Origin: Anaerorhabdus furcosa
GTDB taxonomy: Bacteria; Bacillota_I; Bacilli_A; Erysipelotrichales; Erysipelotrichaceae
Direction: 5' to 3'
Assembly (NCBI RefSeq): GCF_900167375.1
Contig: NZ_FUWY01000001.1
Coordinates: 186,001 to 250,000 of the forward strand
Length of the DNA stretch: 64,000 nt
Shown here: piece by piece, positions 1 through 64,000 of the stretch
Numbering within the stretch: the first letter of the stretch is position 1
How the letters are laid out: every line of letters starts with the position of its first letter
Notes under the pieces: model-generated
Database searches by the model: none
What the model was told of the DNA's origin: nothing
What the model saw: only the letters and a program-made list of their open reading frames with translations
Made by a program: the position numbers and the translations under genes

Positions 1-99
1 TTTAAATAATTAATTCATCTTTAAGCACATTAAATTACTGTCTATTTATAACACTCAATCATTTGATAGTGTGATACCATTAATGTAGAGGTGAAAGCT

Positions 100-1299
100 A
101 TGGAAAATTATGGGGTTGCATTAGGAGTGCTTGTTAAACGCGAAAGACTAAAAAACAATTTAACAGCGCAACAACTAGCAAAAAAAGTAAATTTTTCAAG
201 AAGCTATATTTCTAGAATTGAAAACGGAGTTTTAGTAGATGATTCAATCTACAAAAAGATAATGGCTTATTTTCATTTGCCTTATTATGGTATTAGTGAA
301 TGCCAAGCACATGAAAATAAACTTGATTATGCTTATTTAGACTTCATATATATAAAAGATAAAAAGAAGAATATTTCAGAATTACTCTTTCAACTAGCTG
401 ATTACAAGTATTCTCCACTATTCGCTAAATACATGATTATACAACTTATTTATTATGTTACTTACCCCGAAGAAAACCAACAAGAAAAAGAAACATTCTT
501 AGCTGAAATATTATCACTAGTTCATTCCTTTTCACCAAATCATCAACAGATTATTTATGATTATTTAGGATTTGATTTTATGTACAGTAATGTATCAAAA
601 GCAAAAATATATTTTGATAAAGCAATCGCTTGTGGAGTATTCAATGAGTCGACGAGTATGTTATACTACCATATTAGTGTCTTTCAATATCGTTGTAATC
701 ATTTATGTTTAGCATTCTCATTCTCCACGAAAGCTTTCAATCAGTTTAGCACTGAATTAAATTATAAAAGACTATTCTATACTAAATTTCATATTGCTAA
801 CATCTTCATGCTTGATCAAGCTTACGATAAAGCAATAGGAATGTATAAAAAATTGATAGATAATGATGCAGTAGAAGATAAGTCAATTGTATTTTCAAAT
901 CTCTCTTGGGCATACTACAGCATTAAAGAATACGATAAGGCAAAACTTATGATTTCAAAATGTACACATAAAAGATTTAGTTATTACTTCAATTCAATCT
1001 TAATTAACGCGGCTCTAAAGAATACTTCTGATGCCTTATCACTAATTAATGAGTTTTTGAAAAAATCAAACAATAATATAGAAAGGCAAATTATTTTCAT
1101 ATTAAAGTGCAAGATAACAAGTCAATATTCAGACGATTTTGAACAACTACTAATCACCAGCTATAAACAAGCAAAGAATTCATTTGATATTACAATTGTC
1201 TCACTTTTAAATTCGTACTTGGTTGATTACTTTATTTTAAATCGCGAATATAAGCAAGCTAATTATTATTTAAGAGAATTATTTAATTCTAAGTTATAA
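100..1299 (+). CDS. Rgg/PlcR-like XRE regulator with TPR-type C-terminal domain
   Basis: The N-terminal ~65 residues form an XRE helix-turn-helix (GVLVKRERLKNNLTAQQLA ... SRSYISRIENG). The remaining ~330 residues are Tyr/Phe/Lys-rich helical repeats like the TPR domain of Rgg/MutR/PlcR (RRNPP) regulators. In that family the TPR domain binds a secreted oligopeptide and the HTH binds promoter DNA. A GTG at 91 lies inside the Shine-Dalgarno stretch; ATG at 100 has AGAGGTG six bases upstream and is taken as the start (399 aa). A hairpin terminator follows directly. Downstream on the same strand are a possible tiny peptide gene, a secreted cysteine peptidase and a lipoprotein, which are natural candidates for its targets. 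Family assignment is fairly sure; peptide binding is inferred from the architecture. Confidence 0.8.
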   Translation: MENYGVALGVLVKRERLKNNLTAQQLAKKVNFSRSYISRIENGVLVDDSIYKKIMAYFHLPYYGISECQAHENKLDYAYLDFIYIKDKKKNISELLFQLADYKYSPLFAKYMIIQLIYYVTYPEENQQEKETFLAEILSLVHSFSPNHQQIIYDYLGFDFMYSNVSKAKIYFDKAIACGVFNESTSMLYYHISVFQYRCNHLCLAFSFSTKAFNQFSTELNYKRLFYTKFHIANIFMLDQAYDKAIGMYKKLIDNDAVEDKSIVFSNLSWAYYSIKEYDKAKLMISKCTHKRFSYYFNSILINAALKNTSDALSLINEFLKKSNNNIERQIIFILKCKITSQYSDDFEQLLITSYKQAKNSFDITIVSLLNSYLVDYFILNREYKQANYYLRELFNSKL

Positions 1300-1304
1300 A
1301 TTCC

Positions 1305-1340
1305 CATAACAAAAGGTCGCTTAAGTGACCTTTTGTTATG
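1305..1340 (+). terminator. Terminator hairpin after the Rgg-like gene
   Basis: The 36-base segment is an almost perfect palindrome (CATAACAAAAGGTCGC, then TTAA, then GTGACCTTTTGTTATG; one G-T pair). It starts a few bases after the stop codon. The T-rich run lies within the descending arm, so it could stop transcription or act as a processing/operator site. Confidence 0.6.
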
Positions 1341-1419
1341 CTCACTCTAAAACATTTTTCACTTGAAATATAGTTTATAATTTAATTATAAGTACTAACA
1401 AGAAAGGTGGTTGATTCGC

Positions 1420-1476
1420 TTGCCAAACAGGTATGAGAATGGAGATAATTCAATAATCATTAATATGCTTAATTAA
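1420..1476 (+). CDS. Candidate 18-codon peptide gene (TTG start)
   Basis: A strong Shine-Dalgarno (AGAAAGGTGG, 1401-1410) has no long ORF at the right distance. Nine bases after it a TTG opens an 18-codon frame, read as M/L-PNRYENGDNSIIINMLN and ending in TAA at 1474. The peptide is polar with a short hydrophobic C-terminal stretch and has no obvious signal peptide, unlike streptococcal SHP pheromones. It sits between an Rgg/PlcR-type regulator and a secreted peptidase, the usual place for a signalling peptide gene. It could equally be a translated leader of the 1497 gene or chance. Low confidence, recorded because the ribosome site is otherwise unexplained. Confidence 0.25.
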   Translation: MPNRYENGDNSIIINMLN

Positions 1477-1496
1477 AATAGAAAAGGAGAAATGAA

Positions 1497-2282
1497 ATGA
1501 AAAAAATTTTGATTGGCATTGTTACTTGTTGTTTGTTTGCTATCTCATTTAGTGGCAATGTATTTGCACTTGATGGAACTGGCGAAGATCCTGGTTTTAC
1601 ACCAAATGATCCACCTGGTACAAACGTGCCTGACGATTTCACCATAGACACAACTTATCGTGTTGAACCAAGACCTTCAAATCTACCATACACATTCACT
1701 GAACATCATTTATCACGTGGATATATAGTAGATTCACGTTGGACCACTGATGGTCTTTCATACTATAAACAAGGTGATTATCCTAATAATTATTATGGGG
1801 CAGATAACTGCTCTGATAGTATTGCTACAAGTGGATGTGCTTTGACAGCTTTAGCTTCTGTAGTAAGTCGCTATGGAAAATATTACAATCCACCTGAACT
1901 AAATATATTTTTAGGTAAAGGAGCATTCAACGGATGTTTATTAAACTGGATTACTGCTGCTAATCGCTTAAGTTTGTCATATCAAAAAGATGACTTTGCA
2001 CCAAATTATTATGAAAGTACTGCTAAACTTAAAATGCAAGAAAGGGTACAAAAAGGTTACTCACCGATTGTGTCTCTTAAATGTGTTTCTGGACATGAAG
2101 CAAATTGTGAAGCACTAACTCACTTCGTTGTTAACTATGGTTACGAAATGTATTGGAACGATGATGGAACTGGATATACTACTTATTACTATCTACACAA
2201 TCCTGGTGGTGCAAATAAAAATGAGATAAACCAGTACATGGATCACTATTATATAGTATCTTTACATAACTACGGAAACTAA
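1497..2282 (+). CDS. Secreted C39-like (papain-fold) peptidase family protein
   Basis: 261 residues. An N-terminal signal peptide (MKKILIGIVTCC ... VFA, cleavage near residue 24) is followed by an acidic/Pro-rich linker to about residue 60. A domain resembling Peptidase_C39_2 then has Cys114 in SGCALTALASVVSRYG, His209 in THFVVNYGY and Asn235 in LHNPGG, spaced like a Cys-His-Asn/Asp triad. Extra Cys (105, 147, 196, 204) could form disulfides. A GGAGAAATG-type ribosome site precedes ATG 1497. The stop overlaps the next start by one base, so it is co-translated with the lipoprotein. Fold call is fairly good; catalytic activity and substrate are unknown. It could process a peptide or cleave surface proteins. 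Confidence 0.65.
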   Translation: MKKILIGIVTCCLFAISFSGNVFALDGTGEDPGFTPNDPPGTNVPDDFTIDTTYRVEPRPSNLPYTFTEHHLSRGYIVDSRWTTDGLSYYKQGDYPNNYYGADNCSDSIATSGCALTALASVVSRYGKYYNPPELNIFLGKGAFNGCLLNWITAANRLSLSYQKDDFAPNYYESTAKLKMQERVQKGYSPIVSLKCVSGHEANCEALTHFVVNYGYEMYWNDDGTGYTTYYYLHNPGGANKNEINQYMDHYYIVSLHNYGN

Positions 2283-2809
2283 TGAAAAAGTATATCTATT
2301 TTATAGTATGTCTATTACTCCTTTCTGGGTGTTCTACTTCAAGTGAGCCCACTGTTGTATCGTCAACCGCTCCAACATTAATGTCTAGTACAGAACCGTC
2401 TATTGACCCAACAAATATACCAGAAGAAGTTGTAAGCGATATAGATTTAACCTTATACAAAGAAGAATCTCTATTTGAAGGGAAACTACATTATTATGTT
2501 AAAGATCCGCTACCTGAAGATATTATTGTTGTATTCAATCCTGCACTAAACACCGAAACTAAGGGAACCGTAGCAAGAATACTAGTTTATACAGAAAAGC
2601 CATTTTCGATATGGATTGAAGATTATTGGATAGTTACAAATAAAATTGAAGGATCAGATATCATTTATGAAGAAAATGGATACTATGTTATGGAACATAA
2701 TCTCGTGGATTTTTATGACTACGATATTTTTGACTCTGACGAAGAAAAATCTATTGCATCAGAAATAAAAGAGAAGTATACAGGAACTGTAATATTCACT
2801 AATAAATAA
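2282..2809 (+). CDS. Small lipoprotein of unknown function
   Basis: 175 residues with a classic lipoprotein signal: MKKYIYFIVCLLLLSGC, lipobox LLSGC with Cys at residue 17. A Ser/Thr/Pro-rich spacer (to about residue 55) leads to an acidic globular part rich in Asp, Glu, Tyr and Ile. No family is recognised. Its ATG overlaps the TAA of the C39-like gene by one base (TAATG), so the two are translationally coupled and probably act together on the cell surface. A strong terminator follows. Confidence 0.7.
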   Translation: MKKYIYFIVCLLLLSGCSTSSEPTVVSSTAPTLMSSTEPSIDPTNIPEEVVSDIDLTLYKEESLFEGKLHYYVKDPLPEDIIVVFNPALNTETKGTVARILVYTEKPFSIWIEDYWIVTNKIEGSDIIYEENGYYVMEHNLVDFYDYDIFDSDEEKSIASEIKEKYTGTVIFTNK

Positions 2810-2817
2810 GTATTGAT

Positions 2818-2876
2818 GCTGTTACGAAATAGATGATTGAGATCAATCATCTATAAGCGTAATAGCTTCTTTTTTT
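2818..2876 (+). terminator. Rho-independent terminator after the C39/lipoprotein pair
   Basis: A nested stem: inner TAGATGATTGA/TCAATCATCTA (2830-2853) and outer GCTGTTACG/CGTAATAGC (2818-2826 with 2858-2866, one G-T pair). It is followed by TTCTTTTTTT. It ends the operon that begins near 1497. Confidence 0.85.
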
Positions 2877-2902
2877 ATATCTCTCACTCTTATATCTTTT
2901 GC

Positions 2903-2967
2903 TTTTTATTTCAAATCAATAATTATCGATTTGCTGTATAACAAAAGGGTATTTCTAACATATTGTA
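2903..2967 (+). repeat. Left att-like repeat (attL candidate)
   Basis: Two blocks match the right end at 10,595-10,710. Block A (2903-2924, 22 bases) is identical to 10,595-10,616. Block B (2928-2967, 40 bases) matches 10,671-10,710 with 5 mismatches and includes an exact 18-base run, TATTTCTAACATATTGTA. The blocks are 3 bases apart here and 54 apart at the right end. Block B at the right end forms one arm of the tRNA-operon terminator. This is the pattern left by site-specific integration into a tRNA 3' flank. Confidence 0.7.
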
Positions 2968-3097
2968 TAATCATTTGTTTTTCTCAAATAAAATCACTCT
3001 AAACTATTAATTTATCACATATTTGTTATTTTCATGAATAATCAGTTAATATATATGTATGTATATATAACAATATGACTGAAAGGGTGGTTTTATT

Positions 3098-3784
3098 ATG
3101 TCAGTAACAATTTGTATAATTGACGACAAAGACAATGATCTTAAAAATATTCGAAATGAGATCACGCAACATTGTACTGACTATTTTGATCCTATTATTA
3201 AATTGGTAAACTCAGTAGATAATCTATCAATGATTACTGATTCAGATGTTTATTTCATTGATATAGATTTACCAAAGTATAATGGATTTGAAATAGCTAA
3301 ATTCATTCTTCAAAAAAATGAAAATAAATTCATCATATTTGTTTCAAATCGAGAAGACTTGGTATTTAACTCATTCGATTTAAATGTATTTTATTTTGTT
3401 AGAAAATCACATCTAGCAAATGATATTGAAAGATGTATCTCAAAGTATTTGCAGACAGTACAAAAATCAAACTACATAATTTTAAATTGTAATCACAATA
3501 CATATCAAATAAATCATAATGAAATCATCTGGATAGAATCAAATGGCAACAATCTATCTATTTACATGCCAAGCTATAATCTAATAGTAAGAAAAACGAT
3601 GAAATCTATTATAAATGAATTAAATAATAAAATTTTCATTAGAATACATCACTCTTACTTGGTAAATAGTGAATATATACATTATGTTCACCAAAATACT
3701 TGCCATCTAAAAAATGGCTTAATACTACCAATTAGCCCCAACCACAAATTAGACCTAAATGTTTTCTTTTCGTCAAGGAGGTAA
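3098..3784 (+). CDS. LytTR-family response regulator (AgrA/ComE-like)
   Basis: 228 residues. Receiver domain at 1-120 with acidic pair Asp9/Asp10 (CIIDD) and phospho-acceptor Asp55 in VYFIDIDLP; a Lys in FVRKSHL closes the site. The LytTR DNA-binding domain spans about 125-225 (IIWIESNGNNLSIY ... FIRIHHSYLVN). ATG 3098 has AAAGGGTGG upstream. The kinase gene begins 5 bases after its stop and its ribosome site lies inside this gene's last codons. This is the arrangement of Agr/Com/Bln-type peptide-sensing systems that control bacteriocins or virulence. Targets probably include the two small secreted-protein genes just downstream; that is inferred from position. Confidence 0.9.
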   Translation: MSVTICIIDDKDNDLKNIRNEITQHCTDYFDPIIKLVNSVDNLSMITDSDVYFIDIDLPKYNGFEIAKFILQKNENKFIIFVSNREDLVFNSFDLNVFYFVRKSHLANDIERCISKYLQTVQKSNYIILNCNHNTYQINHNEIIWIESNGNNLSIYMPSYNLIVRKTMKSIINELNNKIFIRIHHSYLVNSEYIHYVHQNTCHLKNGLILPISPNHKLDLNVFFSSRR

Positions 3785-3789
3785 CATAC

Positions 3790-5028
3790 ATGAACTATAT
3801 AATTGACACCACGATTTATTTATCATTTTTATTTATAATGTTCCGAAAGAAAGATAAAACACATTTAACAATTAGTATTTTATTTTCACTTATATTTTTA
3901 GCATTTCTATTCAAGATTAGCATTTTTGAACTTAATTTTAAAAATGTTACATTTATTATATTAATATACGCAATTATTATAAATTTATCTGATGAAAGTG
4001 ATTTTGAAATTTTTTATACTATGGTTCTATACTTGGTTTTAGGAAACTTAATGAGCCAAATAGTTACTTATTCTTATTACAATTTACAAACCACTTACAA
4101 AAACTTATTGATTTACTTGTTAAATAATTATGCAAATATTTTTATTATTAGTCGCATTTTTATTCTTTTGACTTATCTATTATTAGCACACTTTAGAAAT
4201 AAACATAAAATTAAATTTAGTCTATTAGAGATTTTACCACTATTGATTATAAGTGGAACTTTGCTATTTATATGTGTCTTGCTTTCTAAAATGCTTTTTG
4301 GCCAATGGATTTTAAGTATAGATATACTCATTATAGATATTTTTATTTTATTAATTGTTATTATTGTTAATATTCTATATCATTATTTAGTTCAACATAA
4401 AGAACGAATAAATGAAGTTGAATTCGAAAAAATTATTTTACAAAATAAAATCATTACTCAAAAAAGAATTTGTGAACTTAATGATGAAATAATCCATTTT
4501 AGACATGATATAAAACATTCATTTCGCTATATTGAAGATTTACTACAGATTGGTGATATTTCTACAGCACTAAGTATTGTTAAGAAACAGCATGAACTTC
4601 CTGTTTTAAACTCACATTATGTTATTACTCAATGTCCTCTATTTGACCTGATTATTAATGATTATAAAGATAAGTCAATAGTTGAAAAATTTGATTTTAA
4701 AACGACTGCAAACATTACTTCTGACGTTAATATTGATGCACTTAAATTCAATTCAATACTTTGTAATTGTCTTGATAACGCTTTTGAAAATTGTGGCGTA
4801 GAAGGTTTTATTGAATTATCTGCTGTTATCAATGATTCTTCAATTAATATCAACATAACAAATAGTATTGCAAAAAATATTTTTCCTATTCAAAAAGATA
4901 AAAAATTTCACGGCAAAGGAATTAACAATATTCGTTCCAATATAAATTCATTAAATGGCAATTTTAATATTATATTAGATTCTTTAGCATATACATCAAT
5001 ATCTATTCCTAATTATCCCTCAAAGTAG
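3790..5028 (+). CDS. GHKL-type sensor histidine kinase (AgrC-like)
   Basis: 412 residues. About seven hydrophobic segments fill residues 1-205, as in AgrC/ComD receptors that bind extracellular peptides. A coiled region precedes the H-box, with the phospho-acceptor at His239 in FRHDIKH. The N-box is NSILCNCLDNAFENC around Asn326/Asn330, and the G-box is HGKGINNIRSNI near residue 375. No AgrB/AgrD pair is visible in the window, so the ligand is unknown. Ribosome site AAGGAGGT lies in the end of the response regulator gene. The gene is extremely AT-rich, more so than the mobilization genes to the right. Confidence 0.9.
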   Translation: MNYIIDTTIYLSFLFIMFRKKDKTHLTISILFSLIFLAFLFKISIFELNFKNVTFIILIYAIIINLSDESDFEIFYTMVLYLVLGNLMSQIVTYSYYNLQTTYKNLLIYLLNNYANIFIISRIFILLTYLLLAHFRNKHKIKFSLLEILPLLIISGTLLFICVLLSKMLFGQWILSIDILIIDIFILLIVIIVNILYHYLVQHKERINEVEFEKIILQNKIITQKRICELNDEIIHFRHDIKHSFRYIEDLLQIGDISTALSIVKKQHELPVLNSHYVITQCPLFDLIINDYKDKSIVEKFDFKTTANITSDVNIDALKFNSILCNCLDNAFENCGVEGFIELSAVINDSSININITNSIAKNIFPIQKDKKFHGKGINNIRSNINSLNGNFNIILDSLAYTSISIPNYPSK

Positions 5029-5095
5029 ATAACTTATCACACTTTTATACTTTTATATTTTAACGATATACAATCTAAGTAGAGGAGGTATACAG

Positions 5096-5620
5096 ATGAA
5101 ACGTATTTATTTATTACTTGCAATAGCATTATTTGGATTTGGTGTATTTAACGAAAAGGAAATCACCATTGATCCCAATATAAATCAGAATCAAATAGCA
5201 ACAGGAATTACTTCTTTAAATTATAACGATAATCTCGCCTATAATATTGATAATTCTGTGCTCGCTGAGATAAAACTTGAATTTCCTTATTATTGCAGCC
5301 AGCCCACTTATTTCAAAGAGGTAAATAATGGTAACTTTTCAGATATTCCTGGACTAATTACAATTAGAATTAATTTGTATACGAAAATTGGTGTACAAAA
5401 TGAGTCCATTGAGTTGAGGGAATATGTCCTTTTAAAAAAAGATAATATCTTTAGTTTTGATTCTTTAGTAGGTTATCAAAAAATAGATGAAATTGCTGAC
5501 TATAGTATATTTATATCTAACAGTTATTTAGACGAGTTAGCAATACCTGAAAATTTTTCTCTTGAAGAAATTAGAGCCACTCTTGATCAATCAATTTCAT
5601 TTTACAAAATTTCCGAATAA
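5096..5620 (+). CDS. Secreted or membrane-tethered protein, unknown function
   Basis: 174 residues. The N-terminus (MKRIYLLLAIALFGFGVF) is a signal peptide or anchor without a lipobox. The rest is acidic and rich in Asn, Ile and Tyr, with repeated beta-like stretches. I do not recognise a family. AGAGGAGGT is placed ideally before ATG 5096. It follows the kinase by 67 bases and precedes another small secreted gene. It could be an immunity/accessory protein or a regulated exported product; nothing in the sequence decides this. Confidence 0.6.
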   Translation: MKRIYLLLAIALFGFGVFNEKEITIDPNINQNQIATGITSLNYNDNLAYNIDNSVLAEIKLEFPYYCSQPTYFKEVNNGNFSDIPGLITIRINLYTKIGVQNESIELREYVLLKKDNIFSFDSLVGYQKIDEIADYSIFISNSYLDELAIPENFSLEEIRATLDQSISFYKISE

Positions 5621-5682
5621 TTTTCTAACATATAGAATTGCTTGCCACAAAAATTAAAATTATTAGTTATGGAGGTATTCTT

Positions 5683-5979
5683 ATGAAAAAGAAAACAATA
5701 ATTTTAGCAATTTCATTATTCTACATCTTTACATCTGGTTTTTCAACTTTAGCGGAAAGCAGTCAAGAGGCTAGAGTTCCAATTTATTATAATTACAAGA
5801 ATTCATTCTGCTATGCTGGATCAACTGCTCCTGATCTTGTTTCTATACATAATTACTATATTTCCGGTGTATATTGGTCTGGTGCTGTTTATAAAGGCGA
5901 CTGGGTTAGTTCATATACACAAGGGAATGTAACATACAATTGTTATATGTATGCAGGAGAGCTTCATTCAAACTCTTAG
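5683..5979 (+). CDS. Small secreted two-cysteine protein (bacteriocin-like candidate)
   Basis: 98 residues starting at ATG 5683, which has GGAGGT at 5671-5676; an upstream in-frame ATT/TTG extension has no ribosome site. The signal peptide MKKKTIILAISL ... STLA should be cut near residue 24. The mature ~74 residues are very rich in aromatic residues (Tyr, Trp) and Gly/Ser, with exactly two Cys (43 and 87) that could form a disulfide. Size, composition and position behind a LytTR/GHKL system resemble small secreted peptides controlled by such systems, including non-lantibiotic bacteriocins. No double-glycine leader or ABC exporter is nearby. Function is unproven. Confidence 0.55.
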   Translation: MKKKTIILAISLFYIFTSGFSTLAESSQEARVPIYYNYKNSFCYAGSTAPDLVSIHNYYISGVYWSGAVYKGDWVSSYTQGNVTYNCYMYAGELHSNS

Positions 5980-6025
5980 TTAGAATCACAATGTAAATTC
6001 ATAGCAATTCTATATGTATATTATT

Positions 6026-6070
6026 GACAAGTAAGTTAAAGACAATTCAAATACTTACTTGTCTTTTTTG
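6026..6070 (+). terminator. Terminator after the small secreted genes
   Basis: An 11-base perfect stem (GACAAGTAAGT at 6026-6036 with ACTTACTTGTC at 6053-6063) is followed by six T. It ends the plus-strand cargo operon and separates it from the minus-strand mobilization genes. Confidence 0.9.
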
Positions 6071-6168
6071 TCTAAATATATTGTATAAATCTACACTTTT
6101 TATTAATTTCCAAGTATCATCTCAAATGATTTCAAATCTATAATAAAGGATAATACGTACTTTTTCAA

Positions 6169-7464
6169 TTAACCAAGTTTTTGCTCTTTCATCTTTTGCT
6201 TATATTTATTCTTTCTTTCATGTTTTCCACTATATTTTCTCTTATTAATTACTACATTCGAGTCAAGTTGCACACCAACATCAATAAGACCAGTAATTGC
6301 GCCGATAGTAAGCACCACACCCACTTCATGATTTGTTTTAACTTCATTTGTTCTTTGTTTTCTATCAACTGGAACGAAGTATTCATCTGATTTTTCATCG
6401 CTAATGTTAAACTCTCTTGTTTGCTCATAATTTGATTCATAGTGATAATTGCTTCCTCCATCTGCGTATTTGTAACAATTTGCATCAGATCCTCTGACAT
6501 CAGTTCGATTAATTGGTTTTGTTTGCCAAAGTTTTCTAAACTCATCTCTCGATAATCCGATACCGCTTTCAACAACTGATTGAATTCGCTCTTGCTCAGA
6601 GATACAGCGTAAGGCGTTTTCTCGATTACTTGCTTTAACTGTGGCAGGTACATTTTCATTTGTTCCAAAGTCAGTGGTGTTTCTACTATGTTCTTCTCTT
6701 TCAATTCTTCTAAACTCAAACTCATAATCTAATACCTCTTTTAAGTATTTCCTTTCATGTAATTTATTATCTCTACATTTCATTCCGTTTGGACACGTAT
6801 AGGTAATATATTTATAGTTATCATTATATTTAACTGTATAACCACTTTTTTGCATCTTATCAATAAATTCATTTTTGCTTTGCGCTTCATTCATGCATCT
6901 ATCAATTGCATTCATTAGTTTGAACTTCCAGCTCATCCCTTTTTCAGCAGCTCGATATTCTCGTGGTGACAGCCCCTTCTCTTTGTGAAGTTGGATGGGT
7001 TGTTGAATGCCATACTCGAGGGCTATTCGATCTGATACACGTCTCAACTCTTTTAACGTATGTTTGTTTTGATGGAGCTTGATTCCTGTTTCCATATTTA
7101 CACTATTAATCACAAAGTGATTATGCACATGTTCTCGATCCACATGGGTTGATACAACAACTTCATAGTTGGGATAGAATTCTTGTACCAACTTACAACC
7201 TATCTCATGAACTTGAGAAGGAGTAAGATTTACTCCTTTCTCAAATGACTGAATGGTCATGTAGAATCGAACTCCTGTATCTTTACCATGCATTAGTCGT
7301 GTTCTCTTGAACTCCTGCTGGGCAGTACTCGGATGGCAGTTAATTCCTGTTACTAAATTCCTTCCCTCGTGCATTGACTTTTTCTTTTGCGTACAATACT
7401 TCAGTACTACTCCTACAGCGCTCTCTGTTTGTTTTGATTCACGGATGTATTCTACAATGGGCAT
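6169..7464 (-). CDS. MOBP-type relaxase (mobilization nuclease)
   Basis: 431 residues. The N-terminal ~250 residues are a relaxase/mobilization nuclease domain. The metal-binding histidine motif is His107-x-Asp-xx-His112-x-His114-x-His116 (HVDREHVHNHFVIN), and Tyr23 in LKYCTQKKKS is a likely nicking tyrosine. It would nick oriT and lead the strand in transfer. The C-terminal ~180 residues are polar and less conserved-looking, and in that stretch a second gene (6252-6725) overlaps in another frame. ATG 7464 directly follows the TAA of the MobC-like gene. The 3' end has no clear terminator. Confidence 0.9.
   Translation of the reverse strand: MPIVEYIRESKQTESAVGVVLKYCTQKKKSMHEGRNLVTGINCHPSTAQQEFKRTRLMHGKDTGVRFYMTIQSFEKGVNLTPSQVHEIGCKLVQEFYPNYEVVVSTHVDREHVHNHFVINSVNMETGIKLHQNKHTLKELRRVSDRIALEYGIQQPIQLHKEKGLSPREYRAAEKGMSWKFKLMNAIDRCMNEAQSKNEFIDKMQKSGYTVKYNDNYKYITYTCPNGMKCRDNKLHERKYLKEVLDYEFEFRRIEREEHSRNTTDFGTNENVPATVKASNRENALRCISEQERIQSVVESGIGLSRDEFRKLWQTKPINRTDVRGSDANCYKYADGGSNYHYESNYEQTREFNISDEKSDEYFVPVDRKQRTNEVKTNHEVGVVLTIGAITGLIDVGVQLDSNVVINKRKYSGKHERKNKYKQKMKEQKLG
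6252..6725 (-). CDS. Overlapping MobB-like coiled-coil protein with C-terminal membrane anchor
   Basis: 157 residues read inside the relaxase gene in a different frame. Support for it being real: AAGAGGT eight bases before its ATG, a length well beyond chance in this position, and a coherent protein. It has a Leu/Glu/Gln-rich helical body (MSLSLEELKEKN ... ) with probable coiled coil at about 60-130, and one hydrophobic segment at 133-152 (WVWCLLSAQLLVLLMLVCNL) near the C-terminus. In the ColE1 and RSF1010 mobilization systems, accessory mob genes (mbeB/mobB) also lie wholly inside the relaxase gene, and RSF1010 MobB has a membrane segment. Homology is not claimed; the analogy is architectural. 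Confidence 0.65.
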   Translation of the reverse strand: MSLSLEELKEKNIVETPLTLEQMKMYLPQLKQVIEKTPYAVSLSKSEFNQLLKAVSDYREMSLENFGKQNQLIELMSEDLMQIVTNTQMEEAIITMNQIMSKQESLTLAMKNQMNTSFQLIENKEQMKLKQIMKWVWCLLSAQLLVLLMLVCNLTRM

Positions 7465-7770
7465 TTAGTGTATTCTTTCTTGTAAAGCCACTAAGGTTTC
7501 CAGACACTTGTTCAATGCACTCTGTGTCTCTTGAAGATTCACTACCTCAACTTTATTCATGTTCGCTAGTACTGTTAATTGATTCACGTTATTTCCAATT
7601 TTTTTTAGTTGGATATACGTTTCTTTCAAGTCATCTATTCGAATAACTTTTTTATTCAAACATGATCGTACAATGAAGTCTGTTTTCGTGAGTCCTGCTT
7701 CACATGATAGGTCACAAATCTTTTCAAAGTCTGATTCTGTTGTTTTAAATACTGTTACTTTATTTTTCAT
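7465..7770 (-). CDS. MobC-like relaxosome accessory protein
   Basis: 101 residues. An N-terminal ribbon-helix-helix-like part (KVTVFKTTESDFEKICDLSCEAGLTKTDFIVRSCL) precedes the motif KKIGNNVNQLTVLAN (residues 57-70), typical of MobC proteins that bind oriT and help the relaxase. Stop TAA abuts the relaxase ATG. Directly upstream is a GC-rich, inverted-repeat region that is the best oriT candidate. Good confidence from motif and context. Confidence 0.85.
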   Translation of the reverse strand: MKNKVTVFKTTESDFEKICDLSCEAGLTKTDFIVRSCLNKKVIRIDDLKETYIQLKKIGNNVNQLTVLANMNKVEVVNLQETQSALNKCLETLVALQERIH

Positions 7771-7789
7771 CTTTCCTCTTTCCTATTTT

Positions 7790-7872
7790 TACAGGGGCAC
7801 GGGGAACCCCCGTACTCAAGACTGCGCCGGCGTATAGCCGAGTGCTATGCTTGCCCTTCCAAATGGAAGGTT
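7790..7872. other. Putative oriT
   Basis: This stretch upstream of mobC is far richer in G+C than its surroundings and holds several small inverted repeats: ACGGGG-AAC-CCCCGT (7799-7813), GCGTATAGC/GCTATGC (about 7830-7850), and CCTTCC-AAAT-GGAAGG (7855-7870). Between the last two is CTTGCCCTT, loosely like nic regions of MOBP systems. Position and structure suggest the relaxase/MobC target; the nick position is not determined. Confidence 0.45.
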
Positions 7873-7984
7873 CTTTTAATACTTTAAGGTTAATTGTCTC
7901 AAATAAATTATTTTCTTGAACTAGCCCCTTTTTAGCCCAACACGGCGTCGTTGTTGACGATGGTGACGACGATTAGGGGTATCC

Positions 7985-9580
7985 CTATTCCATCGGCGCA
8001 TCGGCGCCACTGTCGTCCACGAGCGTTAGTTCCAACCACCTTTTCTTTCCTCTACCTTTGCTGAACACAATGTTATTCTTTCGTAATATTTCCACATTTT
8101 TACTTAGTAATGTTGATAATTGATTGGGATAAATCACTAAACCTATTCTGCTACACAACTCATTGGCTGTGTCATTAAACTTCTTTTCTTTGGATATATA
8201 GTTGATTACTTTCGCAATATTTACATCCAAACTTTCATCTTGTTCTTCATCGTAAGCTTCCCATAGAAGTCTCTCATTTTGCTTAATTGTGATACTTCTC
8301 ATCGGAATACTTTTACCTGTTATCATCAACTCTGCTGTATCACTCATGATATTTTCACGATACAGTACCATCATATTATCGGCAGCTGCAGGGATACCAT
8401 TGGTTCCATAGAAGGCTTCAAATGGACTATTCTTTCTGCAATCTTTGACTAAGTGATGAAGCAAGATAATAGCGATATTATTCTCTACTGCAAGCTCTCT
8501 GATTTCGCTTGTTTGTTTATAATCATCTTGGTAGTTTGCTTTTTCATTACTTGAATCTCTTAACTTACCATAGGTATCCACAAAAACTGCGATGAGATTT
8601 GGATATCCTTCCTTCCATTCTTGGATGCACTTATCGAGATGGAAGTAATTCCCTTTTGACCCTATTCTGAATTGAATATCGATATTCTTATCAATACCAA
8701 ATAGATTGAATCGTTCGTCAATATCTTTTTTCATTTTACCTTTAATTTGTTCCCACATTCTTTTGTAAGATTGTGCTGATATTGGTTTTCTATCATCTAC
8801 GTTAGTAAATAGATTTTCCATCGGACATTTCGCTAAAGTTTTCTTTAAGTAATCAACATCTCCATTTTGCATTGGTAATTTTCTCATTGATGATTTTGAT
8901 TTTGTACCTTTTTCTTTGCCTTGATTTTGTGTGAATTCAATTGATTTATTTATACTAATCATCATTGCATTAAAGTTGAAATCTGATTTTTTAAGAGCTA
9001 GAATTTCTCCTTTTCTTAATCCATAATGCCATGCAAGTGTTATGAACAATTTCTCTCTTAATGTCAGAATTATTGAGTTCAATATTTTAATCTCATTAGA
9101 AGTTAATACTCTTTTTTCATTCTTTACTACACTTGGTTTTGGAATAAAATCACATGGATTTACTTTCACAATATTGAGTCGATGTGCTTCTTTGAAGATT
9201 GAATTTAAAGTCATATGTACTTTTTGAGACTGATTAGGATGATTTTTAAGTTCATTCATAATTGCGTTAATATGGGACATGTTGATCTTTTTCATTTGCA
9301 AATCATTGAGTGGCTCACAATGATTTAGTGTTGTTGCATACATTCTTTTAGTATTAGCACTTTTGGTTATCATATTTCTTTCATACCACTGTTTTGAATA
9401 ATCTTTAAACAAAGTTTTATCTGTAAAACATCCAGAGACTTTTGCCTCGAGAACTCTTTTATTGAGTTCTCTTGTATTGTTAGCACATATGTATCTTCTT
9501 TCACTTTTTCCTGTGATAGGATTGAATACTAGAATTGTTGTAGCATATCGACCGTCTGCTCTTTGTTTTCTAGATAACAT
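7985..9580 (-). pseudogene. Chimeric ORF: tyrosine-recombinase N-half fused to RepA-like ATPase C-half
   Basis: 531 codons in one frame, but made of parts of two proteins. Residues 1-~275 match a phage/ICE tyrosine recombinase: AP2-like arm-binding region, SAM-like core-binding domain (TKRMYATTLNHCEPL ... ), then the start of the catalytic domain with Arg189 (HYGLRKGEIL). The expected HxxR box and tyrosine nucleophile never appear. From about 290 onward it resembles the C-terminal part of a RepA/AAA_25 RecA-fold ATPase: LIAVFVDTYGKLRD (Walker B, Asp335), IAIILLHHLVKD and ADNMMVLYR, followed by a winged-helix-like tail. The Walker A half is absent. An in-frame deletion between adjacent int and rep genes (near 8,710-8,750) explains this. 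Recombinase activity is not expected; the ATPase part is also incomplete. Confidence 0.75.
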
Positions 9581-9582
9581 TC

Positions 9583-9792
9583 TTAATAATAATCCTCATC
9601 ATGGATATCAAAGAAGTCTTCATAATACTTCCTGAATATCATTCCACTTTTAGGTAACTGGGAATCATTCAAGTTATACTTTTTCTTGATTTCTCGATAC
9701 TTGCGAGCTGACTGTGTGTAACTAATATCTAGTTCTTCAGCCATCTCAGCAATACTAATAGTTAATTTCTTTTGTTCGTTTGATTTGCTCAT
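9583..9792 (-). CDS. Small HTH protein, excisionase-like
   Basis: 69 residues from ATG 9792, which has GAGAGG seven bases upstream; a longer 79-residue reading from 9822 lacks a ribosome site. LTISIAEMAEELDISYTQSARKYREIKKKYNL looks like a helix-turn-helix of the Xis/MerR-like type, with a basic N-terminus and an acidic C-terminal tail. The stop lies two bases before the recombinase start, so it is co-transcribed with it. In integrative elements such a gene usually encodes the recombination directionality factor or a repressor. The role is inferred from size and position. Confidence 0.6.
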   Translation of the reverse strand: MSKSNEQKKLTISIAEMAEELDISYTQSARKYREIKKKYNLNDSQLPKSGMIFRKYYEDFFDIHDEDYY

Positions 9793-9860
9793 TTCTCTTC
9801 CTCTCTTTCTTTTGAAAGACATTTATGAGATAATATAAATGCCTTGGGAGCAATCCCTGC

Positions 9861-9899
9861 AGGAAGTCGTCCGTCGAAAGTTGGCTTCCTTTTATTTTT
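9861..9899 (+). terminator. Hairpin with T-tract upstream of the int/xis genes
   Basis: AGGAAGTC (9861-9868) pairs with GGCTTCCT (9883-9890, one G-T pair) and is followed by TTTATTTTT on the plus strand. It lies between the two divergent transcription units of the element. It may stop plus-strand transcription or be part of a leader/antisense control RNA for the minus-strand operon. Confidence 0.45.
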
Positions 9900-9906
9900 G
9901 TATCGC

Positions 9907-10012
9907 TATCCGTGTATTTCGGACATACAATACAATCGTAATATATCCTATTTTATCGGATATGTCAAATATTTTTATTTTTCTTTACATGTACGACTTT
10001 GTCGGATATTAT
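9907..10012 (+). promoter_or_regulatory. XRE gene promoter with CGGATAT operator cluster
   Basis: A good promoter, TTTACA (9984-9989), 17-base spacer, TATTAT (10,007-10,012), sits just before the XRE gene. Dyads built on ATATCCG/CGGATAT recur: TATCCG...CGGACA (9907-9925), ATATCC...GGATAT (9943-9963) and CGGATAT (10,003-10,009) touching the -10. A related pair, ATATCCG...CGGACGTAT, lies near the right end (10,636-10,660). These are likely binding sites of the XRE regulator, controlling itself and the divergent xis/int operon. Confidence 0.55.
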
Positions 10013-10031
10013 TATTTAAGAGGTGATAGTA

Positions 10032-10508
10032 ATGAAATCAGAGAAACAAATCGAAAAAGAAGTTAAAGACTCTTCGATTCAAATTGGCGAGCGAATTAAA
10101 CTCGCAAGACTGCACTATGGTTATACAAAAACTCAGCTAGCAGATCAATTAGGTATTTCTTATAAAAGAATCATCGAATATGAAAACGGTCAATTTAAGC
10201 CTAGAGAAACAACACTAAGAAAAATAGCTAATGTTCTTTCAGTCAACTACTTTTGGTTGACTTCTGGTGCCCTTATTTTCGAACCAGCATGGTTTAGCAC
10301 AAAAACAAGTGATAAAGATACTAAAAACAAGTTGCGAGCTGGAGCATTAGGAATTATTAATCAGATGTCGAGTAAAATGCCCGATCACATTGTCTTTCAA
10401 ATTTCAGATATTATCTTATCTGAAATAAGGAAGCAAATGGATGAGAAGAATGAATCTCAAAATAATGTTCAACTAAACAAACCTAAAATTTCTAAGAAAC
10501 TAAAATAA
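10032..10508 (+). CDS. XRE-family repressor of the integrated element
   Basis: 158 residues from ATG 10,032, with AAGAGG eight bases upstream (the GTG at 10,023 lies inside that site). Residues ~20-80 form the HTH (GERIKLARLHYGYTKTQLADQLGISYKRIIEYENGQ), followed by a short linker and a helical C-terminal segment with a basic end. It is divergent from the xis/int operon and has CGGATAT-type dyads at its own promoter, as for CI/ImmR-like control genes. No metallopeptidase (ImmA) partner is visible. Confidence 0.85.
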   Translation: MKSEKQIEKEVKDSSIQIGERIKLARLHYGYTKTQLADQLGISYKRIIEYENGQFKPRETTLRKIANVLSVNYFWLTSGALIFEPAWFSTKTSDKDTKNKLRAGALGIINQMSSKMPDHIVFQISDIILSEIRKQMDEKNESQNNVQLNKPKISKKLK

Positions 10509-10594
10509 AGGCTCATATATTGAAGTCATCTTTGCCAATAATGGAAATGAATTTTACTTGTTTGCCAATATTTTTGCCAATAATCAATTTGTAT

Positions 10595-10710
10595 TTTTTA
10601 TTTCAAATCAATAATTTTATTCATAAACATCATATTATATCCGAATTTTACGGACGTATACAGAATCGCCGATTTACCGCATTACAAAAGGCTATTTCTA
10701 ACATATTGTA
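10595..10710 (+). repeat. Right att-like repeat (attR candidate)
   Basis: Contains the 22-base block 10,595-10,616 and the 40-base block 10,671-10,710 that recur at 2903-2967. The 54 bases between the blocks are unique to this end and include an ATATCCG...CGGACGTAT dyad. The core overlaps the terminator hairpin of the tRNA operon, whose other arm (TAGAAATAGCC) lies outside the repeat. Confidence 0.7.
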
Positions 10711-10723
10711 GAAATAGCCTTAT
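10687..10723 (-). terminator. Terminator of the Asn-Glu-Lys tRNA operon
   Basis: AAGGCTATTTCTA (10,688-10,700) pairs with TAGAAATAGCCTT (10,709-10,721). Read on the minus strand, downstream of tRNA-Lys, the stem is followed by TTTTGT. The integrated element has replaced or supplied sequence up to this hairpin. Confidence 0.8.
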
Positions 10724-10730
10724 TTTTTAA

Positions 10731-10806
10731 TGGTGACTCCTTGGGGGATCGAACCCCAGACCCACTGATTAAGAGTCAGTTGCTCTACCATCTGAGCTAA
10801 GGAGTC
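10731..10806 (-). tRNA. tRNA-Lys(CTT)
   Basis: 76 bases with encoded CCA. Acceptor GACTCCT/AGGAGTC, D-arm TAGCTCAG...GGTAGAGC, anticodon loop CTCTTAA (anticodon CTT), T-arm GGTTCGATCC. It is the last gene of the tRNA operon, and the element lies 3' of it. Confidence 0.97.
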
Positions 10807-10877
10807 ATGCACACTTATTATATACTTTACGAAGTATATTTTCAATAAATAAAGCCCTTGCGGGCTGTTATTTTAAA

Positions 10878-10954
10878 TGGTGACTCGTACGGGATTCGAA
10901 CCCGTGAATGACGCCGTGAAAGGGCGCTGTGTTAAGCCGCTTCACCAACGAGCC
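10878..10954 (-). tRNA. tRNA-Glu(TTC)
   Basis: 77 bases with encoded CCA. Acceptor GGCTCGT/ACGAGTC (one wobble), anticodon arm CGCCCTTTCACGGCG (anticodon TTC), T-loop GGTTCGAATCC. Second gene of the operon. Confidence 0.97.
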
Positions 10955-10962
10955 AAAAAAAA

Positions 10963-11038
10963 TGGCGCCTAAAACAGGGCTCGAACCTGTGACCTAACGG
11001 TTAACAGCCGTTTGCTCTACCAACTGAGCTATTTAGGC
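10963..11038 (-). tRNA. tRNA-Asn(GTT)
   Basis: 76 bases with encoded CCA. Acceptor GCCTAAA/TTTAGGC, D-arm TAGCTCAGTTGGTAGAGC, anticodon loop CTGTTAA (anticodon GTT), T-loop GGTTCGAGCC. First gene of the operon; a TATAAT (minus strand, 11,048-11,053) lies ten bases upstream as a likely -10. Confidence 0.97.
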
Positions 11039-11095
11039 GTGTGCTAAATTATAATAACATGCACTGACCACCATTGCAACTGTTTTTTGTAAAAA

Positions 11096-11116
11096 AAACA
11101 TCTTTTTTTGATGTTT
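11096..11116 (-). terminator. Terminator after the ABC/DUF454 operon
   Basis: AAACATC/GATGTTT stem with a seven-base loop; on the minus strand it is followed by eight T. It sits 25 bases after the DUF454 stop. Confidence 0.85.
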
Positions 11117-11140
11117 CTTTTATCTAGTAAAATCTACTAT

Positions 11141-11515
11141 TTATGCTTGCTCAGAAGGTCGTGTTTTAATTTTAAAAATAAAGTAGAATAAATGGAATAA
11201 CCAAACAATAAATAAAACGATTTGTCCAATTGGAACTTTGTGCATCATGATAAAACCAACAATCATTGTCAATGTTACAATGATCATGATTTTAATTTTT
11301 GTTTTCTTTGTCATTGTCTTATCTTCTACATAACTTTCTAAATTATTCTTATAGAGTTTTGTTTCAATAAACCAATTATGCAATCTTTTGGAACTTTTTG
11401 CGTAGCAATATGCCGCAAGTAGTAAGAAAGGAAATGCTGGCATTAGAGGTACTACAGCACCTATTGCACCCAAGACTAAACCAATGGTACCTAAAACAAT
11501 ATAAAATATTTTCAT
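11141..11515 (-). CDS. DUF454 (YbaN-type) inner membrane protein
   Basis: 124 residues with two hydrophobic hairpins (residues ~3-35 and ~72-108). The family pattern is visible: GTIGLVLGAIGAVVPLMPAFPFLLLAAYCYAKSSKRLHNWF. E. coli YbaN belongs to this family; its function is unknown. Its ATG overlaps the previous stop by four bases (ATGA). It is last in an overlapping four-gene operon with a CydDC-like ABC exporter and a YgbA_NO-type protein, so it probably serves the same process. Confidence 0.9.
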   Translation of the reverse strand: MKIFYIVLGTIGLVLGAIGAVVPLMPAFPFLLLAAYCYAKSSKRLHNWFIETKLYKNNLESYVEDKTMTKKTKIKIMIIVTLTMIVGFIMMHKVPIGQIVLFIVWLFHLFYFIFKIKTRPSEQA

Positions 11516-11838
11516 GTCGTTCTCCTCTTATTCTTAAGTGAATCAGTTAGATGTCTAAATACAACAATTGGATTCACCCATATCATTCTTTTTCCAGAAT
11601 ACTTCATGACTTGCTTAATCCTGTCACGATGATTATGATCATAGCAATGAACCTTACATTGACTACAGAATGTTTTAGATTCTATAAATGGACAATGATC
11701 AATGCGCTGATTTGCATAATTTATCAATTCTTTGCAATCATCACAAAGATTTATTTCATGATGACCTTTGCAATAAATAGAAATCATTTTTTCTATTAAT
11801 TCTTTTTCTTGTTTCTTTTTTCTTTCTTTGACATTCAT
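11512..11838 (-). CDS. YgbA_NO (nitrous oxide-stimulated promoter) family protein
   Basis: 108 residues. Cys-rich: IYCKGHH...LCDDCKELINYANQRIDHCPF...KTFCSQCKVHCYDHNHRDRIKQVMKYSGKRMIWVNP. This is the conserved pattern of the YgbA_NO family (E. coli YgbA), small cytosolic proteins tied to nitrosative-stress regulons. Paired Cys/His suggest metal or Fe-S binding. It overlaps both neighbours by a few bases or less, so it is translationally coupled to the CydC-like ATPase and DUF454 genes. Confidence 0.88.
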   Translation of the reverse strand: MNVKERKKKQEKELIEKMISIYCKGHHEINLCDDCKELINYANQRIDHCPFIESKTFCSQCKVHCYDHNHRDRIKQVMKYSGKRMIWVNPIVVFRHLTDSLKNKRRTT

Positions 11839-13487
11839 TAGCTTACTCTGCCACTATCAAGCGTGATTAGTTGATCAACTATCTTCATCGTTGATTCTCG
11901 ATGAGATACTAAGACAATTGTTTTGTTTTCTCTTTGCTCGTAGATCGATTTTAAGAGCACTGCTTCGTTTAAACTATCCAAATTACTCGTTGGTTCATCT
12001 AGGAACATAAACGGCGCATCATGCAGGAATGAACGTGCTACACCTATCCTTTGTTTCTCCCCACCCGATAAAGTATCCCCCAATTCACCAACCTGCGTTT
12101 TATATCCTTGTGGTAAAGACATAATCATATCGTGTATCGCTGCTTTTTTACACGCATCCACCACTTCTTCATTTGTAGCATCAAGCTTAGCTACCTTTAT
12201 ATTATTTTCAATTGTATCTTTAAACAGAATTGTTTCTTGTGTTACATAGCTTTGATGATTTCTTAAATCCTTGGTATTTATATTTCGAATATCTTCATTT
12301 GCAATTTCAATGTTTCCTTGTTGTACATCCCAAAATCGCATTAATAATTTCAACAAAGTTGATTTCCCCGATCCACTCTTTCCTACTATTCCCAATATCT
12401 TATTATTCTCTATTGGTAAATTGATATTTTCAAGAATTGGTGTCTCTTGATACCCAAAAGAAACAGAGTTTACACTTATGTTTGCAAAGGCAATATTTTT
12501 TTCATTTTCAACATCATTCACAACAGGCTTTTCATCTAACAAATTTAGCACACGATCTCCCGCCGCTAAAGTTTGTGATAACCCATGTCCCAAATTACCT
12601 AGAGCTACCACTGGACCAAATGAACTAATCATACTTACCGTAGATACTAGTATAACTTCAAATGGAACTGCACCTTTTAGATACATCATACTTGATACAA
12701 TAAACATCACAAATCCAAACCCAAATATCGTGTTGTTGATCCACATTGTTGTTTTTCCAGACATTCGTTTCAATTGTTTTTCTTTTAAAGACATCTCATC
12801 AGTCATTCTATCTATTTCATCAAGTTTCACATAGCCTTGTTTGTATTGTATATTTTCTTGAACACCACGAATATTATCGAGAAAGAAACTACTAATATTT
12901 CCTACTTCCTGACGTATTTCACTTGCATCTTTACCAACCTTTGAAGATACAATAAGTGGAATTATAACACCTACTGATATATATCCTATTAGCGCAATGA
13001 TACCTAACTCAACTGAATATCCACCTATAAAGATTGTCATAATTATACTCATTATTATTGCGATACAAATAGGCGAAATCGTATGAGCATAAAATACTTC
13101 TAAAAGTTCAATATCATTTGTAATGATTGTGATTAACTGTCCTTTCTCTTTACCTTCTAGTTTTGCAGGTGCAAGTTTTCTTAGCACCGTAAATACTTTA
13201 TCGCGAATCATTGCAAGTAGTTTAAATGCTATGTAATGATTGCATGTTTGTTCACCATACCTCAAAATTCCTCGTGCTATCGAAATGATTGCAAGTAAAA
13301 TCAAGATAGGTTGGATTGTATTATTTCCTTGAAGTAAATCACCAATTAAAATACTACCTAGAATCGGAATAAAATTAGCACAAATAAATCCAAGTACACC
13401 TAGCACAATCGCAAGCGTCATGATAAGAAGCATTGGTTTTATCAAGACAATTAATTGCATCATTATTGATAATTTCGTTCTTTTCAT
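11838..13487 (-). CDS. ABC exporter half-transporter, CydC-like
   Basis: 549 residues: a six-helix transmembrane domain (residues ~10-310) and an ATPase domain with Walker A GIVGKSGSGKST, signature LSGGEKQRIG and Walker B FMFLDEPTSNLD followed by the H-loop LVSHRES. It pairs with the 13,484 gene, overlapping by ATGA. CydDC exporters move cysteine/glutathione or haem-related cargo in other bacteria, but no cytochrome bd genes are in this window, so the substrate is open. AGGAGTGA precedes the start. Confidence 0.88.
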   Translation of the reverse strand: MKRTKLSIMMQLIVLIKPMLLIMTLAIVLGVLGFICANFIPILGSILIGDLLQGNNTIQPILILLAIISIARGILRYGEQTCNHYIAFKLLAMIRDKVFTVLRKLAPAKLEGKEKGQLITIITNDIELLEVFYAHTISPICIAIIMSIIMTIFIGGYSVELGIIALIGYISVGVIIPLIVSSKVGKDASEIRQEVGNISSFFLDNIRGVQENIQYKQGYVKLDEIDRMTDEMSLKEKQLKRMSGKTTMWINNTIFGFGFVMFIVSSMMYLKGAVPFEVILVSTVSMISSFGPVVALGNLGHGLSQTLAAGDRVLNLLDEKPVVNDVENEKNIAFANISVNSVSFGYQETPILENINLPIENNKILGIVGKSGSGKSTLLKLLMRFWDVQQGNIEIANEDIRNINTKDLRNHQSYVTQETILFKDTIENNIKVAKLDATNEEVVDACKKAAIHDMIMSLPQGYKTQVGELGDTLSGGEKQRIGVARSFLHDAPFMFLDEPTSNLDSLNEAVLLKSIYEQRENKTIVLVSHRESTMKIVDQLITLDSGRVS

Positions 13488-15217
13488 ATATTCACTCCTA
13501 AATAATTCTCTATATCATGTTGAACATTCCAATACTTATAATAAATGGATTGCTTCTTCAACAATTCTTGATGATTTCCCACTTCTACAAATTTACCTTG
13601 ACCAAGAACGAATATTTGATCAGCATCTATAACATTCATTAAACGATGTGTAATAAAAATGACTGTCTTCTCTTTCGCAATATTCTTAACAACTTCTAGT
13701 ATTTTATTTTCACTTTCCACATCAATGTTTGATGTCGCTTCATCAAATATATAGGCTGGGCTATCATGTAGTATTGCCCGTGCTAATGCAAGACGTTGTT
13801 GTTGCCCTCCTGAAAGATTACTTCCCTTTTCATTTATACGGGTATTTAAACCATCTTCAGATTCAAAGAAATCTAATAAACCAACTTTCTCTAGTACTTC
13901 TTTGCATTCACCATCTGTTACATCATCTTTAGCCATTAATAAATTACTTCTCACTGTTCCTTTAAACAGGTAACTATTCATTGATACTAAGGTAATCTTA
14001 CTCGCTAGATTCTCTTTATTTATTTTGTGTATTGATACATCATTTATTTTTATATCTCCCTGTTTTAACTCTTTCTTGTTCATAATTAGTGAAGCAATCG
14101 TACTTTTTCCAGATCCACTTTCACCCACAATCGCAATTAGTTGTCCTGGATTTGCAGTGAAACTGCATTCATCTAACACTATTTTATCTGTATAACCAAA
14201 AGATACTTTATCAAGAGAGATTCTTATTGCATTTGAAACAATTTCTTCTTCACCCTTCGCTCTCTCCTTTGCATCCAAAAATTTAAATATCTTATCACTT
14301 GAAGCCATGCCATTCATCGCTATATGAAAGTATGAACCAAGTAAGCGTAGGGGCAAGAAGAATTCCGCACTCAGCATAATGATTATAAATGCTTGCGCTA
14401 TGTTAATTTCATTTTGTAGAAATAACATACACGCAACACCAATACCTAGAGCAGACGCACCATAAGCAATGATGTCCATAACAATAATTGAATTGAGCTG
14501 CATTGATAATACTTTCATTGTCACTTTTCTAAACTTCTCTGATTCTAAATTCATTTCATGATGTTTCTTTTCATCTGCTTGATAAATTTTTAATGTTGTT
14601 AATCCTTGTAGATTTTCTAAAAAAGAATCGCCTAGTTTTGTATATTGTCCCCAATATTTATTCAATAATTTCTTCGCAACTTTTTGAACAATGATAATCG
14701 ACAAAGGAATAAGGGGAACACATGCTAACAATATAAGCGCAACATTCAAACTAATTGGGGCAATGATGACAAATAAAGTTATAGGCGCAAGTAAACTATA
14801 GAAAAGTTGTGGTAGATATGAACCAAAATAACTTTCTAATTGTTCAATCCCTTCAGAAGATAGTTGTACAATTTCTGCAGATGATATTTTATCAGTATAT
14901 GAAGGACCCAATTTTAATATCTTCTCCAACAAATAGTGGCGTAATTTTCTTTTTACATCTTTTGACGCAATATAACTAGCATCACTTGTCTTTATTGTGC
15001 AAAAAGATTTAAAAAATAATAGAACAACACCTATACTCACACCAAAGAATAACTCTTGGATTACAATTGTTTTATAATAAATTCCTTGAAGTAAATAACC
15101 TAATAGATAGATAATTACAATTGTTCCTAACAAATTCAACCATTGGAATAATACGATTTTCCCTATGTTTTTCTTTGAATCTCCCATACTTTCAATAAGT
15201 CTCTTATTTACCATCAT
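13484..15217 (-). CDS. ABC exporter half-transporter, CydD-like
   Basis: 577 residues: membrane domain at ~15-320, then an ATPase with Walker A AIVGESGSGKSTIA, signature LSGGQQQRLALARA and Walker B AYIFDEATSNID. First gene of the four-gene operon; GGAGG is eight bases before the ATG. The promoter upstream carries two matching dyads, so the operon is probably controlled by a dedicated repressor encoded elsewhere. Substrate unknown. Confidence 0.88.
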   Translation of the reverse strand: MMVNKRLIESMGDSKKNIGKIVLFQWLNLLGTIVIIYLLGYLLQGIYYKTIVIQELFFGVSIGVVLLFFKSFCTIKTSDASYIASKDVKRKLRHYLLEKILKLGPSYTDKISSAEIVQLSSEGIEQLESYFGSYLPQLFYSLLAPITLFVIIAPISLNVALILLACVPLIPLSIIIVQKVAKKLLNKYWGQYTKLGDSFLENLQGLTTLKIYQADEKKHHEMNLESEKFRKVTMKVLSMQLNSIIVMDIIAYGASALGIGVACMLFLQNEINIAQAFIIIMLSAEFFLPLRLLGSYFHIAMNGMASSDKIFKFLDAKERAKGEEEIVSNAIRISLDKVSFGYTDKIVLDECSFTANPGQLIAIVGESGSGKSTIASLIMNKKELKQGDIKINDVSIHKINKENLASKITLVSMNSYLFKGTVRSNLLMAKDDVTDGECKEVLEKVGLLDFFESEDGLNTRINEKGSNLSGGQQQRLALARAILHDSPAYIFDEATSNIDVESENKILEVVKNIAKEKTVIFITHRLMNVIDADQIFVLGQGKFVEVGNHQELLKKQSIYYKYWNVQHDIENYLGVNI

Positions 15218-15234
15218 CGTAAATTCCTCCTACA

Positions 15235-15321
15235 AGTTAGTTTTACCTAACCATTAAACCAATAAAACAGTTAGCCTTGACTAACTGTTTATAGTTTATA
15301 GAATTTTGTGTTTCTTGTCAA
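15235..15321 (-). promoter_or_regulatory. Promoter and double GTTAG-N6-CTAAC operator of the ABC operon
   Basis: On the minus strand TTGACA (15,316-15,321) is followed after 17 bases by TAAACT, or after 15 by TATAAA. Just downstream are two dyads of the same form: GTTAG-N6-CTAAC at 15,270-15,285 (extended to CAGTTAG...CTAACTG) and at 15,236-15,251. They are 34 bases apart, centre to centre, and straddle the expected start and leader, as for a TetR/MarR-type repressor. Confidence 0.65.
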
Positions 15322-15328
15322 TGTATTT

Positions 15329-16696
15329 TTATAGTGGTTCGTGCGTTAAATTTACTACCCACTTCTCTTTTTTAACTAGCCAATATCCAAATATTAATTT
15401 AATAAGATCAGTAGATTGTCCAGCTATATAAAGCAAGAAAGCACTTAATGGGGAGAAATAAGCAAGTATCCCTACTAATGGTATATTAATACACCACATA
15501 AAAGCACTATCCATAATTAAGGTAGATTTTGTATCTCCGCCCGCCCTTAATATAAAGTAGTTTTGTGTATTTAATACATAGATTGCAAACATAACACTTT
15601 GTATTCTTAACATGATTTCTGCAATCTTTAACGCTTCAATTGAAACATTGCTGTATAGATATGGAATATAGAAACTTGATATAAACATTAAACTTGCAAA
15701 GATGAAAGATAAAACAAAACTAAATCCAATTAGTTGATAACCATGTTGCTTTGCTTCATCTAATTTATTTGCACCTAAAGGTTGCGAAATAAGAACTGTT
15801 GATGCTGCTGCCATACCACCAAACAATACAAAGAAAATATCACCAATTGTACTCGATATAGAATATCCTGACATTACCTCTGCTCCGCGTGTTGAATAAA
15901 ATTTAAATAATGTTGCCATACCTGCAGACCATAAGATTTCATTTAACGCAAGTGGTGCAGCTTTAATCATAATCTTTTTCGATAAAGTCAAAGGTACTTT
16001 AACAATTTCTTTCACTTTTGTTTTAAATCCAAAATCTCTGTCTTTCAAGAAATAAAGTAGAATACACACCTCTATAATACGAGCAACAACTGTTGCGTAT
16101 GCTGCACCGCGTATTCCCAGTTGAGGAAACCCAAATTTACCAAAGATCAAACAATAATTTAATACCGTATTTACAAGTACTGCAATTGCACTGACAAACA
16201 ATGGAATTTTTGTTTCACCTACCGCACGCATTGCACCAGAGAAACAAAGTGTTAATGCTATAGGTAAATATGACCATGCAACCAATCGAATGTAATAGAC
16301 ACCCATTTGTATAATTTCTTGATCAGGTGTAAAAAAACCTAAAATCGCTGTTGGAAAAAAGATTGCCGCTAAAAAGAACATCAACATAATTGCACAAGAA
16401 ATATTGATTAAGAATCGAAATGACTCTTTCATCTTCTCTTGATTTCTTGCACCATAATATTGTGCTATAAAAATTGATCCTGCTGCAACAATTCCATTTG
16501 TACCATATTGAGCAATAATATAAAAACGATTCACAGCCGCAACTCCCCCAATAGCAGCATCCCCTAATTGACCTACCATTAAATTATCCACAAGATTTAC
16601 AGAACCTGTGATTAATTGTTGAAGCATGAGCGGAACCCCTACGAGGATTGCAGTTTTCATAAACGCTTTATCACCAATGTATTTTGATAAATTCAT
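15329..16696 (-). CDS. MATE-family multidrug/Na+ efflux protein
   Basis: 455 residues from ATG 16,696, preceded by GGGGGAAATAGG; a longer reading from 16,744 lacks a ribosome site. About twelve transmembrane helices in two similar halves (VGVPLMLQQLITGSVNLVDNLMVGQLGD near the start; KAAPLALNEILWSAGMATLFKFYS at the second half) define the MATE family. It would extrude cationic compounds with Na+ or H+. It ends about 10 bases before the ABC operon promoter but appears to be its own unit. Confidence 0.92.
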   Translation of the reverse strand: MNLSKYIGDKAFMKTAILVGVPLMLQQLITGSVNLVDNLMVGQLGDAAIGGVAAVNRFYIIAQYGTNGIVAAGSIFIAQYYGARNQEKMKESFRFLINISCAIMLMFFLAAIFFPTAILGFFTPDQEIIQMGVYYIRLVAWSYLPIALTLCFSGAMRAVGETKIPLFVSAIAVLVNTVLNYCLIFGKFGFPQLGIRGAAYATVVARIIEVCILLYFLKDRDFGFKTKVKEIVKVPLTLSKKIMIKAAPLALNEILWSAGMATLFKFYSTRGAEVMSGYSISSTIGDIFFVLFGGMAAASTVLISQPLGANKLDEAKQHGYQLIGFSFVLSFIFASLMFISSFYIPYLYSNVSIEALKIAEIMLRIQSVMFAIYVLNTQNYFILRAGGDTKSTLIMDSAFMWCINIPLVGILAYFSPLSAFLLYIAGQSTDLIKLIFGYWLVKKEKWVVNLTHEPL

Positions 16697-16765
16697 CCTA
16701 TTTCCCCCATTCTGTATGCGACTTATTTTATCATAATCAACCAAGCAACGCTACCACAATCAAAA

Positions 16766-16799
16766 ATAAAAACGAACTATTCATTAAAACAGTTCGTTT
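16766..16799 (-). terminator. Terminator after rpiB
   Basis: AAACGAACT (16,770-16,778) pairs with AGTTCGTTT (16,791-16,799). Read on the minus strand the stem is followed by TTATTTTTG. Confidence 0.8.
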
Positions 16800-16818
16800 A
16801 GTTAATTTATTTAATTAG

Positions 16819-17265
16819 TTAACAATTTTTATTTTCAATATCCATGATTGTTTGAACACGCTCTGCATGACGACCACCTTCATAAGTCGCATTTACCCAC
16901 TCATCGACAATCATCTTTGCAAGTTCACTACCAACAACTCTTGCACCAAAACATAAAACATTTGAATTGTTATGTTGCTTAGAAAGTTTTGCAGAAAAAG
17001 GTTCTGAGCACACACAAGCACGTATTCCTTTTACTTTGTTGCATGCAATTGAAATACCAATACCTGTTCCACATATCGCAATACCACAATCCACTTCACC
17101 TTTAACTACAGCATTTGAAACAGTTTCTCCTTGTGAGGCATAATTACAACTTACTGATTCATCTGTACCATAATTCACAACTTCAAATCCACGTTGCTTT
17201 AAATGATTCATAATTTCCTTTTTAAGTTCTACAGCAGTATGATCATTCCCAATTCCAATTTTCAT
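16819..17265 (-). CDS. rpiB: Ribose-5-phosphate isomerase B family protein
   Basis: 148 residues of the RpiB/LacA/LacB fold: MKIGIGNDHTAVELKKEI at the start, the phosphate/active-site loop CGIAICGTGIGISIACNKVKGIRA with the catalytic Cys, and HNNSNVLCFGARVVG. It interconverts ribose-5-P and ribulose-5-P in the non-oxidative pentose phosphate pathway; LacAB-type galactose-6-P isomerase is less likely because there is a single subunit and no lac genes. It lies nine bases after the transglycosylase gene and shares its transcript. Confidence 0.9.
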   Translation of the reverse strand: MKIGIGNDHTAVELKKEIMNHLKQRGFEVVNYGTDESVSCNYASQGETVSNAVVKGEVDCGIAICGTGIGISIACNKVKGIRACVCSEPFSAKLSKQHNNSNVLCFGARVVGSELAKMIVDEWVNATYEGGRHAERVQTIMDIENKNC

Positions 17266-17274
17266 GTTAACCTC

Positions 17275-17841
17275 CTAGTATATTTCTTCATAGATACGAT
17301 AATTCTCTAAAACAATTTTAACATAATTACGTGTTTCAGGATATGGTATAACATCTAATGTTTTCCCATTACTTGAATACTCGCCATCACTTAACCATGT
17401 TTTCGTAATATTCATCCCCGCATTATAAGCAGCTAATTGTGTACTTGTTTCTTTAAATTCAGTTCGTAGTAGACTTAAAAAATATGCACCATATCGTAAA
17501 TTATGTTCAGGTTCAAATAAGTCTTCGTACACTGTTGTGTTATCATTTAGTTTCATTTTCAACCAATCAAATGTCGGTTCAGTAATTTGCAGTAACCCTC
17601 TCGCATTAGCACTAGAAACAGCATCTGTTTTAAACTTACTTTCTTGCCGCATAATTGCATAGATTAAATTCTCATCAACATTGAATTCTTTCGAAACTTT
17701 CAATACTAGTTGATGATAAGGTTTAGGATATTCAGATCGTAAGTTACTATATTTCGATTCTACTTGAATACTCAGTGCAATTAACATAATCGCAAAACAT
17801 ACAAGCAAAATTGCCCTTGGCTTTTTCTTCATTTTCTTCAT
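17275..17841 (-). CDS. Membrane-anchored lytic transglycosylase (SLT domain)
   Basis: 188 residues from ATG 17,841 (or 17,832). A single N-terminal membrane segment (AILLVCFAIMLIALSIQV) leads to an SLT domain with catalytic Glu in IYAIMRQESKF, then SSANARGLLQITEPTF and AAYNAG. It cleaves peptidoglycan glycan strands. A longer frame to 17,982 would run through the ferredoxin terminator hairpin, so it is not the real start. TATAAT (minus, 17,849-17,854) with TTGTTT 16 bases upstream is a likely promoter giving a very short leader. The start is the weakest part of this call. Confidence 0.85.
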   Translation of the reverse strand: MKKMKKKPRAILLVCFAIMLIALSIQVESKYSNLRSEYPKPYHQLVLKVSKEFNVDENLIYAIMRQESKFKTDAVSSANARGLLQITEPTFDWLKMKLNDNTTVYEDLFEPEHNLRYGAYFLSLLRTEFKETSTQLAAYNAGMNITKTWLSDGEYSSNGKTLDVIPYPETRNYVKIVLENYRIYEEIY

Positions 17842-17878
17842 ATCCCATATTATACTAAAGTTTCTTCTTAAAACAACA

Positions 17879-17902
17879 AATTCCTTACAATAGTAAGGAA
17901 TT
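17879..17902 (-). terminator. Terminator after the ferredoxin gene
   Basis: Perfect 10-base stem AATTCCTTAC/GTAAGGAATT with a four-base loop, followed on the minus strand by TGTTGTTTT. Confidence 0.85.
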
Positions 17903-17917
17903 CGTATGAATTCATTT

Positions 17918-18103
17918 TTATTCAATAACTTCAATAACTTGAACAGGACAACTGTTTTTTGCCTCATTTGTTTCAATTTCAAAGTTTGTTGGATTTTCCA
18001 CAGTTACAATTGCGATACCTTCATCACTCATTTTAAATACGGTAGGACAAATCGCAACACACATACCACACCCAATACATCCTTCATTAATTTTAACTTT
18101 CAT
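17918..18103 (-). CDS. Small 4Fe-4S ferredoxin
   Basis: 61 residues. One cluster motif CIGCGMCVAICP near the N-terminus with a fourth Cys in NSCPVQVIEV, the pattern of single-cluster Clostridia-type ferredoxins. It is a soluble low-potential electron carrier. It follows the 18,127 Fe-S protein by about 20 bases in the same operon, suggesting it supplies or accepts its electrons. Confidence 0.9.
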   Translation of the reverse strand: MKVKINEGCIGCGMCVAICPTVFKMSDEGIAIVTVENPTNFEIETNEAKNSCPVQVIEVIE

Positions 18104-18126
18104 ATATGATCTCCTTTTTATCTTCG

Positions 18127-18810
18127 CTATAGTATTTCACCATCAGTTGAGATTGTAACGATTTGCCAAGGTATAAACTTCCCACTATTTTTTAATGCTA
18201 GTTTAGTTGCTTGCTCAAGTCCACCACAACAAGGCACTTCCATTCGAACAACTTTAACTTCTTGTATATCATTATCACGAAGTATTGCAGTTAGTTTTTC
18301 ACTGTAATCTTCCATATCCAGTTTTGGACACCCAATAAGTGTCACATGATTCTTAATAAAATCTTGATGAAAATTTGCATAAGCATAAGCAGTACAATCA
18401 GCCGCAATTAATAATTTACACCCATCAAAATAAGGAGCATGAATTGGCACTAACTTGATTTGAATTGGCCATTGTCTAAGTTCACTTTGTTGATTAATCT
18501 CAATATGTTGATGTACTTTAGGATTCATTATCTTTGATTGTGTTCCTGGACACCCACAAGGTAGAACTTCTTCCTTCCTCATATTGGCTTGCACCGCTTC
18601 ATGATCGTAAGCTAGCGCTTCTCTTTCTTCAAATGTAATTGCACCTGTAGGACAAGTTGGTAAACAATCTCCTAACCCATCACAGTAATCATCTCTTAAA
18701 AGTTTTGCCTTTCCATTAACCATACCTATCGCTCCTTCATGGCATGCAACAGCACACGCTACACAACCATTACATTTCTCTTCATCTATTTTGATAATTC
18801 TTCTTTTCAT
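18127..18810 (-). CDS. Two-cluster 4Fe-4S ferredoxin-domain protein with C-terminal Cys-rich domain
   Basis: 227 residues from ATG 18,810 (GGAGG eight bases upstream; the in-frame TTG at 18,813 is less likely). N-terminal dicluster ferredoxin: CNGCVACAVACHEGAIG and CDGLGDCLPTCPTGAI. A middle GCPG motif and a C-terminal domain follow with further Cys (DGCKLLIAADCTAYA, LIGCPKLD, VPCCGGLEQATKLAL). The CCGG-type motif resembles Fe-S redox enzymes. It diverges from a Crp/Fnr-family regulator. In other bacteria similar proteins sit with hcp or anaerobic stress genes; that link is from memory. Reaction unknown. Confidence 0.8.
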   Translation of the reverse strand: MKRRIIKIDEEKCNGCVACAVACHEGAIGMVNGKAKLLRDDYCDGLGDCLPTCPTGAITFEEREALAYDHEAVQANMRKEEVLPCGCPGTQSKIMNPKVHQHIEINQQSELRQWPIQIKLVPIHAPYFDGCKLLIAADCTAYAYANFHQDFIKNHVTLIGCPKLDMEDYSEKLTAILRDNDIQEVKVVRMEVPCCGGLEQATKLALKNSGKFIPWQIVTISTDGEIL

Positions 18811-18823
18811 CAATGTATCCTCC

Positions 18824-18880
18824 TTGTTTTTACAAAGTTATTATAATAGAATGCATTTAGAAAGTATGTTGTTTTTACAA
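18824..18880. promoter_or_regulatory. Paired TTGT-N4-ACAA dyads between Fe-S and Crp/Fnr genes
   Basis: The same 12-base palindrome TTGTTTTTACAA occurs at 18,824-18,835 and 18,869-18,880, 45 bases apart. Crp/Fnr proteins bind dyads of this shape (TTGNN-N4-NNCAA). TATTATAATA lies between the two (18,840-18,848) and could serve as a -10 in either direction. Likely operators for the divergent regulator and for the ferredoxin operon. Confidence 0.6.
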
Positions 18881-18892
18881 CGAGATAAATAT

Positions 18893-19555
18893 ATGATGAT
18901 TACTAAAGAATTACACTTAAAAATTAAACTACTTAAAAATTTTGATTATGAAGATTTATCGAAGGTTTTAAGCAGTTTACACGTCATAGAAAAACAATAC
19001 AAGAAAAATAAAATCATCCTAAATGAAGGACAAACTATACGTGATATTGGAATTATTTTAACTGGCTCTGTCCAAGTTTACAATTGCGATTTTTTTGGCA
19101 ACAAAAGTATTCTTACCGAACTTGAAGAAGGAGATACCTTTGGTGAAGTTTATGCACTTTCCGATAAGATCCCAATTCCTCTTGTCGTGTTAGCCACTGA
19201 AAACACTACTGTTTTATATATCAATGTAAACGAATTATTCGATTCAAACACTAACCCACTTAAACAGGAATTCATTAAATATTTACTAAAAGAATTTACT
19301 AGTAAAAACTTACTTCTATCAAAAAAAATTGAACACTTATCTAAGCGTTCAATTCGTGAGAAATTATATTCTTATTTATCTTCTGAAGCAATTAAAAACA
19401 AGAATTCAATTTTTAAAATACCATTTAATCGACAAGAGCTTGCTGATTATCTATCCATTGATCGAAGTGCCTGCTCTAACGAGTTATCTAAAATGAAACA
19501 AGAATGCATTCTCGATTTCCATAAGAATGAATTCATTCTTTTCAAAGAAATTTAA
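18893..19555 (+). CDS. Crp/Fnr-family transcriptional regulator
   Basis: 220 residues from ATG 18,893 (or 18,896). A cyclic-nucleotide-binding-type beta barrel (KKNKIILNEGQTIRDIGIILTGSVQVY ... LEEGDTFGEVYALSD) and a C-terminal winged helix (FNRQELADYLSIDRSACSNELSKMKQECIL). No Fnr-type N-terminal Cys cluster is present, so it senses something other than O2 through Fe-S, or acts through another ligand. The annotated frame opens at 18,791, but that part crosses the operators. It diverges from the Fe-S operon, its likely target. Its stop overlaps the smpB stop on the other strand: both use the TTAA at 19,552-19,555. Confidence 0.88.
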   Translation: MMITKELHLKIKLLKNFDYEDLSKVLSSLHVIEKQYKKNKIILNEGQTIRDIGIILTGSVQVYNCDFFGNKSILTELEEGDTFGEVYALSDKIPIPLVVLATENTTVLYINVNELFDSNTNPLKQEFIKYLLKEFTSKNLLLSKKIEHLSKRSIREKLYSYLSSEAIKNKNSIFKIPFNRQELADYLSIDRSACSNELSKMKQECILDFHKNEFILFKEI

Positions 19556-20004
19556 CGAAGCTTTGTCGCTTTTTCCATTTCTCGCTTTGCTGTTTTTAAT
19601 TTATCATCATGGCGCTTATCATAAAGCGCTTTTCCTTTTGCTAGTGCTATTTCAATTTTTGCTCTACCGTTTTTTAAATACATCTTTGTTGGTACAACGG
19701 TATAACCTTTTAATTTCACTTTATTATGTAGTTTGCGTATTTCAGTTTTATTTAGTAGTAACTTTCTTACACGTGTTTCATCATGGTTAAATTGATTCCC
19801 ATGATCATACTGAGCAATGTGCATTTCTTTAATAAATGCTTCACCCTCCACAAACGAAATAAAAGCATCTTTGAACTGAACTTTTCCTTGGCGTATTGAT
19901 TTAATTTCAGTCCCCACAAGTACAAGCCCCGCTTCAAAACGATCCTCTAAAAAGTAATCATGACTTGCTCTTCTATTTAATGCTATAAGTTTTTCACTCA
20001 TCAA
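19552..20004 (-). CDS. smpB: SmpB, tmRNA-binding protein
   Basis: 150 residues. LIALNRRASHDYFLEDRFEAGLVLVGTEIKSIRQGKVQFKDAF is the SmpB OB-fold signature, and the C-terminal basic tail (KRHDDKLKTAKREMEKATKLR) is the part that inserts in the ribosome. It partners with tmRNA in ribosome rescue. It lies about 20 bases after rnr, the usual secG-rnr-smpB order in Firmicutes. ssrA (tmRNA) itself is not in the window. Confidence 0.96.
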   Translation of the reverse strand: MMSEKLIALNRRASHDYFLEDRFEAGLVLVGTEIKSIRQGKVQFKDAFISFVEGEAFIKEMHIAQYDHGNQFNHDETRVRKLLLNKTEIRKLHNKVKLKGYTVVPTKMYLKNGRAKIEIALAKGKALYDKRHDDKLKTAKREMEKATKLR

Positions 20005-20030
20005 GAATCACTCCCTTGTTCTATTATAAC

Positions 20031-22163
20031 TTAAATCCAGCGTTGTTTCTTCTTTTTCTTATCTTTATAAATAATAAAATCAATTGTTTGTTTTTCTTTG
20101 CTGGCATCAATCAATTTAACTCGAACTTCTTGTCCTAATTTATATGTTGTTCCTGTTCTTTCACCAATCAATTGATAACCTGATTCATCATAACGATAGT
20201 AATCATCCGATAAACTTTGTACATGTACTAATCCTTCAACCGTATTTGGAAGTTCTACAAAGAAACCAAATTTTGTTACAGAGCTAATTACTGCATCAAA
20301 AGTTAAGCCAATTTTATTTTGCATGAACTCTGCTTTTTTCATATCTTCAACATCACGTTCAGCTTCAATCGATGCTCTTTCTCTTTCAGATGTTTCAAGT
20401 CCAAGTTTTTCCATCTTAAGTTCATCATTATTGATTTCATTGACATCCAAACATTGATTAAATGAATATTTACGCAACATTCGATGCACAATCAAATCAG
20501 GATATCTTCGAATTGGTGATGTAAAATGCAAATATTCATCCAAAGCTAACCCAAAGTGACCTAAGCATTTTGAATCGTATTTGGCTTTTTGCATTGATCT
20601 TAGCATCAATGTTGATATAACAGGATATTCTGGTTCATCTTTAAATTCATTTAATGCTTTTTGAATTTCTAATGGACGAATATCTTCCATGTTCCCTTTG
20701 AATTTATGCCCCATGATGAGCGCAACTTTTGCAAACTCTCTTAATTTTTTCGCAAGAGGCTGTTCATGAACACGATAAAGAGAAGGAATTTCCAACCATT
20801 TCATATGTTTAGCTACTGTTACATTTGCACAAATCATAAAATCTTCAATGATTCTTTCAGATTCACCACGTTCTCTTAATTGTATATCTTTTACTTTACC
20901 ATTTTTATCTACAATGATTTTTGCTTCTTCTTTATCAAAATCAATTGCACCTTGTTTTTCTCTGTTTTTTCTAATTCGTGACGCACAAACTTTCATATTT
21001 TCGAATAAATCACCTAAATGCTCATACTTACGCATAACAACTGGATCATTATCTAAAATCTTATTTACATTATTGTATGTCATTCTTTCAGTTGAACGAA
21101 TGAAAGAAGGATAAATTTCATAAGAACTTACTTCCCCACTTTCATCAATCAACATTTCACACGTCAATGTTAATCGTTCTACTTTAGGATTAAGCGAACA
21201 AATTCCGTTAGATAAGATACGAGGCAACATCGGTACAACACGATCTGTTACATAAGTAGATGTTCCACGATTTTCAGCTTCAACATCAAGTGGTGAATTT
21301 TCAGTCACATAATAAGAAACATCGGCAATATGCACCCATAAACGATACTTATCTTCTTCCTTTGTAATACTAATTGCATCATCAAAGTCTTTTGAGTCAT
21401 CTCCGTCAATCGTAACGACAATCATATTTGTACAATCTCTTCTACCTATTTTTTGCTCTGGTAAAACTTCTTGCGAAATTGATTCTGCTTGTTTAATTGC
21501 TTCAACATCAAATTCTGGTTGAATATCATGTTGAAGAAGAATCGATAATACATCCACTCCTGGATCATCTTTATGACCTAGGAGTTGAAGGATTTCTAAT
21601 TCAATTGTATTCTTAAAAATCTTAAGTATTTTAAATTGTGCTTTTGTACCCGTCACAACTTTAAACTTAGATAAATTCTTAACAACAATTCTTCCCTTTA
21701 ATCGCTCATCATCCAATTCAACAATTGTTCCTGTTTTTCGAACAATAAAAGTACCAATACAAATTTCTGTATTTCGCTTTAATATTTTTACTACTTCACC
21801 TTCATTGCTATCCAATTTAAAAAGTTTTACAACAACTTCATCTTTATCCATTGCACCTCTTAAATCTTCTAGGCTTATATGAATACTATTGTCCTGATCA
21901 AGATCTAAAAACCCAAATCCTTTTCGGTTAATTGATATTTTACCCACATAAATTCCTGCTTGGATTGCAGTCATAAAGAAATTTTTTGGATTACGCGCTA
22001 TAACATAATCATCTTCTAACTCATTTAATGCTTTATTTAACAAAACAAAATCACTTGTTGATGTACAATCAAGTTCTTTTGCAAGCTTCTCCATATCGTA
22101 ATAAGCTAATTTTCCATTTTCTATTTTTGTAATTATTTTGTTTTTTAATTCCATCATTTCCAT
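20031..22163 (-). CDS. rnr: Ribonuclease R
   Basis: 710 residues from ATG 22,163, with AAGGAGG eight bases upstream. An N-terminal HTH-like segment, cold-shock/OB domains, then the RNB exonuclease domain (DGDDSKDFDDAISI metal-binding Asp cluster; HFTSPIRRYPDLIVHR) and a C-terminal S1 domain ending in a Lys-rich tail (IIYKDKKKKKQRWI). It is a processive 3'-5' exoribonuclease that degrades structured RNA and works with SmpB-tmRNA. Operon secG-rnr-smpB, with a weak hairpin after secG. Confidence 0.96.
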   Translation of the reverse strand: MEMMELKNKIITKIENGKLAYYDMEKLAKELDCTSTSDFVLLNKALNELEDDYVIARNPKNFFMTAIQAGIYVGKISINRKGFGFLDLDQDNSIHISLEDLRGAMDKDEVVVKLFKLDSNEGEVVKILKRNTEICIGTFIVRKTGTIVELDDERLKGRIVVKNLSKFKVVTGTKAQFKILKIFKNTIELEILQLLGHKDDPGVDVLSILLQHDIQPEFDVEAIKQAESISQEVLPEQKIGRRDCTNMIVVTIDGDDSKDFDDAISITKEEDKYRLWVHIADVSYYVTENSPLDVEAENRGTSTYVTDRVVPMLPRILSNGICSLNPKVERLTLTCEMLIDESGEVSSYEIYPSFIRSTERMTYNNVNKILDNDPVVMRKYEHLGDLFENMKVCASRIRKNREKQGAIDFDKEEAKIIVDKNGKVKDIQLRERGESERIIEDFMICANVTVAKHMKWLEIPSLYRVHEQPLAKKLREFAKVALIMGHKFKGNMEDIRPLEIQKALNEFKDEPEYPVISTLMLRSMQKAKYDSKCLGHFGLALDEYLHFTSPIRRYPDLIVHRMLRKYSFNQCLDVNEINNDELKMEKLGLETSERERASIEAERDVEDMKKAEFMQNKIGLTFDAVISSVTKFGFFVELPNTVEGLVHVQSLSDDYYRYDESGYQLIGERTGTTYKLGQEVRVKLIDASKEKQTIDFIIYKDKKKKKQRWI

Positions 22164-22193
22164 AAAGCTCACCTCCTTCTTTCGGCAAATAAA

Positions 22194-22210
22194 AAAGGCT
22201 CAAGGCCTTT
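22194..22210 (-). terminator. Hairpin between secG and rnr
   Basis: AAAGGC/GCCTTT stem with a five-base loop; on the minus strand it is followed by TTTTTT. It lies 2 bases after the secG stop and 30 bases before the rnr start, so it may attenuate read-through into rnr. Confidence 0.55.
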
Positions 22211-22211
22211 C

Positions 22212-22433
22212 CTACATAATTCTCATTAATATAACTAAGACAAAGAATAATATACCAACTCCTAAAGTTAGGTTAGAAATAATTTTCTCTGATCCTCTTT
22301 CTTTTGTGTTGGCAAATAGATTTAATCCACCGCTACCTGTAAAAGCACCTGAGATACCATCTGATTTTCCACTTTGTAGTAAAGAAAGTATTATTAATGC
22401 AGCGGATACGACCATCAATAAAATATCTAGCAT
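22212..22433 (-). CDS. secG: SecG, preprotein translocase subunit
   Basis: 73 residues with two membrane helices (LLMVVSAALIILSLLQ and SNLTLGVGILFFVLVILM) around the conserved loop SGKSDGISGAFTGSGGLNLF. Part of the SecYEG channel. AGGAGGAG precedes ATG 22,433. secA is at 40,863 in the same window but not linked. Confidence 0.95.
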   Translation of the reverse strand: MLDILLMVVSAALIILSLLQSGKSDGISGAFTGSGGLNLFANTKERGSEKIISNLTLGVGILFFVLVILMRIM

Positions 22434-22526
22434 AGACTTCTCCTCCTAGCGAATGAATAAAACATTGCTAAATAATTATAGCATATGGATGTAAATTTGC
22501 AAATACATTCCTAGTTTACAAAAGAA

Positions 22527-22546
22527 AAGAGCCTATTTAGACTCTT
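22527..22546 (-). terminator. Terminator after the 22,548 lipoprotein
   Basis: AAGAGCCT/AGACTCTT stem with four-base loop ATTT; on the minus strand it is followed by TTCTTTT. Confidence 0.8.
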
Positions 22547-22547
22547 A

Positions 22548-23426
22548 TTACTCTCTAACTACCTCACATGTGTACCCATCTTCCTTAAAACCAGCTACTG
22601 ATTCATCAAAACCGATAATAACACTAAGTCCATCACCACCAGTAACAAGACCAACTCGCTCTAAATCAGATTGGTTTAATGAAGTATATTGAATAACCAA
22701 CTTTGTAACAACTTGATCAGTTTTCTCATCAATTTCATATTCTAAACCAAGAATTCCTTCATATGATTTTGCTGTGTCTTTGATTGCTGTTATGATTTCA
22801 TCTGTTGGATTAAAATATGTAGTTTCCCACAATACACCATCCACATGAACACCCGTCTCAGATAACATTGTAAGTGAATCTTTTACTTCATTATTTTCAA
22901 AAGTACAAACTGCTTTAGATATTTTTTGATCCTCAATTAACCAATCTTGTTGAAGATCATCGAATTTAGCCCATTCATCTCCTGGTAATGCATAAGTTTC
23001 ACCTAAATATACAAGGTAATCATGCATTTCCTCTTCAGTCATACCCAATTCATCGATAATTTCTATGTATTTATTTTTTGCATCCTCATCAATGACAAGA
23101 TTATTATCAGAATATGGACTTATTGGATCACTTATGTACACATTACCATAAAAGAAATCTTCTTCATTTTCATAGGTAAATCTTATTTCCCCCAATTTAT
23201 CACTTGCATCTTTCGCTGTATTTAAAATACCTGTAATTTCCCAATTTGAATTCTTATCTTCAAATACAACATAAACAAAAGTGCTAGAGAAATTGACCAT
23301 CTTCTTCTTATTCATATCTTGATAAATCGCTTCATGATCCATCCCAGCATAACTTATTATTTTAGGGCTACTACTACACCCAACCACCAGCATTAAAATC
23401 ATCAACACCCATATTATTTTCTTCAT
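22548..23426 (-). CDS. Lipoprotein, possibly YehR/DUF1307-like
   Basis: 292 residues from ATG 23,426 (GGGGG seven bases upstream; the longer frame to 23,447 lacks a site). Lipoprotein signal MKKIIWVLMILMLVVGC, Cys at 17. The C-terminal half (AVCTFENNEVKDSLTM ... YEGILGLEYEIDEK ... LNQSDLERVGLV) resembles the DUF1307/YehR lipoprotein pattern; the N-terminal half looks like a second beta-rich domain. Surface-exposed, function unknown. It stands alone, flanked by its own terminator and the radical SAM gene. Confidence 0.65.
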   Translation of the reverse strand: MKKIIWVLMILMLVVGCSSSPKIISYAGMDHEAIYQDMNKKKMVNFSSTFVYVVFEDKNSNWEITGILNTAKDASDKLGEIRFTYENEEDFFYGNVYISDPISPYSDNNLVIDEDAKNKYIEIIDELGMTEEEMHDYLVYLGETYALPGDEWAKFDDLQQDWLIEDQKISKAVCTFENNEVKDSLTMLSETGVHVDGVLWETTYFNPTDEIITAIKDTAKSYEGILGLEYEIDEKTDQVVTKLVIQYTSLNQSDLERVGLVTGGDGLSVIIGFDESVAGFKEDGYTCEVVRE

Positions 23427-23479
23427 AAAATAACCCCCACTAATCATTAATTATAGAGAGGGTACGAAAAGGTTTCAAT

Positions 23480-24379
23480 CTATTTTTCTCTCAACTCGTC
23501 AAAAAAAGTTAATTGGGACTTCCTATAAGGAGATTGATAATCCTCAACTATTTTCTTCATGTCCGTTATAATTCCATATTTATTGCATTCTTCCACAAAC
23601 ATTTTATATTTCGTTCTAACATTTGGTATAGCACATGAATAATTATCTCGATATTTCTTTTGGTATTTTTCTTTAAGTCCTGGGAAATATTGATCTAACT
23701 TTTCATAATAATAATCTCTTTGATTCATTCTTAATGTAACACCAAAACCAGAATATATATATTTCACACCACATTCATGTGCCTTTTTTACTAAAGCTAG
23801 AATATTTTCATCACTATCAGTTATCCATGGTAAATTAGGCATCAATAGAATACATGTATTAATTCCCGCATGACTTAACTTTTTTAATGCTTCAAATCGT
23901 TTAGAACTAACACATACATGTGGTTCAATTATTTTAGAAAGCTCATCATCTACTGTAGTCACTGTCATTTTAACAAGTACTGGAGAGTGTTGTTTAATTT
24001 CTTTGAAAATATCAATGTCACGCGTGACTAAATCACTTTTTGTTGCAAGAGCTACGCCAAATCCATATGCATTTATCAATTCCAATGCATGGCGAGTAAG
24101 TTGTTCCTTTTCTTCAAATGGGTTGTACGGATCACTCATTGCACCTGTACCTACTACACCTTTTACTTTCTTTCGTCTTAAATCATCACGTATTATTCTT
24201 AATGCATCTTCTTTAGCACGTACTTGATCAAAATTTTCAACATGGTAACAATCACTTCTAGAATCGCAATAAATACAACCATGACAACATCCACGATAAA
24301 TGTTCATATTATATTTTGTTCCAAACCAAAAATCATTTTTGCAATTCGTTATAATTGTTTTCGCCTTAACAGTCTCCAT
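23480..24379 (-). CDS. Radical SAM protein, spore photoproduct lyase-like (Rv2578c/SPL family)
   Basis: 299 residues. The Fe-S site is CCHGCIYCD (CxxxCxxC) in NIYRGCCHGCIYCDSRSDCYH. It is followed by VGTGAMSDPYNPFEEKEQLTRHAL and LATKSDLVTRDIDIF, conserved in the SPL-like radical SAM proteins found widely in bacteria that do not all sporulate. It generates a 5'-deoxyadenosyl radical; the substrate is unknown. A real spore photoproduct lyase would usually be longer, and no sporulation genes are visible here. It stands alone. Confidence 0.88.
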   Translation of the reverse strand: METVKAKTIITNCKNDFWFGTKYNMNIYRGCCHGCIYCDSRSDCYHVENFDQVRAKEDALRIIRDDLRRKKVKGVVGTGAMSDPYNPFEEKEQLTRHALELINAYGFGVALATKSDLVTRDIDIFKEIKQHSPVLVKMTVTTVDDELSKIIEPHVCVSSKRFEALKKLSHAGINTCILLMPNLPWITDSDENILALVKKAHECGVKYIYSGFGVTLRMNQRDYYYEKLDQYFPGLKEKYQKKYRDNYSCAIPNVRTKYKMFVEECNKYGIITDMKKIVEDYQSPYRKSQLTFFDELREK

Positions 24380-24438
24380 ACGATTACCTCTTATTTATAT
24401 TATACATTAGGTAACATGACATCTTTTGTCAACATAAG

Positions 24439-24468
24439 AAAACTCACTAACCGAAGTTAATGAGTTTT
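24439..24468 (-). terminator. Terminator of the pgk-tpiA-eno operon
   Basis: 13-base stem AAAACTCACTAAC/GTTAATGAGTTTT closed by a CGAA loop (TTCG on the minus strand); on the minus strand it runs into TTTTC. Confidence 0.9.
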
Positions 24469-24474
24469 ATTAAA

Positions 24475-25851
<1,377 letters not shown>

Positions 25852-25868
25852 CTATTCACTTGTTTTTA

Positions 25869-26612
25869 CTATTTTGTTGCGTCAATAATTGCTGTGAATG
25901 AATCAACTTTTAATGAAGCTCCACCAATAAGTGCTCCATCGATATCTTCACAAGCCATGTATTCTTTAATGTTTTCAGGTTTAACTGATCCACCATATTG
26001 TACACGAACACCTTCAGCTGCATCATCACCATACATTTTGCGAACTTGGTCACGTACAATTGCACAACAGTTTTGAGCATCATCTTTACTAGCAGATTTA
26101 CCAGTACCAATAGCCCAAATTGGTTCATAAGCAATAACGATGTCTTTAACACAGTTAGGACACATGTCAGCAAGACTACCTGTTAATTGATCACGAATTA
26201 CTTTTTCAGTAAGACCTGCATCATATTGAGCTTCAGTTTCACCAATACAAACGATTGGAGTAATATCAGCTTTAACTAAGCGTTTTGCTTTTTTGTTTAC
26301 TGTTTCATCAGTATCACCAAACATCGTACGACGTTCAGAATGACCAATAATACAATACTTAACATTTAATTCTTCTAACATAGGAACACTTACTTCACCA
26401 GTAAATGCGCCATTGTCTTCAAAGTGACAGTTTTCTGCTGCAATGATTAAATTCTTTGCAGTAGCAGTTGCATCTTTAAGTGCTGTGAATGGAGCACCTA
26501 CTCCATAATCAGCAGCATCATGTAAAACTGGTTCAATTGCATTGATGAATTCAACTGTTTCTTTACAAGTTTTATTCATCTTCCAGTTTCCAACAATAAT
26601 CGGTTTTCTCAT
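25869..26612 (-). CDS. tpiA: Triosephosphate isomerase
   Basis: 247 residues. GNWKMNKT (catalytic Lys), YCIIGHSERRTMFGDTDE (catalytic His), IAYEPIWAIGTGKSA (catalytic Glu) and VQYGGSVKPEN are all present. Interconverts glyceraldehyde-3-P and dihydroxyacetone-P. One base separates it from pgk, so the two are coupled. Confidence 0.98.
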   Translation of the reverse strand: MRKPIIVGNWKMNKTCKETVEFINAIEPVLHDAADYGVGAPFTALKDATATAKNLIIAAENCHFEDNGAFTGEVSVPMLEELNVKYCIIGHSERRTMFGDTDETVNKKAKRLVKADITPIVCIGETEAQYDAGLTEKVIRDQLTGSLADMCPNCVKDIVIAYEPIWAIGTGKSASKDDAQNCCAIVRDQVRKMYGDDAAEGVRVQYGGSVKPENIKEYMACEDIDGALIGGASLKVDSFTAIIDATK

Positions 26613-26613
26613 T

Positions 26614-27813
26614 TTATGCTTTCTCCTGAATGATTGCGATACCTGGAAGTTCTTTACCTTCCATATATTCTAGTGAAGCTCCTCCACCAGTTGAAATGTG
26701 GCTAAATTTGTCTTTGAATCCTAAGTTAATTGCAGCAGAAGCAGAATCTCCTCCACCAATAACTGTCATTGCATCAGGTAATTCAGAAATTGCTTTACAA
26801 ATTTCAATAGTTCCTGTAGCAAATTCAGGTTTTTCAAATACACCCATAGGTCCATTCCATACTACTGTATGAGCACCTTGTAATTCTTTTTTAAACAATT
26901 CAATTGTTTTAGGACCGATATCAAGACCCATATAACCATCAGGCATTGCATCGATATCTACTGTTTTAATATCTGTTGGATTTTCAAAGTCATTTGCAAT
27001 AACTGTATCCACAGGAAGGATTAATTTTCCATTACCACGAGCCATGAAATCTTTTGCCATATCCACTTTATCTGCTTCAAGTAATGAATTACCAACGCCA
27101 TGCCCTTCAGCAACAGCAAATGTATAAGCCATACCACCACCAATAATAACTTTATCAGCGATATTTAATAAATTTTCAATAACTGCGATCTTGTCAGAAA
27201 CTTTTGCTCCACCTAAGATTGCTACTAATGGACGTTTTGGATTGTCGATAGCTGCACTTAAGTTTTCAATTTCTTTTTGTACTAAGAATCCACAAGCACT
27301 TGGTAAGTGTGTTGCAATACCAACTGTTGAAGCATGAGCTCTGTGTACAGAACCAAATGCATCAGAAACAAATAAATCTCCAAGTTTAGCCCAGTATGCA
27401 GCTAATTCAGGATCATTCTTGCTTTCACCTTTTTCATAACGAGTATTTTGAATAAGAACGATATCTCCATCATTCATTTCTGCAACAGCTTTTTCTAAAA
27501 CTTCACCACGAGTTTCAGGAACAAAAGTTACTTTACCTGGAACAAGTTCAGCTAAGCGTGCAGCAACTGGAGCCATGTTATTTTTCTTTTTACCTGCTTC
27601 ACATTTTTCTGGATCTTTATGATCAATCTTTCCTAAATGTGACATCAAAATAACCTTTGCACCATTTTCAGTTAAATAGTTGATTGTAGGAAGTGCTGCT
27701 TGAATACGATTATCATTCGTAATCACACCATCCTTTAAAGGAACGTTGAAGTCAACACGAACTATGACGCGTTTACCTTTTACATCTAAATCTTTTACAG
27801 TTTGTTTTGCCAT
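26614..27813 (-). CDS. pgk: Phosphoglycerate kinase
   Basis: 399 residues. [17 protein letters not shown] at the N-terminus, [17 protein letters not shown] and the C-terminal nucleotide site [17 protein letters not shown]. Makes ATP from 1,3-bisphosphoglycerate. AGAGGAGG precedes ATG 27,813. The promoter and a consensus cre site lie upstream. GapA and CggR are not next to it. Confidence 0.98.
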
Positions 27814-27840
27814 GCAAATTATCCTCCTCTTTGCTACTAA

Positions 27841-27870
27841 ATTATACCACCGATAGCGAATTGAAGTAAA
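27841..27870 (-). promoter_or_regulatory. Promoter of pgk-tpiA-eno
   Basis: On the minus strand TTTACT (27,865-27,870) is followed after 18 bases by TATAAT (27,841-27,846). The transcript would start about 20 bases before the ribosome site of pgk. Confidence 0.65.
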
Positions 27871-27874
27871 CGTA

Positions 27875-27937
27875 AAAAAAGCACTTTGTGTAAGATTTCA
27901 CAATTTGAAAACGCTTACTTCAACAAAGTACTTTTTT
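27875..27937 (-). terminator. Long-armed hairpin downstream of the decayed gene
   Basis: AAAAAAGCACTTTGT (27,875-27,889) pairs with ACAAAGTACTTTTTT (27,923-27,937). The single mismatch is a G-T wobble on the minus strand, so it is best read there. An inner GTAAG/CTTAC pair closes part of the loop. It would terminate transcription from the now broken minus-strand gene at 28,024-28,280 before the pgk promoter. Confidence 0.6.
27905..27919. promoter_or_regulatory. Consensus CcpA cre site upstream of pgk
   Basis: TTTGAAAACGCTTACT contains, at 27,905-27,919, every fixed position of the cre consensus WTGNAANCGNWNNCW. Its centre is about 75-80 bases upstream of the expected pgk start point, a position compatible with CcpA activation of glycolytic genes. 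The HPr encoded at 56,632 has the Ser46 site needed for CcpA signalling. Confidence 0.6.
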
Positions 27938-28023
27938 ATTCTTTTTTTTACTCCATAAATCTTAAAATTAAATGCAATTTCAATCATTTTTCAAAAAAAA
28001 GAATGGACCTTATTCTATATCTT

Positions 28024-28280
28024 TTAGTGCACCAAGAGTATTTTAATAGCCAGAAACTGTAGTGCTTTTGTATAGTGTATAAGTGGGTAACTAATGATTT
28101 TTAATTTATGAAATGATGTTTCAAATTCATATGAGTCGGAGTTGGGTTCTAAACTCATTAAAATCTGCACATACAGCTCTGGAAAATTAATTAATTCAAT
28201 CGTCTAATTTCATTGATTTATGTTTAGTCAATGATAGACCACCTGGTAGTTCTATTCTAAATCTAAACGCCTAGCCATAA
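28024..28280 (-). pseudogene. Decayed minus-strand coding remnant
   Basis: Reading the minus strand, one frame gives RIELPGGLSLTKHKSMKLDD before a stop. A neighbouring frame gives LINFPELYVQILMSLEPNSD, SYEFETSFHKLKIISYPLIH and a further YTKALQFLAIKILLVH, ending at TAA 28,024. The two join smoothly with one frameshift near 28,185. The composition looks protein-like and a terminator follows. I do not recognise the family. Confidence 0.35.
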
Positions 28281-28396
28281 TTCACTAATATTAGACTTAT
28301 CTTGATTAATTATACCCTAATAGTTATCTTTTTTCAACACCTATTGTTCATTTAACACATAAACTATTAAGGGTAAACTAAAAGTGGAGGTAACCA

Positions 28397-28738
28397 ATGG
28401 ATAAACTAAATATAAGCCAAATTGGGTTAAGGCTAAGAAAGCAAAGAGAACTCATGAAAATGACAAGAGAAAATCTTGCTGATAAACTAAATATCACCGT
28501 TAAGTTTTTATCCGATATTGAATTAGGCCAAAAAGGAATGTCGATACAAACACTCGCAAATTTCTCAAAAGTCCTAGATTTATCGGTAGACTATATCTTA
28601 TTTGGAGAAAGTTGTGACGATCAATTTATACCTACTGATGAAAAGATTTTCTTAACAACAAATACAGAGAATGAAAACATTGATAAAATATCATTTATTG
28701 CAAATTATATAGCACAAAACTTTACAACAAAAAAATAA
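28397..28738 (+). CDS. Small XRE-family regulator
   Basis: 113 residues. The HTH spans about residues 8-62 (GLRLRKQRELMKMTRENLADKLNITVKFLSDIELGQKGMSIQTLANFSKVLDLSVDYILFG), then a short acidic helical tail. GTGGAGG lies before ATG 28,397. An inverted repeat in the upstream 85 bases (28,314-28,327 and 28,359-28,374) may be its operator. It is isolated from other plus-strand genes; targets unknown. Confidence 0.85.
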   Translation: MDKLNISQIGLRLRKQRELMKMTRENLADKLNITVKFLSDIELGQKGMSIQTLANFSKVLDLSVDYILFGESCDDQFIPTDEKIFLTTNTENENIDKISFIANYIAQNFTTKK

Positions 28739-28766
28739 AGAAACGGATACTTATTCCGTTTCTTTT
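28737..28766. terminator. Bidirectional terminator between convergent small genes
   Basis: AAAGAAACGGAAT-type stem: AAAGAAACGGATA pairs with TATTCCGTTTCTTT around a short loop, with T- and A-runs on both sides. It overlaps the last codons of the 28,751 gene and the stop of the XRE gene. Confidence 0.8.
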
Positions 28767-28960
28767 TGATTCTCAATGATTTGATCCAATTCATGGCATA
28801 TCTCTTCAAGTTCTTTTTGAATTAAATTCATGCCATCTGCTAATTCAGATACTTCTATTACTGTACCTTCAGATACATCTGAAGAAAAAGTAATCAACTT
28901 AATCAGTTTCGATACACTTTGTAATTTCGATTTTACTAATTCAAGTTTAATATCTATCAC
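28751..28960 (-). CDS. Small coiled-coil protein, unknown
   Basis: 69 residues, rich in Leu, Glu, Ile and Lys, with a likely helical hairpin or coiled coil (MNLIQKELEEICHELDQIIENQKE at the C-terminus). No family is recognised. The start is odd: GTG 28,960 lies inside the only good ribosome site (GAGGTGAT), while ATT at 28,951 is at normal distance from it. No ATG is in frame until residue 43. It may use a rare start or be a shorter product. It is convergent with the XRE gene. Confidence 0.45.
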   Translation of the reverse strand: MIDIKLELVKSKLQSVSKLIKLITFSSDVSEGTVIEVSELADGMNLIQKELEEICHELDQIIENQKETE

Positions 28961-29083
28961 CTCAATACATTCTAATTTTAGTTATTGTATACATTATAAT
29001 TATTAAGTTTTTATTATGCAACAAAATATCAATACTCTCAATAAGTTATCCATTTCCATTTTCCCATTAACTGATAATTAGAA

Positions 29084-29107
29084 AAGGTAGAACTCTCATC
29101 CTACCTA
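29084..29107 (-). terminator. Terminator of the glgC-glgD-glgA operon
   Basis: AGGTAG/CTACCT stem with a nine- to ten-base loop; on the minus strand it is followed by TTTTC. It lies seven bases after the glgA stop. Confidence 0.7.
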
Positions 29108-29113
29108 TAACTT

Positions 29114-30547
29114 CTAGATCATTTCATATAACTCATGATATAAGTTAGCACTATATTCCCAACTTACATCAGTTTCCATTGCATGCTGTACTAGAGATTT
29201 CCAACCTTCAGGATTTGTATAGTATGTATCTGTTGCCCATCTTAATGTATGAACTAAGTCATCGCCACTAAATGCCCAAAAGCTAAATCCATTTCCTTCA
29301 TTTGTATATTGATTATACGCATGAACTGTATCACGTAAGCCACCTGTTTCTCTAACAAGTGGTAGTGAACCATAACGCATCGCAATCAATTGACCAATAC
29401 CACAAGGCTCATAAAGAGAAGGCATTAAGAATAAATCACATGATGCATAAACACGATGAGCCAATTCTTCATTGTATCCACAATAATAAACAGCACGACG
29501 TTTATATTTTTCTTCCATGTATCTAAATGTACTCTCTGCATCTTGCTCACCTGTACCCAACACAACAAATTGAAGATCAAGTCCCATAATATCCGCAAGA
29601 CGTTCAGCAATCAAGTATACACCCTTTTGATAAGTTAAACGTGATACGATACCTACCATTAATACATCGGGTGCTTCTCTTAATCCTAAATCTTTTTGCA
29701 ATGCTATCTTATTATCACGCTTCCCCTTTTGCACATTCTTCATTGTGTAGTTTTTCGTGATGTGCTTATCCGTTTGTGGATTCCATTCAACTGTATCAAT
29801 ACCATTTACGATACCCCATAAATCATGTTGACGATAACGAAGTATTTCATCTAAATGTTCACCATACTCAGCTGTAAGAATTTCTTTTGCATAAGAAGGA
29901 GAAACAGTAGTTACTTTATCAGAATACACAATTCCTGTCTTCATAAAACTTATTCCACCATCAAAACGCATTGATCCATCTTCGTAATACTTATACGAAA
30001 GCCCCAAACATGAGCCAAGAATATCCTTAGGGAAATTTCCTTGGAAAGCTAAATTGTGAATTGTATAAACGTGTTTAACTTTATCAAATCGCCAATCACT
30101 ACCATAATGAATCTTTGTAAGTGCCGCAAGCATTCCTGTATGCCAATCATGCGCATGCATGATATCTGGAAAGAAGTCCAACATTTTACACATTTCCAAG
30201 ATTGCTTTTTGGAAGAAAGAAAATCTTTCACCATCATCTGCAAATCCATACAATGCATCTCTTTCAAAATATGCTTGGTGTTGCACAAAATAATATGTCA
30301 CACCTTCAACTTCTGTTTTAAAATAACTCGCAGGTTGATCAATCCATCCAATTTTAATCTGAACAGTACCTAAATACTCAAAACTATCAAAATACTTTTC
30401 CGCAACCTTTTTATATAAAGGTAATACTACTCGTACATCATATCCTTTTTCATTTAATATTTTTGGTAATGATCCAATAACATCTGCCAAACCACCACTT
30501 TTAATAAATGGTAATCCTTCAGCTGCTGCAAATAAAATCGATTTCAT
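29114..30547 (-). CDS. glgA: Glycogen synthase (ADP-glucose-dependent)
   Basis: 477 residues of GT5 family. The N-terminal ADP-glucose loop is EGLPFIKSGGLADVIGSLPKIL, and the C-terminal GT-B motif is LFLMPSLYEPCGIGQLIAMRYG with the catalytic Glu. Extends alpha-1,4-glucan chains from ADP-glucose. It starts eight bases after glgD in the operon glgC-glgD-glgA. Confidence 0.97.
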   Translation of the reverse strand: MKSILFAAAEGLPFIKSGGLADVIGSLPKILNEKGYDVRVVLPLYKKVAEKYFDSFEYLGTVQIKIGWIDQPASYFKTEVEGVTYYFVQHQAYFERDALYGFADDGERFSFFQKAILEMCKMLDFFPDIMHAHDWHTGMLAALTKIHYGSDWRFDKVKHVYTIHNLAFQGNFPKDILGSCLGLSYKYYEDGSMRFDGGISFMKTGIVYSDKVTTVSPSYAKEILTAEYGEHLDEILRYRQHDLWGIVNGIDTVEWNPQTDKHITKNYTMKNVQKGKRDNKIALQKDLGLREAPDVLMVGIVSRLTYQKGVYLIAERLADIMGLDLQFVVLGTGEQDAESTFRYMEEKYKRRAVYYCGYNEELAHRVYASCDLFLMPSLYEPCGIGQLIAMRYGSLPLVRETGGLRDTVHAYNQYTNEGNGFSFWAFSGDDLVHTLRWATDTYYTNPEGWKSLVQHAMETDVSWEYSANLYHELYEMI

Positions 30548-30555
30548 AAAACCTC

Positions 30556-31671
30556 CTAGATTCTATCAGCACGTTTTACATAAATTGGAGCTTCAGGAGT
30601 TCCAACTAATTTCTTAACATGATGAACAATTGCACTCTTATCCACAATAACACTATCTAACTTCGCACTTTCACCAATAAAGGCACCTGGTAAAATAATA
30701 CAATTCTTAACAACCGCACCTTTTTTCACAGTTACATTTCGTCCAATAACACAATTCTCAACTTTACCTTCAATAACACATCCATTAGCAACAACACTAC
30801 TACATACTTGTGCATCTTTAGAATAACGTGTTGGTGCTGAGTCATTGGTCATTGTATGAATTGGCCAATCCTCTACAAATAAATCCGATGCAATATCAGG
30901 ACAGCGTAATTCCATATTTGCTTTGAAATAAGATGGAAGTGTATTAATGCATGCAACATATCCACGTACTGGATATCCTACCATTTTCAATTCACCACAT
31001 ACTTCTCTAAGAATATCTTTAAACCAATAAAGTGCACTTGTATTTGCAGCACGATTTACTAATTCAATAAATAATCTTTTACTTAATACATAAGCTTCCA
31101 TGGAAACAGCACGTGTTTTGTATTTACCACGATTCTTTTCAATTGAAGTAATATGTTTATCTTTATCCATAACTAATGTATCACAACCAATAAATTCTGT
31201 TTTCGCATTATCAACATTCTTATAAAGAACTGTAATGTCATTTTGTGATGCAATATGTTCTTTTAATACTTCAGTGTAATCAATTTTATATATCATATAG
31301 CTTGGAGCAATAATCACATAAGGCTTATTAGAATCTTCAATGTATTGCATGTTTTGAATAAAACTTCCAATATCATGATTATATACTTCAGACATTACTT
31401 TACTTTCACCATAAAGTAATCTAAGTTTTCCACGCTTTGAGTTAATATTGTAATGCAATCCTGTTCCTAAATGTTCAATCAAACTTCTTGGTTTTTCTTT
31501 GATATGAACTTGAATTTGAGACATCCCTGAATTTGTCATATTTGACAAGACAAAGTCAATGATTCGATAACGTCCCAAAAAACTAATTGCAGGTACAGGT
31601 CGATAATTACCTAAACCTTCAATATCAGCAGTTGAGTCTTCAAAATTTATAATCCCTAATGCATCAACCAT
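30556..31671 (-). CDS. glgD: Glucose-1-phosphate adenylyltransferase regulatory subunit
   Basis: 371 residues, same fold as GlgC with a C-terminal left-handed beta helix of hexapeptide-like repeats (VENCVIGRNVTVKKGAVVKNCIILPGAFIG). The nucleotide loop that in GlgC reads LAGGRGSRL is replaced by GIINFEDSTADIEGLG, so the subunit is not catalytic on its own. In Firmicutes GlgD pairs with GlgC and raises its activity. It sits 12 bases from glgC. Confidence 0.95.
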   Translation of the reverse strand: MVDALGIINFEDSTADIEGLGNYRPVPAISFLGRYRIIDFVLSNMTNSGMSQIQVHIKEKPRSLIEHLGTGLHYNINSKRGKLRLLYGESKVMSEVYNHDIGSFIQNMQYIEDSNKPYVIIAPSYMIYKIDYTEVLKEHIASQNDITVLYKNVDNAKTEFIGCDTLVMDKDKHITSIEKNRGKYKTRAVSMEAYVLSKRLFIELVNRAANTSALYWFKDILREVCGELKMVGYPVRGYVACINTLPSYFKANMELRCPDIASDLFVEDWPIHTMTNDSAPTRYSKDAQVCSSVVANGCVIEGKVENCVIGRNVTVKKGAVVKNCIILPGAFIGESAKLDSVIVDKSAIVHHVKKLVGTPEAPIYVKRADRI

Positions 31672-31683
31672 TTTTCTGTCCTC

Positions 31684-32820
31684 CTATTTAGAAACATTCT
31701 TTGCTACAAGAAGAATATTTTCACTATCTTTGTTTCCTACAACAGCACCAGGCGCAATTTCAACATTATCAGCAACAATGCAACGTGTTACTTTTGCACC
31801 TCTACCTACTGTTGCGTTTGGCATAATGACAGAATCAATTATCTTAGCATCTTGTGATATTACCGTGTTGGTAAATAATACTGAATTCTTAACACTTCCA
31901 TATACCTGACAACCTTGTGTTATCAATGCATTGTTTACATCGGCATTCTCACCAATAAACTGTGGTACTGCATTCACGTCTTCTGTATAAATTTTCCAAT
32001 CAAGATCAAAAATATCTAATTCATTATTCGGATTAATCAAATCCATATTTGCTTCCCATAAACTATCAATTGTTCCAACATCTTTCCAATATCCTTTAAA
32101 ACGATAAGCTGTTAAACGTTTACCATCTGCTAAATAATTAGGAATGATATCTTTACCAAAGTCATGACTAGAATCAGGATTCTTTTCATCTTGTAATAAA
32201 TATTTTCTTAATTGTTTATACTCGAAAATATAGATACCCATTGAAGCTAGATTGCTCTTTGGCTTCGCAGGTTTCTCTTCAAATTCTACAATGATATCAT
32301 TTTTATCTGTATTCATAATTCCAAAACGATTTGCTTCTTTTAAAGGTACTTCAAGTACTGCAATTGTTGCATCTGCACCTGTTTTCTTATGATGTTCAAG
32401 CATATCAGCATAATCCATCTTATAGATGTGATCTCCTGATAAAACTAAAACATATTCTGCTTTCATTTGATCTAAGAAATCAATATTTTGAGTTATCGCA
32501 TCCGCAGTACCACGATATTCTCCAAATCCTGTTTCATCTTTTTCACGAGGAGGTAAAACGAAAACACCACTATCTTTCGCATCCAATCCCCAATGATGAT
32601 CTCTTGCAACATAAGAGTTTAATAGTACTGACTCATATTGCGTTAAAACACCTACTACTTCTACTGAAGAGTTTGCACAATTACTTAGTGGAAAATCGAT
32701 GATTCGATATTTACCACCAAAGTAAACTGCTGGCTTAGCCACCTTTTTGGTTAGTTCAAAAAGTCGCGAGCCCCTTCCACCCGCTAGAATCATTGCAACC
32801 ATATTATTATTTTGTCTCAT
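31684..32820 (-). CDS. glgC: Glucose-1-phosphate adenylyltransferase catalytic subunit
   Basis: 378 residues from ATG 32,820 (GAGGGA upstream; a longer frame to 32,889 has no site). [25 protein letters not shown] is the nucleotide-binding N-terminus, and [14 protein letters not shown] and GTADAITQN are present; the C-terminus is a beta helix. Makes ADP-glucose from glucose-1-P and ATP, the committed step of glycogen synthesis. First gene of the operon. No clear operator was found in the short upstream gap. Confidence 0.97.
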
Positions 32821-32907
32821 GATCTTTTCCCTCACATGATCTTTATTTATATTTTCATTATAACCCAAAGTCAAATTTTTTAAAAGCATCTATTCACCTT
32901 TTTAGAA

Positions 32908-32938
32908 AAAAGAAAGAAAGTAATTTTCATTACTTTCT
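32908..32938 (-). terminator. Terminator after lemA
   Basis: 10-base stem AGAAAGTAAT/ATTACTTTCT with a GAAA-type loop (minus strand). It begins at the lemA stop and is followed by TTCTTTTTT. Confidence 0.9.
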
Positions 32939-33477
32939 TAAATTTGGATATTCACATTTTGTTTTTCATTTTCATTTGCTTCAAAGAAGTCAAATTTAGA
33001 AAATTTCATGATTGATGCAATAAGATTACTTGGAAACATTTCTACCTTTTGATTAAAGATGGAAACATTAGAATTATATAGACGTCGTGCAGCTTGTAAA
33101 TGCTCTTCAACATCAAAAATACTTTTTTGTAATTGTTCAAAATTAGTACTTGCTTTTAAATCTGGGTAAGCTTCTGCAATCGCAAACAGTTTTGTTTGTG
33201 TCTCACTGTATTGATTCTCCAAATTTGATTTTTCTTTCATACTCATTGAATTACGTAATTCAATTACTTTTTCTAATGTTTCTGTTTCATGTTTTGCATA
33301 TCCTTTAACACATTCCACTAAATTTGTAATGGTGTCATATCTCTTTACAAGTGCTACATCAATACCTGATGCACCTTCTTCAACTTTGATTTTATATTTA
33401 ACCAATTGATTATAAATGTTAATTATCATGAACCCTACTATAACAACAATACCAATTACTATCCATATCATTTCCAT
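32938..33477 (-). CDS. LemA family protein
   Basis: 179 residues. One N-terminal membrane helix (IWIVIGIVVIVGFMIINIYNQLV), then a helical bundle with the family pattern YDTITNLVECVKGYAKHE and AEAYPDLKASTNFEQLQ. LemA proteins are membrane-anchored helical proteins with little-known function. It follows the DUF3137 gene by one base, a pairing often seen for LemA. Confidence 0.92.
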   Translation of the reverse strand: MEMIWIVIGIVVIVGFMIINIYNQLVKYKIKVEEGASGIDVALVKRYDTITNLVECVKGYAKHETETLEKVIELRNSMSMKEKSNLENQYSETQTKLFAIAEAYPDLKASTNFEQLQKSIFDVEEHLQAARRLYNSNVSIFNQKVEMFPSNLIASIMKFSKFDFFEANENEKQNVNIQI

Positions 33478-33478
33478 T

Positions 33479-34336
33479 TTATTCCTCCATCAGCCTAAAC
33501 TGTTCAATCATATCCTTTAAATCGTAAATATGTCCTTTATCAAACTCACTATCACTTGTTGTCACTGATTTTAATATACTTGGTTCAAATAGATTTTTTC
33601 CCGTATTTACTGCAACATGAAATTCATTATTCATAAATCCAAAATAAACTTCATGACTATTTTTCTTCCTAAAATCCATGATAACTTGCATGAATTGCGG
33701 TGTTAATAAATAGAAAGCTTCATGTTCATTGCTAGCATAGACATCAAACATTTTATTAAACTCAATACTTTCAAATTCAACTTTACTTGTTTTGGGACAA
33801 TTTGAGAACATCCCTCCAGGTTTATTGCCAAAAAATGCATTTTCTTTAATAACCATAAACTCTGTAATATTTTTGGGGAATGAGAACACCATATATTGCC
33901 CTTGAAAGTTTGTAACCGTCGTTGTTGTTTTACCTGTTGATGTTACTGTTTGAATTGTTACATCACCGCGGTTAATTTTCACACCCTTGTATTCTAAACT
34001 AATTAAATCATCACTATAAAATCGGTTCCCCTCTGGGATTAAGTAAGAGTTTTTAATCTTTGATTCAGAATAACCACTTAAATCAACATTCACTGGTGTT
34101 TCAAATACTTCTTCAAATTGACTCGCTAAGAAATAATTCTTATAACGCATTTTGAATTCTTTATTTTTCTTACCACTAATTATAGCAGGTATAATACCAA
34201 CTAAAACCAAAAAGAAAAAACCTGTAATCGCTAAAAGGGCTCCTATTGCAAATGTTACAATAGTTATCGTCGTCCACTTCAAGGCTTCTTTACGATATCC
34301 TTCTAATTCTTCTAATATCACTCGCTTATTATTCAT
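33479..34336 (-). CDS. DUF3137-type membrane protein
   Basis: 285 residues from ATG 34,336 (GGGAG five bases upstream). Two adjacent hydrophobic segments near the N-terminus (WTTITIVTFAIGALLAITGFFFLVLVGIIPAIIS), then a soluble domain with VSLSGYSES...LISLEYKGVKINRGDV and VFSFPKN, as in DUF3137 proteins. It overlaps the folC end by eight bases and is coupled to lemA. The two probably form a membrane complex of unknown role. Confidence 0.78.
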   Translation of the reverse strand: MNNKRVILEELEGYRKEALKWTTITIVTFAIGALLAITGFFFLVLVGIIPAIISGKKNKEFKMRYKNYFLASQFEEVFETPVNVDLSGYSESKIKNSYLIPEGNRFYSDDLISLEYKGVKINRGDVTIQTVTSTGKTTTTVTNFQGQYMVFSFPKNITEFMVIKENAFFGNKPGGMFSNCPKTSKVEFESIEFNKMFDVYASNEHEAFYLLTPQFMQVIMDFRKKNSHEVYFGFMNNEFHVAVNTGKNLFEPSILKSVTTSDSEFDKGHIYDLKDMIEQFRLMEE

Positions 34337-35567
34337 CATTTCTCCCTTTTTCCAGACAATAATCACGTATCTCACTTATAAAGTATAAAGAACCACATAC
34401 AATGCATGTTCCACTTTCCTCGGCATCACGAATTCCTCGATTAATGGCTTCTTTTGCATTTTCAATACATAGTATATCATCATATTGCTTTAAATTAATC
34501 GCATGTTCAACTCGATAGAAATCAAACTCTGTAACAATCAACTCATCTGCAACATTATAAATTTTCTCAACCATTTTTAATGCAGGTTTATCTTTTAATG
34601 CAGAGAATACAAATATCCATGGTTTAGGTAAGTTCTTAATAGAAGATAACAAAGCATCTATGCCCTCTTCATTGTGTGCACCATCAAGCAATAGAATAGG
34701 ATGTTTTTTTACAATCTCAAAACGTCCCTCCCAATTACTTCTTTTAATTCCATTGAATAATTGATCATTGGTAATTTTTATTTTATTCATCCTACTTAAT
34801 TCATTAAGTATCGTTAGTGCTACTGTTGCATTTTGCATTTGATAATTTGCTTTGCTTTGTATTTCATATCTTTTCTTATTAAAAAGAAATGATGCCTCAT
34901 CTATTTTTATGACTTCTTTACATCGTATAATTTTTGAATGCATTTCATTAGCTTGTTTTAAGATTACATTAAATACAGAATCACTCACTTGACCAACAAC
35001 ACAAATAGAATCTGTTTTAATAATTCCTGCTTTTTCAAATGCAATCTTCTCTTTTGTATCACCAAGCAATTCCATATGATCTAAGCCAATGGATGTAATG
35101 CAAGATATAAGAGGATGATGCAAACAATTTGTACAATCTAATCTTCCTCCTAAGCCCACTTCAATAACCATGAAATCTACACTTTGCGTAATGAAAAACT
35201 CACACGCTATGATAAAATCAATCTCAAACATATTTAATTCATTTTCGATAAAGACTGAATAATATTCATTACAAATCCTCAAGAAGCTATCATCGTCAAT
35301 CCACTTACCATTGATGCGTATCCGGTCTTGATGTTTAACCATATGTGGCGACGTAAATGTTCCTACTGTATATCCCGCTTCATTTAAGCAATCCTTTAAA
35401 AATGTACAAGTACTTCCTTTTCCATTAGTCCCTGCCACATGGATTGATGGAATCTTATCTTGAATATTTCCTAACCTTGTCATTAAACTTCGAAACGCTT
35501 CAATTCCTCGAGATGGATTTCTTTGCGCAGTAATCCACTCAATTGCTTGTTCAACTGTATTAAACAT
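34329..35567 (-). CDS. folC: Folylpolyglutamate/dihydrofolate synthase
   Basis: 412 residues. P-loop HVAGTNGKGSTCTFL; TSPHMVKHQDRIRING; MVIEVGLGGRLDCTN; LLDGAHNEEGIDALL. It adds glutamates to folates (and may make dihydrofolate), in the cytosol. It lies two bases after ung and overlaps the DUF3137 gene, which places it in a compact ung-folC-DUF3137-lemA run. Confidence 0.95.
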   Translation of the reverse strand: MFNTVEQAIEWITAQRNPSRGIEAFRSLMTRLGNIQDKIPSIHVAGTNGKGSTCTFLKDCLNEAGYTVGTFTSPHMVKHQDRIRINGKWIDDDSFLRICNEYYSVFIENELNMFEIDFIIACEFFITQSVDFMVIEVGLGGRLDCTNCLHHPLISCITSIGLDHMELLGDTKEKIAFEKAGIIKTDSICVVGQVSDSVFNVILKQANEMHSKIIRCKEVIKIDEASFLFNKKRYEIQSKANYQMQNATVALTILNELSRMNKIKITNDQLFNGIKRSNWEGRFEIVKKHPILLLDGAHNEEGIDALLSSIKNLPKPWIFVFSALKDKPALKMVEKIYNVADELIVTEFDFYRVEHAINLKQYDDILCIENAKEAINRGIRDAEESGTCIVCGSLYFISEIRDYCLEKGRNDE

Positions 35568-35569
35568 AG

Positions 35570-36235
35570 CTAGTCTTCAATCTTCCACATTACTGGTGCT
35601 TGATGATGAGCTTCAAGAAACTGATTGCATTTTGAAAAAGGTTTTGTTTGGAAAAAACCAGTATGTGCCGATAAAGGAGAAGGATGTGATGCCTCCAGTA
35701 TCAAATGATTTGGATTTGTAATAAGAACCTTTTTATCGCGAGCATTTCTTCCCCAAAGAATAAATACCATTGGTTTTTCTCTGCGATTCAATTTGCGAAT
35801 TACTTCATCAGTAAAAATTTCCCACCCTTTTCCCTTATGTGATAGGGGTTTTGAATCCTCTACTGTCAAAATTGTATTTAATAAGAATACTCCTTGCTTT
35901 GCCCACGACATCAAATAACCATGCTTCGCAATTGGATATCCTAAATCATTGTATAATTCTTTGTATATATTTAATAAACTAGGTGGTATAGCAACACCTT
36001 TTTGTACAGAAAAACACATCCCATGAGCTTGATTGGGTTGATGATATGGATCTTGTCCCAATATCACCACTTTTACATCAGAAAAATCTGTATTCTCAAA
36101 AGCAGCGAATACATTTTGCTTGATTGGATATATTTTTTTGTGTTCATATTCTTCATGAATAAAAGCTGATAATCGTTTGAAATAATCTTTCTCAAATTCT
36201 TCCTTTAAAAAAGGAGTCCATTCATTCTTAAACAT
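35570..36235 (-). CDS. ung: Uracil-DNA glycosylase
   Basis: 221 residues. VVILGQDPYHQPNQAHGMCFSV holds the catalytic Asp, FILWGRNARDKK the uracil pocket, and LEASHPSPLSAHTGF the catalytic His with the minor-groove loop. Removes uracil from DNA for base excision repair. Confidence 0.98.
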   Translation of the reverse strand: MFKNEWTPFLKEEFEKDYFKRLSAFIHEEYEHKKIYPIKQNVFAAFENTDFSDVKVVILGQDPYHQPNQAHGMCFSVQKGVAIPPSLLNIYKELYNDLGYPIAKHGYLMSWAKQGVFLLNTILTVEDSKPLSHKGKGWEIFTDEVIRKLNRREKPMVFILWGRNARDKKVLITNPNHLILEASHPSPLSAHTGFFQTKPFSKCNQFLEAHHQAPVMWKIED

Positions 36236-36253
36236 AGTCTCACCTCTATAAGA

Positions 36254-36273
36254 AAACCATCTTACGATGGTTT
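36254..36273 (-). terminator. Hairpin after the Na/Pi symporter
   Basis: AAACCATC/GATGGTTT stem with a four-base loop overlapping the stop codon of the symporter gene; on the minus strand a short T-run (GGTTTTCTTAT) follows. Confidence 0.6.
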
Positions 36274-37903
36274 ATTTCTTATCAACAAAAACTGCTTTCG
36301 CAATATTGCAACAATGGTCAGCCATACGTTCCATATTACTTAAAATATCACAATATACTGAACCAGATATCATTGATGAACATTTTCCATCACGCATTCT
36401 TTCAAAATGTCTTTGACGTGATTCATATTCTAGTAAATCCATATAATTCTCATCTTCCATGAGTGCTTCATAACGTGCATAGTCTTTGGTCAAATAAATA
36501 TCAATTGAACTGTTTACCATATGATAGAACAATTCATACATCGAATTTAATTCACCAATTGCCTCTTTTGTGAAATTTGATTTATCTTCTTTTACCATTT
36601 CATAGAATTCTGTAAGATTCACCGTAATATCACCAATACGCTCTAAATTTTTTACTACTTGTAAATCTAAATTGTACTCAACAAAATCAGATTCTGTCAT
36701 ATCAGCTTTTGAAATGAGTAACAAATAATCAACTATCTTTTTATCTAAACTATTAATTAATCCCTCTGCTTGCATGATATGTTCTTTATCTTCAGCATTT
36801 GCTTTTGGATTCATTAAATATTTTTGTGAGTCTTTAACATTGCGCTCTACCACTGCATTCATCTTCACAATAACTTCCTTAACAACATTCAATGCGGTAC
36901 TTGGAAGTGTGTGTGGTAATACATCAGACAATCCATCAATATTAACATCCAATTTTTCTGGTTCATTACCAGGAATAATTTTACGAATAAGCGCACACAT
37001 TTGTTTTAAGAATGGGAAGAACAAGAGTGTAGTAACTAAGTTGAATATAATATGCGCTACTGCAATCTGCATCATTGGCGATAAATTAAACATTCCCGTT
37101 AAGTAGATTACGATTTGAACATATGGGACTAAAAGTAACATTCCCAATAGTGTTCCAACTACGTTAAATAATGTATGTATACCAGCAGTTCGCTTGGCAG
37201 CAAGTGAGCCTCCAATTGCAGCAAAGATACCTGTAATTGTGGTACCAATATTTGAACCAAACACGAATGCGATGGCAGCCATTAATGGCATACCGCCAGC
37301 TTCATATATTTTTTGAACAACACCAATTACCGCTGATGAGGATTGTATTAATCCCGTCATGATTGTACTTGCAAGTAACGCTAAGATTGGTTGTTCACCT
37401 GCAAGTTGTGCAAATTCAATGAATTGCGGAATATCTTTTAATGCTTTTAATGCATCACCCATGATTCTTAATCCATAGAATAATAATCCAAAACCTAAAA
37501 TTACTTCACCTAAGTAATGTAATTTTTTACGACTACCAAAACACAAGACAATTGCTCCTGCAAAAACAAAGAACAACGCAAATTTTTCTACCTTTAATCC
37601 AATAATAAACGCTGTAATTGTAGTACCAATGTTAGCACCCATCACTATTCCAGCAGCCTGTTCAAGTTTCATCAACCCTGCACGAACTAGTCCAATTGTT
37701 ATTGCTGTAGTAGCAGATGATGATTGAATTACTACGGTAATCAACGTTCCAATTAAAACAGCCATAATTGGTTTAGTTGTATATTTATCAATATATTCTC
37801 TTAGCTTATCGCCTGCTAGGCTCTTTAAGCCATCTCCCATAAACTTAATTCCGAATATAAAGAGGCCAAATCCACCTAATATCGCATCCCAAGAAATGTT
37901 CAT
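36272..37903 (-). CDS. Na+/phosphate symporter with PhoU-like C-terminal domain
   Basis: 543 residues from ATG 37,903 (GGGGG upstream). The N-terminal ~310 residues hold two inverted repeats of the Na/Pi-cotransporter family (GTLITVVIQSSSATTAITIG and ASTIMTGLIQSSSAVIGVV, both QSSSA motifs; VMGANIGTT and VFGSNIGTT). The C-terminal ~220 residues are a helical PhoU-like domain (LQVVKNLERIGDITVNL). This is the NptA/YjbB arrangement. It moves phosphate across the membrane, in either direction depending on the family member. Confidence 0.93.
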   Translation of the reverse strand: MNISWDAILGGFGLFIFGIKFMGDGLKSLAGDKLREYIDKYTTKPIMAVLIGTLITVVIQSSSATTAITIGLVRAGLMKLEQAAGIVMGANIGTTITAFIIGLKVEKFALFFVFAGAIVLCFGSRKKLHYLGEVILGFGLLFYGLRIMGDALKALKDIPQFIEFAQLAGEQPILALLASTIMTGLIQSSSAVIGVVQKIYEAGGMPLMAAIAFVFGSNIGTTITGIFAAIGGSLAAKRTAGIHTLFNVVGTLLGMLLLVPYVQIVIYLTGMFNLSPMMQIAVAHIIFNLVTTLLFFPFLKQMCALIRKIIPGNEPEKLDVNIDGLSDVLPHTLPSTALNVVKEVIVKMNAVVERNVKDSQKYLMNPKANAEDKEHIMQAEGLINSLDKKIVDYLLLISKADMTESDFVEYNLDLQVVKNLERIGDITVNLTEFYEMVKEDKSNFTKEAIGELNSMYELFYHMVNSSIDIYLTKDYARYEALMEDENYMDLLEYESRQRHFERMRDGKCSSMISGSVYCDILSNMERMADHCCNIAKAVFVDKK

Positions 37904-38008
37904 TGTTAGTCCCCCAAAGTTTACAGTGTTATTATAACAAGACATCATGATAAATTCATTCAAAATCGTACTTTTTTGTGAAAGTTTTAACCCACACCCA
38001 AAATAAAA

Positions 38009-38043
38009 GCCTTATTTCAAGAACATTAATTCTTAAAATAAGG
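38009..38043 (-). terminator. Terminator after the M29 aminopeptidase
   Basis: GCCTTATTTCAAGAA pairs with TTCTTAAAATAAGGC around a five- to seven-base loop; on the minus strand the stem is followed by TTTTATTTTG. It closes the secA-to-M29 run. Confidence 0.85.
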
Positions 38044-38055
38044 CATAAACACTGA

Positions 38056-39279
38056 TTATATAGCCCAAACTCCATTTTCAAATACTGTTATTTCTTCTTG
38101 ATTCATCGTTGTACCTACTATTTTTAAATCTTCAGATCCAATCATAAAATCAACATGAATCATTGAATCATTGTAATTTTCTTTTTCAAAATCATCATTT
38201 GTCATTTTTTCATAACCTTTTAAGTTATTCTTAAATGCCATACCAAACGCAAGATGACAACATGCATTCTCATCAAACAATGTGTTGTAGAACATAATAC
38301 CCGTTTTATTAATTGGAGAATCAAAAGGAACTAGTGCAACTTCACCTAAATATGCTGCTGCATCATCCATCTTTACCATTTCTTCCAAATATTTTTGTCC
38401 AACTTTTGCTTTAACTTTAACAGCTTTTCCTTTTTTAAACTGAATTGAGAAATCTTCAATTAAGTTTCCTTGATAAGATAATGCTTTTGTTGATACAACT
38501 TTCCCATCAACACGATATTTATCAGGCATTGTGAAAACCTCTTCAGTAGGCATATTCGCTACAAACTGAATACCACCTAAATGAGTCTCTTCAGCACTTA
38601 ACCATACATGCTTAGGATGTAATCCTAGTGTTAAGTTTGTTCCATTTGATGAAGTATAAGTCAATTTATCAAAATGATAACGATTCATCTTACGTGCTTT
38701 TGTAGATAATGTTTTCTTATGTTTTTCCCAATTCGCAATTGGATCTCCATCTAGACGTGTACACTTGCAAATGGCATCATCCAATAAACGATATGCTTCT
38801 TCATCACTAACATTTGGGAATATTTTCTTAGCCCACTTCACTGAAGGCAAAGCTACGATAACCCATTGATATTGATTATCTTGTGCATCACGATAAGGTT
38901 TTAAAATTGGATAACGAGCTTGTCTTGCTTTTGAAAGTTTTCCTGTATCCACACCACTTAAATAATCTGGATCCTTATCTTCTACATAGATATAACAAGG
39001 TTTCTTATCTACATCATACTGTTCAATTGCTTCTTCATATTTTTCTACTGTACTTAATGATTTTAATGAACGATATTTACTATTCAGTTTTGAAATTGTT
39101 TCATCTTGGAAATTCACAATAACCTTACTTGCTTTTGCTTTATATGCTTCTTCAGTTAAATATTGTGCAAACTCTGCATTTTGTGGTGAAATCACAATTT
39201 TTACTTCTTGCCCTTTTTGCAAATTAATTCCTGATTGAACAACTAACTTTGCATAACTTTTTAATGTTTTCTTATCCAT
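38056..39279 (-). CDS. M29-family aminopeptidase (thermophilic metallopeptidase family)
   Basis: 407 residues. Starts MDKKTLKSYAKLVVQSGINLQKGQEV. Metal ligands appear as Glu in FVANMPTEEVFTMPDK and Glu/His/Asp in LGEVALVPF, NACCHLAFGMAF and MIHVDFMIGS. This is the pattern of AmpS/PepS-type M29 metallo-aminopeptidases, which remove N-terminal residues in the cytosol. Its start overlaps the hydrolase stop by eight bases. Confidence 0.93.
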   Translation of the reverse strand: MDKKTLKSYAKLVVQSGINLQKGQEVKIVISPQNAEFAQYLTEEAYKAKASKVIVNFQDETISKLNSKYRSLKSLSTVEKYEEAIEQYDVDKKPCYIYVEDKDPDYLSGVDTGKLSKARQARYPILKPYRDAQDNQYQWVIVALPSVKWAKKIFPNVSDEEAYRLLDDAICKCTRLDGDPIANWEKHKKTLSTKARKMNRYHFDKLTYTSSNGTNLTLGLHPKHVWLSAEETHLGGIQFVANMPTEEVFTMPDKYRVDGKVVSTKALSYQGNLIEDFSIQFKKGKAVKVKAKVGQKYLEEMVKMDDAAAYLGEVALVPFDSPINKTGIMFYNTLFDENACCHLAFGMAFKNNLKGYEKMTNDDFEKENYNDSMIHVDFMIGSEDLKIVGTTMNQEEITVFENGVWAI

Positions 39280-40606
39280 TTTTATCCCCTTTACTTAGTT
39301 CTCTATTATTTATCCAGTTTGCCATATCGTCAATAACATCTTGATTTACAGTAGCAGGCACTTGATAATCTTCTGTTGTTCCTTCGATTGTTGGCATAAA
39401 CAAATGATTTAATCCTGGATATGATTTAAACATAACGTTGTCTTTTCCTTCGCTAAGTTTTTTCCATTCTTCATAATCATTGTCAAAGAATACTTGGAAG
39501 TCTTCTTCACCTTGAAGAATTAGCACATCACATTTTAATTCATCAAAGTAATTCTTTGCACGAGACTGATTCATTTGATACCAATAACTTAGTGGGAAGT
39601 TCCACACAACATAATCATCAGCTGTTTCTTCTGTTAATGCTTGTATCTTTACGATATTATCATCAATTGATTTAACTTGTCCTTCAAGTTCTTCCATTTT
39701 ATACCCTTGATCTAAAAGGGCATTCAATTGTTGATCTTTTATAATTTCTTCAAGTCCTCGAGGTGATCCAGCTAGCGAAATAATTCCTTTTACCTCTGGA
39801 TGATCATATGCAAGTCGAGGAGCTAACATGCCTCCTTGACTATGACCAATTACATAAATTTGATTGTGATTTACTGGCATATCTTCCAATTGATGAACTA
39901 CACTTGAAAAATCATTAAAGTATTCCCAATCAAGTGAAGTCTCACGAACACCATCCCACTCAGGATAAGCATAATAACGCTTATCATAGCGAATCGATGC
40001 AATCCCTTGTTTTGCTAAACCATGTGCAATATCTTCAAATGGTTTATTACCATATACTTCTTCATTTAAATTTGATGAGCCAGATCCCTGAACCAAAATT
40101 ACAACAGGTGGATTTTCAATACCATTTGGTACCGTTAGCATGCCATCTAACATATTTTCATAACCAACTTTTACAACTGTTTCTGTAAATTCTTCCGTTG
40201 TTACTGGTGCAATTTCTTCATGAACTGGATTAATTACAATACGATCAATCTCCATATTATCATCAAATCGAAGCATCAATTTCAAAGTTTTATTCTCATA
40301 GTTATACAATACATAACCTAGATTTCGATCATCAGGTCGATATGTTTGTACTTCCATATCCACAAATGAACCCGCATCCGCAATTAATGAATTCCATGCG
40401 GTCTTGATTTTTTCATCAGAAACATCTTTTTTTGTTTCTTTTGATAAATAACTAATTACCATCTTTGTATCTTGATCTTTAAGGGCATTACCTACCGCTG
40501 TTGTAACCATCTCTATGTTTTCAGATGTCACATCCAACTTCTCTTTTTTACTACATCCTGTTAGTAATAAACAACCTAAGAGGATTGCTAAACTTAGTTT
40601 TTTCAT
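39272..40606 (-). CDS. Lipoprotein with DUF3887-like N-domain and alpha/beta hydrolase domain
   Basis: 444 residues. Lipoprotein signal MKKLSLAILLGCLLLTGC. Residues ~28-120 resemble DUF3887; residues ~140-430 are an alpha/beta hydrolase with nucleophile Ser in YVIGHSQGGMLAP, the oxyanion region VILVQGSGSSN and His in GLNHLFMP. Probably a surface esterase or peptidase. It overlaps the M29 gene at its end and follows the zinc-ribbon gene by eight bases. Confidence 0.88.
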   Translation of the reverse strand: MKKLSLAILLGCLLLTGCSKKEKLDVTSENIEMVTTAVGNALKDQDTKMVISYLSKETKKDVSDEKIKTAWNSLIADAGSFVDMEVQTYRPDDRNLGYVLYNYENKTLKLMLRFDDNMEIDRIVINPVHEEIAPVTTEEFTETVVKVGYENMLDGMLTVPNGIENPPVVILVQGSGSSNLNEEVYGNKPFEDIAHGLAKQGIASIRYDKRYYAYPEWDGVRETSLDWEYFNDFSSVVHQLEDMPVNHNQIYVIGHSQGGMLAPRLAYDHPEVKGIISLAGSPRGLEEIIKDQQLNALLDQGYKMEELEGQVKSIDDNIVKIQALTEETADDYVVWNFPLSYWYQMNQSRAKNYFDELKCDVLILQGEEDFQVFFDNDYEEWKKLSEGKDNVMFKSYPGLNHLFMPTIEGTTEDYQVPATVNQDVIDDMANWINNRELSKGDKNG

Positions 40607-40614
40607 CCTATCTC

Positions 40615-40863
40615 CTATTCTGCATTCTCACTTACAATAGATTGAATTGCTTCTTCATATGTAATTTGATTAGCCCCATGACATATTGGGCAAATTTCAA
40701 AATATTTTGTTGATATTGGAATAATTGGTAAAAAGAATAATGAAAACCAATTGGTAATTTTAAGAACTTGCCATGGTGCGATATTATTGCATCGTCCACA
40801 ACGAACTCTTTTTTGTACACCTAATATTTTCTTTGTTGATTTTGTACCAAAAATGATAAACAT
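40615..40863 (-). CDS. Zinc-ribbon protein with hydrophobic middle segment
   Basis: 82 residues. Two knuckles, VRCGRCNN and FEICPICHG, could bind one Zn. Between them NWFSLFFLPIIPIS is hydrophobic, as in the zinc_ribbon_15 family. The start overlaps the secA stop by one base (TAATG), so it is translationally coupled to secA. The SecA here has no C-terminal SEC-C zinc motif. Whether this protein stands in for that motif is only a thought. Confidence 0.75.
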   Translation of the reverse strand: MFIIFGTKSTKKILGVQKRVRCGRCNNIAPWQVLKITNWFSLFFLPIIPISTKYFEICPICHGANQITYEEAIQSIVSENAE

Positions 40864-43175
40864 TATGCTTCCTCTTGTTTTTCTGGTTGACTTGTTAATG
40901 TAAAAATTGTTTGTTCTGTAATATTATCCATCATGTTTTCAAAACGTTCAATTGATTCTTCTTTGTAAGCATCAATTGGTTTTACAGATGCATATTGTCT
41001 TAAATAAATCCCTTTCTTTAATCGGTCCATATTATCAACATGATCCATCCATTGTCTATCTAGAATTGTTAAGAAGACTATTTTCTCAATTGTTTTATTA
41101 TCTGGATATATTTGGCGATAATTACTTAATGCACTTTCTATCCAAATATTTTTTGCTTTATCTGATTGATTAAAGCCTTCTTCAATAGCTTCTTCACTTA
41201 CTTTTAATCGCTTAAGTTGTTCATGACAATGAATACGATTTTGATTGGTTTTATCTTGATTGTATGATAATGCAAGTCGTTCAATTACTCGAACATATAA
41301 ACTTTCAACAAGTTCAGTAATTTCTTCCATTGCTAAGATTTCGTCACGCTGAGAGTACACCATACGACGTTGTTCCATTAGAACATCATCATATTCCAAG
41401 ACATTCTTTCTTGAATCAAAGTGCAATCCCTCTGCTCTTTCTTGAATTGAATCCACTAGTTTTCTCATTTTATCTTCACTTACTTTATCAGATTCGTAAT
41501 CATCTATAGTTTCTTTCATATAATCAGTAGCAAATTTTTCTACCAAATCATCTTCCATTGATACAAAGAATCTAGAATAACCAGGATCACCTTGTCTTCC
41601 TGAACGTCCGCGTAATTGATTATCAATACGCTTTGATTCATGTCTTTCACTACCCAAAACAACAAGACCACCTAACTCAACAACACCTTCACCAAGTTTA
41701 ATATCAGTACCACGTCCTGCCATATTGGTTGCGATAGTTACTGTTTTTCTTCTTCCAGCCTCTGCAACAATGTGCGCTTCCTTCGCATCTTCTTTAGCAT
41801 TTAAAACTTGATGTGGAATTCCTTTTTTCTTAAGTAATTCTGATAAGTTTTCACTCATTCCTATACTAATTGTCCCAACAAGTACGGGTTGTCCTTTTTC
41901 ATATAAAGAGACTACTTCATTTAAAATCGCTTCATACTTTTCTTTTTTAGTTTTAAATATTGCATCTGGATAATCAACACGTGCAATTGGACGATTGGTA
42001 GGAATTACATAAACACGCATATTGTATGTATTTAAAAATTCTTGTTCCTCTGTTTTTGCAGTACCTGTCATCCCTGATAACTTATTATATAAACGGAAGA
42101 AGTTTTGATAAGTAATTGTCGCAAGTGTTTTGTTTTCAATCTTAATTCCAACATTTTCTTTTGCTTGAATGGCTTGGTGCAATCCATCAGAGAATTCGCG
42201 CCCTTCCATTTTTCTTCCAGTAAATTGATCCACTAAAACAATTTCATCTTCTTGAACAACATATTCAACATCTTTTGACATTAAGAAGTTTGCACGTAAT
42301 GCATTTTGTAAATAATGAATTAATTCAGCATTTTCAGAACCATACAAATGATCCATATTAAATGCTTTCTCTGCTTTCTTTATACCTGACTCTGTTAATG
42401 TCACAGCATTGTCTTCAAGTACAATTTCGACATCCTGTTCACGACGACAACTTTTTGCAAAAGCATCAGCTTTCATATAATAAGGAGATAATTGATCTCC
42501 CCACCCAGATAGTATAAGCGGTGTACGAGATTCATCAATCAATACTGAATCCACTTCATCGATGATTGCATAATGTAACCCACGTTGTACTCTACCTTCA
42601 AGTGTTTTCGCCATATTATCACGTAAATAATCAAAACCTAATTCTGAGTTTGTTGAGTAAGTAATATCACAAAGATATACATCCTTCTTTTGTTCAAATG
42701 AAAGACTGTGTAAATTCACGCCGACAGTTAAACCTAAGAAACGATAAACCTCTCCCATCCACTCAGCATCACGTGCAGCTAAATATTCATTCACGGTGAT
42801 AACATGTGCACCTTTTCCTTCAAGTGCATTTAAATAGATTGGCATAGTTGCAGTTAATGTTTTACCTTCACCTGTTTTCATTTCAGCTACATCACCAAAA
42901 TGCAAAAGAACTCCTCCAAGTATTTGTACAGGATATGGGAATTCACCCAATACTCTTTTTGCTGCTTCTCTACAAGTCGCAAATGCTTCTGGCAACAAAC
43001 TTTCTAAAGATTCTCCTTTTGCGATTCTACTTTTATATTCATCTGTTTTGTTTCTAAGTTCATCATCACTACATTGGCTCATCGTATTTTCAAAAGTTAA
43101 TACTTTCTCTTGAAGTTTTTGCGCCTTTGAATAATGACGTTGTTCACTATTAATTAAATTTGTTAAAAATCCCAT
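40863..43175 (-). CDS. secA: SecA, preprotein translocase ATPase
   Basis: 770 residues. Walker A in VAEMKTGEGKTLTATMPIYL, DEAD-type motif YAIIDEVDSVLIDESRTPLI, IAEAGRRKTVTIATNMAGRGTDIKLG and RGRSGRQGDPGYSRFFVSMEDDL are all present. It drives secretion through SecYEG. The protein ends at ...FTLTSQPEKQEEA, with no Cys-rich SEC-C tail, and is shorter than typical SecA1 (800 or more). No SecY2-type accessory locus is near. Confidence 0.97.
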   Translation of the reverse strand: MGFLTNLINSEQRHYSKAQKLQEKVLTFENTMSQCSDDELRNKTDEYKSRIAKGESLESLLPEAFATCREAAKRVLGEFPYPVQILGGVLLHFGDVAEMKTGEGKTLTATMPIYLNALEGKGAHVITVNEYLAARDAEWMGEVYRFLGLTVGVNLHSLSFEQKKDVYLCDITYSTNSELGFDYLRDNMAKTLEGRVQRGLHYAIIDEVDSVLIDESRTPLILSGWGDQLSPYYMKADAFAKSCRREQDVEIVLEDNAVTLTESGIKKAEKAFNMDHLYGSENAELIHYLQNALRANFLMSKDVEYVVQEDEIVLVDQFTGRKMEGREFSDGLHQAIQAKENVGIKIENKTLATITYQNFFRLYNKLSGMTGTAKTEEQEFLNTYNMRVYVIPTNRPIARVDYPDAIFKTKKEKYEAILNEVVSLYEKGQPVLVGTISIGMSENLSELLKKKGIPHQVLNAKEDAKEAHIVAEAGRRKTVTIATNMAGRGTDIKLGEGVVELGGLVVLGSERHESKRIDNQLRGRSGRQGDPGYSRFFVSMEDDLVEKFATDYMKETIDDYESDKVSEDKMRKLVDSIQERAEGLHFDSRKNVLEYDDVLMEQRRMVYSQRDEILAMEEITELVESLYVRVIERLALSYNQDKTNQNRIHCHEQLKRLKVSEEAIEEGFNQSDKAKNIWIESALSNYRQIYPDNKTIEKIVFLTILDRQWMDHVDNMDRLKKGIYLRQYASVKPIDAYKEESIERFENMMDNITEQTIFTLTSQPEKQEEA

Positions 43176-43192
43176 ATTTTTCTCCTATAAGT

Positions 43193-43213
43193 AAAAGGGG
43201 ATTAAACCCCTTT
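43193..43213 (-). terminator. Terminator after the pullulanase
   Basis: AAAGGGG/CCCCTTT stem with a six-base loop (43,194-43,213), just after the pullulanase stop and before the secA start; on the minus strand T-rich sequence follows. Confidence 0.75.
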
Positions 43214-43225
43214 ATTATTTTACTC

Positions 43226-45361
43226 TTACATGACTGCACATACAAGTAAACTATATGCTTTAATCTGAATATCTTGTGAACTATGCAACTCTTTTACAAG
43301 CCCGTTTTCATCTAATAATAATGTGCATTTCTCATTAAAATGCAAATGACGATCTACCCCAAATGGATTTAGTATGATTTTCATTCCTTTGCAATTCCAT
43401 TTGCTTTCTTGGTGATGAATTGTAATCGCAACTACATTGGCATCAAGATAATCAAAACTAATCTTCTCTTCAATCTCCAATGCACTTCTTAATCGAAATG
43501 CTTCAAACTTTTTACGCAAAATAATACAAGTTCGTGTATATTGTACTACATCTTCATAACGAATCATTCGGTCCCAATCCATTTGATTGATTGAGTCTGG
43601 TGAGTTGTATGTGTTGTGATAGCCTAGTTTTGTACGACAAAATTCTTGCCCTGCATGAAGAAATGGAACACCTTGCGAAAACAAGATACTTGCTATACAC
43701 ATTTTATGCTTCTTAATTCTTACCTCTCTTGTATCTTCCTTGCAACAGTCTTTAAGTTTATCCCAAGAGGTTTGATTATCATGACATTCTACATAGTTAA
43801 TGGATTGTCTTGGTTCTTGAAAGATACGAAGTGCATTGCTGCTTTTTACATTACCGCAAAAACTACTTGCGACATTATAAGCCAAATCACCATCACCCGT
43901 ACAATATCCTTTAACAAATGATTCTGTTTCAGATGACTTCCCTTTAATTGAATCTCTAAAGTAATCATTAAAGTGTCCTACATCAGGCATCTTCGCATTA
44001 TTCGAGATACATGCCTTGTTTTCTTCACTAAGGTAGGTTGGTAGATTCCAGCCTTCCCCATAAATCATACAATTTGGTTTTAATTCTTTTGCTGCTTTTA
44101 CAATACGATTCATTGTATCCACATCCAGTATTCCCATCAAATCAAATCTAAATCCATCAATGTCATATTTTTGAATCCACATTTTTATGTTATCAATCAT
44201 ATATTTTCGCATCATGAAACGACAACTATCCGTATCATTACCACAATATGAACCATTTGATAGTGATCCATTCTCATGATATCTAAAATAATAATATGGA
44301 ACAATTAAGTTCAAGTTTGATTTTGATAAATCATAATGATGATTTAATACTAAATCGAGATTTACTCTTATACCCACATCATGAAATGAACTAACCACTT
44401 TACGCAATTCGTTTACACGTGTTAATGGATGATTTGGATTTGTACTATAAGACCCTTCTGGACAGAAATAATTCAATGGATCATATCCCCAATTATATTG
44501 TCGATTTGGATTATCTTCATCAATTGTCGCAAAATCAGCAACAGGCATGAGTTGAACGTGTGTTACACCCAAAAGACGGATGTAATCAAAACCAGTAGGT
44601 CTACCATTATTTTTTGTATTTCTTTCAATTAATCCTTCATACTTACCATTCTTTTTTGTTCCACTTGTACTGCTTGATGTCATATCACGAACACTAAGTT
44701 CATAGAGTATTGCATCTGTTGGATGTTGAAACTCTGGTAATGTACGCGTTGACATCGCCACAAATTCATCTTCATTTAAAATTGCGCTACGCCCACCATT
44801 GGATGTAGACGACAATGCATACGGATCAGTTGCTTCATGTACCTCATCATTTACATGAACTAAATAAGTGTATGTACAATTCTTTAAATCTTCTTCAACA
44901 TGCAATCGATATACACCACAATCACTTCTAGTCATTGCAACTATTTTTTCTTCATGTTGTTTTTTTATTGAACATTCTACGCGATGAGCAGTAGGTGCCC
45001 ATAGCGCAAATTTTGTTCCCGAAGGATGATATTGATTACCTAAATCATTTCCATCATAACTAAATGTTTCATCAAACATTCGAGTACGTACTATAAATCG
45101 GATTTGAAGCGTTGCTTGAAATCCATGATTATCAACGATTTTATATTCTATTCCTAATTCTATCTCAGCTGGTACAATACAATCATATTGTGTATAAGCA
45201 GTATGATCCACCACACTGCGAATAACACAATCACTGCAATACCCTTTACTGTTCTTTAAATAAAATGAATCAACTTTCCCATGATAAAAACGATGTGACA
45301 CATAGATTGTCACTTTTCCATAATCATCTAAATAAGCTTCAATGCTTCTATCTTGTCTCAT
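43226..45361 (-). CDS. pulA: Type I pullulanase (GH13)
   Basis: 711 residues. An N-terminal region and CBM48-like domain (FALWAPTAHRVECSI) precede the GH13 barrel: YNWGYDPLNYFCPEGSYS (pullulanase-specific), DLVLNHHYDLS, DGFRFDLMGILDVDT (nucleophile Asp), MIYGEGWN (Glu) and YVECHDNQTSWDKL (His/Asp). It cuts alpha-1,6 bonds in glycogen or pullulan. There is no signal peptide, so it works inside the cell, fitting a glycogen debranching role with glgP. Confidence 0.93.
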   Translation of the reverse strand: MRQDRSIEAYLDDYGKVTIYVSHRFYHGKVDSFYLKNSKGYCSDCVIRSVVDHTAYTQYDCIVPAEIELGIEYKIVDNHGFQATLQIRFIVRTRMFDETFSYDGNDLGNQYHPSGTKFALWAPTAHRVECSIKKQHEEKIVAMTRSDCGVYRLHVEEDLKNCTYTYLVHVNDEVHEATDPYALSSTSNGGRSAILNEDEFVAMSTRTLPEFQHPTDAILYELSVRDMTSSSTSGTKKNGKYEGLIERNTKNNGRPTGFDYIRLLGVTHVQLMPVADFATIDEDNPNRQYNWGYDPLNYFCPEGSYSTNPNHPLTRVNELRKVVSSFHDVGIRVNLDLVLNHHYDLSKSNLNLIVPYYYFRYHENGSLSNGSYCGNDTDSCRFMMRKYMIDNIKMWIQKYDIDGFRFDLMGILDVDTMNRIVKAAKELKPNCMIYGEGWNLPTYLSEENKACISNNAKMPDVGHFNDYFRDSIKGKSSETESFVKGYCTGDGDLAYNVASSFCGNVKSSNALRIFQEPRQSINYVECHDNQTSWDKLKDCCKEDTREVRIKKHKMCIASILFSQGVPFLHAGQEFCRTKLGYHNTYNSPDSINQMDWDRMIRYEDVVQYTRTCIILRKKFEAFRLRSALEIEEKISFDYLDANVVAITIHHQESKWNCKGMKIILNPFGVDRHLHFNEKCTLLLDENGLVKELHSSQDIQIKAYSLLVCAVM

Positions 45362-45413
45362 AAATACCTCTAACTATATGTCTTATTATAGCATTACCTT
45401 AGTCAAAAGAAAA

Positions 45414-45431
45414 AGGCGAGAAATCTCGCCT
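45414..45431 (-). terminator. Terminator of the XRE/ABC-2 operon
   Basis: AGGCGAGA/TCTCGCCT 8-base stem with a two-base centre, overlapping the stop codon of the permease; on the minus strand TTTTTC follows. Confidence 0.85.
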
Positions 45432-46590
45432 AAAACATGCACTTTTCGCTATTAAACATTTTTGCTAATACAAAGACAAAGATAAATGTATAAATCAAGT
45501 TTGCAACAAGTGTAATCGCGAAGTAAATCGGATTTAAGGTAAATCCAAAGATTCCATTCATACATGCTACATTATTATACAAAGGAATAAGTGCTGTAAT
45601 TAAACTTGGCCCCTTATCCGAAATCATCATTGAACTAACACCAATTAGCATTACAACAATCATAAGCGGCATAATCGCAGTTGTTGCTTCCTTAACACTC
45701 TTTGAATAAGCTGAAATGATTGAAATCAAAGAAATAATAATAAGAATACTCGATAAAATAATGACTAACAACATGACATAATCCATCATAGAGTATGCCA
45801 TTGCATTTACTCCATCCATTTGACCACCATATAATTTAGGTAATGATAAAATTGTACCCAAGAAACTAGATAGACCTGCAAGTAATGAAATAATACTCAA
45901 ACTTATAATTTTACCTATCGCAAGTTCACTACGTTTCATTGGTGTAACAAGAAGAGTAGCAATCGTACCTCTTTCCTTTTCACCAGCAATTGATTCAGGA
46001 GCAATTCCCATACAACCACTAAAGATAAAAATCATAAGAAGCATTGGTAACATCATCGAGAATATTTCTCCAGTTAAATCTTTTTCAGATGCTAAATCAT
46101 ATGTAATACTTTGATCAACATTGACATCAAATACATTGGATAATGTATTTTCATATTGACTCAACACTGCTATCAATGCGCGGTAAGCACTGCTGGAATC
46201 TGATTTTGTAGAATTATAATAAATTTCAACATTTGGAATCTGTGAATGTGTTTGAATATCTTCTTCAAAATTCTCTGGGAATATAATCGCAACATCAATT
46301 TCCTTATTCTCAATTTGTGTTAATACTGCATCTAATTCATTTTCAGTAAATCCTCTAAAATCATATTTTGTTTCTTGAAATAATGGTTCGATTTCTGAAG
46401 GTATTTCATTCACCACAATCTTTGGGATATAGGTAGAATCCCCTTCCATTTTATTCAAGAATCCACTACCCATAAATGAATAAAGTAAATAAATCATTAA
46501 CCCTGGAAATAATACAGTTGTGAATACTAATTTTTTATCTTTAAAGAAACGAGCTAACTCTTTCTTAATAATCGTTACTATGTTATGCAT
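45430..46590 (-). CDS. ABC-2 type permease (NatB-like)
   Basis: 386 residues from ATG 46,590 (GGAGG eight bases upstream, inside the ATPase gene end). One N-terminal helix, a large extracytoplasmic loop (residues ~45-190) and five further helices, with ESIAGEKERGTIATLLVTPMKRSELAIGK, the signature of NatB/ABC-2 permeases. It pairs with the ATPase at 46,583. The exported substrate (Na+ or a peptide) cannot be told. Confidence 0.9.
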   Translation of the reverse strand: MHNIVTIIKKELARFFKDKKLVFTTVLFPGLMIYLLYSFMGSGFLNKMEGDSTYIPKIVVNEIPSEIEPLFQETKYDFRGFTENELDAVLTQIENKEIDVAIIFPENFEEDIQTHSQIPNVEIYYNSTKSDSSSAYRALIAVLSQYENTLSNVFDVNVDQSITYDLASEKDLTGEIFSMMLPMLLMIFIFSGCMGIAPESIAGEKERGTIATLLVTPMKRSELAIGKIISLSIISLLAGLSSFLGTILSLPKLYGGQMDGVNAMAYSMMDYVMLLVIILSSILIIISLISIISAYSKSVKEATTAIMPLMIVVMLIGVSSMMISDKGPSLITALIPLYNNVACMNGIFGFTLNPIYFAITLVANLIYTFIFVFVLAKMFNSEKCMF

Positions 46591-47362
46591 CGATACGTCC
46601 TCCATGAGCTTCAAAGATTTCAAAGAATCTTTCTTCCATACTCATTCCATCTTGAATGCGTTCTAACGTATCTGCACAAACCATTTCGCCATGAATGATA
46701 ATCCCTACACGGTCACAAATTTTTTCTACTAAACTAAAAATATGTGTTGATACGATAATGCTCTTTCCTTGTTTCTTTAAATCCAATAGAAAATCAGTTA
46801 CCACTTTTGCAGTTAAAATATCCAATCCATTTGTAGGTTCATCAAAAATAATAATATCTGGATCATTAACAAGTGAAATAACAATTGATACTTTTTGTTT
46901 CATCCCTGTTGATAAATTTTCTATTTTCACTTCCGCAAATTCATCAATACCAAATCGTTTGAACAGTTTTTCTTTTCTACTTTTACATGTTGCTACATCA
47001 ACACCATATAAATTACTGAAAAAATCATATAAATAATTTGGAGTAAAGAAATCCTCTAATTTTAATTCGCTCGTAAGAAATCCAATCTTTCCTCTTACTG
47101 CTCCTGGATCTTTAACAATACTACTACCATCCACTAATGCATCACCAGCATCAGGTTTAATTAATGTTGCAATCATACGTAGCGTAGTCGTTTTCCCTGC
47201 ACCATTTGGTCCCAATAACCCAAATATTTCTCCACGATATGCATCAAATGAAATACCATTAACTGCTACTTTCTTTTTATCTTTTGTTTTCTCTAACTTC
47301 ATTTGTTTTTTTGAAAGTGTAAATGTTTTCTTTAAACCCTCTACTTTTAAAATCGTTTCCAT
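46583..47362 (-). CDS. ABC transporter ATPase (NatA-like)
   Basis: 259 residues. Walker A GLLGPNGAGKTTTLRM, signature LSTGMKQKVSIV, Walker B DIIIFDEPTNGLD, H-loop IIVSTHIFSL. It powers the ABC-2 permease, whose start it overlaps by eight bases. It follows the 47,370 membrane gene by seven bases. Confidence 0.95.
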   Translation of the reverse strand: METILKVEGLKKTFTLSKKQMKLEKTKDKKKVAVNGISFDAYRGEIFGLLGPNGAGKTTTLRMIATLIKPDAGDALVDGSSIVKDPGAVRGKIGFLTSELKLEDFFTPNYLYDFFSNLYGVDVATCKSRKEKLFKRFGIDEFAEVKIENLSTGMKQKVSIVISLVNDPDIIIFDEPTNGLDILTAKVVTDFLLDLKKQGKSIIVSTHIFSLVEKICDRVGIIIHGEMVCADTLERIQDGMSMEERFFEIFEAHGGRIDA

Positions 47363-47369
47363 GTCATCC

Positions 47370-48143
47370 TCATTTCTTTTTAAATTCTAAATCTCTAACT
47401 TTTTTTAAATAACTGATTGTTTGTGTAAGCCAGCCAATACCTATTAATATAACGAATACATAAGAATCGGGTTGAAACATCCCAATAAACAACGCTACTA
47501 CCATCACATAGGATAATACTTTTTGTGTTAAGCGATACGAGTAATAGCTCGCTTCTCCGATGATTCTCTTTTCATTTTCATCAGCGCTTTCTAACCAAAC
47601 AGTTTCAAATTTTTTCTCAAGCGCATATCCTTTTTTCTCTGGGTAAATCTTTTTGATTAAATCAACTGTCTTGACTTGAAGACAAGTACTAGCAATTATA
47701 TAAATAATGAAAATTATAACTGTAGTCATACCTAGTACAATAGAATAAGTTCCCATTAATGAAGAATCATTTCTTTCCCAATAAGACATCATTGGAATTA
47801 CTAAGCCCATCATCACCATACCTAATACACTACCTACTGCATTTAAGGAAGACACCATTGAAAGTTCTTTATCTGCGAGTAAATAAATCTCTTCATCTTC
47901 ATCATTTGATAGATTAACAAGTTTCTTTGCCTTAAAATATTTCAAAATTGTTAACACCATTATTATGAGCAAAGTGCTTAATAACAATGTACAAATAATT
48001 GTTGGTAGTAATTTTAATATCCAACCAAAATTCCAATTAAGATGTCTGCTTATCATTGCAATAAACCCACCTGCACCACCTATAAATGCTGAAATCGCAG
48101 TTATTATCATATATCGATAAAATGATTTTTTTCTGTTATTCAT
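47370..48143 (-). CDS. Membrane protein, DUF3169-like (co-operonic with XRE regulator)
   Basis: 257 residues from ATG 48,143 (GGAGG six bases upstream). Six hydrophobic segments, with soluble DEDEEIYLLADKELSM and EKKFETVWLESADENEKRIIGEASYYSYR between. Resembles the DUF3169 membrane proteins often found next to small XRE regulators and ABC-2 transporters; family name moderate confidence. It overlaps the regulator's stop by eight bases. Confidence 0.75.
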   Translation of the reverse strand: MNNRKKSFYRYMIITAISAFIGGAGGFIAMISRHLNWNFGWILKLLPTIICTLLLSTLLIIMVLTILKYFKAKKLVNLSNDEDEEIYLLADKELSMVSSLNAVGSVLGMVMMGLVIPMMSYWERNDSSLMGTYSIVLGMTTVIIFIIYIIASTCLQVKTVDLIKKIYPEKKGYALEKKFETVWLESADENEKRIIGEASYYSYRLTQKVLSYVMVVALFIGMFQPDSYVFVILIGIGWLTQTISYLKKVRDLEFKKK

Positions 48144-48348
48144 TTTCATCCTCCACGTACTCGAATACATCTTCTACTGTTGTTTTTAGTATTTTTGCTA
48201 TCTTTAAAGCTACAAGTACACTGGGATGATAATCACCACATTCTATTGAACTAATAGTTTGTCTTGATACACCAACGAGTCGGCCGAATTCTTGTTGGTT
48301 AATACCAGCCGCAGTGCGATATTCTTTAACTTTATTTTGCAAAGGCAT
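48136..48348 (-). CDS. Small XRE regulator of the ABC-2 operon
   Basis: 70 residues, nearly all HTH: MPLQNKVKEYRTAAGINQQEFGRLVGVSRQTISSIECGDYHPSVLVALKIAKIL, as in the YozG/YvaO-type regulators that lead ABC-2 operons. ATG 48,348 has GGAAGGGG five bases upstream; a reading from 48,450 would run through the promoter. It is first in its operon and its promoter carries two matching dyads, so autoregulation is likely. Confidence 0.9.
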   Translation of the reverse strand: MPLQNKVKEYRTAAGINQQEFGRLVGVSRQTISSIECGDYHPSVLVALKIAKILKTTVEDVFEYVEDENE

Positions 48349-48357
48349 ATGTACCCC

Positions 48358-48417
48358 TTCCTTATGACAAGTTTTCTTGTCATAAGGAAGTATATACCTG
48401 CCAAGTAAACTTGTCAA
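48358..48417 (-). promoter_or_regulatory. Promoter with twin TGACAAG-N4-CTTGTCA operators
   Basis: On the minus strand TTGACA (48,412-48,417), 17 bases, TATACT (48,389-48,394) is a near-consensus promoter. The dyad TGACAAG-N4-CTTGTCA lies at 48,365-48,382 (extended to a 14-base perfect inverted repeat, 48,358-48,389), and TGCCAAG-N4-CTTGTCA lies at 48,400-48,417 over the -35. The longer repeat would also fold in the mRNA leader and takes in part of the ribosome site. Confidence 0.75.
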
Positions 48418-48420
48418 ATA

Positions 48421-48444
48421 AAAAAGCCGATATTTATCGACTTT
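48421..48444 (-). terminator. Terminator after the repeat surface protein
   Basis: AAAAGCCGATA/TATCGACTTTT stem with a short loop and a T-run on the minus strand; it ends 10 bases after the surface-protein stop and lies just upstream of the XRE promoter. Confidence 0.85.
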
Positions 48445-48453
48445 TATCATTTT

Positions 48454-50064
48454 CTAACAATTTACGCTTTCAACTTCATTATTTTCTTTTACTTTATAAT
48501 TTATAAATGAAGTAACTACTTGTACTAAACCTAGAATTAACATCACGATTGTCCATTTATCCACTAAAGCCATAGGATTACTCATGTCTTGAGTTAAGAT
48601 GAAGATAATGATACTAATCACTGCGGTTATACAACCAATGACTTTTGCATTCTTGTTTACTTTTCTTGTTTCATCATTTGTTGTCTTCTTGCCTATAACC
48701 ATCATAATTGCTAATGCAGCAATACCTAAAGTCAAAACCAAATTAATTAATGACCAAGAATCATGACCAAGTGCAAGTGGTGTTACTTCTTCTTCAATTG
48801 TATCTAGATTGTTGGCATTTATTACTTCAGGTGTAGCATCATCCAAAATTGTTTCATCTTGAACTTCTGGAGCAACTGGAGTAATTTGTTGAGCTTGTCC
48901 AGGATTATTCACAACTGGTTCAACAGGTTCATTGATTACTGGTTGTTCAGGTTGTGGATTTTCTGCAGTTGGAGGTGTAGTTGGTGTATCTGTTGGAGGA
49001 GTTATTGGATCTTGTGCTTGTGTATTTTCAACAAATTTAGCTACGATTTCAGTACTCTCTAATAATTTTGTATTTTCTAATGTTGTATATACTTCTTGAG
49101 AAGTTGTTCCAATTAATGAACCATTTAAATACCATCCATCAAATGTATTTCCTTCTTCAGCGACAGGTGTTGGCATTGTAGCAACTACATCTTTGAATAA
49201 ATCACTTGTTGTAGAATCAAATGTTACATTTCCAGTTAAACTACCTTTACCTTCAGTTACAAATTTTACTGTAACATTGAATTTTGGTGTAGCTTGTTTA
49301 AATTTAGCAGTTATCGTTAAATCTGATAGTGCTGCTCCTCGTTTAAAATAAGAATATACTTCGCTTGATGTAGAACCAATATAGCTATTACCCCAATACC
49401 AACCACTAAATTCATAACCTTCATTTGCTACAGGTGTTGGTATTGCAGTTACTATATTTGAAAATAAATCCGAACTTACCAATGAATCAAATTTAGTTTG
49501 TCCTGTTAATTCTCCATTTGTTTCTGCAACAAAGTAAATTGAGAAATGTACTTTTGGAGTTTCTACTTGTTTAAATTTAGCAGTTATTGTTAAATCTGAT
49601 AATGCAGCTCCTCGTTTAAAATAAGAATATACTTCGCTTGATGTAGAACCAATATAGCTATTACCCCAATACCAACCACTAAATTCATAACCTTCATTTG
49701 CTACAGGTGTTGGTATTGCAGTTACTATATTTGAAAATAAATCCGAACTTACCAATGAATCAAATTTAGTTTGTCCTGTTACTTCACCATTTGCTTCTGC
49801 AACAAAGTAAATTGAGAAATGCACTTTTGGAGTTTGTATCGATTTATTACTTTGTTCAACTGTTTCTTCTTTTTGAAGTTCCACTGCTACTTCTTCAGTT
49901 AAAACTTCTGTTTGTTCAACAAGTATTTCTTCTTGAACTTGTTGATTTTCATCAGTATTACTATTTTCCTCTGCAAACGTTAATGCAGAACAATTTAGTA
50001 ATAGTCCTAATGATATCATTGTAAGCATTGTTTTTCTATAAAATGCAAATGTTGTTTTCTTCAT
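48454..50064 (-). CDS. Membrane-anchored surface protein with tandem InlB-B/Flg_new-like repeats
   Basis: 536 residues from ATG 50,064 (GAGGG five bases upstream). Signal peptide MLTMISLGLLLNCSALTFA; a Glu/Gln-rich stretch; two nearly identical 91-residue repeats (each with FSIYFVAEANGE, FDSLVSSDLFSNIVTAIPTPV and EGYEFSGWYWGNSYIG) and a third diverged copy. A Pro/Thr-rich linker leads to a C-terminal block of three membrane helices (LINLVLTLGIAALAIMMVIG; VIGCITAVISIIIFIL; WTIVMLILGLVQVVTSFI). There is no LPXTG motif, so anchoring is by the helices. GW-like WYxG modules suggest an adhesin, unproven. Confidence 0.8.
   Translation of the reverse strand: MKKTTFAFYRKTMLTMISLGLLLNCSALTFAEENSNTDENQQVQEEILVEQTEVLTEEVAVELQKEETVEQSNKSIQTPKVHFSIYFVAEANGEVTGQTKFDSLVSSDLFSNIVTAIPTPVANEGYEFSGWYWGNSYIGSTSSEVYSYFKRGAALSDLTITAKFKQVETPKVHFSIYFVAETNGELTGQTKFDSLVSSDLFSNIVTAIPTPVANEGYEFSGWYWGNSYIGSTSSEVYSYFKRGAALSDLTITAKFKQATPKFNVTVKFVTEGKGSLTGNVTFDSTTSDLFKDVVATMPTPVAEEGNTFDGWYLNGSLIGTTSQEVYTTLENTKLLESTEIVAKFVENTQAQDPITPPTDTPTTPPTAENPQPEQPVINEPVEPVVNNPGQAQQITPVAPEVQDETILDDATPEVINANNLDTIEEEVTPLALGHDSWSLINLVLTLGIAALAIMMVIGKKTTNDETRKVNKNAKVIGCITAVISIIIFILTQDMSNPMALVDKWTIVMLILGLVQVVTSFINYKVKENNEVESVNC
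49293..49838 (-). repeat. Two tandem 273-base direct repeats in the surface protein gene
   Basis: 49,293-49,565 and 49,566-49,838 are almost identical over 273 bases (91 codons), differing at only a few silent or conservative positions. A third, more diverged copy lies at about 49,030-49,292. The near-identity points to recent duplication or gene conversion. Confidence 0.85.
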
Positions 50065-50398
50065 ATATTTACCCTCACTCCACGAATGTTTTCTTTTGAT
50101 GTCTACATAATAAATCATTCTGGTTATATGAAGGTTATATTCAGAAGATATTATATTATTTTTAATAGACATTCAAAATACCCTTTAAAATAAGCACATT
50201 TTAAATCTTCTACATTGTCAAAATTATATTGTATTTCTATATTTATTGAGTTTTTTGACTACATAACCAAGAATAATTTATTGCTATATCGTGGAAAATA
50301 TAATCATAACTTGTATTTCTTTGCCTCTTATTTAATATACCTCTAAATATAACCACATAACATCTAGCCAATTGCCAACTTTTTACAGAACAAAAAAA
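50065..50398. other. 334-base gap upstream of the surface protein gene
   Basis: No gene. On the minus strand TATAAT (50,150-50,155) is a possible -10. Just downstream of it, on the plus strand, GGTTATAT occurs twice (50,122-50,129 and 50,133-50,140) with an 11-base period, the spacing of OmpR/PhoB-type regulator sites. The rest is very AT-rich with nothing I can name. Confidence 0.45.
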
Positions 50399-50417
50399 GA
50401 CACTTAGTATAAGTGCC
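50399..50417 (-). terminator. Terminator after glgP
   Basis: GACACTTA/TAAGTGCC stem (one G-T pair) with a three-base loop; on the minus strand it is followed by seven T. Lies about 30 bases after the glgP stop. Confidence 0.85.
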
Positions 50418-50446
50418 TTGATTTAATGAATAAAACTGTATTTCTT

Positions 50447-52849
50447 TTAAATTTTGACTGAATGAATATGCCAAATATCTTCTGCATATTGTTTGATTGT
50501 ACGATCCGATGAGAAATAATTTGATTTAGCAATATTGATAAGACATGATTTTGCCCATTCACTTCTATTTCTATACTTTTCTTCAATCTTCTCTTGTGCT
50601 TTTACATAAGCATCAAAATCAGCTAACAACAAGTATTCATCATTGCGGTACAACAATTCATCATAGATAATTCTAAATTCTTCTTTATTATCTATCCAAG
50701 TACCATCAATCAATGAATCTATCGCATTTTTAATTCGCATATCTTTTTCATAATATTCACGAGCTTGATAAGTAGGTTTAATTGCTGTAACTTCATCTAC
50801 TGTTAAACCAAAGATTACATCGTTCTCTCTGCCGACTAGTTCATCAATTTCAACATTTGCACCATCCAGTGTTCCTAGGGTAATTGCTCCATTCATCATG
50901 AACTTCATATTTCCTGTTCCACTTGCTTCTTTTCCTGCTGTAGATATTTGTTCAGATACATCCGCTGCATTCATTAATACCTCTGCAATTGAAACACTAT
51001 AGTTAGGGATAAACACCACTTTTAGTTTATCATTCACTGCAGGATCGTTGTTAATTACACTTGATAGTTTATTAATCAACTTAATTACTTTCTTCGCAAA
51101 GACGTAGGCAGGTGCTGCCTTAGCTGCAAAGATATAGGTTCTTGGCTCTATTGTATAGCTAGGATCACTCTTTAATCGTTGATATTGATAGATAATATGC
51201 AATGCATTCAACAATTGACGTTTGTATGCATGAAGACGTTTAGCTTGAACATCAAATATCGTATTTGGATTTACTTCAATTCCTGTTTTATCTAAGATTA
51301 CTTTCGCAAGTATTTCTTTTCGCTCCTGTTTTACATTCAAGAAATCTTGTTGAAGTTTTACATCATCTACATGTTTCATTAAATCTTCAATATGATCAAA
51401 ATTATCTAAGAACTTATTACCAATTGTATCTTCAATCAATTTTGTTAATTGAGGATTTGAATAGTATAACCATCTTCTTTGAGTAATTCCATTGGTTTTG
51501 TTATTGAATCTTTCTGGATAGATTTTCACGAAATCCTTAAATAAGTCTTTCTTAATGATTTCACTATGAATTTGTGCAACACCATTAATGCTATGACTTC
51601 CAATTACTGCTAGATTTGCCATATGAACTTGGTTATCACGAATTATCGCAACACGATAAGCCATATCATTATCACCTGGATATTCACGTCCCACCTTACT
51701 TTGAAAACGAGAATTGATTTCTTCTATAATCATATAAATACGTGGTAATAATTGGCGCACGTAATCAACTGGCCATTTTTCTAATGCTTCTTGTAAGATT
51801 GTATGATTTGTATATGCCATGACTTTAACGACAATATTCCATGCATCCATCCATTCATAGTGATGTTCATCCATTAAAATTCTCATTAATTCAGGAATTG
51901 CTAATACAGGATGTGTATCATTCAATTGAATTGCCACTTTATCCGCAAGATTATCCAAGTTTGGATAAACACGCAAATGAGCACGTACTATTGCATTTAA
52001 TCCTGCACACACAAAGAAATATTGTTGTTTTAAACGTAATATTTTACCCTCAGGTGTTGAATCATCTGGATAAACATTTAAACAAATCTCTTGCACTTCA
52101 GCTAAGTATTTTCTGAAGTCTTTATTTGAGGGAATAATATCGCTTGCTTCTGCAGACCACAAACGAAGTGTATTTGTTTCATTTGTTCCTCTACCTACAA
52201 TTGGCATATCATAAGGTACAGCTGTAATGTGTTCTGCATCCACATGATCAAAAACAAAATGTCCTTGAGCATCTTGGCTAACATTTACATGACCACCGAA
52301 CTTAATATCCACGGCATGTTTAGGTTTACGTACTTCCCAAACATTTCCAAGTTTTAACCATTGATCTGGTACTTCTACTTGATTTCCATCACGATCAATT
52401 TTTTGTCTAAATAAACCGTATTGATAACGTATACAGTTCCCATTACCTGGTAAACGTAGTGAAGCTAGGGAATCAAGGAAACACGCTGCTAAGCGTCCTA
52501 ATCCACCATTCCCAAGTCCAGCATCAGATTCTAGATCTTCAAGCTCATTGATATCAATTCCAAGTTCATCTAAACCTTCTTTAACGATATTATAGATACC
52601 TAAATTCATAAGATTGTTTGTAAGAAGTCGACCAATTAAGAATTCCATAGAGAAATAGAACATTTGTTTATCTTCTTCTTTCGCTACTTTCTCTTTTGAT
52701 GCTTTCCAATTTAAACTCGCATACTCTCTTACCATTTCACCAAGTGCCATGTACTTTTCTGTATGGTGCGATTGTTCAATTGAACGTCCATACATTTCGG
52801 CAATTCTCAATTCAAATTCTTGAATAAATTCTTCTTTACTTTTAAACAT
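50447..52849 (-). CDS. glgP: Glycogen/maltodextrin phosphorylase
   Basis: 800 residues, family GT35. Contains LEDLESDAGLGNGGLGRLAACFLDSLASL near the N-terminus and the pyridoxal-phosphate region VSEQISTAGKEASGTGNMKFMMNGAITLGTLDGANVEI, with the PLP Lys in GNMK. Releases glucose-1-P from glycogen ends. It begins seven bases after glgB. No obvious allosteric N-terminal extension. Confidence 0.97.
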   Translation of the reverse strand: MFKSKEEFIQEFELRIAEMYGRSIEQSHHTEKYMALGEMVREYASLNWKASKEKVAKEEDKQMFYFSMEFLIGRLLTNNLMNLGIYNIVKEGLDELGIDINELEDLESDAGLGNGGLGRLAACFLDSLASLRLPGNGNCIRYQYGLFRQKIDRDGNQVEVPDQWLKLGNVWEVRKPKHAVDIKFGGHVNVSQDAQGHFVFDHVDAEHITAVPYDMPIVGRGTNETNTLRLWSAEASDIIPSNKDFRKYLAEVQEICLNVYPDDSTPEGKILRLKQQYFFVCAGLNAIVRAHLRVYPNLDNLADKVAIQLNDTHPVLAIPELMRILMDEHHYEWMDAWNIVVKVMAYTNHTILQEALEKWPVDYVRQLLPRIYMIIEEINSRFQSKVGREYPGDNDMAYRVAIIRDNQVHMANLAVIGSHSINGVAQIHSEIIKKDLFKDFVKIYPERFNNKTNGITQRRWLYYSNPQLTKLIEDTIGNKFLDNFDHIEDLMKHVDDVKLQQDFLNVKQERKEILAKVILDKTGIEVNPNTIFDVQAKRLHAYKRQLLNALHIIYQYQRLKSDPSYTIEPRTYIFAAKAAPAYVFAKKVIKLINKLSSVINNDPAVNDKLKVVFIPNYSVSIAEVLMNAADVSEQISTAGKEASGTGNMKFMMNGAITLGTLDGANVEIDELVGRENDVIFGLTVDEVTAIKPTYQAREYYEKDMRIKNAIDSLIDGTWIDNKEEFRIIYDELLYRNDEYLLLADFDAYVKAQEKIEEKYRNRSEWAKSCLINIAKSNYFSSDRTIKQYAEDIWHIHSVKI

Positions 52850-52856
52850 GATTATT

Positions 52857-54749
52857 CTATCCCTTCACATCTTTTTTCATTGTTTTTTTAACTACTTTTT
52901 TCTCTACTACAAGTTTTGATTTATCCAAATGAAGTACAATCGCACCAAATGGAGCTAATCGAACTGATATCATATTTTCTAAATGATTCAGCTTTCCTTT
53001 TTTACTTCTTATTGGTTTGAAGTTGCACATATTGCATCCATCATAGATATCTTTTTCTGAATTAATTAATTCAGTATATACACCCTTATATGGAACACCC
53101 AGTTTGAACTCTTCATGTGCTACTGGAGTCATATTTAAGATTGTTAGTAAAACCTCGTGTTCATCTTCACGATAGTAAGAGTAAATGCTTAATTCTGAAT
53201 TATCTGCATCAATCCATTTAAACCCTTTTAAATCATAATCATATTTACTCCAAGCACCATGATGCAAGTAGATATGATTCAAATCATTAAAGAATCTTAG
53301 GAAACTATCATGGCGTGGATAAGAAAGCAATTCCCAATCCACTTCTTTTGCTTCATCAAACTCTCTAAACATTCCAATTTCATTACCCATGAAATTTAAT
53401 TTTTTACCTGGATGAGACATCATATAGATGTACAGGTTTCTTACTTGAGAGAACTTTTGATCATAATCTCCCCACATCCGATCAACAATGGTTTTCTTAC
53501 CATGAACAACTTCATCATGTGATAATGGCATAATGAATCTTTCTGAAAAGAAATAAGCCATTGAGAATGATAAATTGTTGTGATGATATTTACGATAAAT
53601 TGGATCTCTTGCATAATAACTTAGCGTATCATTCATCCAACCCAAATCCCATTTGTAATCAAAGCCTAACCCCATATCAAGGGTGCTTTGTGTAACTTTT
53701 GGAAAATCACTACTATCCTCTGCAATCAACATCACCTCTGGATATGTTTTGCTAAGGTAATAATTCAAACGGCGAATAAAAGCTAGAGCCCCTTCATTTG
53801 TTCCTCGATCTTTATTTCCTTCCCAGAAAATCATATTTGCTACAGCATCAATTCTAATTCCATCAATATGATATTGATCACACCAGAATGCTGCACTACT
53901 AATCAAGAATGAACGTACTTCCTCATTCCACAAATCAAAGTTGCAAGTTCCCCATTGGCTATTTGCATCATTTGGATTCTTATATTCATATAATGGTAAT
54001 CCATCAAACTCTCTTAATCCATGATTGTCTTTTACAAAGTGTACTGGAACCATATCTAAGATAACACCAATGTCATTCTTATGACATTGATTTACAAAAT
54101 GTGCAAATTCCTTTGGATTTCCATAACGTGATGTACATGAGAAATAACCATTTGCTTGATATCCCCAAGAGCCATCAAAAGGATGTTCATTGAGTGGCAT
54201 TAACTCAATATGTGTAAATCCATTTTCCTTAACATAAGGAATTAATTGTTTCTCTAATTCTTCATAAGTAAACCAATTCTCATTTTCATAACGTTTCCAA
54301 GATCCTGCATGTACTTCATAAATGTGCATAGGTTGATCAAAGTTTTTGCTACGATGTTTCATCCATTTTTGATCTTTCCATGTTAAATTATCTAATTGCA
54401 CAACTTTTGATGCTGTTCCCGGTCTAGTTTCACTAAAGAATGCATATGGATCTGCTTTATCCATTTTATTACCATTTAGATCAACTATACGATACTTGTA
54501 TGTTTCCCATTCTTTAATCCCTGGTATAAATAAACTCCAAATCCCTTTGTCAGTAAGACGCTCCATGATGTGATTACTACCATCCCATTCATTGAAACCC
54601 CCAACGACTTGTATTTCCTTCGCATGAGGTGCATAAACAGTAAATCTTACTCCTTCTTGTGACTCATAACAAAAATGAGCACCGAAGAGTTTATAAGCAT
54701 CTACGGAATGCCCCTGATGGAAGCTTTCTATTATTGTTGTGTAGGTCAT
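52857..54749 (-). CDS. glgB: 1,4-alpha-glucan branching enzyme
   Basis: 630 residues. N-terminal CBM48 (RFTVYAPHAKEIQVVGGFNEWDGS) then GH13: FTHIELMPLNEHPFDGSWGYQANGYFSCTSRYG, DMVPVHFVKD, IDGIRIDAVANMIFW (nucleophile Asp), MLIAEDSSDFP (Glu) and MPLSHDEVVHGKKT. The Lys-rich tail (KKVVKKTMKKDVKG) is unusual. It makes alpha-1,6 branches. First gene of glgB-glgP; no known operator seen upstream. Confidence 0.97.
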   Translation of the reverse strand: MTYTTIIESFHQGHSVDAYKLFGAHFCYESQEGVRFTVYAPHAKEIQVVGGFNEWDGSNHIMERLTDKGIWSLFIPGIKEWETYKYRIVDLNGNKMDKADPYAFFSETRPGTASKVVQLDNLTWKDQKWMKHRSKNFDQPMHIYEVHAGSWKRYENENWFTYEELEKQLIPYVKENGFTHIELMPLNEHPFDGSWGYQANGYFSCTSRYGNPKEFAHFVNQCHKNDIGVILDMVPVHFVKDNHGLREFDGLPLYEYKNPNDANSQWGTCNFDLWNEEVRSFLISSAAFWCDQYHIDGIRIDAVANMIFWEGNKDRGTNEGALAFIRRLNYYLSKTYPEVMLIAEDSSDFPKVTQSTLDMGLGFDYKWDLGWMNDTLSYYARDPIYRKYHHNNLSFSMAYFFSERFIMPLSHDEVVHGKKTIVDRMWGDYDQKFSQVRNLYIYMMSHPGKKLNFMGNEIGMFREFDEAKEVDWELLSYPRHDSFLRFFNDLNHIYLHHGAWSKYDYDLKGFKWIDADNSELSIYSYYREDEHEVLLTILNMTPVAHEEFKLGVPYKGVYTELINSEKDIYDGCNMCNFKPIRSKKGKLNHLENMISVRLAPFGAIVLHLDKSKLVVEKKVVKKTMKKDVKG

Positions 54750-54836
54750 AAATACCTCCTAAATATAGTTTTATTTTACCATTAATAGCTTAAAATTCAT
54801 ACCTTATTTTATTTCTACTTACTTCTTAAAAGAAAA

Positions 54837-54861
54837 AAGAGTAAGATTATTTCTTACTCTT
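54837..54861 (-). terminator. Terminator after the phosphohexomutase
   Basis: AGAGTAAG/CTTACTCT stem with a seven-base loop; on the minus strand TTTTTTC follows. It is three bases after the stop codon of the mutase. Confidence 0.85.
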
Positions 54862-54863
54862 AA

Positions 54864-56564
54864 CTAAGCTGTGATTTCTTTCATTGCGGCATGATACATT
54901 GTTGCCTTATCTTTGGAATCTTGTAGATTTTCTCCTTTAACACAGAAGTAAATCTTACACTTAGGTTCAGTCCCACTAGGACGTACCGCAATCCAACTTC
55001 CATCTTCTAAATAATATTTAAGTACATCGGATGGTGTAAAGCCTTCAAGCTTCGCTAACTTGCCATCTTTAAAGTATTCAAGTGTTCCATAATCTTCCCA
55101 TCCAATTACTTTCTTTAAGGCAATCTCTTCTAAACGATTTTCACGAAGTGATGAAATGATTTGTTTGATTTTCATTGCTCCTTCTTGTCCAGCAAGTGTT
55201 ATAGAAACTTGAGATTCATCATAGTAACCTAATTTTTCATAAAGTTCATTCAAAATATCAATTAATGTTTTACCTTCTTGTTTATAGTAAGCAGCAGCTT
55301 CAGCTAACATAAGACATGCTTGTTGCGCATCTTTATCTCTTACAAATGGTGAAATTAGAGATCCATAGCTTTCTTCATATCCAAAGACATACTCTTTATC
55401 ATGATTGATTTCATATTTAGCTACTTTCTCACCAATAAATTTGAATCCAGTTAATGTTTTTTCTGTTGCAACATGATAGCTATCCGCAATCTTTTCACCT
55501 AAATCACCTGTTACAACTGTGTTAAACATTACTGCATTGCTTGGCATTTTGTTTTGTTTCTTTAATTGACTAAAAATATATTCAATTAAGATAGCTCCTG
55601 ATTGATTGCCAGTTAATACAACATACTCCTCACCTTGTTTAACACCAACTCCCATACGATCAGCATCTGGATCACACACAAGAATAATATCTGCATCGTT
55701 TTTCTTTGCATATTCTAGTGCTAATTCATAAGCTCCTGCTTCTTCTGGATTTGGTGTTTTTGTATTTGAGAAATCTGGATCTGGATCACATTGCTCAAGT
55801 ACAGGAATGCAATCATAACCAGCTAAATCATAAAGCGTTCTTACTGGAATATTAGCAGTTCCATGCTCTGGCGAGAAAACAATCTTAATATCTTTGTTTA
55901 CATCTTTATTTAATTGAATTGATAGTACTGCATCAATATATTTTTTATCAATTTCTTCACCAATCATATGAATTAATTTTTCTTGATCAGGTGTTGGGTT
56001 AGCTTCAATTGATAATTCATCTTCAATTGCATTAACACGATCAATAACTTGTGATGCAAGTGATGGAACAAGTTGACAGCCTCGTTCATCATATAATTTA
56101 TACCCATTATATTCTTTTGGGTTGTGTGAAGCAGTAATCATAATTCCACCAAAACAATTTAAAGTACGTACTGCAAAAGAAAGCTCAGGTGTTGGTCTTA
56201 AACTTTCAAATACATAGGATTGAATATTATAAGTTGCGAGTACTTTCGCAGAATCCATAGCGAACTCTTTTGACATATGACGATTGTCATAGCCAATAGC
56301 TACCCCACGACGACATGCTTCATCGCCATGTGATGCGATATACTCTGCAAATCCAGCATTTGCTTTACGAATGGTATGAATGTTAATTTTGTTGGTTCCA
56401 GCACCAAGTACACCACGCATCCCCGCTGTACCAAACTCAATGTTCGTATAGAATGCATCTGCTTTCGCTTTTTCATCCATTTTTTCCAATTCATTTTTTA
56501 GTTTTGGATCAATGTTTGCATTGTTGTACCAACGTTCAAAGTTTTTTTCGATTTTGTTTTCCAT
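54864..56564 (-). CDS. Phosphoglucomutase/phosphomannomutase family enzyme
   Basis: 566 residues from ATG 56,564 (GGAGGG five bases upstream). FGTAGMRGVLGAGTNKIN; catalytic Ser loop MITASHNPKEYNGYKLYDE; Mg loop VCDPDADRMGVG; sugar loop GYEESYGSLI; phosphate loop AVRPSGTEPKCK. This matches the PgcA-type alpha-phosphoglucomutases. It interconverts glucose-1-P and glucose-6-P, linking GlgP output and GlgC input to glycolysis. It sits next to the glgB-glgP operon but has its own terminator. Confidence 0.95.
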   Translation of the reverse strand: MENKIEKNFERWYNNANIDPKLKNELEKMDEKAKADAFYTNIEFGTAGMRGVLGAGTNKINIHTIRKANAGFAEYIASHGDEACRRGVAIGYDNRHMSKEFAMDSAKVLATYNIQSYVFESLRPTPELSFAVRTLNCFGGIMITASHNPKEYNGYKLYDERGCQLVPSLASQVIDRVNAIEDELSIEANPTPDQEKLIHMIGEEIDKKYIDAVLSIQLNKDVNKDIKIVFSPEHGTANIPVRTLYDLAGYDCIPVLEQCDPDPDFSNTKTPNPEEAGAYELALEYAKKNDADIILVCDPDADRMGVGVKQGEEYVVLTGNQSGAILIEYIFSQLKKQNKMPSNAVMFNTVVTGDLGEKIADSYHVATEKTLTGFKFIGEKVAKYEINHDKEYVFGYEESYGSLISPFVRDKDAQQACLMLAEAAAYYKQEGKTLIDILNELYEKLGYYDESQVSITLAGQEGAMKIKQIISSLRENRLEEIALKKVIGWEDYGTLEYFKDGKLAKLEGFTPSDVLKYYLEDGSWIAVRPSGTEPKCKIYFCVKGENLQDSKDKATMYHAAMKEITA

Positions 56565-56586
56565 TTCGACCCTCCTAGGTTGAAAA

Positions 56587-56614
56587 AAGGAAGATACCAA
56601 AAGGCATCTTCCTT
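56587..56614 (-). terminator. Terminator after ptsH
   Basis: AAGGAAGAT/ATCTTCCTT plus an inner CC/GG pair, loop AAAA (TTTT on minus); the minus strand continues into TTTTTTC. It lies 18 bases after the HPr stop. Confidence 0.9.
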
Positions 56615-56631
56615 AATTAATTATTTTTACT

Positions 56632-56898
56632 CTATGCGATGACTTTTTGAGCACGTAGTACTTCTTCGATAGTTTTGATAGCGATTTCTTCATCTTCACC
56701 TTCGCAAGAAACTACTACTTCAGATTGAGTAGGAATACCTAATGACATTACACCCATAATAGATTTCATGTTCACAGTACGTCCTTTATAAGCCACTTTG
56801 ACTTCACTTTTGAATTTACTAGCTGCATTTACTGCTACTGTTGCAGGACGAGCATGTAATCCAACAGGGTCAATTACCAACACTGAAATTTGTTTCAT
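56632..56898 (-). CDS. ptsH: Phosphocarrier protein HPr
   Basis: 88 residues from ATG 56,898 (AGGAGG nine bases upstream). His15 in GLHARPATV is the EI phosphorylation site, and Ser46 in KSIMGVMSLG is the HPr-kinase site, with the usual distances. Carries phosphate in the PTS; HPr-Ser-P is the CcpA co-repressor in Firmicutes, which fits the cre site upstream of pgk. ptsI does not follow it here; the gene stands alone. Confidence 0.97.
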   Translation of the reverse strand: MKQISVLVIDPVGLHARPATVAVNAASKFKSEVKVAYKGRTVNMKSIMGVMSLGIPTQSEVVVSCEGEDEEIAIKTIEEVLRAQKVIA

Positions 56899-56959
56899 CT
56901 TCTTAATCCTCCTGTATACTGTCTTCATTTTAAACTATATTTGTACAACTTACAAGAAG

Positions 56960-57436
56960 TTACTTGTGATAATTTTCGTTTTTTCTGATTTTATAGCTAC
57001 GATAAATTTGTTCTACCAACAATAAACGTACAATTTGGTGTGGAAAAGTGCAATTTGATAGACACCAACGTAGATTTGCACGTTGAATTACTTTTTCACT
57101 ATACCCCATTGAACCTGCAATCGTAAATGTCACTTTACTTGATTGATACGTTGATATTTCCTCTAATTTCTTACTTATTTCTAGAGAATTGTAGTTTTTA
57201 CCATGCAAATCTAAACATATCACAACTTCATCTTCTTTTATTTTAGATAATATCGCATCGCCTTCTTTTTGTTTTACTAATTCTTGCTCCGCTATGGATG
57301 CATTAGGAGCACAAGCCCCATCAGGTACTTCAATAATTTCTATTTTAGTATAGGGTCCAAGTCTTTTTATATATTCTTGTATACCATCTACAAAATATTT
57401 TTCTTTTATTTTTCCCACTGCTACAATTTTAATCAT
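56960..57436 (-). CDS. rlmH: RlmH, 23S rRNA pseudouridine-1915 N3-methyltransferase
   Basis: 158 residues of the SPOUT family: MIKIVAVGKIKEKYFVDGIQEYIKRLGPYTKIEIIEVPDG, SAM knot region TFTIAGSMGYSEKVIQRANLRWCLSNCTFPHQIVRLLLVEQIYRSYKI. Methylates pseudouridine 1915 of 23S rRNA. Overlaps the htrA stop by ATGA. Confidence 0.96.
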   Translation of the reverse strand: MIKIVAVGKIKEKYFVDGIQEYIKRLGPYTKIEIIEVPDGACAPNASIAEQELVKQKEGDAILSKIKEDEVVICLDLHGKNYNSLEISKKLEEISTYQSSKVTFTIAGSMGYSEKVIQRANLRWCLSNCTFPHQIVRLLLVEQIYRSYKIRKNENYHK

Positions 57437-58515
57437 TCTAATACTACAGTTATATTAACTTCATTGTTATCTCGAACAATAGTTAGTACAACTTCATCTC
57501 CAACATTCATACTATAAAGTGCTTTTCTAAAATCTTTGAAGGATGTAATTTCAGTATCACCTATTTTTGTAAGTATATCATTAGTTTGTATACCACCAGT
57601 ACTAGCAGGTGTGTTTTCAAATACCTTCGTAATTAACACGCCTTTTGTACGATCTAAGTTAATACCCATATAACTCTTTTGATAAATTGTTAATTGTGAA
57701 ATATCTTTACCTACAACACCAAGGATTGGGCGAATAACGTACCCATTCTCTTTTAGTTGATCCACGATTGGAATAATTTCATTAATTGGAATTGCAAATC
57801 CTAAACCTTCAACATCATCACCTGATAACTTCATTGATGTAATTCCTATTAAATCACCACTCATATTAATAAGTGGTCCACCACTATTACCTGGGTTAAT
57901 AGCTGCATCAGTTTGAAGCACTGTCATTTCCCAATCTTCAATCCCATTATCATCTGTATCAATCGCAATAGAGCGATCAATCCCAGAAATGATACCAAAG
58001 GATACAGAGCCTTGTAAACTCAAATCAAGTGGACTTCCTATCGCCAAAACATACTCACCTTTTTTCACTACGCTTGAATTACCTAAGTTAAATGCTTCCA
58101 CACTAAATGTAGGTTGTACAACGAGTAATGCAATATCACTGATAGCATCACTTCCTTGTAGATGAGCAATTAATGTTTCACCATTATCAAACGATACATA
58201 TATTTCTGTTGCACCCTGTATTACATGTTGATTGGTAACGATATAAACGCCACTATCATCTTTGCCATAAACAACACCACTACCCGTACCCAACAAATCT
58301 TCATGAGCACTACTTGTAATTCCAACTACTTTTGATTCTGTCTTTGTTACGATGTTTGTTAAGTCAGTTGTAAATCCATTAATTGTATTGTTGTTATAAA
58401 TTGGAGTAACTTTTTGCCCTGTTGTTTCTTGTGTTTTTACTCTACTAATTTCATAAGTTAAGTAACTATTCCAAACCAAGAGAACAGCAATTAGAGCTAC
58501 GAGAAATTTTTTCAT
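57433..58515 (-). CDS. htrA: HtrA/DegP-like membrane-anchored serine protease
   Basis: 360 residues. N-terminal membrane helix (FLVALIAVLLVWNSYLTY), trypsin-like domain with His in VTNQHVIQGA, Asp in SDIALLVV and Ser in INPGNSGGPLI, then one PDZ domain (RTKGVLITKVFENTPASTGGIQTNDILTKIG). It handles misfolded exported proteins. AAGGAGG precedes the start, which lies about 50 bases inside the walJ end. The order walJ-htrA-rlmH is the same as in many Bacillota. Confidence 0.95.
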   Translation of the reverse strand: MKKFLVALIAVLLVWNSYLTYEISRVKTQETTGQKVTPIYNNNTINGFTTDLTNIVTKTESKVVGITSSAHEDLLGTGSGVVYGKDDSGVYIVTNQHVIQGATEIYVSFDNGETLIAHLQGSDAISDIALLVVQPTFSVEAFNLGNSSVVKKGEYVLAIGSPLDLSLQGSVSFGIISGIDRSIAIDTDDNGIEDWEMTVLQTDAAINPGNSGGPLINMSGDLIGITSMKLSGDDVEGLGFAIPINEIIPIVDQLKENGYVIRPILGVVGKDISQLTIYQKSYMGINLDRTKGVLITKVFENTPASTGGIQTNDILTKIGDTEITSFKDFRKALYSMNVGDEVVLTIVRDNNEVNITVVLE

Positions 58516-59263
58516 TTCCTTCTCCTCCTTGTACTAATTCAAATTGTCCTGCTGCAATTAAAATCAAATCAGTATTCAAGCAATTCTTCTTTTTCATCAA
58601 TGCTTCTGTATTTACTTCAAGTGCTCTTTGACGTGTGTTAGCTTCTTCTGATATATGAGCCAAAAAGATTTGCTTCGTATTTTCTGTAACTATTTTTTCT
58701 AATATCTCCGCACAATTTTCATTGCATAAATGCCCACTGTCCGAAAAAATTCTTTGTTTTACAAAATGTGGACGCTTCGATTCCATCAACATCTTAATGT
58801 CATGGTTACTTTCAAGAATAATGTAATCTGCACCAGTTAATTTTTCATAATATGATTCATTTAAATAACCTGTATCTGTAATATACACTAATTTTTCTAA
58901 CCCATTCTCAATCACATAGCCTACCGTATTCTCAGCATCATGGCTAAGTGGTAGTGGTGTTATCGTTAGATGTTTTACTTGAAATGTTTCAAATGGTTTT
59001 ACAAGATGAAATAAGAAACAATCATCAAGTGGACTTGCTGAATATACTTCAGTATTCTTAAACATCTTAATTTGGCTTATATGATCGACATGATGATGCG
59101 TGATTAAACACGCATCAACATCATCTAATTTTATATTTAATTTTTGATAACTTAGTTCTAAGTGTCTTCGTGTTGAGCCACAGTCAATAACCAGTGTACA
59201 CTCATCATCCTGTAGGACAAAACTATTTCCTTTAGAACCACTACAACAAAGTGCAAATCTCAT
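58466..59263 (-). CDS. walJ: MBL-fold metallohydrolase (WalJ/YycJ type)
   Basis: 265 residues from ATG 59,263 (MRFALCCSGSKGNSFVLQDD); an upstream frame extension lies in the M23 gene. Metal ligands appear in CLITHHHVDHISQI, with ITPLPLSHDAEN and ILESNHD further on, and DSGHLCNENCAEIL and IFLAHISEEANT at the C-terminus, typical of YycJ/WalJ. In other Firmicutes it follows walRKHI; those genes are not here, and an M23 peptidase takes their place. The start abuts the stop of that gene. Confidence 0.9.
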   Translation of the reverse strand: MRFALCCSGSKGNSFVLQDDECTLVIDCGSTRRHLELSYQKLNIKLDDVDACLITHHHVDHISQIKMFKNTEVYSASPLDDCFLFHLVKPFETFQVKHLTITPLPLSHDAENTVGYVIENGLEKLVYITDTGYLNESYYEKLTGADYIILESNHDIKMLMESKRPHFVKQRIFSDSGHLCNENCAEILEKIVTENTKQIFLAHISEEANTRQRALEVNTEALMKKKNCLNTDLILIAAGQFELVQGGEGNEKISRSSNCCSLGLE

Positions 59264-59264
59264 A

Positions 59265-60785
59265 TTAACATGCCAAGAATCCAGCACATGGATCGCGTCT
59301 TTCACCTGTTGCTGATACGATAATAAAGAAGTGAACATGTGGTCCAGATGCTTTACCTGTCATACCGATTTGACCAATTACATCCCCTTTATCAACACGA
59401 TCTCCAACTTTTAAATCAGTTGGTTTATTCATGTGTCCATAATAAGTTCTATATCCTGTATTACCATGGTCAATAATCATATAGTTACCATTAATACCTG
59501 TATAACCAACTTCATAAACTGTTCCACGGTCAGCTGCATAAACTGGTCCATAACGATTGTATGGGTTTTGAACATCAAGTGCACGGTGACCACTATAGCA
59601 TCCCCAACGACAAGTAATCAGCGGATTATCAATTGGATATCTAAATGTTCCTGTACCATTACCCGGAACTTCCAATGTTCCAACACGAATGATTTCTTGT
59701 TGAGGTTGCATTGTGATAATTGATGATACTTCTTCCCCAGATACAATGACACCATTAATCCAAGTTTCTTCTATTAATGAATTCTTTGATCCTACTTTAG
59801 CTTCTTGGACAACTTCTTCTTCGTTTGTATACATCGAAGCATCTTCTTGATAGATTGTAGGTCCTGGTTCTTCATCTCTTTTACGCAATGATTCTTTCTT
59901 AACAACAACATCAATTGGTGATTGGAAATAAGTAACATTCAATTGTGTACCTGGCGATAATACTTGATCCACACTACTTAAAATATCATCATTGATATTT
60001 ACAACTTGCTTATCTGATAAGAAGTTATTCTTACTTCCTACCCCTTGAATTGTATCTCCTGGAACAACTGTATAGTATTGTTTTTCAACACCTTCACCCC
60101 ATTTTAAATAATCTAATATTTCATTGGTTGAAGTCATAATCTTATCCGGGGAAGCATATGCTTTTTTCATTGAAATATTTTGTAATATTTCAACTGACAT
60201 ATCTCTTTCACCATATGTAGTTAATGCTGGAACAGTTTCATTACTTGTAATTGCATTCAAAGAACTTTCTTCAACAAAATACATTAAATATTTATGAAGA
60301 GCCTCTTCATATTTTTTTACATCATCAACATAAATCGTTGCAAAAACACCATTCTCATCCGCAAAATCAATTGCGTTCACTTGAACAGTATATGAGTTTT
60401 TTTCTTTTAAATATTGTGTAATTTGATCATCAATGTTCTGATAATCATTATAACTTAATTCCTTAATTTCGTAGATATCATTTCCAGTATCTAGATGTGT
60501 TCCCGGAAACTTAGATTCATATTCTTGAGTATAAACTTGTGTCAATAAATTTGATACAGCTGCATCATCATTTAAAACACCTACTAAGACACCTGAATCA
60601 TAAATCTTTGTTATTTCTTTTGGTTCTGTTCGAACACCAATTACTTCTTGTGGAAGAATTGATTTTTCAATTTGTGCTTTTGCTTCTACAACTTTTACTG
60701 AATTTACGTCAAAAAATTGTGGGAGTAAAAATACAATCGCTAAACTTGCAAGTGCAGCAATCACTAAGGGTAAAACTTTTTTCAT
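59265..60785 (-). CDS. M23-family peptidoglycan endopeptidase with LysM and G5 domains
   Basis: 506 residues from ATG 60,785 (GAGGTG six bases upstream). Signal anchor (VLPLVIAALASLAIVFLLPQF); beta-rich middle; a LysM-like domain (YYTVVPGDTIQGVGSKNNFLSDKQVV); a G5-like region (KKESLRKRDEEPGPTIY ... IRVGT); and a C-terminal M23 domain with Zn ligands in SGHRALDVQNP and GPHVHFFI, plus YRTYYGHM. It would cut peptide crosslinks in the wall. The last residue before the stop is Cys (AGFLAC). It lies 28 bases after dnaB. Confidence 0.93.
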   Translation of the reverse strand: MKKVLPLVIAALASLAIVFLLPQFFDVNSVKVVEAKAQIEKSILPQEVIGVRTEPKEITKIYDSGVLVGVLNDDAAVSNLLTQVYTQEYESKFPGTHLDTGNDIYEIKELSYNDYQNIDDQITQYLKEKNSYTVQVNAIDFADENGVFATIYVDDVKKYEEALHKYLMYFVEESSLNAITSNETVPALTTYGERDMSVEILQNISMKKAYASPDKIMTSTNEILDYLKWGEGVEKQYYTVVPGDTIQGVGSKNNFLSDKQVVNINDDILSSVDQVLSPGTQLNVTYFQSPIDVVVKKESLRKRDEEPGPTIYQEDASMYTNEEEVVQEAKVGSKNSLIEETWINGVIVSGEEVSSIITMQPQQEIIRVGTLEVPGNGTGTFRYPIDNPLITCRWGCYSGHRALDVQNPYNRYGPVYAADRGTVYEVGYTGINGNYMIIDHGNTGYRTYYGHMNKPTDLKVGDRVDKGDVIGQIGMTGKASGPHVHFFIIVSATGERRDPCAGFLAC

Positions 60786-60813
60786 CGCACTCACCTCTCT
60801 TTAATTTCTATGC

Positions 60814-62166
60814 TTACTGTTGAGATTTATCAATATTGTAGAATGCATTGATATCCGCTTTGAATGCTACATCAATTTTTCGAGTAGCACCATTACGGTG
60901 TTTCGCAATATCAACTTCAACAGACTCTATTCCATTTTTAATTGATTCTTCTTTTTTCTCTTCATTATAGTAAGATTCCCTAAATAAAAGCATAATAATA
61001 TCCGCATCTTGTTCAAGGGCTCCAGATTCACGAAGATCTGACATCATTGGGCGCTTATCCGTTCTTGCTTCTACACCACGAGATAATTGTGATAGTGCAA
61101 TAACAGGTACCTTCAGTTCACGTGCCAACGCTTTTAGATTACGTGATATTTCAGATACTTCTTGTTGACGGTTATCACTTGATTTACTACCACTTCCAGA
61201 AATAAGTTGAATATAGTCAATGATAATACATTGAAGCCCATGTTCAGCTTCAAGTTTACGACACTTCGAGAATATTTCAGAAACACGTACACCTGGTGTA
61301 TCATCAATAAATATTTTTGTTGATTTTAATTCTGTTACAGCCTCTGATAATTGATTCCATTCTCCAGTAGATAGGAAACCTGTTTTCAAATGATCACCCA
61401 TGACTGTACTCTTTGCCGCAAGAATACGTGAAATCAATTGTTCAGCAGGCATTTCAAGTGAAAAGATTGCGATTGCTTTCTTTGTATTGATTTGAGCAAT
61501 ATTCATCCCCAAATTAAGCGCAAACGCTGTCTTACCCATTGAAGGACGAGCCGCTAGGATAACTAAGTCACCTGGTTGAAATCCGTGTGTTAAGCGATCT
61601 AAATCCTTAAATCCAGTAGCCACTCCTGTTATTGGAGAATGATTATCAGACATTTTTTGTATATTTTCGATTACTGAGTTAATAACTTCAGTACCTGATC
61701 TAAAATCTGTTGTTCTACGATTTCTTGTAACGCTTAAGATTAATTTTTCAGCACTATCCAAATAATCATCAATATCAACTTGACCTTCAAAACCTTCTTC
61801 TGCGATATTTTGAGATGCTTCAATCAAATTACGCATATAAGATTTATTTTGAATAATTTCCACGTATGATTTTGTGTTTGCACTAGTTACTGCAGCATCA
61901 CAAAGTTGCATTAAGTAATCTACTCCTCCAACTTGCGATAAACGATTTGTATCGTTCAATCTTGCAGAAACTGTCGTCATGTCCACTGGTTTTCCTTCGC
62001 TGTGCAAGTCAAAAATTGCACTGTATATTTTACGATGTGCATCTAAGTAAAAATCAGAATCACCTAATCCTGAATCCATCACAACAGTTAAACTGTTAGA
62101 ATAAACCATAAGTGTTCCAAGTAATGACTGTTCAGCTTCTAAACTATTTGGCATTTGACGAATCAT
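60814..62166 (-). CDS. dnaB: Replicative DNA helicase
   Basis: 450 residues. N-terminal primase-interaction domain (SLEAEQSLLGTLMVYSN), RecA-like helicase with Walker A LAARPSMGKTAFALN, IFSLEMPAEQL, IIDYIQLISG and DLRESGALEQDADIIMLLFRE. Unwinds DNA at the fork. It starts eight bases after rplI, in the conserved gdpP-rplI-dnaB order. Confidence 0.97.
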   Translation of the reverse strand: MIRQMPNSLEAEQSLLGTLMVYSNSLTVVMDSGLGDSDFYLDAHRKIYSAIFDLHSEGKPVDMTTVSARLNDTNRLSQVGGVDYLMQLCDAAVTSANTKSYVEIIQNKSYMRNLIEASQNIAEEGFEGQVDIDDYLDSAEKLILSVTRNRRTTDFRSGTEVINSVIENIQKMSDNHSPITGVATGFKDLDRLTHGFQPGDLVILAARPSMGKTAFALNLGMNIAQINTKKAIAIFSLEMPAEQLISRILAAKSTVMGDHLKTGFLSTGEWNQLSEAVTELKSTKIFIDDTPGVRVSEIFSKCRKLEAEHGLQCIIIDYIQLISGSGSKSSDNRQQEVSEISRNLKALARELKVPVIALSQLSRGVEARTDKRPMMSDLRESGALEQDADIIMLLFRESYYNEEKKEESIKNGIESVEVDIAKHRNGATRKIDVAFKADINAFYNIDKSQQ

Positions 62167-62174
62167 GCTTAATC

Positions 62175-62621
62175 CTACGCTTTCTCTTTAATGTGACATT
62201 TAATCTCACCAATTACATTTTTATATAATTCAGCTTTCACCGTACTATAACCTAATCCTGCAATTGGATCTGTATCAATAAATTTTCTTTTATCTACATG
62301 AATATTAAATTTCTTATTCAATTCTTCTGCAATTTGTTTTGTAGAAACTGAACCAAATACTTTTCCATTTTTACTATTCAATGTAAATTCCAATGTGATT
62401 CCTTTTAATTTTTCTTTTAATGCAATCGCTTGTGCTTCAAGCTCTTTTGCATTTTGTCTTGCTTCTTCATTTTGATCTTCTAATATTTCCATACTCTTAG
62501 CAGTAGCTTGAACTGCAAGACCTTTCGAAATAAGAAAATTTCTTGCATATCCATCAGCCACTTCTAATACTTGACCTTTTTTACCAACTTTTTTTACATC
62601 ACTCAGTAGGATTACTTTCAT
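62175..62621 (-). CDS. rplI: 50S ribosomal protein bL9
   Basis: 148 residues from ATG 62,621 (GAGGAGG upstream; the frame to 62,660 lacks a site). [40 protein letters not shown] is the bL9 N-domain; [17 protein letters not shown] begins the C-domain. Overlaps the gdpP end by 23 bases. Confidence 0.98.
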
Positions 62622-64000
62622 TTCCTTCAACCTCCTCAAAATATCGACTAATTGCATCAATTAGTTCGTTCTTTAATTCTACCACATCTTTGCCTTCTCT
62701 TTGTAGTGCTGCAGCTGTTAAATGTCCTCCACCATGCATATTTTCCATAATTCTTTGAACATTCACTTTACCTCTACTTCTCGCACTAATTGCAACTTGA
62801 TTCTCATTGATCATTGCAATCACAAAACTTGCTTGTATATCTTTAATTTGAAGAATATTGTCCGCAACTTGTGACATCATTGAACGAGATACCACTTTAT
62901 CAGTTACTGGGGCAATAATAATTCCTTTTTCATATTGTTCACAGTTATTCATAATAATTGATTTCATCGTAAACTCTGCGTAGGTATCTTTTAAGTACTC
63001 ATCAACCACAAGTGGATCAGCACCTAAACTTCTAAGCATTCCTGCAGCTTCAAATGTCCTTGTTCCAGTTCTTACTTTAAAACGATTTGTATCAATAATC
63101 ATACCAGCATACATAATATTTGCTTCTAATTCATTAAGTTCTATGCGATTTGATAGATATGGAATAAATTCAGAAACAAGTTCAGATGTACTTGATGCAC
63201 CTGCCTCAATATATACCAAAATTGGATTAATTTCCAAATCAGCACTACGACGATGATGATCAAAAATCGCAATCTTTTTCGCATTCTCTAATAAATGAGA
63301 ACCATTTGATTGTTTCAAACTGTGATGATCAACCATAATAACTAAAGTATCATCTCTATATTGATTAATTGCTTCATTCTCAGTTACAAATTGATGATGC
63401 TCTAATAGTTCAGCTTTATTCTTTTCAATTACACCAGATAGTTTTTCTTCAATACCACCTGTTTTCGCAATAATGCAACATCCTTTACCATAGGCTTGAA
63501 CAATACGACTCATCGCGATTGCACCACCCATACAGTCAAAATCTGCTTCTTTATGGCAACAAATAATTACATTCCCTGATTTTTGAATTAAATCTTTCAG
63601 TGTGTTTGCCATAATTCTTACACGAACACGACTTCGTTTTTCTATTGCTTCAGAGCTTCCTCCAAAGAATTTCACATCTTCACCAGCTCTTCGTATTGCA
63701 ACTTGATCTCCTCCACGAGATTGAGCTAAATCAAGTAATTGAACAACCATTTCATCTAATTCTTCAAAATTAGATGTCCCTCTTGCAAATGCCATAGATA
63801 AAGTAATGGATACATCCAACTCTTGAGAAGCACGACGTACTGTGTTTAAAATACTGAATCGATTCTCAACAAGTCCTTTAAATAAACTCTCATTTAAAAC
63901 AACCATGTAACGATCATTTTTTAGTCTTCTAAGTAATAAACCATGTTGCTTACACCATTCAACAACCGGTTGTCGAATACTATTATTAATACTTGATGTT
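62599..64000 (-). CDS. gdpP: GdpP, cyclic-di-AMP phosphodiesterase (5' end outside window)
   Basis: The frame is open to the right edge: 31 more codons (ending ...[12 protein letters not shown]) precede the Met at 63,906, so the gene is cut by the window. Visible parts are a degenerate GGDEF domain ([23 protein letters not shown]) and the DHH/DHHA1 catalytic region: [48 protein letters not shown] and [17 protein letters not shown]. The N-terminal membrane and PAS-like parts would lie beyond. Hydrolyses c-di-AMP. It is followed by rplI and dnaB. Confidence 0.96.

Follow-up and report, generated by a model that had tools for sequence, protein, structure and literature searches.

A decayed, probably composite mobilizable element with a probable right-end relic at the tRNA-Lys (CTT) gene of Anaerorhabdus furcosa

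The stretch of Anaerorhabdus furcosa DNA analysed here (the window, 64,000 nucleotides, C2:186001-250000 of its own genome, an assembly in 11 contigs) holds most of an 11.2-kb element that ends at a tRNA-Lys gene and carries, in its interior, a 65-bp imperfect copy of part of its own right end. The explanation that we consider probable is that related tyrosine-integrase elements accreted at this tRNA-Lys (CTT) hotspot, and that later deletions left a composite integrative and mobilizable element (IME) with a relic inside it.

The repeat consists of two blocks, found in the same order and on the same strand at 2.9 and 10.7 kb. Exact comparison gives 22 of 22 identical bases between 2903-2924 and 10595-10616, and 26 of 27, with one mismatch, between 2941-2967 and 10684-10710; these coordinates, and the 51-base difference in length between the two places, are as an earlier note on this DNA had reported them. 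BLASTN within the window recovers the first block (22 bp, 100%, E 1e-5) and a longer version of the second (2927-2967 with 10670-10710, 41 bp, 88%, E 6e-8), and the gapped local alignment of both regions scores 99.8, a value reached by none of 1000 dinucleotide shuffles (maximum 67.2). A 111-bp query around 2903-2967 matches, in the whole genome, only itself and the copy at 10.6-10.7 kb, so the segment is not a scattered repeat, a doubt that the note itself had raised. In 272 genomes of the family, the right-end DNA finds outside its own genome short AT-rich matches only (17 other genomes), taken as chance. The counterpart in the current right end is 10595-10710 (plus strand, with the 51 additional bases). 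Its 27-base block, in which the note had seen one arm of the terminator, provides the distal (3′) arm and the loop of the hairpin 3′ of tRNA-Lys (10688-10721, minus strand; -16.5 kcal/mol, z -5.15, none of 200 shuffles equally good). The 2.9-kb copy gives no hairpin fold (z 0.49 on one strand and 0.64 on the other).

The earlier note took the 27 bases as an attachment core, which would imply a 7.7-kb element (2968-10710) inserted in the terminator loop, with the right end of a neighbor left of 2903. The near identity of the two 27-base blocks agrees with this proposal, as does the end of the right copy, which falls in the terminator loop. Nonetheless, a search that includes the tRNA region reveals a longer and perfect pair, in which the 57 bp at 10719-10775 (minus strand, the right attachment copy) are identical to C2:185505-185561, 440-496 bases left of the window. 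The repeat spans the 3′ part of the target gene, tRNA-Lys (CTT) (10731-10806, minus strand, by ARAGORN; the last of an Asn-Glu-Lys tRNA cluster), from the anticodon loop to 12 bp past the tRNA 3′ end. The unit between the tRNA copies measures 11,214 bp including one copy, starts at C2:185562 and occupies 1-10718 of the window (no strand assigned).

Arm-like sites flank this outer pair. Three putative integrase arm-type sites, TTGCCAATA, lie at the right end (10532, 10562 and 10574, within 10532-10582, plus strand, 30/12 spacing), and an arm-like site, TTGCCAATAAT, lies at C2:185611, inside the left end. In the 104 kb scanned for arm-like and operator motifs, TTGCCAATA occurs four times, once 50 bp inside the left end (C2:185611) and three times at the right end; this raw count is not above chance (shuffle mean 2.0, maximum 5, 60 shuffles), and only the placement of the motif is informative, not its number. 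Integrases and arm sites were compared with those of tRNA-Lys elements in three related genomes, G090, G094 and G110. Each has three TTTGACAAC-like sites with spacings of 32-33 and 11, against 30 and 12 here, a three-site array (30-33/11-12) thus being present in four of the four elements compared. Moreover, the G094 element is flanked by a 50-bp perfect repeat of the tRNA-Lys 3′ end and has arm-like sites at both ends, on the left about 50-60 bp inside, as in our element. Based on the placement of the arm-like sites and on the same arrangement in the tRNA-Lys relatives, we take the 57-bp tRNA-Lys copies as the attachment pair of the resident element, bounding the unit. The longer repeat in the tRNA, the use of the tRNA by related elements, the absence of any arm-like site on either side of 2903-2967 and flanks unlike element ends make the 27-base core very unlikely. 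In this case the true left end is located just outside the window, a position from which an internal repeat can be mistaken for attachment sites.

The left tRNA-Lys scars, also just outside the window, support repeated insertion at this gene. Besides the intact site, scars are found at C2:185484-185561 and C2:183868-183915. The first has a differing terminator at C2:185484-185506, left of the left tRNA copy, and an integrase C-terminal remnant in two frames left of that terminator. The outer one is composed of a decayed terminator and ~15 bp of tRNA; it is 81% identical to the next scar over 48 bp, and the similarity runs on leftwards for ~130 alignment columns, being modest (2 of 500 shuffles as good). 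Between both scars lie Abi_2 gene fragments and a protein with an HTH_38 domain. At least three junctions can be counted at tRNA-Lys, each with its own terminator, in line with the suggestion of the earlier note that the terminator is renewed by every insertion; the terminator of the tRNA cluster is mostly element-borne sequence and differs from those at the two scars. More than one att-type junction is accordingly present at one tRNA gene, and serial insertion at one hotspot, as the note proposed, is supported. No inner att site with a core is present at 2903-2967.

The same situation is seen in relatives. Both G131 and G090 have a tRNA-Lys scar that is directly adjoined, on the outside, by another right end of this family, one devoid of arm sites. 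In G094 and G167, too, the sequence beyond the distal copy resembles the right end (0 of 500 shuffles each), while the same comparison at the left copy in our own genome is not significant (140 of 500) and the terminators differ there. Shared outer arms are thus common at this site and agree with tandem insertion, as the note argued, but in our element the junction inside has been eroded. In a related genus, the right-end/terminator region is element-borne: of 70 genomes, only 5 have a long match that runs on from the tRNA end (at 7 places, counting the query), and most of the rest match at the tRNA end alone.

The 65 bp at 2903-2967 (plus strand) comprise the 22-bp block and the 41-bp block ending in the terminator loop, with no tRNA fragment. 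Left of 2903, the sequence has no similarity to that preceding 10595 (405 of 500 shuffles reach the score); right of 2967, it resembles neither the tRNA side (386 of 500) nor the left end of the element (157 of 500). Most likely, the segment at 2903-2967 is therefore a relic, 65 bp long, of a right end and not the edge of a recognizable second element; which kind of relic it would be, we infer from the element-borne and doubled right ends of the relatives. On the other hand, just 65 bp in common between unrelated flanks could also be produced by a single element if a segment of its right end was copied once into its own interior, by ectopic duplication or templated insertion, with no second element involved. 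G235, a relative where the same regulator-C39 cargo lies by a similar lipoprotein and a small peptide in a stretch without a tRNA gene, points in this direction, as the two cargo sets may belong together. Nonetheless, differences at 5 of 41 bases plus the 51-base gap imply that such a copy is old, yet the outer tRNA copies are identical, and tandem right ends do occur at tRNA-Lys in G090 and G131. We consider the internal copy possible, on the unlikely side.

Another reading is that a regulatory sequence was reused upstream of the two-component operon, being bound, for example, by the LytTR regulator or by the repressor. A near-perfect palindrome at 2912-2933 would fit, and the 12-mer TTTCTAACATAT is found again at 5622, upstream of the small peptide gene. 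However, the palindrome is split by the 51 bases in the other copy, the match runs on into the terminator arm, as one would not expect of an operator, and the 12-mer match is, by our own estimate, within chance for AT-rich DNA, all of which renders this reading highly improbable. A LytTR binding site as the cause of the repeat was rejected, since only the 12-mer is repeated.

Regarding gene content, the element carries two cargo sets on the plus strand. The first (91-2809) encodes an HTH regulator (Rgg-like, by eye), a C39-like peptidase-fold protein (an assignment below the Pfam cut-off) and a lipoprotein; the second (3098-5979) encodes a LytTR response regulator, a GHKL histidine kinase, a secreted-type protein and a small secreted-type peptide, the last two without family. 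On the minus strand follow a MobA/VirD2-type relaxase (6169-7464) and a MobC/NikA-like mobilization protein (7465-7770), both by Pfam, an in-frame integrase-Rep fusion (7985-9580) and a small Xis-like protein upstream of int (9583-9822), whose function is suggested by position and conservation; proteins 43-51% identical to it are encoded directly upstream of int in G090, G110 and G094. A candidate repressor of the HTH (Xre/DicA-like) type lies at 10023-10508 on the plus strand (Pfam HTH_19/HTH_3; NCBIfam below cut-offs). Relaxase and MobC are present, as expected for the mobilization of an IME, and so are attL/attR repeats (57 bp, 100%), while a functional integrase of its own is missing, the gene being truncated before the catalytic C-terminus; the Pfam scans of the larger ORFs of the unit within the window recognized no conjugation gene. 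The element would then be, at most, a decayed IME. Nor do the 3.4 kb from C2:185562 to window position 2967 conform to a CIME, which as defined in PMC5704250 has no integration or transfer genes and keeps attL and attR; this stretch contains no recognized integration or transfer gene and also no attR core.

The fusion protein has 531 residues, a tyrosine integrase (residues 1 to ~290) being followed by the C-terminal portion of a Rep-like ATPase. Residues 4-302 align with a 361-residue integrase of G090; residues 283-519 align with a Rep protein from G245 (569 residues), over its C-terminal portion (320-562). Missing are the catalytic C-terminus of the integrase, where we place its second arginine box and its tyrosine, and the GKT motif of the Rep, located at residues 285-311 in four Reps. 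Among 272 family genomes, 24 have a match at E ≤ 1e-20, and both halves are matched by the protein itself only. The closest integrases (36-43% identity; G090, G110, G094) also lie beside tRNA-Lys (CTT), that of G094 likewise without its C-terminus. Since the catalytic C-terminus is lost, the element is probably unable to excise itself, that is, self-movement of the present element has probably been lost; its ends look intact and might be usable by another integrase. Viral contigs contain no close relative of the fusion, and neither genome contigs nor viral contigs contain one of the relaxase. Plasmid relaxases are at most ~34% identical (best 20 of 1544 matching records) and phage integrases 23-30% (best 8 of 114 records). 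The search for relatives of the element also returned one weak PDB match.

The 51 additional bases of the current right end contain ATCCGAATTTTACGGA, with a candidate operator ATCCGN7CGGA at 10639-10654 (plus strand). The motif ATCC[G/T]N7CGGA occurs three times in the 104 kb, at 10639, 9908 and 9945 only (shuffle mean 0.22, maximum 2), the latter two in the promoter region that separates the repressor from the divergent xis/int genes. That the right end holds an operator for the repressor may reasonably be guessed. As a speculation that we hold rather doubtful, elements of the tRNA-Lys family would carry a portable terminator next to attP and a right-end operator for their own repressor, the relic representing the ancestral, operator-less end. 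If so, insertion would keep the tRNA operon insulated, and the repressor could mark or control the end.

Returning to accretion followed by deletion, the repeats, scars, terminators, array of arm-like sites and gene fusion are observed, and from them we infer the following order of events, with its deletions. Tyrosine-integrase elements would have recombined repeatedly within the 3′ half of tRNA-Lys, each insertion replacing the tRNA 3′ end, adding a terminator of its own and shifting older junctions to the left, the newest unit being the 11.2-kb IME between the 57-bp tRNA copies. Two related elements would once have been inserted in tandem, 2903-2967 being the remnant of the right end of one of them. 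A deletion on one side would have removed the arm sites and integrase of the older element, and another on the other side the tRNA fragment and the left end of the newer one, so that two cargo sets ended up in a single composite unit. As both flanks of the relic are dissimilar to element ends, the explanation requires two separate deletions. Also against it, the relic has no tRNA fragment, unlike those of G090 and G131, and the genomes searched yielded neither a close relative of the element nor a near relative with an empty site. The flanking host genes (DUF308 protein, BrnQ, YbaK, LysR, the HATPase gene, DUF454 and YgbA) were not found beside the tRNA cluster at the 37 loci compared in other genomes, and the right-flank ABC protein, with 35 loci in named genomes, has tRNA-Lys at none of the 16 scanned, giving no empty site.

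Accretion at tRNA-Lys genes is already published. The excerpts of PMC5704250 describe a three-step accretion of IMEs and CIMEs and a Streptococcus agalactiae composite ordered as decayed ICE, chimeric attI, IME and 3′ end of tRNA-Lys. The A. furcosa locus is like this IME_Sag2603_tRNAlys composite in its tRNA-Lys 3′ end target, tyrosine integrase, decayed tandem neighbor and outer att bounds; it differs in its truncated integrase and in an inner junction of which erosion has left 65 bp and no tRNA core. In the CIME/tandem accretion model for ICESt1-related elements (Pavlovic 2004 and Bellanger 2011, as cited in the available parts of PMC5704250 and PMC5357655), related elements stack site-specifically and deletions then give composite units, as proposed here, whereas a CIME retains attL and attR and our inner relic has no core. 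According to the excerpt of PMC5357655, accretion followed by module deletion is probably behind much module replacement. When ICEKp1 inserts at tRNA-Asn (PMC13023037), the terminator of the tRNA is displaced to the distal end of the inserted DNA, a displacement that is similar here. Unlike in ICEKp1, a terminator carried by the newest element itself stands beside the tRNA, and a repressor gene in divergent orientation lies between tRNA and int. The literature entries retrieved on Erysipelotrichaceae, integrative and mobilizable elements and tRNA-Lys do not mention this locus, a new and heavily eroded case of a known kind.

Finally, the locus offers a fossil series at one tRNA gene, from an intact junction to a scar that keeps 45 bp of tRNA, a decayed one that keeps ~15 bp and, inside the element, a relic that keeps none. 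It would illustrate how cargo sets can come together in a single mobile unit by accretion and then deletion.

Within the decayed element at tRNA-Lys (CTT), genes for an HTH regulator, a C39-like protein and a lipoprotein occupy window positions 91-2809, and 3' of the lipoprotein gene lies a very strong hairpin terminator (2815-2880, -26.7 kcal/mol, z -6.85), immediately left of the 65-bp relic at 2903-2967, most likely the remainder of a related element's right, tRNA-side end. The same three-gene set is found together again in two of the compared genomes, G235 and G216 (L153; L155), with no tRNA gene in the stretches that bear it. Further along, an Agr-like response regulator and kinase are accompanied by two small secreted-type genes (3098-5979), and no AgrB-like ORF is present with this set. 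A related regulator/kinase pair, preceded by an ORF that by eye resembles AgrB, is seen in the tRNA-Lys region of G167 (L086:12949-15486).

The ORF at 7985-9580 is an in-frame fusion that starts as the N-terminal part of a tyrosine integrase and continues as the C-terminal portion of a Rep-like ATPase, an arrangement with no other case in 272 family genomes (E <= 1e-20). The catalytic C-terminus is likewise missing from the G094 integrase, one of the three closest to the one here (L074, G094:C45, from 9237 on), although the ends of that element look intact.

In another genus, elements of the same tRNA-Lys family have left further scars and right ends arranged in tandem (L187:16231-16515, G090:C18; L186:6155-10105, G131:C77). 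Adjoining the outermost scar on the Anaerorhabdus furcosa contig, a 552-aa HATPase-domain protein (L004:15838-17496, corresponding to C2:181838-183496) is possibly cargo from an even older insertion.

Follow-up and report, generated by a model that had tools for sequence, protein, structure and literature searches.

We describe a single open reading frame in which the first part of an integrase gene is fused to the last part of a repA gene, and we conclude that this fusion very probably arose when an illegitimate deletion struck an integrative mobilizable element (IME) at a tRNA-Lys gene, leaving a catalytically dead product and a locked element. The frame lies in a 64,000-nucleotide stretch of the genome of the gut-type bacterium Anaerorhabdus furcosa, referred to here as the window, and sits in a mobilizable element of ~11.2 kb inserted in the 3' end of tRNA-Lys(CTT). 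The window copy has neither the final quarter of int nor the initial part of repA, and the join is in frame. The fusion and its parts are located as follows.

7985 to 9580, minus strand: int::repA fusion frame, 531 aa (open reading frame list, Pfam, clade-specific HMMs)
8723 to 9580, minus strand: integrase part, comprising the arm-binding and core-binding domains and the N-terminal ~130 aa of the catalytic domain including Arg189 (intA HMM, alignments, model)
7988 to 8731, minus strand: RepA/AAA_25 part, beginning shortly before Walker B and reaching the C-terminal winged helix (RepA HMM, alignment, model)
8723 to 8731, minus strand: junction, the overlap of the two profile matches at residues 284-286 (KKD), A-rich AAAATGAAAAAAGAT (HMMs)

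The frame starts with ATG and runs through 531 codons without an internal stop. The preliminary description had proposed an integrase/RepA chimera in one frame, and profile searches bear this out: clade-specific HMMs built from intact relatives match the fusion at residues 4-286 for the integrase (intA, 231 bits) and 284-518 for RepA (AAA_25, 200 bits), so that the two profiles abut and their overlap places the junction within about three codons. General profiles detect the same two proteins. On the integrase side, Pfam Phage_integrase matches residues 158-286 (profile positions 2-124 of 172, E 4.6e-11) and a PHROG integrase matches residues 17-286 (E 1.6e-40). On the RepA side, PHROG DnaB-like helicase families match residues 277-417 and 296-412 (E 1e-6 to 5e-9), while Pfam AAA_25 gives no match to the half-domain and DnaB_C is the only Pfam match there (E 0.0028).

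Alignment with intact relatives confirms that the catalytic remainder of both enzymes is missing. The integrase half retains the arm-binding and core-binding domains and the first catalytic arginine (Arg I, Arg189), and stops just before the (H)xxRH...GH...Y module, so the RH..GH..Y set including the catalytic tyrosine is gone. The RepA half starts after Walker A (GAPQKTGKT in relatives), which is lost, and before Walker B, which is kept together with the downstream C-terminal region. The boundaries first suggested for the two halves need revision. The integrase had been described as extending through Arg189, which is indeed present (GLRKGE, from residue 187), but the half continues for ~97 residues more and ends in the helix preceding the missing RH motif; RepA had been described as beginning at the Walker B strand, which is indeed kept (AVFVDTYGK, 331), but the half begins ~47 residues earlier. 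The preliminary claim also hinged on the C-terminal half having no HxxR...Y set, and none was found there. Judging from these motifs, the fusion product should neither recombine nor hydrolyse ATP: it would not cleave or rejoin att sites because it has no RH..Y, and it would have no ATP-driven replication activity because it has no Walker A.

Comparison with known proteins leads to the same picture. The N-terminal 286 residues match tyrosine recombinases of the Tn1549/Tn916 and lambda types in sequence and predicted fold, but the fusion differs from these in having no RH..GH..Y part and is therefore not an active recombinase. The C-terminal 235 residues match the RepA-like AAA_25 or Prim-Pol-AAA_25 replication proteins that mobilizable elements carry, and the match takes in Walker B, the region of the His motif that comes after it and the C-terminal winged helix; unlike those proteins, the fusion has neither Walker A nor a primase part. 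An AlphaFold2 model of the fusion, made from a 31-row alignment (pTM 0.45), is mostly of high confidence in the arm-binding and core-binding domains, the incomplete catalytic domain and the C-terminal winged helix (pLDDT mostly 80-98 in the N-domains), whereas the ATPase core is modelled poorly, with 10-residue pLDDT means of 44-89 from residue 291 to 450. Foldseek returned lambda Int (1z1b) and Tn1549 Int (6emz) as the best matches of the first part and a weak match to DnaB for the second.

The surroundings of the fusion are those of an element integrated at a tRNA gene, with the following features in the window.

10731 to 10806, minus strand: target gene tRNA-Lys(CTT) (tRNA annotation)
10719 to 10775, no strand: right att repeat in the tRNA-Lys 3' end, 57 bp (repeat comparison)
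10532 to 10584, plus strand: three candidate integrase arm sites TTGCCAATA(AT) (repeat search)
10023 to 10508, plus strand: divergent CI-like HTH repressor (HTH_3/HTH_19)
9583 to 9822, minus strand: xis-like gene for a small HTH protein of 79 aa, immediately upstream of int
7465 to 7770, minus strand: mobC/NikA-like mobilization accessory protein (Pfam NikA-like 7.5e-14, MobC 1.2e-10)
6169 to 7464, minus strand: MobA relaxase (Pfam Relaxase 2.4e-34)
3790 to 5028, plus strand: GHKL histidine kinase, cargo (HATPase_c_5 8.9e-9)
3098 to 3784, plus strand: LytTR response regulator, cargo (domain search; homologue in the relative element L087)

The left att is an exact 57-bp copy at G000:C2:185505-185561, 0.44 kb to the left of the window. 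A 44-nt repeat (2927-2970/10670-10713) had been considered as the element bounds and was replaced by this exact tRNA-Lys repeat. In 20 kb there are four copies of the 9-mer TTGCCAATA, all in one orientation and within about 200 bp inside the att copies (the fourth copy is 50 bp inside the left att), and these candidate repeats are placed as integrase arm sites would be. The xis-like protein, whose stop codon is 2 nt from the int ATG, is 43-51% identical to the xis-like genes upstream of int in three related genomes (G219, G223 and G239), and we infer its function from its position. Downstream of the fusion gene, mobC is followed by mobA. The fusion is separated from mobC by a G+C-rich gap (7771-7984), which is a candidate oriT recognized by reading only. 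Within mobA, a 157-aa frame with a hydrophobic C-terminus (6252-6725, minus strand, in another frame) has weak profile matches only; it is reminiscent of the overlapping mobB genes known from mobilizable plasmids. The LytTR/GHKL pair and an HTH-TPR regulator have small exported or lipoprotein-like proteins and a C39-like protein as neighbours (5096-5979 and L041:7497-8809), and together these may represent bacteriocin or signalling cargo.

In a scan of the element, nothing between the att repeats other than the fused, truncated int matched tyrosine recombinases, and a domain search detected no T4SS or conjugation machinery among the scanned ORFs. The element thus has the att direct repeats at the end of a target gene, the relaxase and the accessory mobilization gene of an IME, and it has no functional site-specific recombinase of its own. 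With tRNA-Lys IMEs such as IME_Sag2603_tRNAlys and CIMEs described previously (PMC5704250) it shares insertion in the tRNA-Lys 3' end, att repeats, a relaxase and tandem arrays containing decayed elements. It differs from an IME in that its own integrase is destroyed and from a strict CIME (PMC5704250) in that mobA and mobC remain, yet integration is lost and attL and attR are kept.

Intact relatives carrying int and rep as adjacent genes, as anticipated by the preliminary description, were found. Six genomes of one genus (g3: G278, G279, G280, G285, G286 and G297) have the order xis-int-repA in one direction with an int-repA gap of 12-87 bp, and a tRNA-Lys gene is present on the same fetched stretch in 4 of the 6 loci, one of which (L087) also carries LytTR/GHKL genes. 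In a tree of integrase N-domains, the integrases of these genomes form one clade (support 97/95) with those of the window, G219, G239 and contig C45 of G223. The g3 RepAs are distant relatives of the C-terminal half of the fusion (about 25% identity); closer RepA relatives (Prim-Pol/PriCT/AAA_25 or AAA_25 alone) follow int and precede mobA next to an integrase of another type. Adjacency of int followed by rep is general among the relatives, and the exact parental pair of int and repA was not found intact among those examined.

That the RepA half is closest to RepAs accompanying another integrase type could also be explained by a larger deletion across two tandem tRNA-Lys elements, with the 5' part of int derived from one and the 3' part of repA from the other. 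The site looks like an accretion array, of the kind described for IMEs at tRNA-Lys (PMC5704250), because there is an integrase remnant outside the left att and a degenerate repeat of the right end, and both would suit such an event. We consider this origin rather unlikely since xis-int-repA adjacency is seen in a single element whose integrase belongs to the same clade, so that no tandem is needed. The recurrence of the right-end sequence in degenerate form (2903-2970 compared with 10595-10713) itself suggests that the element is composite or tandem and that an inner end has decayed. The remnant directly outside the left att (L041:5152-5441) is the frameshifted C-terminus of another type of tyrosine recombinase; the idea that the missing integrase C-terminus had moved there was rejected, since the HMM assigns the remnant to that other type.

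The deletion reading, proposed at the outset as an in-frame loss between adjacent int and rep genes, is well supported by the xis-int-repA relatives and by a sibling element in which such a loss can be followed base by base. In Solobacterium sp. MAG RGIG5676 (G223:C45), the match to an integrase of the same clade, again at a tRNA-Lys site, ends at residue ~196, where the C-terminal ~106 residues of a Mob_Pre (MobV) relaxase follow in frame; alignment shows that this fusion, too, is without (H)xxRH, GH and the catalytic tyrosine. It differs from the window fusion in its partner, a relaxase tail, and in its earlier breakpoint. In the sibling G219 (MAG RGIG4449) int and mobV are both intact, with a 258-aa gene between them, and the two elements are 88% identical on the int side and 96% on the mob side. 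Relative to G219, the G223 fusion is a single deletion of 2435 bp whose ends share the 4-bp TCGC (the size follows from the positions at which the two TCGC copies end, L079:4639 and 2204, read directly from the sequence); the G223 element has an exact att repeat of 50 bp. An assembly artefact, that is, a chimeric join of two loci, is extremely unlikely: although G223 and G219, the genomes used for comparison, are MAGs, the window join is embedded in a contig of 623 kb and flanked as expected, by xis and CI upstream and by mobC and mobA downstream, and a fusion of the same class with 4-bp microhomology occurs in an unrelated assembly.

According to the deletion model, the event would have removed the 3' part of int and the 5' part of repA and joined the remainders in frame, probably after integration and through short sequence repeats as in G223. 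No intact copy of the window element was found, and we therefore infer its breakpoints and microhomology; the two halves meet in A-rich sequence. The 531-aa product would be made from the int start and, from its sequence, would at most bind DNA. The element would be locked in the chromosome, as follows from the inability of the product to cleave or rejoin att sites, unless a foreign integrase excised it in trans; the relaxase genes remain. Such a rescue is conceivable by analogy because, in a Streptococcus composite, a tRNA-Lys element excises alone or with its decayed neighbour (PMC5704250).

The fusion frame is unique in its own genome, where the sole other match is a 32% identical integrase on another contig near a tRNA cluster ending in tRNA-Phe. 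In 195 relatives, strong matches cover either residues 1-~290 (frames of about 370-410 aa) or ~284-520 (frames of 325-594 aa), never both, and the same either-half pattern is seen in the whole order (316 genomes). Searches found no second int::repA fusion in about 700 relatives' genomes and the sequence collections covered, no close copy in genome_contigs, viral_contigs, plasmids or phages, and no other fusion in the window's integrase family in 395 genomes of the class. From genome_contigs, an alignment search with the integrase half returned nothing beyond the two Solobacterium contigs already known and a single distant match; from viral_contigs it returned two distant matches only. Of the integrases in this set, 22 are complete within their contigs; 20 of these are full length as judged from profile coverage and have an intact C-terminal RH..GH..Y region, and the remaining two (window and G223) are both in-frame fusions. 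The contig of a further related element (L080, G239:C196) ends inside its integrase gene.

The retention of the reading frame raises the question of whether the product is useful. A DNA-binding or interfering (dominant-negative) role is possible because the arm-binding and core-binding domains are predicted to fold, and the fusion could have been kept because these domains, seated on att DNA, would block excision or shut out incoming tRNA-Lys integrases. The predicted folding of these domains, the retained start codon and upstream xis coupling, and the fact that both deletion derivatives in the integrase set are in frame would fit such a role; the last point, with a chance of 1/3 for each fusion, is suggestive at most. 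We nevertheless regard selective retention as very unlikely, given that two in-frame events have a probability of 1/9 by chance, that no close homologue of either fusion was found and that the partial catalytic and ATPase domains would likely destabilize the protein. A literature search found no truncated, dominant-negative tyrosine recombinases. Two independent deletions have joined 5' halves from one integrase family in frame to different downstream genes (repA, mobV), a modest hint that such fusions recur, but the broader proposition that tRNA-Lys elements repeatedly turn their integrase into an in-frame fusion keeping the DNA-binding half, as a lock or an immunity factor against related integrases, strikes us as most improbable.

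We conclude that the fusion is ordinary mobile-element decay of a known kind, with recurrence as its one modest twist. Two independent deletions imply that chimeric proteins will be present in databases and will misdirect annotation, and evidence of retention in further strains, if it were obtained, would make a truncated-integrase lock a testable idea.
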